Shown here: positions 1 through 25,758 of the stretch, in pieces
Position numbering within the stretch: position 1 is the stretch's first letter
Layout of the letters: each line of letters starts with the position of its first letter
Origin: Actinomycetota bacterium
GTDB taxonomy: Bacteria; Actinomycetota; Thermoleophilia; UBA2241
Direction of reading: 5' to 3'
DNA: 25,758 nt
Assembly (NCBI GenBank): GCA_003157715.1
Contig: PMKK01000132.1
Coordinates: 6,888-32,645, forward strand
Notes under the pieces: generated by a model
What the model was told of the DNA's origin: nothing
The model's database searches: none
The model's input: the letters and a program-made list of their open reading frames with translations, nothing else
Position numbers and translations under genes: made by a program

Positions 1-156
1 GTAGGCGGCGGTCACCGCGATCGTGTCGAGGCTGATGAACGCGGCGATAGTGAAGAAGACGATATCGAAGCGCGTCAGGACTTTACGCATCTTGGTGCGC
101 TCTTTGCCCATCGCGCCGGCGGTCTCGTGAGCCCCGATGCTGCCTTCGCCTGCCAT
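1..156 (-). CDS. APC-family permease, N-terminus only (probable methylamine/amine transporter)
   Basis: Only the first 52 codons lie in the window; the gene runs off the left edge. The start is ATG at 156, with a GGGGG ribosome-binding site (161-167 region) at good spacing. A polar N-terminus of about 27 residues containing KERTKMRKV is followed by the start of a first membrane helix (RFDIVFFTIAAFISLDTIAV). This opening is typical of APC-superfamily amino acid permeases. It follows the corrinoid-protein gene by 73 bp on the same strand and is probably the third gene of the mttB unit. APC-type permeases (MtmP/MttP/MtbP class) accompany methylamine methyltransferase genes in methanogens, so uptake of a methylated amine is the natural inference. 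The substrate cannot be read from the sequence, and a general amino acid transporter remains possible. Confidence 0.72.
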   Translation of the reverse strand, partial: MAGEGSIGAHETAGAMGKERTKMRKVLTRFDIVFFTIAAFISLDTIAVTAAY

Positions 157-229
157 CTCTTACCCCCTCACCCGGCGGAGCGCGATTCGCCCCAGTGTGT
201 GTCCCGACCGATGTATGGCTGCGCCCGCC

Positions 230-871
230 TCATGCCGGCGTCGCCTGGGCGACCAGCGCCCTGGCGCGGTCGACCGCCATGCCGGCGTTGGCGCCGTAGC
301 CGTCGGCGCCGAGCTCGTCGGCGAAGGCCTGCGTGACCGGGGCGCCACCGACCAGCACCTTGACCTGGTCGCGCAGGCCGGCCTCCTTGAGCGCGGCCAG
401 GGTCTCGGCCATGTGCGGCAGGGTGGTCGTGAGCAGGGCGCTCATGCCGACGATGGCCGGCGCGTGCTGCCTGACGGCGGCCACGAACTGTCCGGCCGTG
501 ACCCCGGTGCCCAGGTTGACGACCGCAAAGCCGGCGCCCTGCAGCAGCATGCCGACCAGGTTCTTGCCGATGTCGTGCAGGTCGCCTTCGACCGTGCCCA
601 GCACGACCGTGCCCAGGCCGGCGCCCTCGCCCTCGCCGAGATGCGGCGTCAGGATGTCGAGGGCGCCCTGCATGGTGCGCGCGCTGAGCAGCACCTCGGG
701 GATGAAGCACTCACCGGAGCGCATGCGCGCGCCGACCACCTCCATGCCGGGCAGCAGTGCGTCGTCCAAGATCTCGCGGGCCGGCGTGCCGGCGGCCAGC
801 AGCGCCTGGGTGAGGGCGTTCACCAGGTCGGCGTTGCCGGCGATCAGGGCCTGCGTGAGCTGCTCTTTCAT
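230..871 (-). CDS. mttC: Methylamine corrinoid protein (MttC/MtbC type)
   Basis: A 213-residue methyl carrier that takes the methyl group from the methyltransferase onto Co(I) of a corrinoid and passes it to an acceptor-side transferase in the cytoplasm. The start is ATG at 871 with a GAGGGG Shine-Dalgarno; the frame runs further upstream, but that part lies inside mttB and has no family similarity. Residues 1-85 form the helical cap domain (B12-binding 2 type). The cobalamin Rossmann domain follows, with DLHDIG (D-x-H-x-x-G) near residue 98 supplying the lower-ligand His, then SALLTTT and a VLVGGAPV glycine pair. Length and motifs match MttC/MtbC. It starts 10 bp after the mttB stop, so it is surely co-transcribed. 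It is the only corrinoid protein here and may serve TMA, DMA and the paralogous transferase. Sequence alone does not separate MttC from MtbC. Confidence 0.93.
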   Translation of the reverse strand: MKEQLTQALIAGNADLVNALTQALLAAGTPAREILDDALLPGMEVVGARMRSGECFIPEVLLSARTMQGALDILTPHLGEGEGAGLGTVVLGTVEGDLHDIGKNLVGMLLQGAGFAVVNLGTGVTAGQFVAAVRQHAPAIVGMSALLTTTLPHMAETLAALKEAGLRDQVKVLVGGAPVTQAFADELGADGYGANAGMAVDRARALVAQATPA

Positions 872-881
872 CTGGTTCCCC

Positions 882-2351
882 TCATGCGACGCCGACGAGG
901 CGGTCGGTCTTCTCGACGATGGCGTGGATGCGCGCGGCGATATCGTCCGGAACGGGCTCGGGCCGATACTCCCGCACCACGTCGCGCGCCTTCTCGAGGC
1001 ACGTGACATACAGCTCTTTGGAACCGCGCTCCTGCCACTCCTCGCGCACCCGGCGGTCGAGGAACTCGGGCTGGGAGAGCTCGCGCATGTGACGCAGCGT
1101 GGCGTCGAGCGAGAGAAAGTCGCCGAACGGACCGACCTGGGCGATGTCCTCCACCGCCAGCGTCTCGTCTGTGACCCGGACTCCCGCGACCACGTGCTTG
1201 ATCATGCGCGCGAACTCGTTGTCCATGACGAACTGTCCGCAATCGAAGGTGACGCCCGACTCGATCATGCCCGCACCGTAGATCAGGTTGGCTCCTGCCA
1301 ACGCTGCCATGATGCCGGTGAGGGTCTTCTCGTGGCCGACCTGCGCGTCACCGAGTTTGGCATCCGTCTACAAGCCGGCGACGAAGCTGGGCAGCAGGTA
1401 GCGCCGGGCCATCTGGGCCACGGCGGCGCTGATCATGGCGATCTCGGGCGAGCCGACCGACGCTGCCGCGAGCTTCAGGTCCATGGCCGTCGTGGACGAC
1501 CCGTACATCACCGGGCAGCCGCGCTCGGTGAGCTGCGCCAGGGTGATGCCGGCGAGCACCTCGGCGTTGTGCGTGACGAGAGTCCCGGCCAGGGTCACCG
1601 GCGACGAGCCGCCGGCCATGGCCATCGACAGGATGTTGTCGGGGATCCACCAGCGCGACGACTCGATGATCACCTCGGTGGCATCGCGCGGCAGCTTGAG
1701 CGGGCTCACCGGGCAGACGCCGCTGTACAGGATCGGCCGGCGGCGCAGCTCGTCCTCGCCACCGACGACCTCGGCCGCCATCTGGAAGATCGCCTTGGCC
1801 TCGACGCCCGACAGCGGCCCCACGCCGATCGGCTTGGTCGTGTTGAGAAGCTGTACCTCGGTGTTGTGGACGGCCGCGGTCTCGGGCGGCACGTCTTTGG
1901 CCCCGACGGCGATCTCGTGCGTGTCCATCTCGCTCAGGTAGTCGTTCAAGCGAGCGATGTCGGCGACGTCCTTCTTGGTCGAGTCGCGATACTCACCCGT
2001 CTCCACGTCGATGACGCGGATGCCCTCGCTGAAGTTGGTGAAGGCCACGCGGCCCGGCTCCATCACGAAGTCGTTCTTGGGGTCGCGACCGTACAGGACG
2101 TACCGGCTGGGCGCCGAGCGGACGGCATCCTCGACCACGTGCGGCAGGATCCGCACCATGTGCGTCTCGCGGTCCACGGGGCAGCCGCCGTCGGCGAAGA
2201 TGTCGAGCGCCTCGTCGTCTTCGACGAACACGCCGGCGCGCTCGAGGACTTCGAGGCTGGCGAAGTGGATCTCCTCAAGCTCGGATTCAGTGAACACGTT
2301 GACGCTGAGGCCGCCGCTGCGCGGCCGGCCGGCGAACAGGTTGCGCTTCAC
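882..2351 (-). CDS. mttB: Trimethylamine:corrinoid methyltransferase, pyrrolysine-containing
   Basis: The frame reads as two open stretches (2351-1371 and 1367-882) split by one in-frame TAG at 1370-1368. Both halves belong to the MttB family (COG5598) in the same frame. Read through, the protein has 489 residues with Pyl at 328. This agrees with the length of about 495 and the Pyl near 334 of the Methanosarcina enzyme. The local context is FVAGL-Pyl-TDAKLGDAQVGHEKT, followed by ALAGANLIYGAGMIESG, a typical MttB core. The start is GTG at 2351 with GGAGG nine bases upstream. MttB forms a TIM barrel whose Pyl activates trimethylamine for transfer to the corrinoid protein, giving dimethylamine. 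It heads a unit with mttC and a permease and has its own promoter and palindromic operator. A plain nonsense mutation is unlikely because mtbB has TAG at its own Pyl site. Confidence 0.95.
1368..1370 (-). other. In-frame amber codon read as pyrrolysine in mttB (residue 328)
   Basis: TAG on the minus strand, in frame with both halves of mttB, at the position equivalent to the catalytic pyrrolysine. There is no frame change and no other stop until TGA at 884-882. Decoding needs tRNA-Pyl (CUA) and PylRS, which are not in the window. Confidence 0.92.
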
Positions 2352-2393
2352 ATCGCACCGCCTCCCCGTGAGTGGTAGTAGCCAGTCGTTTAC

Positions 2394-2409
2394 TTAGTTA
2401 CATAACTAA
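2394..2409. promoter_or_regulatory. Palindromic operator upstream of mttB
   Basis: Perfect inverted repeat TTAGTTA-CA-TAACTAA. It lies 10 bp past the proposed -10 of the mttB promoter and about 40 bp before the mttB start. A 20-bp stretch around it (2390-2409) is identical to the stretch at 6090-6109 in front of mtbB. The site is AT-rich in GC-rich surroundings and lies between mttB and the divergent TetR gene. It is inferred to be the TetR binding site, and its position near the transcription start suits repression. Confidence 0.82.
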
Positions 2410-2419
2410 TAGCCATGGT

Positions 2420-2447
2420 ACACTAGCAGACGGTCGGGGGCTGTCAA
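2420..2447 (-). promoter_or_regulatory. Probable promoter of the mttB unit
   Basis: On the minus strand, a perfect -35 TTGACA (2447-2442), a 16-bp spacer and a weaker -10 TAGTGT (2425-2420). Transcription would start near 2413, just before the palindrome. The mtbB unit has the same layout: TTGACA, -10, then palindrome. Confidence 0.55.
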
Positions 2448-2561
2448 GGACCTGCCGGACCGCGGCCCGCGAAGTGGCGTACGCGCGGCCACGTAGATAT
2501 CCTCCACGGGGACTGCATTCGTTGCGCAGACCGCTCCGAGGCAAACGAAGGGAAGCCGGTC

Positions 2562-3194
2562 GTGGCCAGGTACGAGCTACCGATAGAGGACCCGACACCT
2601 CGTCTGGCACCCACCGCGGCGCGCATCCTCGAGGCCGCCAAAAGGGTCCTTGCCCGCGACGGTTTCAGGGCGCTCACCTTCGCCAACATCGCGGACGAAG
2701 CGTCTGAGAACCCCGCGCTCATCCGCTACCATTTCGGCAGCAAGGCCGGCCTCATCACCACGCTCATCGACTCCGTCATGTACCTCGAGAGCCTGGAGCT
2801 CATCGAAGAGCTGGCGAGCGAGCCCCCCGGTGACGAGCGGCGCCGTGCTCTCTTGCGGCTTCACCAGGCCTACGCCAAAGACCTGAGCGGCTACCAGATG
2901 TTCTACGAGCTCGTCCCTCACATCTTGCGCGACGCGGACCTCAGGCCTCATCTGAGCGCGCTCTTCGACTGGTATCGCAAGCTGGACGCCTGGGCCCTGG
3001 GCGCGCGGCCGGCCGACGACCATCCCGATCGCCTCGAGCCGCTCGTGCTGCTCACGGTGGCTATCGCCGACGGCGTCGCCTTGCAGGTCCAGGTAGATCC
3101 GGACCTCGACATCGGCCCCGCCTTCGCGCTCTGGCAGCAACTGGTCCTGACCTACCTCGACGGCAGCGCCGCCGGCTCCGGGCCGGAGACCTAA
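2562..3194 (+). CDS. TetR-family regulator, probable methylamine-regulon repressor
   Basis: A 210-residue protein starting at GTG 2562 behind an AAGGGA Shine-Dalgarno. Residues 14-62 form the TetR DNA-binding domain (helix ILEAAKRVLARDGFRALT, then helix-turn-helix FANIADEASENPALIRYHFGSKAGL). The rest is the helical ligand-binding and dimerisation domain, about 140 residues without recognisable ligand contacts. It is the only clear plus-strand gene here. It diverges from mttB, with a palindromic operator in the gap, and its TAA stop overlaps the TAG stop of the convergent mttB paralogue (3191-3194). The shared palindrome before mttB and mtbB suggests one regulator for both units and probably for itself. 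Effector unknown; a methylamine or corrinoid-pathway metabolite is a guess. Confidence 0.9.
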   Translation: MARYELPIEDPTPRLAPTAARILEAAKRVLARDGFRALTFANIADEASENPALIRYHFGSKAGLITTLIDSVMYLESLELIEELASEPPGDERRRALLRLHQAYAKDLSGYQMFYELVPHILRDADLRPHLSALFDWYRKLDAWALGARPADDHPDRLEPLVLLTVAIADGVALQVQVDPDLDIGPAFALWQQLVLTYLDGSAAGSGPET

Positions 3195-4660
3195 GCCCTC
3201 AGTTCGGCGTCCGCGGCGGCGACGATCCGCCGCAGCTCCTCCGCCCTGTCCTGGGCGAGCGGCGCCGGAACGTAGTTATCGAGTATGTCCACGCCGCGCT
3301 CGCGGGCCACTTCGACCGGGTCGCGGTAGTGGGTGCCGTCGGGGCCGATCTCCTGCCCGATCGAGCGCTCGACCGTGTCCTTCATGTGCCGGCGCGTGTG
3401 CGGCTGGCCGAGAAAGTGCCCGCCGGGCCCGACCGCGTCGATGACGTCGAGCGCCAGCGTCTCCTCGTCTACGTCCACGTCTTTAAAGGCGTTGGCGGCG
3501 CGGTGGTAGAGGTCGTCGTCGAGCATCATGTGCTCGGGGGTGAACAGTTGGTAGCGATTGGTGAGCCCGATCGTCGTCATGAGCTCCGAGCCGACCAGAC
3601 CCGCCATCATCAGCGTGTGCGCCGTCTCGGCCGCGGCCAGCCACGTTCCCGGCAAGTCGTCGTCCGTGCCCGCGTACCCGCTCATCGCCGGCAGACCGAA
3701 GTGATGCACGAGCTCCGTGGGAAGAAAGAGGCCGCGATGGTTGAGCGGAGCCGTGACCAGCGCCGCGGTGCGGGGATCGGCGTGCACCGGCAGGGGAAAG
3801 AGGATCACCGGCGCGCCCGGGCAGGCGAGCTGGATGAGCACGGTGGCGCTGATGAGCTCGGCGAAGCCGAGCACGTAGGCACCGGCCTTCGTGGCGGGCG
3901 CCGTGGTCCCAAAGGTCGGCATGGTCACAAAGCACACCGGGATGCCGGCCTCGGCAAACACGAGAGCCGCCTCGACCCCGTCCTTGTCGTTTACGAGCGG
4001 CTGAACGGTGCCGATCAGGTCGCTCATCGGCGGGCGCCGGCGGAGCTCCCGCGGCCCGCCGGCGATGACCGTGGCCATCTCGACGGCGAACCGCGCCTCG
4101 CGCTCGCCCTGCACCATCCCCTGGAGGTGCTTGGTGGTGTTGCCCCAGCCTGCCTCAAGCTCGTGGAGCGTGTGCGTGTCGCCGCAATCCGCGGCGGCGA
4201 CGTTCGGCCACCAGAACTGCAGCGAGCCGAGATAGTCGACCATGCGCGTGATGGCCGCAAGGTCGGCTTTGGTCGGCTGCCGGCGCAGGCCGTCGTGCCA
4301 GTCGACGACCTCGGTGCCGCAGCCGTTCGTGGTGTTGTAGGTATCGCCGCCGGCGAGATCGAGGTCGCGATCTCCGTCGCGCGAGCCCAGCCAGAAGTCG
4401 CGAGGCGCGCTGGCGAGAGCGCGCATGACCAAGTCGGGCGCCAGGCGCACGACCCCGGAGCCGCGATCCACTCGAGCACCATGCTCCTCGAGGATGGCGA
4501 GCGCCTTCGGTGAGGCGAAGCGCACACCGGTACGCTCGAGCACCTGCAACACCGCGTCCTTGTAACGGTCGAGACGTTCACGGTCGTAGAAGGTCACTTT
4601 GAAATCCGAGCGCAGCGGCAGCAGCGGCTGAGGCCGGCTGAGGTCGAGTCGGGAGCTCAT
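3191..4660 (-). CDS. MttB-family methyltransferase lacking pyrrolysine (paralogue)
   Basis: A 489-residue MttB superfamily (COG5598) protein. The start is ATG at 4660, whose ATGA overlaps the mtbB stop, so translation is coupled; a longer frame start at 4699 lies inside mtbB. The region equivalent to the Pyl site reads GLPAMSGYAGTDDDLPG. By the TD-x-x-L register, Gly331 replaces Pyl. Pyl-less relatives that have been studied (MtgB and similar demethylases) act on glycine betaine, carnitine, proline betaine and related quaternary amines by transfer to a corrinoid protein. Which substrate this one uses cannot be told. Placement in the DMA unit suggests it supplies di- or trimethylamine precursors or handles another methylated amine with the shared carrier. 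The stop is TAG, and a second in-frame TAG follows 12 codons later. Confidence 0.9.
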   Translation of the reverse strand: MSSRLDLSRPQPLLPLRSDFKVTFYDRERLDRYKDAVLQVLERTGVRFASPKALAILEEHGARVDRGSGVVRLAPDLVMRALASAPRDFWLGSRDGDRDLDLAGGDTYNTTNGCGTEVVDWHDGLRRQPTKADLAAITRMVDYLGSLQFWWPNVAAADCGDTHTLHELEAGWGNTTKHLQGMVQGEREARFAVEMATVIAGGPRELRRRPPMSDLIGTVQPLVNDKDGVEAALVFAEAGIPVCFVTMPTFGTTAPATKAGAYVLGFAELISATVLIQLACPGAPVILFPLPVHADPRTAALVTAPLNHRGLFLPTELVHHFGLPAMSGYAGTDDDLPGTWLAAAETAHTLMMAGLVGSELMTTIGLTNRYQLFTPEHMMLDDDLYHRAANAFKDVDVDEETLALDVIDAVGPGGHFLGQPHTRRHMKDTVERSIGQEIGPDGTHYRDPVEVARERGVDILDNYVPAPLAQDRAEELRRIVAAADAELRA

Positions 4661-6057
4661 AGCGTCGCTGCGGTCAGGGCGGTGTGGCGTTTGAAGCACT
4701 CCACGGAGTTCACCGGGACGTTGAGCGTGTCGGCGATGTGGAACTTGGCCTCGATGGCGCCGGGCTGGTCGGGATAGGTGAGATCCTGTACCTGAATCCG
4801 GCCGAGGCCGAAGTCACGGCGCAGGTCATGCATGGCAACGGTATCGCTGAGGTCCCGCACCGAGCAGCCGAGCCTCTCGGCGACGTAGCGCTTGGCCTGC
4901 GGAAGGCGCATGCCTCGGGTGATCTGCATGCGGGCTACCAGATCTCCGGCAGTCCGCATTCCGCCCATCCCCGAGGCGAGCGCGTGCGTGGAGGCCATCC
5001 CCAAGGGATCCCCCACGCCTACCTACAAGCCATCCAGCTTGAGGATGTCGACCAGCGCGCGCGAGGCGCGCGACGTGGCGTCACCCGGCGGGTAGGGCGT
5101 CATCGGTACCCCGCCGACGCCCATGCCGGCGTTCATGTGCACCGGGATGGTCGCCTCGGCCGTCACCGGCTTCACGAGCGCGCAGGCGCGAGCCGTGTTC
5201 CAGGCCAGCGACCTGGTCGTGTTCACGTTGACCGCCGGGCCGAAGATCGTGGCGCCGGCCGCGGTGACGGCGCGCAGCTGCTCGAGCGGCCACATGCCGG
5301 CGAGCCTTCTGCCCTGGTACTCGAGCTGGCCGTGCATGCCGAGCACGAGCTCGCCGGCTTGCCCGACCTCGACGCCGATATCGGGCCAGCGGTCCCGGAT
5401 CTGCCTCACCACCCGAAGCGTAGCCAGCAGATCGGCGTCGCCGGCCGCGCCGGCGGTATCGAAGTCCAGACCGTCGGCGCCGGCCGCGATCATGGTCTCG
5501 GCGACGAGCAGCATGTCGTGCTCGAGCAGGCCGGCGGCGTCTTCCTGGGCACGGCGCGCCTCTTCGATCTTGCCCATGGGCAGGAGCTGCGACCAGTTCT
5601 CTACCGGGCCATCGGGACGCGAGTAGCGGCCGAGGTCGGGCATCGCCCCGTAGTTCAGGGGGACCACCGTCTGCAACTGGGCTTCTTTCATCATCTGAGC
5701 CTGGAACGAGAGGACGGTGCGAACGGCCTTATAGGAGTAGTCGTGATGCCAGAGCTCGATCGAGTCGGCGCCGTGATGGTTCTGGTAGAGGACCTGCTCG
5801 GTGACCGGGAAGCCGACGTCGCCGTTGCCGGCGCCGTCGAAGCTCAGGACGACCTCGTCGCCATAGTCGACGGCGCTGAACTTGGACGGAGAGGTGAAGA
5901 TGTCCAGGAGGTGGGCGATCTCATCGGAGCTGAGCGGAGCCACCTTCGCGCGCCGGATGGCGGCCTCGACGCCCTCGTGCAGGTCTGCCTCGATCTCGCC
6001 TCTGGTCATCTCGACCAGAGAGCCGTCTCCGAGACGTGTCGGGATGCGCTGCCCCAT
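4657..6057 (-). CDS. mtbB: Dimethylamine:corrinoid methyltransferase, pyrrolysine-containing
   Basis: One frame broken only by TAG at 5025-5023. Read through it gives 466 residues with Pyl at 345, matching Methanosarcina MtbB (about 467 residues, Pyl near 356). The context is LKLDGL-Pyl-VGVGDPLGMASTHALASGMGG, characteristic of the family. The upstream part has the MtbB opening (LGDGSLVEMTRGEIEADL) and GADGLDFDTAGAAGD. The start is taken as ATG 6057 because a GGGGG site precedes it. ATG 6090, 11 codons upstream, touches the operator palindrome and has no ribosome-binding site. The enzyme demethylates dimethylamine to monomethylamine, passing the methyl to a corrinoid protein, here probably the product at 230-871 because no MtbC lies beside it. 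It overlaps the next gene by 4 bp (ATGA). No monomethylamine enzyme (MtmB) is in the window. Confidence 0.95.
5023..5025 (-). other. In-frame amber codon read as pyrrolysine in mtbB (residue 345)
   Basis: TAG on the minus strand between codons for GL and VGVGDPLG, exactly the family Pyl position. The frame stays open for 121 more codons to a TGA that overlaps the next start. Confidence 0.92.
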
Positions 6058-6093
6058 GGTACCCCCGGTCCCCGTTCGGTGGAATGCCATTAC

Positions 6094-6109
6094 TTAGTTA
6101 CATAACTAA
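6094..6109. promoter_or_regulatory. Palindromic operator upstream of mtbB
   Basis: Second exact copy of TTAGTTA-CA-TAACTAA, 12 bp past the -10 of the mtbB promoter and 36 bp before the chosen mtbB start. It is identical over 20 bp to the copy at 2390-2409. The spacing to the promoter is nearly the same at both sites, which argues for a functional operator and not chance. Confidence 0.82.
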
Positions 6110-6121
6110 CTTGCCCACGGC

Positions 6122-6151
6122 ACGATATCCGGACCTGCGCGAACGTGTCAA
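6122..6151 (-). promoter_or_regulatory. Probable promoter of the mtbB unit
   Basis: On the minus strand, -35 TTGACA (6151-6146), an 18-bp spacer and -10 TATCGT (6127-6122). The predicted start of transcription falls at about 6115, just before the palindrome. Confidence 0.6.
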
Positions 6152-6171
6152 GACCGGCATCGAGGTCGGCT

Positions 6172-6251
6172 GCGAGGGCGGTCGCGAGGGCGGTCGCGAG
6201 GGCGGCTTTGGGGTCGGTCGCGAGGGCGGCTTTGGGGCCGGTCGCGAGGTC
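6172..6251. repeat. GC-rich 12/24-bp tandem repeat
   Basis: Two copies of a 12-bp unit (GCGAGGGCGGTC), then two 24-bp units in which the same sequence is extended by a CTTTGGGG(T/C)CGGTC-type half, then a decayed copy. It lies between the cheB-like stop and the mtbB promoter. All units are multiples of three. On the minus strand in the cheB frame they would encode a Pro/Ser/Arg-rich tail (PKPPSRP-type) if the cheB TAG were read through. Confidence 0.8.
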
Positions 6252-6322
6252 TGCTTCAAGGTCGGTGGCGGGAGCACCGTGAGGGCACTCGCCCGCGACC
6301 TCGGTGGGCGGATCGTGACCCG

Positions 6323-6910
6323 CTACTCGACGGCCCGCGCGATGCGCGCGATCTCTGCCGCGATGCTCTCGGGGGCAAGAACGAAGTCGATGCACCCGGT
6401 GTCGATCGCACTCTCGGGCATGTCCGGCTGCGCAGCCGTGTCGAGCCGCTGGGCGATAGTCACGCCCCCTGCTTCTTTTATGCCGCAGAGCGCGGCTGCC
6501 CCATCGCCGTCGTAGCCCGAGACGATGACGGCGATGAGCTTGCCATCCCAGTGCTCCGTGAGAGAGCGCAAAAAGACCGTGATCACGTCAGGCCAGCCTC
6601 TCGGCTTGGAGATCGGCTCGAGGCGGAACTCACCATCGAAAACGTGCAGGTCGCGCTTCTCCGGAATGATGAACACGTGATTGGGCTCGATGATCAAGTC
6701 GTCGGTGATCAGTTCGACCGGCATCGCGGTGTGGGCCGGGAGGATCTTGTGCAGCAAGGTGGACACGGTTCTCAGGTGATTGACGATGACGATCGCGACC
6801 CCCATGTCGGAGGGCAGATTCTCGAGCAGCCGGATGTATGCGTCGAGACCGCCGGCCGAACCGCCTACACAGACGACGGGGAAGTCCCTGGCCACGCTCT
6901 TAGCCTCCAT
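6323..6910 (-). CDS. Stand-alone CheB-type methylesterase domain protein
   Basis: A 195-residue protein covering only the CheB catalytic domain, without the receiver domain of chemotaxis CheB. The triad is intact: Ser18 in GGSAGG, His45 in VNHLR, Asp136 in SGYDGDGA, with spacing like the classical enzyme. The motifs IIPEKRDL and QRLDTAAQPDMPESAIDTG are also present. The family hydrolyses glutamate methyl esters on chemoreceptors. No CheR, CheA or receptor gene is near, so the real target may differ. ATG 6910 follows an AAGGGG site inside the end of the upstream gene (11-bp overlap), so the two are likely co-translated. It ends in TAG (6325-6323), notable in a genome that decodes TAG as Pyl. 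Read-through would add 74 residues, mostly Pro-rich, ending at the mtbB operator. Confidence 0.88.
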   Translation of the reverse strand: MEAKSVARDFPVVCVGGSAGGLDAYIRLLENLPSDMGVAIVIVNHLRTVSTLLHKILPAHTAMPVELITDDLIIEPNHVFIIPEKRDLHVFDGEFRLEPISKPRGWPDVITVFLRSLTEHWDGKLIAVIVSGYDGDGAAALCGIKEAGGVTIAQRLDTAAQPDMPESAIDTGCIDFVLAPESIAAEIARIARAVE

Positions 6911-8783
6911 TGAGAACCCCTTTGCGGTTGGTGAAGTCGCCCGAGCTGTCGAGGAAGAGCTGGTCGACGGTCTCTCGCGCCACCGCGCTCGCGTCCTCCT
7001 CGAGCAGCGCGATCGTCCGGTTGGCGAGCAGCGCCCGGAAGGCCAGTTTGGCCGGGGGCAGCGAATCGGGGCCCTTCCACGGCGGCAGAAGACGGTAGAC
7101 GAGGTCGGTGGGCAGGGCCGACAGCGCGGTCTTCGCCGCCGGCTTGAGCCGGGCCTTCGGCGTCGGGCGGCCGGCGGCCGGCGCCGCGAGAGCCGCCAGC
7201 AGGCAGAGAGCTCCGTCGCCCGGCAGCACCCGCTCGATCCCGGGGGAGGCGAGCTCGCGCACGATCGCCGCCAGCATCTCCGCCGACTTCAGCAGCTCGG
7301 ACGGAGACGGCGTCGACGACGAGCGCGCGTAGGGGACGGGACGAGCCAAGCCGTCGGCGATCGTCGTGAAGGCGCGCGAGTGCGCGCGCAGCTCGGCCGG
7401 CAGCGAGCGCACCGTCTCGATGATCAGGGGCGAGAGGTGCGGGGTGATGATCTCCATATAGCGGGCCTTGAGGCCGTTGAGCCCGGCGGGGACGATGGGG
7501 ATATAGCCGGTCTGCATCGCGCGCAGACGATAGTCGAGTCTGCTCTCGCCCTGGGCGACGCGCAGGTGGGCCGACCAGCTCTGTGGCGCGAGACCGAGCC
7601 GGCGGATGACGTGGCTCTCCGGGTAGTCGCCGGCCGCCGCTCCGCCCAAGCTCCGACGGCTGTTCTCGGGCGTCGGCGAGTGGCGACGCGGACCGTACGC
7701 CTCGTCGCCGCGCACGATGCCGCAGACGCCCGCGCGCGTCAGGTCACGCCACAGTGTAAGGCCATCCAGGTAGCCGACGATCTCGTCGTTGCGACCCTCG
7801 TCGGCGGCGACGAAACGCGCCAGCATCGTGTCGACGTCGGTGCTGGCGTCGATGATCAGGACCTCGTGCTCTACGCGATACCGGCGCGCGAGCCGGCGGG
7901 CGATGGAGACGTCGGAGAGAGGGTTGCGCAACGAGGCGCGCGTCGCCCAGGTCACGCAGCGCGGCCGCACGCCGTTCTGGACGAGGAAGGCGAGCAGCGC
8001 GCGGCTGTCGCGGCCACCCGACAGCGCCAGGACCCAGCGCTCGGGATCGATGTTGAGGTGACCGCAGGTGGTGGCGATGGCCTCGCGCAGGCGGGCGACG
8101 TGCGCGTCGGTATCGCCGGCCGCGGGCTCGAGGACGTACGGGGCGCGGCGTTCGCTCAGGCGCCAGGAAGCGCGGTCGAGAGCAATGCGGACGCCGGGCT
8201 GGACGCGGCACAGGCGCGCGTCCCAGGAGACCTCGGGCCCCAGGGTGCCCGATGAGAGAAAGCAAGCGGTCGCCTCGGGCTGCGGCTCGAAGCTTCCGAG
8301 GAGCATGACCAGGGCGCGCTGCGAGGTCGAGGCCAGGAAGGCGTCGTCGGTGAGCGCGTACCAGAGCGTGCGCGAGGCGCAGATGTCGGCCACGAGCTCG
8401 ACGGCGTCGGCGTCCCAGCGGGCCAGCGCATAGGTGCCCTCCGGGGCTTCACTGCCGGTGCGCCACCAGAAGCCTGGGCGGCCGAAGAGGCCGCCGACAC
8501 AGCAGGCTCCGCCCGCCGGCGCGCCCGGTCGTGCGACGGGCTCGCCGGCGTGCGTGCCATCGCCGCCGTGGACCCCATCGCCGCCGTGGGCCCCATCGCC
8601 GCCGTGGACCCACACGCCCTCGGCCGTCGGGTTGGCGACCACCGCCGCGACGCCGGCGGACGCAAGCGCGAGCGGCTCGCGCACCGGCACCTCGGGCGGC
8701 GCGAGGCGCAGCGCCGCACGTCGCACGCGGTCCGCCGCCGCCGGGCGACCACTGCGGGTACAGGCGAGGATAAGGTCAGCCAC
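6900..8783 (-). CDS. Asparagine-synthetase-like protein without a functional glutaminase domain
   Basis: A 627-residue protein starting at GTG 8783, behind a strong AAGGGGGG site; the frame extends upstream without family similarity. The N-terminal 210 residues resemble a decayed class II glutaminase: they begin VADLI, so Cys2 is absent, and include an unusual HGGDG repeat (residues 60-76). The synthetase domain carries the PP-loop LALSGGRDS (residues 252-260), YLDGLTLW and GDEAYG, so ATP-dependent adenylation is plausible. Such homologues act as amide or lactam synthetases in polysaccharide, peptide or secondary-metabolite pathways, often using ammonia. No pathway genes are adjacent, so the product is unknown. 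It overlaps the downstream CheB-like gene by 11 bp. Confidence 0.82.
   Translation of the reverse strand: MADLILACTRSGRPAAADRVRRAALRLAPPEVPVREPLALASAGVAAVVANPTAEGVWVHGGDGAHGGDGVHGGDGTHAGEPVARPGAPAGGACCVGGLFGRPGFWWRTGSEAPEGTYALARWDADAVELVADICASRTLWYALTDDAFLASTSQRALVMLLGSFEPQPEATACFLSSGTLGPEVSWDARLCRVQPGVRIALDRASWRLSERRAPYVLEPAAGDTDAHVARLREAIATTCGHLNIDPERWVLALSGGRDSRALLAFLVQNGVRPRCVTWATRASLRNPLSDVSIARRLARRYRVEHEVLIIDASTDVDTMLARFVAADEGRNDEIVGYLDGLTLWRDLTRAGVCGIVRGDEAYGPRRHSPTPENSRRSLGGAAAGDYPESHVIRRLGLAPQSWSAHLRVAQGESRLDYRLRAMQTGYIPIVPAGLNGLKARYMEIITPHLSPLIIETVRSLPAELRAHSRAFTTIADGLARPVPYARSSSTPSPSELLKSAEMLAAIVRELASPGIERVLPGDGALCLLAALAAPAAGRPTPKARLKPAAKTALSALPTDLVYRLLPPWKGPDSLPPAKLAFRALLANRTIALLEEDASAVARETVDQLFLDSSGDFTNRKGVLNGG
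8560..8613. repeat. 18-bp tandem repeat inside the asparagine-synthetase-like gene
   Basis: Three near-identical 18-bp units (CATCGCCGCCGTGG(A/G)CCC type). They encode successive VHGGDG, AHGGDG and VHGGDG segments on the minus strand. The array is in frame and likely varies in length between strains. Confidence 0.75.
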
Positions 8784-9033
8784 CGCACTCCCCCCTTCAG
8801 CTCGTCGCCCTATGCTACCTCTGGTGGTGGTCGAGGGCAGTGTTGGCATTTCTGTCCAGAAGAGGTGGAAGGGGCCCGCCGGCTCCACGGTCTCGACTAC
8901 CGGCTACCGCATCAGCGAGCTCCTCGCAAATCAGGAGCTCCGCGGCAAGACGGCCCGCAAAGTCGCGTGGAGGCACATGAGCCGCGAGGCCGCGCGCCTG
9001 GCGCACGGTCTCGGCGCAGGCGCAAGACCGCTG

Positions 9034-9939
9034 TCACGCCGCCAGGCGTCGCTGTTCATCTGGCGAGGCGACCGGCGGCGCGCCTGCCTGGGTCTGACGC
9101 CCCGAACGTCTCAGGTGCACTCGGGTGAACTCGGCACCGAAGAAGACGATCAAGGCCGAGTAGTACATCCACAGCAGCAGGGCGACGACGGAGCCGGCCG
9201 CCCCAAACGACGATGCCGTCGTGCTTCGCGCAAGATAGAGCCCTATCGCCAGGCGTCCGACATCGAACAGCAGCGCCGTGACGAAGGCGCCGAGCCACAC
9301 GTCTGCCCACCGCGGCCTGGAGCTGGCCGCAAAGCGAAACAGGGCCGCGAACAGGAGAGTAAGCAAGCCCAGCGTCAGCAGAAGATCGGCCGCCCGCAGA
9401 ACGAGCTCGGCGGCCGGCAGTGAACCGCTGACCCTGCCGGCCATCCACGTCCAGGCGACACTGACCGCAAGCAGGGCCAGCAGACAGAGGGCAACGCCGA
9501 TGACGAGGACCGCGTTCGCGAGCCTCGTCACCACGGCGCCCTTCGCCCTCGCAAGAAGACCCCGCGCCGGCGGCACTCGCACGTCCCACATGGCATCGAG
9601 GGCCGTACGCATGATCGAGAACACCCCGGAGGAGCCCAGGAGCAGGAGCAACGTGCCCACGACGATCGCGGCGACCCCGCCCCCGGGCCGGTGTGCGTTT
9701 GTGAGGATCGTACGTACGGCGTCGGCCACCTTCGCGCCCGCTCTGTCGTCGATCTGCCTGAGCAGAGCGGCCCGAGCGGCGCCCGGACCGTACACGAAGC
9801 CGGCGACGGCGACCGCGATGAGCAGAAGCGGCGCCAGCGCGAGCAGCGTGTAGAACGACAAGGCCGCCGCATACTGGCTCGCCTTGTCGGCAACCCACGC
9901 CTGAAAGGTCTCCTTGACCGTGTCGATCGCGTTCCTCAC
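9034..9939 (-). CDS. YihY/BrkB family inner-membrane protein
   Basis: A 301-residue polytopic membrane protein. The family signature is clear: KASQYAAALSFYTLLALAPLLLIAVAVAG in the first 60 residues, LLLGSSGVFSIMRTALDAMWDV, and YLARSTTASSFGAAGSVVALLLWMYYSALIVFFGAEFTRV. About six membrane segments can be counted. The start is placed at GTG 9939 because GTGA overlaps the stop of the small upstream membrane gene; a longer frame start at 10026 overlaps that gene fully and is less likely. The family was once called ribonuclease BN by mistake. Its role is unsettled, with export or envelope functions proposed. The C-terminus is a short polar cytoplasmic tail. Confidence 0.92.
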   Translation of the reverse strand: MRNAIDTVKETFQAWVADKASQYAAALSFYTLLALAPLLLIAVAVAGFVYGPGAARAALLRQIDDRAGAKVADAVRTILTNAHRPGGGVAAIVVGTLLLLLGSSGVFSIMRTALDAMWDVRVPPARGLLARAKGAVVTRLANAVLVIGVALCLLALLAVSVAWTWMAGRVSGSLPAAELVLRAADLLLTLGLLTLLFAALFRFAASSRPRWADVWLGAFVTALLFDVGRLAIGLYLARSTTASSFGAAGSVVALLLWMYYSALIVFFGAEFTRVHLRRSGRQTQAGAPPVASPDEQRRLAA

Positions 9940-10091
9940 CAGCGGTACCAACGCGCCGAACTGCCGCGCGCGAAGAACCCGATGATCCAGACGATCGCTA
10001 GCACGGCTGCCAGGATGAACAGCCATTTGACGACGAACCCCAAACCGAACAAGAGGGCGATGATCACCAAAAGGAGAACCAGAGCCAACAT
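9936..10091 (-). CDS. 51-residue hydrophobic membrane protein (Lmo0937/DUF5670-like)
   Basis: A small frame starting at ATG 10091, with a GGAAGGTGG purine tract 5-13 bases upstream. The product begins MLALVLLLVIIALLFGLGF and contains a second hydrophobic run WLFILAAVLAIVWIIGFF, then a basic tail ARGSSARWYRW. Two short membrane helices fit the very small hydrophobic proteins of the Lmo0937/DUF5670 kind, often stress-linked and of unknown function. Its TGA overlaps the GTG of the YihY-family gene (GTGA), so the two are translationally coupled and may act together in the membrane. Assignment to a named family is tentative; the coding call rests on hydrophobic pattern, start site and coupling. 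Confidence 0.72.
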   Translation of the reverse strand: MLALVLLLVIIALLFGLGFVVKWLFILAAVLAIVWIIGFFARGSSARWYRW

Positions 10092-10310
10092 GTTGCCGCC
10101 ACCTTCCTTCGTCTCTCAGGCGGGAATCAGTTCGAACCGCGCCTGGAACAGTCTCTGCAGCCGGCGCCGCATGTGCCGTTGCGGCAAAGAGGCGCCCGCT
10201 CCCACAAGACCTACTCGCACGATGGCCTTACCCATGCTCTTGCAAACCCCGTGCCGCGAGCGCCACCGCTCAGTCTTGGCGCAACCCTGCCGCGAGTCAG
10301 CTCGAAACAC

Positions 10311-11024
10311 TCATGCCGCGGGCGGGCTGAGGCCCCACCCCACGCCTCCGTAACCGTCGAAGTCACACAGCAGGCGGCCGGTGTGCGCATCGACCAGAGA
10401 GATGTCGGTCTCGACCGTGGGCGGCGGGAGCTCGAATGGTGGCCCGGCCCCGGCATACCGCACCTGATCCCACTCCACATGCGTATCGCGGAGAGCCCAG
10501 CACAGCCGATGGTCGATCAGCGGGAAGCCCAGCGGTTCGACCGTCACGAAGGCGAGCACCGCCGTCGAACGAGGCAGCGGGTCGATGTTGGCGCGCGCAG
10601 CGCGGACGGTCTCCGCCAAGGTGGGGAAATCTGGAGGGTAGCTGTAGGCCAAGTCGATGGCGAAGGCTTTGGCCGCCGCGGGAACGGCGAGCCGGGCACG
10701 AGCGACGCCGATCGGCGGCTCGAGGACGAGATCGACCGTCGGCAGGACCAGGCGCGTGCCGGCAGCGGGAACCGCGCCGGGCAACGTGGGCAAAGACGAC
10801 GGACTCGCGCCGACAACCGGGGCGCTGCCGAGCAGGTCACTGGGCGCGGGACGCCCGCACGCGCCTGCCGTGCAGACAGCAGTTGCCAGCAGGGCGATTG
10901 CCAGTAGAGAACGACGGCACACGAGGTCGAGCCTACGCCTTTTCACGTATGACGTCAGTGCCGGCACCACGGGAACCCGGGGCGACCCAACTGCGCTTGA
11001 GGCTGCGGGCGTGGAATCGATCAT
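10311..11024 (-). CDS. Putative exported protein or lipoprotein of unknown function
   Basis: A 237-residue frame from ATG 11024 (GGCGGGACG a few bases upstream). GTG 10946 would give a cleaner signal peptide (KRRRLDLVCRR then LLAIALLATAVCTAGAC) but has no visible ribosome-binding site. The Cys in TAGACGRPAP could be a lipidation site, although the lipobox is weak (A-G-A-C). The mature part is Pro/Ala/Leu-rich at first, then folds-like sequence with a central PIDPLPRSTAVLAFVTVEPLG-like segment and a C-terminal part containing TVETDISLVDAHTGRLLCDFDGYG. I do not recognise the family. It sits alone, just outside the tRNA-Ala remnant at 11131. Confidence 0.68.
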   Translation of the reverse strand: MIDSTPAASSAVGSPRVPVVPALTSYVKRRRLDLVCRRSLLAIALLATAVCTAGACGRPAPSDLLGSAPVVGASPSSLPTLPGAVPAAGTRLVLPTVDLVLEPPIGVARARLAVPAAAKAFAIDLAYSYPPDFPTLAETVRAARANIDPLPRSTAVLAFVTVEPLGFPLIDHRLCWALRDTHVEWDQVRYAGAGPPFELPPPTVETDISLVDAHTGRLLCDFDGYGGVGWGLSPPAA

Positions 11025-11130
11025 CTAGCGTCCCGCCATGCACCGACAAACGGATCGGTAGTCCACACCGCACTGCCTTCTGGCGGTGGCTGTAGCGAAA
11101 TCACAAACTCCCTGCACCTAAGCGTAAGAG

Positions 11131-11192
11131 GCTGGTGGACCGCAGCGGGTTCGAACCGCTGACCTCCGCCGTGCAAAGGCGTCAACTGATTT
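11131..11192 (-). repeat. tRNA-Ala(TGC) 3'-half remnant, attR-like copy 1
   Basis: 62 bp identical to 20456-20517. On the minus strand it contains the anticodon loop TTTGCAC with its 3' stem GGCGG, the variable loop, a perfect T-arm (AGCGG-TTCGAAC-CCGCT), the acceptor 3' strand and CCA ending at 11133. The 5' half of the tRNA is missing. Past the anticodon stem the sequence changes to a non-tRNA flank that is still similar to the flank of copy 2 (shared CTAAT, GTG-CAG and GCGTTCGTTTGCCG up to about 11304). This is the layout expected of the distal junction of an element integrated in a tRNA 3' end. Confidence 0.85.
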
Positions 11193-11369
11193 TCTAATGG
11201 GTGCCAGACAGTGTCGCTGAGCGCGACCGAGAGCGCGAGAAATGGAGTCAGAGTGCCGCTTGGTGCCGCCGAGGAGTGTTGAGTGACACCGCGTTCGTTT
11301 GCCGGACGCTTGCTCGGCGGGGACAGTCTCCTACTCTCCACCTTCGGCTCTCGCAGGCGCGGACAGCCG

Positions 11370-12626
11370 TCAGCGCGTGTCGATCCCCACGCTGGTGCCG
11401 TTCACGTAGGCGCTGCCGCCGGTCACCCAGAAGCTCAGCTTGTGCTTGCCGGTGCGCAGGAAGACGTAGTCGGTGCGCGTGTGGCCGCCGGCGCCGTCGT
11501 TGACGACGTTGCGGCTCGAGAGCTCGAGGCCGTCGACCAGGGCGTGCACACTGGTGTTGCCGGAGAGGGTGTAGAAGTAGCGCACCGCGACGAGGCCGGC
11601 GGTCTTGGTCGTGAAGCTGCGCGCCGCGGTCGTGGTGCCGGCGGCGACGAGGTTGTAGTTCGTGGGGGCGACGAGCGGCCGGTACATTGAAGTCGGATTC
11701 GGCTGGTCGGAGGTCATTACTGGGCTGTCAACGGCCGAACCAAATGGTGGGGCAAGCGGCCCCAGCGCCTCGGACGTGCCAACCGAGCTCCAGACGTTCG
11801 CCGCGTTTCTTGCCCGCACCGAGACGAAGAAGTTCTCACTATCGGAAGCGAGGCCGGTGACGGCGGCGCTCGTGGCGGTTCCTACCGAGGTCCAGCTGCA
11901 GGCATTCGCGGCGCCCGGCGAGTTCCCGACGCAGTACTGGTACTCGGCGATTCCAGATCCGGGATCCGCAGAGGACCAGCTGGCCTGAACAGCGTCGGAG
12001 CCAGCGTCACCTGCCTGCACAACGGGAGTGGAGGGCGGTGTGCTGTCGGGGGCGGTACCGAGACGCCAGTACGCGACTTTCCAGGGCAAACCCCCGCAGG
12101 AAGCGATGTGTTTCGCAGGCGAAAACTGGTGTCGACTGACAGTGAGCGGCGTGTAGTTCTCATCGATGACGTTGAAGACGCCGCCGCCAAGGTTATCTTG
12201 AATGATCGCGGTGTGCACGCTGTAGCCACCCGAAACGGTGGGCGCGTCCCTCCACGGATCTACCGAGTCGTAGATCTGGATGTAGTCGCCCCGCCGAGCC
12301 TCGTCCTGCGACACCTCGACCCCGCCCGCGTGCAGATAGCAGCCGTAGTAGCCATAGCCGCCATCGGCCTGAGTGCCATCACCGGCGTTTCCGATCAGTG
12401 CGGATGACCCAACGCTTTGGGCGACGGCTTTGAAAACCTGATACCCGAAGTCGAAGCACTGACCATCGCCGACTGTGGCCCCGTTGGGATAGCTGTTGGC
12501 CTGGTTGTAGAGCGCATCCGTTGTGATTCGAGCATCTACTGCCAGTGCAGCCGTCGGCAGAGCCGTCAGGACGGCCAACACGCCCACGATCGCGACAAAC
12601 CCAATCTTCACACGTGACAGTCGCAT
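11370..12626 (-). CDS. Secreted CHAP-like peptidase/amidase with FN3-like domain
   Basis: A 418-residue protein from ATG 12626, after a GAGGGGGAG site. Residues 1-29 are a signal peptide (KIGFVAIVGVLAVLTALPTAALA). Residues 40-160 look like a CHAP or related papain-fold cell-wall hydrolase: Cys57 in DGQCFDFGYQVF, His138 in YSVHTAII and an acidic/Asn pair in VIDENY (156-157) are in the right order and spacing. Residues about 195-285 form a fibronectin-III-like domain (PPSTPVVQ...VSVRARNAANVWSS). The C-terminal 110 residues are a beta-rich domain I do not recognise. Cleavage of peptidoglycan cross-bridges or stem peptides is the usual family role. Catalysis is inferred from motif order only. The gene reads away from the amidase at 13105. 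Confidence 0.75.
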   Translation of the reverse strand: MRLSRVKIGFVAIVGVLAVLTALPTAALAVDARITTDALYNQANSYPNGATVGDGQCFDFGYQVFKAVAQSVGSSALIGNAGDGTQADGGYGYYGCYLHAGGVEVSQDEARRGDYIQIYDSVDPWRDAPTVSGGYSVHTAIIQDNLGGGVFNVIDENYTPLTVSRHQFSPAKHIASCGGLPWKVAYWRLGTAPDSTPPSTPVVQAGDAGSDAVQASWSSADPGSGIAEYQYCVGNSPGAANACSWTSVGTATSAAVTGLASDSENFFVSVRARNAANVWSSVGTSEALGPLAPPFGSAVDSPVMTSDQPNPTSMYRPLVAPTNYNLVAAGTTTAARSFTTKTAGLVAVRYFYTLSGNTSVHALVDGLELSSRNVVNDGAGGHTRTDYVFLRTGKHKLSFWVTGGSAYVNGTSVGIDTR

Positions 12627-13104
12627 GGCTCCCCCTCTTCGGACACACTCGCCGGGCCCAGTGTCTTGCCGAATCGCGCCTGTGCCGGCTCACCCGGCCT
12701 CACCCCCAACGAATAGTATCGTATCTGTTCTACTCGAGGACAGACTCAGGCAACTTGAATCGACGCGTCGTCGTCCGCGCATCAGGTGTCCTGGCCGATG
12801 GTTGCCATAACATGAAAGCCTGATCGAGCCAGCTTGGTCGTCGGTGCGCGGCAAGAGCAAACGAGTGAACTCCGTCTTCGGCGGGGTGCGGTTCACCGCC
12901 AAGAATCAGGTCACACGAGACGCTGGGACAAGCCGCTTCTCGTGAACTGCGGAGATTCACACATATTCCCCGGTCGGATCTCCAGAAAGCCGGACGATCC
13001 AACGGCGCACAAGCCGGGCAGACCCAAAGAGACCGCCCCAGCCTGGGGTGTGCTCCGGCGGTCAGGCCCCGCATCGCGTCGGGAGACCTGGCCGGCGCCT
13101 CACT
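12627..13104. other. 478-bp intergenic region, no gene recognised
   Basis: Short open frames occur on both strands but none has a ribosome-binding site or family-like composition. The part nearest 12626 should hold the promoter of the CHAP-like gene; a TACTAT hexamer on the minus strand near 12712-12717 is a possible -10 without a convincing -35. No RNA gene or strong terminator hairpin was seen. Confidence 0.4.
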
Positions 13105-14052
13105 TTACTGGCGAAATGCCCGCAGGTCCGCACGAAACCGCGCGATGTCGGGGGCTAGCCAGTCGGTGTGATCGTTGCGCCATCCCTCAAGATCCTTGAA
13201 GTATGGACTCTGGTTTGCCATCGCATGGCCGATCACATTCGCGTCCGAGATCCCGTAGACGCGTTGCAGCCAGGCCACGAGCCGCAGTCCGGCGTCGAGT
13301 TGGGCAGACCGGTGGAGGATTTGCTGGTCCGCCCAGGACGAGCTCGAGCCTGTCTCCTGCACGAACTCAATGCCGATCGCGACCTGGTTGAGCCCGATGG
13401 CGTGGCGACCGCGCAAATCCGTCGGTAGCTGCTGGTAGATGGTCCCGTCCTTGTCGATCACGAAGTGCGAGACCACGCCCGGAAGCTCGTCCGTGTTGGG
13501 AGCGTCTTGCACAAAGACCGCGTGGGCCGATTCGTAGGAGGGCCCGGCAGTGAAGTGGATCACGATGACGTGAGGCCGCAGGACGATAGTGGCTTGACCG
13601 TAATGCCTGAGCGAATAGGCAGCCATCTCTTGTCTGCGTGTCGGACCAAAGGGAATCAGGTCTTGGACTACATGCGGCCTTGCCGCAGAGCCACCCGCAT
13701 TCTGCCCACCAGATTCGGCGTTCGACGACGCGGTCGGCTTGATGATGACTGCCGTCTTGGCCTGCGGCGTTCCAACTCCCGCGCTCGCCTTAGGTGACGG
13801 GCTCAACGCGGTGCCGACCGCGACGGGCGAGGGACTCTTTCCTGTCGCGGCGAAGGCCAGCCTGAATCCGACGAAGGCGACAGCGAAGGCGACGACGCCT
13901 GCGACGGCGATCAAAACGACTAGGCGATGACGGCGCACACGCGCACGCCTCTGCTCCCCTTCGCGCTGGCGTTGGGCATGTCGGAGCCCCTCGTTGGTGC
14001 CCCAAAAGAAAGGGTCCGGGTGCTCGTCGTTTCGCTCACCGTCGCGCGGCAC
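13105..14052 (-). CDS. Membrane-anchored N-acetylmuramoyl-L-alanine amidase (Amidase_2/PGRP fold)
   Basis: A 315-residue protein from GTG 14052 with GGGGGG just upstream. Residues 1-42 are polar and basic, 43-69 form a single membrane anchor, and 70-125 are a Ser/Pro/Ala-rich spacer. The catalytic domain (about 135-315) has VIVIHFTAG (Zn ligand His166), VVSHFVIDKDGTIYQ, RHAIGLNQVAIGIEFV, VIGHAMANQ (His276) and NDHTDW (His295, Asp297), the order seen in type-2 amidases. The enzyme would cut the amide bond between N-acetylmuramic acid and L-Ala outside the membrane. It begins 54 bp after the stop of the zinc-ribbon gene and is probably co-transcribed with it. Which of His276 and His295 binds zinc is uncertain. 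Confidence 0.88.
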   Translation of the reverse strand: MPRDGERNDEHPDPFFWGTNEGLRHAQRQREGEQRRARVRRHRLVVLIAVAGVVAFAVAFVGFRLAFAATGKSPSPVAVGTALSPSPKASAGVGTPQAKTAVIIKPTASSNAESGGQNAGGSAARPHVVQDLIPFGPTRRQEMAAYSLRHYGQATIVLRPHVIVIHFTAGPSYESAHAVFVQDAPNTDELPGVVSHFVIDKDGTIYQQLPTDLRGRHAIGLNQVAIGIEFVQETGSSSSWADQQILHRSAQLDAGLRLVAWLQRVYGISDANVIGHAMANQSPYFKDLEGWRNDHTDWLAPDIARFRADLRAFRQ

Positions 14053-14106
14053 AATTCCCCCCTATTCGGGAGCGTTGGAGGACGATCCCAAGCGGGGAGT
14101 CATCAC

Positions 14107-15531
14107 TCAAAGCTGCCCCGCTTGCCAGGTGGCGCGCAAACCGAGGCGGTGCGCGATGGGGTTGTAGGCGCTGCAAAAGCGGCTCTTGCTCGCGTTTGCC
14201 ATTGAGCTTTGGGCCACCGCGCTGTCGTAGTTGCTGTCGTAGGGCACATTGCCGAGGTAGCCCTGCGGCCACTGGTAGTAGTAGTTGTAGACCTTGTGCA
14301 TCCATGCTGCGAAGTAGCGATCCGCCTCAATCGAGTGTTGCAGCGACTGCTGAAGCAGATTGAACACCTTGGCGGCATGCGTATCGTCCGGAACGCCCAT
14401 CGCGCTCAATTGGTCGAGGAGACTCTGACGGTTCGACTGCACGCTCTCTATCATGGTCGCGGCATCGTCAGGGTTCATCGTCATTCCGCGAACCCCTGCA
14501 ACAGCCCGTACGATGTCGCTCCGCCCGTACTGCGACTGGTCGAGGATGTCGTTCTGGATGCGGACAAGAAAAGTGCGAAGCGCCGCGTCGCTGTGTGCAT
14601 TGCGTGCCCCGGCGAGCATGAACGTGCAGGTTCCTGGGTTCAGGGACTGAAGACCCGGCGCAACGCGATTCAGGTGCTTGCCAGCGGCCTGCGCTGCGGT
14701 TGCGGCAGCCTGTAGGGCTTGCGCCTCGACCGGCGTCACGGCAGAGAGCCGCGGCGGCAGGACGACAACCGCTCCAGCGTAGGCAGCCAACGCTCGCAGC
14801 GCAGCTGAGATCGCTTGCTTGGTGGCCGCTTGGCTTGCGTTCTGGCTCGCGAGCGCTGCGCAGTCGCTCTGCGCCTTTGCGAGGGCGGTCTGCAAGCGTT
14901 TTGCAGAGGTGACTGCCGGCCCTAGCGTCGTCGACCACTTGCACGCAGCGAGCGATGCGGGAAGATGCGCGGCTGCGCTCGTCGTCATGGGTGCAAGCCC
15001 GGTCACGATGGCGCGTGATTGACTGTCGAAGGCCGCGCTAGCCTCTTGACCCTTCTTACTATTGCTACCGTGAACCACGGTCGCCAGCGCGCCGGCTGCC
15101 ACCGCCATGATCACCACTACGGCGATCAGAGCAAGGATCCAGGGCGTGTGTAGTGCCCGGGATACCCAAAGGCGGGAACGACCGGCCGACTCGCCGCCCG
15201 CGTCGATGAACGCTTCGTCAGCACAATCAGCGCTGGCGTCCAAAGAATCCTGAGGAAGAGCCGCCCCGACCAGTGCCACTGTCTGTGCCTCTTCGGCGCG
15301 ACTAGCAGACGCCGGCGGGGCATCGCGGCTTGCACCGCAGAGCAAGCAGAAGCGGCCCTCGGCCGGGTTCTGCGCCCCGCAGCTCGAACATGACCATGCC
15401 GTCGGCTCCGACGAGGCACCGGCCGCTACCGACTCCGTCTTCCCTTCGTCCTCGGGCACGAATGCTCCGCAACCGCCGCAGTAGCGCGCCCCGCCACGTA
15501 GCGGTTTGCCACAGTTCTCGCAAAATGACAT
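14107..15531 (-). CDS. Double zinc-ribbon single-pass membrane protein
   Basis: A 474-residue protein from ATG 15531, immediately after a GGAGGGGCG site; 12 more upstream codons are open but unsupported. Two zinc ribbons open the protein: Cys4/7/18/21 and Cys48/51/62/65. A poorly conserved acidic linker follows, then one membrane helix (about 130-152). The 320-residue exterior part is Ala/Gln-rich and helical, with SAKRLQTALAKAQSDCAALASQ suggesting a coiled coil. The C-terminal part has aromatic residues (KVYNYYYQWPQGYLGN). The layout, cytoplasmic zinc ribbon plus external domain, is frequent in actinobacterial and firmicute envelope proteins of unknown function. It lies directly upstream of the amidase gene and could regulate or anchor wall hydrolysis; that is inference. 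Confidence 0.8.
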   Translation of the reverse strand: MSFCENCGKPLRGGARYCGGCGAFVPEDEGKTESVAAGASSEPTAWSCSSCGAQNPAEGRFCLLCGASRDAPPASASRAEEAQTVALVGAALPQDSLDASADCADEAFIDAGGESAGRSRLWVSRALHTPWILALIAVVVIMAVAAGALATVVHGSNSKKGQEASAAFDSQSRAIVTGLAPMTTSAAAHLPASLAACKWSTTLGPAVTSAKRLQTALAKAQSDCAALASQNASQAATKQAISAALRALAAYAGAVVVLPPRLSAVTPVEAQALQAAATAAQAAGKHLNRVAPGLQSLNPGTCTFMLAGARNAHSDAALRTFLVRIQNDILDQSQYGRSDIVRAVAGVRGMTMNPDDAATMIESVQSNRQSLLDQLSAMGVPDDTHAAKVFNLLQQSLQHSIEADRYFAAWMHKVYNYYYQWPQGYLGNVPYDSNYDSAVAQSSMANASKSRFCSAYNPIAHRLGLRATWQAGQL

Positions 15532-15808
15532 CGCCCCTCCATTTGCCCCCGTCAAACGGACAAGCAATCGCCCGCCCCCAACCCCACTCGGGGAGTCTGC
15601 GATTACCGCAGTATCACCATTGGGATCTTGTATTTATCGGAAAGCGGGCGCCTAGACTTGAGAAGCGCGGCCAAGGCGTTTGCGCGTGCTCGCGCTTCGT
15701 CCATCGAATCGCATGGCCCGGGAGAGGCCACCTCGGCGCCCCTGCTTTGTCTTCGTGGCGAGAGAGAGCCAGCGCGACCAGGTGGCCGGGACCCTCGCCT
15801 CGCTGGCC

Positions 15809-18800
15809 TCACTTGCGCTTAACGGCCGGGACCCTGTGTGCTCGCGTGATGCGCGGCACGCGGTGATGGCGCGCAACGGCCGGCACCAACGTGGGGCCGG
15901 CGGCGGTATTCGTCACCGTAGCGACACGGTAGCCAGCCTGGAGGTTGCCGACCACATCGACTGCGTAGTAGCAAAGCGTGTGGGCTCCGAGGCCGGCGAT
16001 GGTCACGGGCACGCCGGCTGGACCGGGGTAGACGGCCCGCTGCCAGGCGCCGCCGTCCAGTGAGTACCACAGGCAGGCCACCCCCGAGTCAGGATCGCTG
16101 GCCGTCAGGGCCACGGTGGCCGGGTTGGCAGCCACGGTCAGGGCGGCATCTGAAGTGGGCAGCGAGTTGTCGATGCGCACCGTAGTCGACTCCGTCTGCT
16201 CGGTGTTGCCGACAGCGTCGGTGGAGCGGTAGCGCACACCGTAGGTGCCCGAGCCGCCGCCGCGCTTCCAGCGCGGGAAGGCCACGGTCGCGCCGCTCTG
16301 CCAGCTTGCGCCGTTGTCGAGTGAGTACTGGGTGCCTGCGGAGCCGCCGCTCATGCCGGAGTGGCTGCCGTCTGGGGCCAGCGGATCGGTCGCTGTCAGC
16401 GCCAGGCTCCAGGGACCGGCATGCCAGGCGCTGCCGGCGTTGTCGGTGGTCACCGGAGAGGTGATGTCGACCTTCGGCGAGACGGTCTGTGTGGCCTCTC
16501 GGTTGCCTGCCATGTCGGTCGAGGAGAAGGTGACCTGTGCTCCCTCGGTCGCCACCGTGAACGGTCCCGCATAGACCTGCTCGGGCCCGCCGTTGATCGA
16601 GTAGAGCGTATGCGCGGCGCCCGACCCCGTACCGTCGTCCGTGGCGAGCGCGACAGTAGCCTGCCGACTCCAGCCGCTGGGGTCGATGGTGGCCGTCGTG
16701 GTCGGCGCGGTCCGGTCGACGGTGAAGGTGCACTGCCCCTTGGCGCCGGCGATGGGATCGCCGTCCGCGTCGAGTGCCTGGGAGATCACGCCGTAGTCGC
16801 CCTCGGGCAGCGCGTAGGCGGCGCTCCAGGTCTCATCGTGGGAGCCCCAGCCAGCAGCGGGAGCGGGCGCCTGCTGCCAGATGGCGCCGTCATCGAAGGA
16901 CAGCTCCACCCCGGCTATGGCCGCAGTCGTGCAAACGACCTCGCCGGTGAGGTCAACCGTCGCCGCAGCGGTGGGCGCTGAGCCTACGAGCCCTACGCTA
17001 CAAGCGGCGTACTCGACGTCGGAGGGGGCAAGCGTGCCCGAGAGAGCTGGCGTGGCGGAGTCGATGCAGGTCAGGGCGCCGTCGGTCATGTCGAGCAGGT
17101 TGACCGATGAGAAGCTGAAGTCGCCTGAGGAGTCGACGTTCTCCAGCTCGCCGGGGGTGACGCGCAGGGTCACGGTGGTGTCAGTGCCGGCGGCCAGGGT
17201 GACCACCGTGCTGGGCTGAGCGACCGTGCCGCCATCGCTCGTCACCGTGCCGGCGACCTGGAGCGTGCAGTCCTGTGAGGCATGGACGCCGACATCGAAC
17301 AGGAGCGCGTCGGCCTTGCCCGAAGTCCCGGTCGTCGTGTGCCAGGTGAAGGGGCCCGAAAGGGTCGCCCGGGGTACGGCGATGGAGACCTGCTCGTGAG
17401 CGATGCGCGTGAAGGCAACGTCCTCAGCGTCGGTCCCGCTCGCCCGCACCACGACATCTGCGGTGCCGCTGGCGGGAGCGGTCAGCGTGCCGGAAGACAC
17501 TCCATCGCCAGCGACGCTGTCCGGCGCAAGCCCGTCATCGTGAAGGGCCACGGTGTCACCGCCGACCGAGGCGCTGAAGACGCCGCCGGTCTGACGTACA
17601 CCGTTCTCATAGACCCCTGCCTCCACGGTGAAATCCGAGCCGGCAGGCGCCTGCGAAGGGGCATCGACGCGGAGCTCGCTCGGGCCGGCGTCACTGACGC
17701 TGATCGAGGCACTTGCCGCGTCGGCCCCGGAGAGGCCGACATAGGCCACATACTGCCCCGGCGCACACGAGACGGCTCCCATGGTCCGCCCCGACGTGCT
17801 CGTCGCTTCACAGTCGACCGACGAACCGGTCGAGTCGACGACCGAGATGGTCGGCGTGCCAGCGTCCGCCGAGGCGCTGATGAGCGCACCGGTTGCCTCG
17901 ACCGAGAAGGGCACGGAGATCGTCGAGCCCGGGGCGAGGCCGGTCTCATCTTCAGCGATCGTCTTCCAGCCACAGGCCGAGTCCACATCGGTCGGCGATG
18001 GTGTGTCCGACTCAAGCGTTGCGTGGACGGATCGGCTCAGGGGTACTGTGCTGGCCATCATCGTCCCCGACGACGGTTTCTTCGTGGAGGTCGTGCCGTT
18101 GGCCGCGGCCTCGGCGATGAAGGCGGCGAGGTCGGAAAGGACCGCATTCCCCGTCGAGGTGCCCGTCACAGGCGGCAGATAGTCGGAACCAGGCCACCCG
18201 AGCCATCCGAGTCCGTCGCCATGAAGGGCGTGCACAAGCAGACTCCCGCCATCCCTGCCTGGGGGAGTGAACGTGGCGCTCTCCTCTGACACCATCCCGT
18301 CGTCTTGAACGCCGAGGCCGAAGGCAGCCCCCATGGCGTCGATCGTCGCTACCTGCCAGAGCTGAACCGGCGTGTTCCACCAAGGCGCCATGTGCGATGC
18401 TGCCCAAAGCGGGAAGAAGTCAGACTCCACGTGCCGCGTGAGGATCGAGGTCTTCGGGGCGACCTGCGAGTTAAACCACCCGATGGTGGTGCCGCGCGCG
18501 TCAAGTTCCTCGACCGAAACGGATTCGTCCACCCACCGACCGATTGCCGACTGCGGCGAGCCCAGATTTGGGGTGTCGATCTGGTAGATGCCCACGACCT
18601 TGACATTGAAGGGCTTGAAAGACGACTCGGCGAACCCCCTGGCGATCAGACCGCCCATGGAGTGGCCGACTAGCACCACCGGGGTATTGGGGGCGACCTT
18701 CTGCGCTGGCGCGGCAAGCCAGTTGTCCAAGCGCTTCCAGTTGTCATAGAGATAGCCACCCTGCGAGTCCATCACCTCGTCGGACGACGAACCCTTGGTC

Positions 18801-20230
18801 ATCGGCGGGACGAGCACCCTGTAGCCTCGCGAGTGGAGGTAATCGTAGACGCCCTGCCACGTCTGGCCCTCGCCTTTCCCGTTGTCGCCATATTTGCTGT
18901 CGAGGCCGCCGATGAGCACGATAGTTGGCACTTGGGCGAAGGCCGCCGAGATCGTGCGGTCGGCTGTGACGTCCGTGAACGTGTAACTCCTCTTTGGGCC
19001 CAGCGAGACACCGTCAACGACAAGGTCGACGGCACGGTAGCCAGAATCGGGCGTCAGTGTGAACGTGATGTCGTCGCCGATGCTCACCGACTGCGGCCCT
19101 GCCGGGCTGATGCTGCCGCCCGAGCTGCAACTCGCCGTGACCGTATGACTTGGGGTGGGAGTGCCGTCGCTGTAGGCGTAGATGATGCCGCCGTTTCCCA
19201 CCGTCCAACCGCGGCCAAAGTAAGGGAAGTCGACCGAGTTCAGGTTGTAGGGTGTGTCGACCGCCTGGGGCGTCCAGCTGGCGCCGCCGTCGGTGGTCGC
19301 CCGAATGATGCCGTGGTTCCCTGTGTCAGTGGAGTCATATCCCACCGCCCAGCCATGAGTTGCGTCGGCGAATCGCACCGAGAGGAGGGCTATCGGTTCA
19401 GTTCCAGGCGTCTCGGCATTCCAATGCGCGCCGCCGTCGGTCGTGCCGAGGATAGTGTCCCCATCGCCCACCGCCCAGCCGCGGGTGGTGTCGGCAAAGT
19501 AGACCGCATCAAGTTGGGGCGGCGCAGTTCCCGGCGTCTGGGCAACCCAGTTCGCGCCGCCGTCGGTGGTGGCGACCAGGGAGCCGTTCACGCCCGCTGC
19601 CCACCCGTCGGTAGCATCAGCGAAGAAGATGGAATTGGGATTATTCCACGAGTCGCCCGGCACATCGGACCACTGGGGGTTCCAGTGCGCGCCGCCGTCG
19701 GATGTTGCGTACGTGACGATCTGGTAGTGGTGGCTGAACACGTTATATGCATAGCCCGCCGCCCAGCCGTCGCTGGCGTCGCTGAAGCCGACGGAGAGGA
19801 TCTGCAGGCTCGAATATCCATAGTTAAACTCCTGAGCCGACCAGTCCTTGCCGGCGTTGGTGGTCTTGAGGATGACGCTGCCGCCCCACCTGTCGTATCC
19901 GGTCGCCCAGCCGCATTTGGTGGTGAGAAAGAACACCGAGTCGAGGATGTCCGTGACGCCCGACGTCTGGGAAGTCCAGTTCGTGCCGCCGTCGGTGGTC
20001 GCGAGGATGGTCCCATTCTCGTAGGTCCCACCCACCGCCCAGCCGTGATTGGCGTCCCTGAAGAACACTCCCCCAAGATGATCCGTGGTACCCGATGACT
20101 GGGGCGTCCAAGTGCCCGCGGCGAAGGCCGCACTCGACACGAATCCCGCGAAGATCGCGAAGAGAGCAAGCGCAATCGCCATGACGACTACGGAGGTCAA
20201 CGCCTGGATGCCACGGCTTCGAGTCCCCAC
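15809..20230 (-). CDS. Giant secreted protein: YCF48-type propeller, lipase-like domain, Ig-like tail
   Basis: A 1473-residue protein from GTG 20230, directly after GGGGGGACCA; the frame is open to 20452 but that part has no start signal. A signal peptide of about 37 residues (ALTSVVVMAIALALFAIFAGFVSSAAFA) is followed by seven YCF48/BNR-like blades (about 38-356), each with a pattern like FADATHGWAVG...TTDGGANW. Next is an InlB-B-like segment (SISPAGPQSVSIGDDITFTLTPDSGYR, about 370-430). An alpha/beta-hydrolase lipase domain (about 435-700) carries IVLIGGLD, the nucleophile elbow GHSMGG (Ser near 524), IDTPNLGS and a His-rich VHALHGDG. Several Ig-like or OmpL47-like domains follow (about 800-1440), with a basic tail ending AVKRK. 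It is exported and may act on lipids or esters at the cell surface. The substrate is unknown. Confidence 0.88.
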   Translation of the reverse strand: MGTRSRGIQALTSVVVMAIALALFAIFAGFVSSAAFAAGTWTPQSSGTTDHLGGVFFRDANHGWAVGGTYENGTILATTDGGTNWTSQTSGVTDILDSVFFLTTKCGWATGYDRWGGSVILKTTNAGKDWSAQEFNYGYSSLQILSVGFSDASDGWAAGYAYNVFSHHYQIVTYATSDGGAHWNPQWSDVPGDSWNNPNSIFFADATDGWAAGVNGSLVATTDGGANWVAQTPGTAPPQLDAVYFADTTRGWAVGDGDTILGTTDGGAHWNAETPGTEPIALLSVRFADATHGWAVGYDSTDTGNHGIIRATTDGGASWTPQAVDTPYNLNSVDFPYFGRGWTVGNGGIIYAYSDGTPTPSHTVTASCSSGGSISPAGPQSVSIGDDITFTLTPDSGYRAVDLVVDGVSLGPKRSYTFTDVTADRTISAAFAQVPTIVLIGGLDSKYGDNGKGEGQTWQGVYDYLHSRGYRVLVPPMTKGSSSDEVMDSQGGYLYDNWKRLDNWLAAPAQKVAPNTPVVLVGHSMGGLIARGFAESSFKPFNVKVVGIYQIDTPNLGSPQSAIGRWVDESVSVEELDARGTTIGWFNSQVAPKTSILTRHVESDFFPLWAASHMAPWWNTPVQLWQVATIDAMGAAFGLGVQDDGMVSEESATFTPPGRDGGSLLVHALHGDGLGWLGWPGSDYLPPVTGTSTGNAVLSDLAAFIAEAAANGTTSTKKPSSGTMMASTVPLSRSVHATLESDTPSPTDVDSACGWKTIAEDETGLAPGSTISVPFSVEATGALISASADAGTPTISVVDSTGSSVDCEATSTSGRTMGAVSCAPGQYVAYVGLSGADAASASISVSDAGPSELRVDAPSQAPAGSDFTVEAGVYENGVRQTGGVFSASVGGDTVALHDDGLAPDSVAGDGVSSGTLTAPASGTADVVVRASGTDAEDVAFTRIAHEQVSIAVPRATLSGPFTWHTTTGTSGKADALLFDVGVHASQDCTLQVAGTVTSDGGTVAQPSTVVTLAAGTDTTVTLRVTPGELENVDSSGDFSFSSVNLLDMTDGALTCIDSATPALSGTLAPSDVEYAACSVGLVGSAPTAAATVDLTGEVVCTTAAIAGVELSFDDGAIWQQAPAPAAGWGSHDETWSAAYALPEGDYGVISQALDADGDPIAGAKGQCTFTVDRTAPTTTATIDPSGWSRQATVALATDDGTGSGAAHTLYSINGGPEQVYAGPFTVATEGAQVTFSSTDMAGNREATQTVSPKVDITSPVTTDNAGSAWHAGPWSLALTATDPLAPDGSHSGMSGGSAGTQYSLDNGASWQSGATVAFPRWKRGGGSGTYGVRYRSTDAVGNTEQTESTTVRIDNSLPTSDAALTVAANPATVALTASDPDSGVACLWYSLDGGAWQRAVYPGPAGVPVTIAGLGAHTLCYYAVDVVGNLQAGYRVATVTNTAAGPTLVPAVARHHRVPRITRAHRVPAVKRK

Positions 20231-20455
20231 TGGTCCCCCCGTCTTCGGATGGTCGGGAGCCCCGCCCCGACCGCTTGTTCCAAGCATACCGTGTCTGGCT
20301 AGTACGCAGACGAGCGTGCGTAGCCACGTCAGACGGCCGGGCGGGCGGGCCCCCCAGTTCAGCACGAAAGGAGTTGCTGGCCCGCTCCGGTTGACACGAC
20401 AGTCCCGGCGTTGGGACCGAGCCAGGTCACGCGGCACCAGTTTTCCCTGCAAATA

Positions 20456-20517
20456 GCTGGTGGACCGCAGCGGGTTCGAACCGCTGACCTCCGCCGTGCA
20501 AAGGCGTCAACTGATTT
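20456..20517 (-). repeat. tRNA-Ala(TGC) 3'-half remnant, attR-like copy 2
   Basis: The same 62 bp as 11131-11192 in the same orientation, with CCA ending at 20457 or 20458 on the minus strand. Again the tRNA 5' half is replaced by a flank related to that of copy 1; both flanks contain GCGTTCGTTTGCCG about 100-115 bp further on (20617-20630 here). The stretch 20518-20808 holds no gene I can support. Confidence 0.85.
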
Positions 20518-20808
20518 GCTAATAGGTGTCAGCGAGTGCCAACGAGAGCTTCCTGGAGCGCGAGAAACCGGCCTTGAGTGTTATCGAGTGACGCCGAGTG
20601 GTACGGCGTGGTGATGCGTTCGTTTGCCGATCGTTTGCCGCGGCAAGGGCGACGGTTGGTTCGTGCTCGATGGCCACGCCAGCACCGAGGTACTGGTTGG
20701 CACAGGTCTAGACCGTATGTAGCGAATCGGCGTCCCAGCGCGCGCCGCCGTCGAGACCGCAAGAGAGCCCTGGGCGGCTGAGATCCAGCTCCGTTCTTCG
20801 GGCATGGA

Positions 20809-21039
20809 TCACGGCGCGCCGCCCGACACCAGTCCGGCAAGACCGGTGAGGCTGGCATTCGTGACGGTGCCTGCAATGCTGCCGGTGGATGGCCCAGCAT
20901 GAGCCGAAGGCGCTACGACTGCGAGGGCGAGCGCCCCGACGGCAAGCGACAGAGCGAACATCGCCATTGCAAGAAGCGTCGAAAGTGACCCTGTTCTTCG
21001 CGCACGGCGAGGCGTGACGCGGTATTCGCGGTCAGGCAT
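20809..21039 (-). pseudogene. Truncated secreted protein (signal peptide plus start of a repeat domain)
   Basis: A 76-residue frame from ATG 21039 with GGGGGG eight bases upstream. A basic N-terminus (RVTPRRARRTGS) leads into a strong signal segment (LLAMAMFALSLAVGALALAVVAPSAHAG). Only about 27 mature residues follow: PSTGSIAGTVTNASLTGLAGL, then the end. GSIxGTVTxAS is the usual first strand of carboxypeptidase-regulatory-like (CnaB/SdrD-type) domains, which normally continue for 70 or more residues. The gene therefore looks cut short. The break lies about 290 bp from the tRNA-Ala remnant, where deletion or recombination is likely. A genuine short secreted peptide is less likely but possible. 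Confidence 0.55.
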
Positions 21040-21269
21040 GCCTGAGCCCCCCATTGGGTGATGGCTCCAAGCTCTAAGCATCGTGGGTGCTGCCCAAACA
21101 ACTCTGATCTTTGCAGAGGCCACCAAGGTAGCTACGCGATACATCCAACTACAGCTTCATTCTAGTCTGGCCAGAGCACGTCCGCGAACTTGGACGGTGC
21201 GGAGGAGCACCAAGACGTAGGTTCCGCGTGGGCAGAAAGCTGGCTCGACTCAGCGCGGCCCGTCACTTG

Positions 21270-24200
21270 TCACGGGCTGCCGACCTCGGTCGGCGTATCC
21301 CTCTCGATAGTGTCGCCGAGGCCGAGTTCGCCGTCTTCGTTCCAGCCCCAGGCCCAGAGGGTGCCGTCTGTCTTGAGCGCCAGGGTGTGGTAGCCGCCTG
21401 CCGAGACGGTGCCCCAGTCGCTGTCGCTGCCGACCTCGGTCGGCGTCGACCTTTCAGTGGTGTCGCCCAGGCCGAGCTGTCCCTCGGGGTTGTAGCCCCA
21501 GGCCCAGAGGGTGCCGTCTGTCTTGAGCGCCAGGGTGTGGTCGTCGCCTGCCGAGACGGCGGCCCAGTCGCTGGCGCTGCCGACCTGGGTCGGGACGTCC
21601 CTGTCGGTGGTATTACCGAGGCCGAGCTCTCCGTAGCAGTTCTTGCCCCAGGCCCAGAGGGCGCCATCGGTCTTGAGCGCCAGGGTGTCGGCGCCGTCTG
21701 TCGAGACCGCGGCCCAGTCACTAGCGCTGCCGACCTCGGTCGGCGTCAACCGGTCACCACCACCGCCCAGGCCGAGATCTCCGCCATAGTTTTGACCCCA
21801 GGCCCAGAGGGTGCCGTCTGTCTTGAGCGCCAGGGTGTCGCCGCCGCCCGCCGAGACGGTGGCCCAGTTGCTGGCGCTGCCGACCTGGGTCGGCGCCGAT
21901 CTGTCGGTGAGGTCGCCCAAGCCGAGTTGTCCGCCGACGTTTTGGCCCCAGGCCCAGAGGGTGCCGTCGGTCTTGAGCGCCAGGGTGTCGGCGCCGTCTG
22001 TCGAGACGGTGGCCCAGTCGCTGGCGCTGCCGACCTGGGTCGGCGTCGACCTGTCAGTGGTGTCGCCCAGTCCAAGCTCTCCGTAGTGGTTCAAGCCCCA
22101 GGCCCAGAGGGTGCCGTCGGTCTTGAGCGCCAGGGTGTGGTAGCCGCCTGCCGAGACGGTCGTCCAGTCGCCGCTGCCGGGCGTCGATGTCGGCGTGGGC
22201 GTCGGTGAGGGACTAGCGGTCGGTGTCGGCATCGGCGGCGGCGTCGAGCCGCTCGGCGCCTGAGCGAAGAGGTGATCGTAGAAGGTCTTTGAGCAGCTCC
22301 AGTCGGCGATCGTATGGCTGAGGATCTGCATCTTGAAGCCGACTGCGCCCTCAAGACCGCCGTGCAGCATCCACCAGGGCGTGGCCGCGCTATCGGCTGA
22401 GAACTCGCCGTAGCCGTCGACGCCGACGTAGGGACCGGCGACGTCGCAGATTGACACGCCCACCTGGGGTCCGATCGAGGCCTTCAGGTCGGCCGTGCCG
22501 TAAAGCGTCGGCGGGCTGCAACTAGCCGAGAACCCGGGCGAGCAGACCGGCGAGAAGCTGCCGTTGGCATACTGCGCCCCGATCGTAAAGGAGGCGATCT
22601 GATCGACGCTGGTGGCCACCCCGACGGCGAAGTCGCCGTGCGCGGCGAGCACCAGTTCGAGGTCGATCACCACCGGCACGCCGGCGACGCTGGTCGGCAC
22701 CTTGGCGAGGGGCAGGTCGACCTCCTGGTCATGCTGCCAGCCGGCCGAGGCAGTGCAGGTCAGCGTGCTGTGCTCGGTTGCCACCGAGGCGACGTAGGCG
22801 CTGTTAAGACCGAGGTGCCAGTTCACACTGGCGTCGAGGTCGACGCGCTCGGCCAACGTTACCGAGCCCTTGACGGCGAGACCGCCGAAGTCGTGATCAA
22901 GGGCCAGCGTGAAACTCGGCAGCGAGATCGAGCCTTTCGAGCCGCGTGGCCCGTGTCCGCGACCGGTGGCCACGAGATGGACTCCGGGGGCGAGGCGGGC
23001 GCGGGCGAGGTCGGCGCCGGTGATCTGTTGGGAGAGCGAGAGGTCAAGCGACTGGAAGGCCTGGTCGAGGGCGGCCTGGGTCGTGGTCACGGTGGTGACG
23101 CCGCCGCTGGTACTCACGTCGGTGACCTTGCGCAGCAGGCCATCGGGGGCGGCCGCGCAGGGCTCGATCAGCAGGATCTTGCCGACCGCCACGCCGGCGG
23201 GGGCAGTGCCCGAGAAGCTGAGAGTCATCTGATCGGCGGAGACGGCCGTGAGTGCGGCCGTGCCGGCGCCCTGAAGGGCCGTCGTCGCCGGGGCGAGCAC
23301 GCGAACGCCGGAAGGCGCGCAGGCGAGTCGCAGACTGGCAGAGGCGAGGCTCGCCTGCCAGCAGCGGCCGGCTCTGTAACCCGTAGAGGCAGCAAGCAGG
23401 GCGGTGAGGTTGACGGCGTGGCCCTTGCCGGCCAGCACGAGCAGGTCGCCGGCGCCGTCGCTGTTGAGATCGCTGCAGGCGAGCTGAGCTACGGGCCCTG
23501 CGAGCTTGCCCGACCAGGCGCGGCGGGCGGCGAAGGTGTGTTTGGTCTGCGTGAAGCGGGTGAGTGTGGCCTTCGAGGCCGAGGTCGGCCTGAGCAGGAA
23601 GGCGGCGCCCTTGGCACTGCCGGCAAGGGGGCCGGCGGCGAGACGCGCAGCGGCGCTCGCCGCGCCCTGCCAGCGTAGAGCGAGGGTAAGCCGCGCACCT
23701 GAAGAGGTCAGGCCGTAGAGGTGGCCCTTGTTGCCGCTGCGGGTGAGGATGACCAAATCTGTCTTGCCGTCACCGTTGAGATCGGCGGCGGCCAGCTGGG
23801 CGCCTTTGACGGTGAACGAAGCCTTGCGTGTCTGCCAGAGGATGTGGCGGCTGGCGGCGGAGGCGGTGAAGGAGAAACCGAGGACCTGCGCGCCGTGTCG
23901 GCCCAGGGGAGCAAGCACGAGCAGCTCGTCGTGACCGTCGCCGTTTGTGTCGGCAGCGACAAGGTGGGAGACGGGCACGGAAAGACCCGCCTTGGCGGCA
24001 TGCCAGACGGTACTGGGGGCATAGCTGCCGTCAGGTTGCGCGCTGAAGAGGTCGAGGCGCGCGCCGCTCTTGCCGACCAATGAGAGCAGGGCTGCTGCGG
24101 CCGCGCCACCGTCGAAGCTGCCGACGCCAAACTGGGACCCGGAGGCAAGCGCACCACTCCAGACGCCGGTCGAGGTCAGGGCGGCAGCGCTGCCGCTGAG

Positions 24201-24371
24201 CTGCAGAAGCTGGCCCTTGGTAGCCGAAGTGTGGCGCAGTAGGAAGCTCGAGCTGCTGGTCGGGGTGGCCGCTGCGGCGCGAGTCGTCGCGAGGGCGCAA
24301 GAGAAGATAAGGACCAAAGCGACAGCGCCCAGCAGCGCCCAAGCTCGGCGCGGACCCATCCTTGCGTTCAC
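21270..24371 (-). CDS. Secreted FG-GAP / RCC1-repeat protein
   Basis: A 1033-residue protein. GTG 24371 is preferred because GGGGGG lies about seven bases upstream; ATG 24359 is an alternative. The signal peptide contains [26 protein letters not shown]. Residues about 50-350 have FG-GAP/VCBS-like blades with Ca-binding loops DTNGDGHDE (from about 141), DLNGDGKTD and DLNSDGAGD. Residues about 370-700 form a large beta-rich region I cannot name. A Pro/Thr/Ser linker ([20 protein letters not shown]) leads to six RCC1/ATS1-type repeats of exactly 50 residues (consensus [26 protein letters not shown]..GQLGLGD), which end the protein. It is exported and probably cell-surface associated; adhesion or ligand binding is likely, no catalytic motif was seen. 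Seven blades would be expected of a closed RCC1 propeller. Confidence 0.88.
21277..22176 (-). repeat. Six tandem 150-bp repeats encoding RCC1 units
   Basis: The conserved GGCCCAGAGG segment recurs at 21351, 21501, 21651, 21801, 21951 and 22101, an exact 150-bp period with high nucleotide identity between units. Variation is concentrated in the codons between WAWG and LGLG and in the loop after the Ser-Asp. It looks recently amplified and prone to unequal recombination. Confidence 0.92.
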
Positions 24372-24781
24372 TGGATACCCCCCGGCAGACGGTGAAGCGA
24401 CCCCGGCGTCTGGCTCCACGATTCAGAGAAGACGCCCTGCCTGACTTTACTCCTATCGAACGACGGTACGCGAACCTGCAGCTCGTCCTCGTCGGCGGGG
24501 TCTGGCGGGCAGGAGCCGCTAACCGAAACGAGACAGGCCGGCGCAATCACGCAACGCCAGACTCCGGCACTGCCAACGCATGGAAGAACGCGCAGCCGCT
24601 GGTAGCCGCGCACGTGCAGGTCAGCAACGGCAAGCAAGAGCTTGCGGCCCGTCCGGACCTCGGGCGGAACGCGCTTCATACGCGATCTCTCATGGCGAGT
24701 TCTGCATCCCGCGGCGTCATGTCCGACTTATCGTGAACCCGCCGTCGGATATCGCTCTTTCGGAGACCGCGGCACGCGTTG
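24372..24781. other. 410-bp intergenic region, no gene recognised
   Basis: Overlapping short frames on both strands lack start signals and recognisable composition. The left part should carry the promoter and leader of the FG-GAP/RCC1 gene. No clear promoter hexamers, RNA gene or terminator hairpin was identified. Confidence 0.4.
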
Positions 24782-25339
24782 TCATTCCCTCGACTTGGTC
24801 AAGTCGAGTTGCCATCGAGTGGACAGCATCTTCTCGCGAGTAAAGGGGATCTCGCCACTGAAGAGAATGCCGCCCTTCGCCTTGCGGAGGATGAATTCGA
24901 GATCGGTCGAGCCCGCTTCGAGAAGCTTGGCTACCTGCGCCGCGTTCTCGAGACGGGCGTATGCATCGACCATCTGTGATGGCCGCACCGAGATCGTGTC
25001 CGGCTCGGAGCGCCCTTGCGCATCGAGCAGCAGCTGGTACTTGCCCGAGACGTTCGGCGCGCCACCATCAACCCCCTCGGGCAGCCAGAAGACGCAGTCA
25101 CCCCTGCCCATGATCGTCACGATCGACTTCCCCGGATTCGACAAGCTGAGTGCCACCAAGGGGACCGATGCTGGGGCAGGCTTGTGGTCGCCGCCGAGAA
25201 GCGCCGGCAGGCTACCGCCGAGGGCGAAGAACACCGCCGCCGTGGTGACGCCGATCAAGCCCGACAGGGCGCCGACAAACGAGTACTTGCTAGGCAGCGA
25301 CCATGAATCCCACTGCTGCTTCGAAGGCCAGAAGCGCAT
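24782..25339 (-). CDS. Single-pass membrane protein of unknown function
   Basis: A 185-residue protein from ATG 25339, with GGGAGG three bases upstream. A short polar N-terminus rich in Trp/Ser (PSKQQWDSWSLPSKYS) precedes one membrane helix (about 19-42, FVGALSGLIGVTTAAVFFALGGSL). The remaining 140 residues form a mixed alpha/beta exterior or cytosolic domain with no motif I know: VPLVALSLSNPGKSIVTIMG, then a helical part (MVDAYARLENAAQVAKLLEAG). It starts 30 bp after the end of the truncated ATPase-like frame, so the two may once have formed an operon. No function proposed. Confidence 0.75.
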   Translation of the reverse strand: MRFWPSKQQWDSWSLPSKYSFVGALSGLIGVTTAAVFFALGGSLPALLGGDHKPAPASVPLVALSLSNPGKSIVTIMGRGDCVFWLPEGVDGGAPNVSGKYQLLLDAQGRSEPDTISVRPSQMVDAYARLENAAQVAKLLEAGSTDLEFILRKAKGGILFSGEIPFTREKMLSTRWQLDLTKSRE

Positions 25340-25369
25340 CGCCCTCCCAGTTGGCGCAAGCTGTGGCGC

Positions 25370-25582
25370 TCACGCTTCCGCGTCAGCCTGACTTCCGGCG
25401 CTCCACTGCATGCGCCCGTTGGGCACGCCGCGCCTGCCCACTGCCCACACCCGCGAGCCAGGTTCCGCGAGCGCAGTCCTCGCTTCTGAAAGCTCAGCCT
25501 CGCGGTCCGAGAACAACCGGCCGCCAAGGTACCCGACTGGCCGGTCTGAGAAGAAACGCTCGATGTCCTCGGCCCTAAGCAT
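25370..25582 (-). pseudogene. Truncated ATPase-like gene, N-terminal stub
   Basis: A 70-residue frame from ATG 25582 (a TTG two codons earlier is the alternative; the ribosome-binding site is weak). The sequence EDIERFFSDRPVGYLGGRLFSDREAELSEARTAL...VWAVGRRGV resembles the opening of STAND/AAA-type ATPases, where such a segment runs straight into a Walker A loop (G-x-x-G-V-G-K-[ST]). Here GRRGV is followed by PNGRMQWSAG and a stop. The P-loop and everything after it are gone. This suggests a deletion fusing the start of an ATPase gene to unrelated DNA. Family assignment is from pattern memory and is tentative. Confidence 0.45.
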
Positions 25583-25663
25583 GCCCAAGACGCTACCACG
25601 GGCTTAGTAATTACGACAGCAGACGTCGCGCATTGGTAAGGCCCAGCGATGCGGTCGAACTAC

Positions 25664-25758
25664 TCAGGACTCGGCACCTGCGCTCAGCATGCCGGCCAGC
25701 GCCGTACGCGGGATGAGGTCAAGTCCCCCGACGTGGTGTAGATCCTGATCGTCGGGCT
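25664..25758 (-). CDS. Possible C-terminal fragment of a gene entering from the right
   Basis: An open minus-strand frame runs from the window edge to TGA at 25666-25664, giving about 31 residues ending ALAGMLSAGAES. It could be the tail of a gene whose body lies outside. The evidence is only an open frame, and it could be chance. Confidence 0.25.
   Translation of the reverse strand, partial: PDDQDLHHVGGLDLIPRTALAGMLSAGAES

Follow-up and report, generated by a model that had tools for sequence, protein, structure and literature searches.

A predicted TetR repressor circuit with paired operators at pyrrolysine-type methylamine genes of an actinobacterial locus

Genes, promoters and the repeated site

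The window, the whole 25,758-nucleotide stretch of actinobacterial DNA analysed here, carries two methyltransferase gene units on the minus strand. The initial annotation had placed a tetR gene between them and divergent from the first, and the gene positions and strands agree with this. The features are as follows.

1..156, minus strand: gene truncated at the window edge, N-terminal part, named a permease in the initial annotation; 83% identity to L001:7399-7557
230..871, minus strand: mttC, corrinoid protein with two B12-binding domains; TIGR02370 188.9 bits (cut-off 215.3)
882..2351, minus strand: mttB, trimethylamine methyltransferase; in-frame TAG encoding pyrrolysine 328; TIGR02369 693.7 bits (cut-off 525)
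2390..2409, minus strand: putative operator 1, reading TTAGTTA-TGTAAC-TAAGTAA on the gene strand; the mttB start follows after 38 bp, and the tetR start lies 152 bp away
2420..2425, minus strand: TAGTGT, -10-like hexamer in the mttB promoter, missed by a generic promoter scan
2442..2447, minus strand: -35 hexamer TTGACA of the mttB promoter; TTGACA at 12/12 sites
2562..3194, plus strand: tetR, 210 aa, predicted regulator of both units; PF00440 41.4 bits (cut-off 24)
3191..4660, minus strand: mttB', an MttB-superfamily gene that reads to its end without an in-frame TAG; 4 bp overlap with the mtbB stop
4657..6057, minus strand: mtbB, dimethylamine methyltransferase; in-frame TAG; TIGR02368 420.2 bits (cut-off 369.1; scanned from 6090)
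6090..6109, minus strand: putative operator 2, the same 20-mer; the likely mtbB start follows after 32 bp
6122..6127, minus strand: TATCGT, -10-like hexamer in the mtbB promoter, recovered by the generic scan
6146..6151, minus strand: TTGACA, the mtbB -35 hexamer, recovered by the generic scan and by conservation

Both mttB and mtbB are of the Pyl type, with an in-frame TAG (in mtbB at residue 356 when numbering begins at 6090) and scores above the TIGR02369 and TIGR02368 cut-offs, respectively. The mtbB start was revised to the ATG at 6055-6057, which is more likely than 6090 because that start is common to the relatives. The mtbB and mttB' genes probably form an operon, because mttB' overlaps the mtbB stop. 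Both Pfam B12-binding domains of MttC scored above their cut-offs; the protein fell below those of the named corrinoid types, pyl_corrinoid TIGR02370 included, and its name is given by position. No tRNA genes were found in the window. The tetR product has the N-terminal TetR_N helix-turn-helix and the all-helical two-domain fold of the TetR/AcrR family.

A window search found exactly two copies of the 20-bp repeat, at 2390-2409 and 6090-6109, as had been claimed; about 2e-10 exact copies would be expected from the base composition (67% G+C). The palindromic part, TTAGTTACATAACTAA, lies at 2394-2409 and 6094-6109, with no further match in the window at up to three mismatches, and 0/100 shuffles contained any match. 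Twelve perfect 7-2-7 palindromes occur in the window; the ten besides the operator pair are higher in G+C and lie at 21279-24806.

Each copy follows a TTGACA-type promoter on the minus strand, and the spacing of 10-12 bp proposed earlier was recovered: TTGACA-16-TAGTGT ends 10 bp ahead of site 1, and TTGACA-18-TATCGT ends 12 bp ahead of site 2. The mttB -10 hexamer is poor against the E. coli consensus. The generic scan recovered the mtbB promoter only and, with 0.5 chance matches expected, performed no better than chance. The promoter calls rest on conservation in relatives, in which, together with the window, TTGACA starts 32-45 bp upstream of the operator at all twelve sites (window and five relatives).

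Conservation and form of the site in relatives

Conservation was tested in 15 genomes of the nearest family and in 399 genomes of the class. A TetR orthologue with 66-83% identity was found in five of the 15 family genomes, and each of these five carries exactly two sites (10 in total), with none found at other loci. In one of them (G001), a whole-genome search at up to three mismatches returned the same two places. The predicted regulon therefore comprises the mttB and mtbB units. In all five relatives, tetR and mttB' meet tail-to-tail, and tetR diverges from mttB or an mtbB-mttB operon; one site lies between tetR and that divergent gene or operon, and the second precedes mtbB. In two genomes (G007 and G008), the second site and tetR are on different contigs. 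A palindrome scattered at unrelated genes, or one lost from orthologous loci, would have spoken against the initial annotation; instead, the relatives keep the site beside the orthologous genes and in two places each.

The operator is kept while its flanks drift. Between the window and L001, site 1 is identical at 20/20 positions within a block of 82% mean column identity, and site 2 at 18/20 within a block of 74%. Class-wide, the site (at most one mismatch) was present in 5/5 genomes with the orthologue versus 12/394 without it (p = 7.5e-8, the five being relatives and thus non-independent); the class genomes are a sample from a larger group, with at most seven TetR candidates scored per genome. 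A reversed control pattern matched in 7/399 class genomes and, in the family search, once in G009. One two-mismatch match to the 16-mer, in G003 at C291, was set aside as unlinked, with no TetR match above 52% identity. PylS scored above the cut-off in 14/15 family genomes; G005 had no PylS above the cut-off, possibly owing to incompleteness.

The repeat had been described as a perfect 16-bp palindrome. This holds in the window; as a general operator form it does not, since the relatives keep TTAGTTA-N6-TAACTAA, and over all sites the operator is better written this way. With a perfect first arm TTAGTTA as the anchor at each of 11 sites, the second-arm mismatches summed to 5 with a spacer of 6, to 10 with a spacer of 2, and to at least 37 with any of the remaining spacers (0-12); the second copy of G008, TTGGTTA-N6-TAACTAA, was left out of this count. 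The overlapping 7-2-7 palindrome is perfect in 5/11 sites (both in the window, both in G001 and site 1 of G009). The window and G001 fit the 7-2-7 register better than the 7-6-7 register, and site 2 of G001 has two second-arm mismatches in the latter.

A predicted circuit and its alternatives

From the sites, promoter elements, conservation, TetR co-occurrence and gene order, all obtained by computation, we infer binding by TetR, repression, a ligand and any autoregulation of tetR. TetR (2562-3194) would then be a local repressor of mttB-mttC-permease and mtbB-mttB', acting through two TTAGTTA-N6-TAACTAA sites and released by an amine; we give this reading a probability of about 0.83. One or more TetR dimers would occupy the sites just downstream of the -10 elements and block transcription of both units, and an amine inducer, either a methylated amine or its breakdown product, would be expected to release them. 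Mechanistically, this would be TetR control of the classic kind, directed at an unusual target.

Instead of a protein-binding site, the repeat might be the product of recent duplication, the remnant of a mobile element or an RNA element, in keeping with the identity of both window copies. However, in G005, G007, G008 and G009 the six central bases diverge between the two copies while the outer arms stay constant, and the sites hold their position after TTGACA, which makes such an origin very improbable. It is also unlikely, if less remotely so, that the site belongs to another regulator and that the tetR gene is a chance neighbour or its product binds elsewhere. The 12 class genomes with a similar sequence and no orthologue would fit this, as would the imperfect coupling of recognition helix and palindrome among TetR kin. 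Against it stand the 5/5 co-occurrence, with one site adjoining tetR in each genome, and the palindromic shape, which is usual for operators of TetR proteins.

The nature of the signal is a closer question. The sites may be operators of TetR that answer another amine or a later catabolite rather than a methylamine, a possibility we take seriously while holding it at well under even odds. Some TetR kin adjoin putrescine aminotransferase-like or ornithine/putrescine-type carbamoyltransferase genes, and the marine TmaR, a master regulator of aerobic trimethylamine (TMA) breakdown, responds to a later product and to no methylamine in the excerpted text of its report (PMC13390433). In contrast, the restriction of the site to mttB/mtbB units in five genomes fits a dedicated methylamine switch, and according to the same excerpt the repressor TmoR recognises dimethylamine (DMA) (PMC13390433).

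TetR kin and comparison with known systems

The recognition helix ENPALIRYHFGSK is identical in the window and the five orthologues and different in the other kin listed. Each of the best 12 of 79 TetR kin has an MttB/MtbB gene within 3 kb, versus 2/42 controls; this cut was set at 12 after the result was known, and the count over all kin is 24/79. Control TetR genes were taken from the top of the PF00440 list minus the 79 kin; G002:C99, truncated at a contig end, and G001:C130:641, adjoining a kin gene, were also excluded. Some stretches are shortened by contig ends, and counts of missing neighbours are lower bounds. For the TetR tree, 2/80 sequences below 170 residues were dropped, and 28 ungrouped rows stood outside the label test.

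Some kin groups have other palindromes upstream, and helix and palindrome are not always coupled. Four kin (L067, L068, L070 and L071) share the helix ENKASIRYHFGNK; GTTATCC-N4-GGATAAC is exact in two of them, has two mismatches in another and is absent from the last at up to three. The window operator was absent, also at up to three mismatches, from the MttB-linked loci L064, L065, L069, L070, L071 and L115, of which L070 and L115 have a similar imperfect dyad in common. Many of the 46/79 kin loci searched for dyads had only G+C-rich ones, maybe by chance, or none, and the palindrome of L087 and L091 was absent from most aminotransferase-clade loci. Two candidate residues of the pocket, H101 and D142, are shared by the six orthologues and six related MttB-linked proteins. 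They were rejected as a general mark of methylamine regulators, as a further MttB-linked clade (n=7) has Leu/Met and Lys.

The kin beside other MttB or polyamine/ornithine-type genes suggest an amine-sensor family, a result less tight than the main one. The window TetR may even represent one branch in a family of amine-sensing repressors that radiated inside a single methylotrophic actinobacterial family, its branches taking different operators and different amine pathways (putrescine transamination, an ornithine-/putrescine-type carbamoyltransferase pathway and, on more than one occasion, TMA/DMA demethylation); we hold this tentatively, at slightly less than even odds. The odds of both this and the main reading were tempered because helix and palindrome are loosely coupled and the carbamoyltransferase is, by its curated call, of the ornithine type. 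If true, several amine switches could run side by side in each cell. Kin regulators with other helices and partly other palindromes offer a natural experiment on the evolution of TetR specificity.

The regulation of pyrrolysine-dependent methylamine use in bacteria appears sparsely documented. Among the matches listed in full-text literature (TetR with pyrrolysine or methylamine), none concerned a TetR regulator of such genes, in line with the initial annotation, which knew of none for bacterial Pyl-type genes. With one protein and two 20-bp sites, the circuit makes a precise, quickly testable prediction, and a methylamine reporter might be built on it. The isolate label of L001, bog_752, appears from the name match to denote the genus Bog-752. 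As excerpted, one survey counts this genus among the most actively methylotrophic of Stordalen Mire, where some Actinobacteriota express Pyl mttB and mtbB (PMC10805028), which lends the lineage ecological relevance.

Several known systems resemble this one in part. BetI, a choline-binding TetR repressor, is likewise tied to methylated-amine metabolism; the tetR product was rejected as a BetI, its weak TIGR03384 match (residues 21-92) scoring 27.2 bits against a cut-off of 201.3. A TetR protein of Saccharomonospora viridis has structures with choline (4kwa) and with N,N-dimethylmethanamine, i.e., trimethylamine (4nel); nothing relevant on such choline- or TMA-bound structures was found among the literature matches listed. 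The overlapping 7-2-7 and 7-6-7 registers at some sites would allow a QacR-like pair of staggered dimers per operator, and the fold match of the tetR product is tied with others. A TetR gene with an in-frame UAG is named in the excerpted report on Methanosarcina acetivorans (PMC3639795), a different matter, as the window tetR has no in-frame TAG. Ruegeria pomeroyi TmaR and TmoR (GntR) regulate bacterial trimethylamine breakdown; they serve an aerobic oxidation pathway, and the excerpt names no TetR protein there (PMC13390433). In Clostridia, predicted sigma-54 promoters precede MttB (COG5598) genes in the excerpted account (PMC12316311), likewise bacterial regulation of an MttB-family gene, whereas the window promoters are of the TTGACA type. 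Among TetR/AcrR local repressors, the present one would stand apart by its predicted targets, the pyrrolysine-dependent methylamine methyltransferases.

Genes and predicted operator sites of the two methylamine units

The window has a G+C content of 67%. Its methylamine genes lie on the minus strand in two units, with the predicted regulator gene between them:

Permease-like gene, minus strand: only the 5' start is present, the window edge truncating the rest; the name is that of the initial annotation
mttC, minus strand: corrinoid protein, scoring under the cut-offs of the named types
mttB, minus strand: one in-frame TAG; over the curated trimethylamine methyltransferase cut-off
tetR, 2562..3194, plus strand: predicted TetR regulator, between the two units
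mttB', minus strand, beyond tetR: MTTB Pfam domain passed
mtbB, minus strand, beyond tetR: one in-frame TAG; over the curated dimethylamine methyltransferase cut-off

MttB' fell under the cut-off of the TMA-specific model, and its gene has no in-frame TAG ahead of its end. Among solved structures, the protein matched a glycine betaine methyltransferase best (7.5e-47); a trimethylamine methyltransferase followed closely at 1.5e-41. The stop codon of mttB' is itself TAG (window 3191-3193), although the lineage seems to read TAG as pyrrolysine; this codon is probably a true stop, because relatives align up to this point, give or take one or two residues.

The initial annotation described a 20-mer occurring just twice, and we found the same: the copies lie at 2390-2409, before mttB, and 6090-6109, before mtbB, and their 16-bp core has no further match in the window at up to 3 mismatches. 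It also read the site as a 7-2-7 palindrome. This palindrome is real and is the better fit in the window and in G001, the genome of the closest relative, but it is not a general rule, holding at 5 of 11 sites. Across 12 sites read in gene direction, the best-kept form is instead TTAGTTA and TAACTAA with a six-base spacer, and over 11 sites the second arm has 5 mismatches with this spacer versus 10 with a two-base one. The second arm in the window is TAAGTAA, and the inner bases give the perfect 7-2-7 palindrome. Where the 7-2-7 and 7-6-7 registers overlap, a site would have room for two staggered dimers.

At all 12 sites of the window and its relatives, a TTGACA starts 32-45 bp upstream of the predicted operator and precedes a -10-like hexamer, for example TAGTGT, TACTCT or TATCGT. 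This spacing puts the operator close to where transcription is expected to start, which would fit repression. A generic promoter scan of the first 7 kb of the window recovered the mtbB promoter only, with 0.5 matches expected by chance, so the case for the promoters rests on their conservation.

Elsewhere in the window, a long gene (21270-24419) encodes RCC1 and FG-GAP repeats, and its DNA contains the palindrome GCCGACCTCGGTCGGC in repeated copies, exact or one base off.

Conservation of the sites with the TetR orthologue

The closest relative found was locus L001 of G001, a metagenome-assembled Actinomycetota labelled bog_752 (TetR 83% identity; DNA 86% over 6.2 kb). In its whole 3.5-Mb genome the 16-mer occurs at up to 3 mismatches in exactly two places, matching the positions in the window. 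We surveyed 15 genomes of this family. TetR orthologues (66-83% identity) were present in five (G001, G005, G007, G008 and G009), the best match in the remaining genomes having 52% identity. A site at up to 1 mismatch was found in 5/5 genomes with the orthologue and 0/10 others (p = 3e-4); at up to 2 mismatches one more genome, G003, has an unlinked match. With up to 3 mismatches allowed, all five genomes have exactly two occurrences of the 20-bp pattern, and the reversed control gave one match, in G009. One copy always separates tetR from the divergent operon (mttB or mtbB-mttB). The second copy directly precedes mtbB, and in G007 and G008 this copy is on a different contig. This site conservation and the co-occurrence with the orthologue strengthen the earlier prediction, which stands, that one TetR regulator would control both methylamine units.

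In a class sample of 399 genomes, with at most 7 TetR candidates scored per genome, 10 had a TetR match with E no higher than 1e-50, and all of these belong to the family of G001. TTAGTTA-N6-TAACTAA at up to 1 mismatch was found in 17/399, namely 5/5 with the orthologue and 12/394 without it (p = 7.5e-8, a value that overstates independence because the five positive genomes are relatives). The reversed control pattern occurred in 7/399. Perfect copies of TTAGTTAGGCGCCTAACTAA are found at G045:C15:2192-2211 and G060:C12:21220-21239, in genomes without the orthologue, and are perhaps the operator of a different regulator.

In G005, G009 and G007 (loci L062, L063 and L194), a second mtbB-like gene, at 56-59% identity, is oriented away from the region of operator 2, and site 2 may therefore act on both sides in these genomes. 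The MttB expansion is very large within one actinobacterial family; the 15 genomes have 20 to 40 MttB-family (PF06253) matches each, and many of the matches listed carry a single in-frame TAG.

Neighbours and palindromes of the wider TetR kin

A wider set of 79 TetR relatives was collected from the same 15 genomes at E at or below 6e-22. An MttB/MtbB gene lies within 3 kb of 24/79 of these kin, versus 2/42 control TetR genes (p = 6e-4), and of all 12 best kin (p = 3e-10, the cut at 12 being set post hoc). Class-III aminotransferases adjoin three sampled kin; two were scored further and came close to the putrescine aminotransferase model, the first slightly above the cut-off and the second below it. 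Carbamoyltransferases also adjoin three, and the one scored passed the ornithine model but fell short of the putrescine one. A histone-deacetylase-fold gene was a further identified neighbour. With the remaining kin labelled by similarity to the identified samples, neighbour labels clustered strongly on a tree of 78 sequences (4 changes versus 22.2 in shuffles), the MttB-linked and carbamoyltransferase-linked proteins each falling in more than one clade.

Some kin groups have a palindrome of their own, which supports the predicted pairing of TetR and palindrome. Of the 79 loci, eight (L076, L077, L078, L079, L083, L093, L104 and L117) carry TTGTCCGTCCGGACGGACAA when up to 3 mismatches are allowed. 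They are precisely an eight-row subclade of the carbamoyltransferase clade, and their TetR genes adjoin an ornithine/putrescine-type carbamoyltransferase and at some loci also a histone-deacetylase-fold gene; the recognition helix ESKASIGYHFGNK is present in 5 of the 7 proteins compared. The helix ENKASIRYHFGNK is common to L067, L068, L070 and L071, and GTTATCC-N4-GGATAAC is exact in the first two, has 2 mismatches in L071 and has no match within 3 mismatches in L070. GTTCGGT-N6-ACCGAAC is exact upstream of the kin in two aminotransferase loci, L087 and L091, which adjoin a putrescine aminotransferase-like gene, and is missing from most other loci of that clade. The coupling of helix and palindrome is not strict.

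Candidate ligand and predicted circuit

The TetR model (pLDDT 80) has the TetR fold, and its top structure matches, nearly tied, include QacR in complex with cationic drugs and a protein that has both choline-bound and trimethylamine-bound structures. An amine ligand is plausible in general because of the genes neighbouring the kin. The residues H101 and D142 are conserved across the six orthologues and in six related MttB-linked proteins. They differ in nearly all aminotransferase and carbamoyltransferase rows compared, but another clade, of seven MttB-linked proteins, differs at these positions as well.

A study of Stordalen Mire (PMC10805028) reports expression of Pyl mttB and mtbB by some Actinobacteriota there, and singles out Bog-752 and two further genera as the most active methylotrophs. 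No TetR regulator of Pyl-type methylamine genes came up among the open-licence papers listed by our literature searches, and within that scope the target appears new for TetR. The predicted mechanism itself is conventional for a TetR repressor, and the finding suggests that the lineage of G001 has a broader family of amine-linked regulators.
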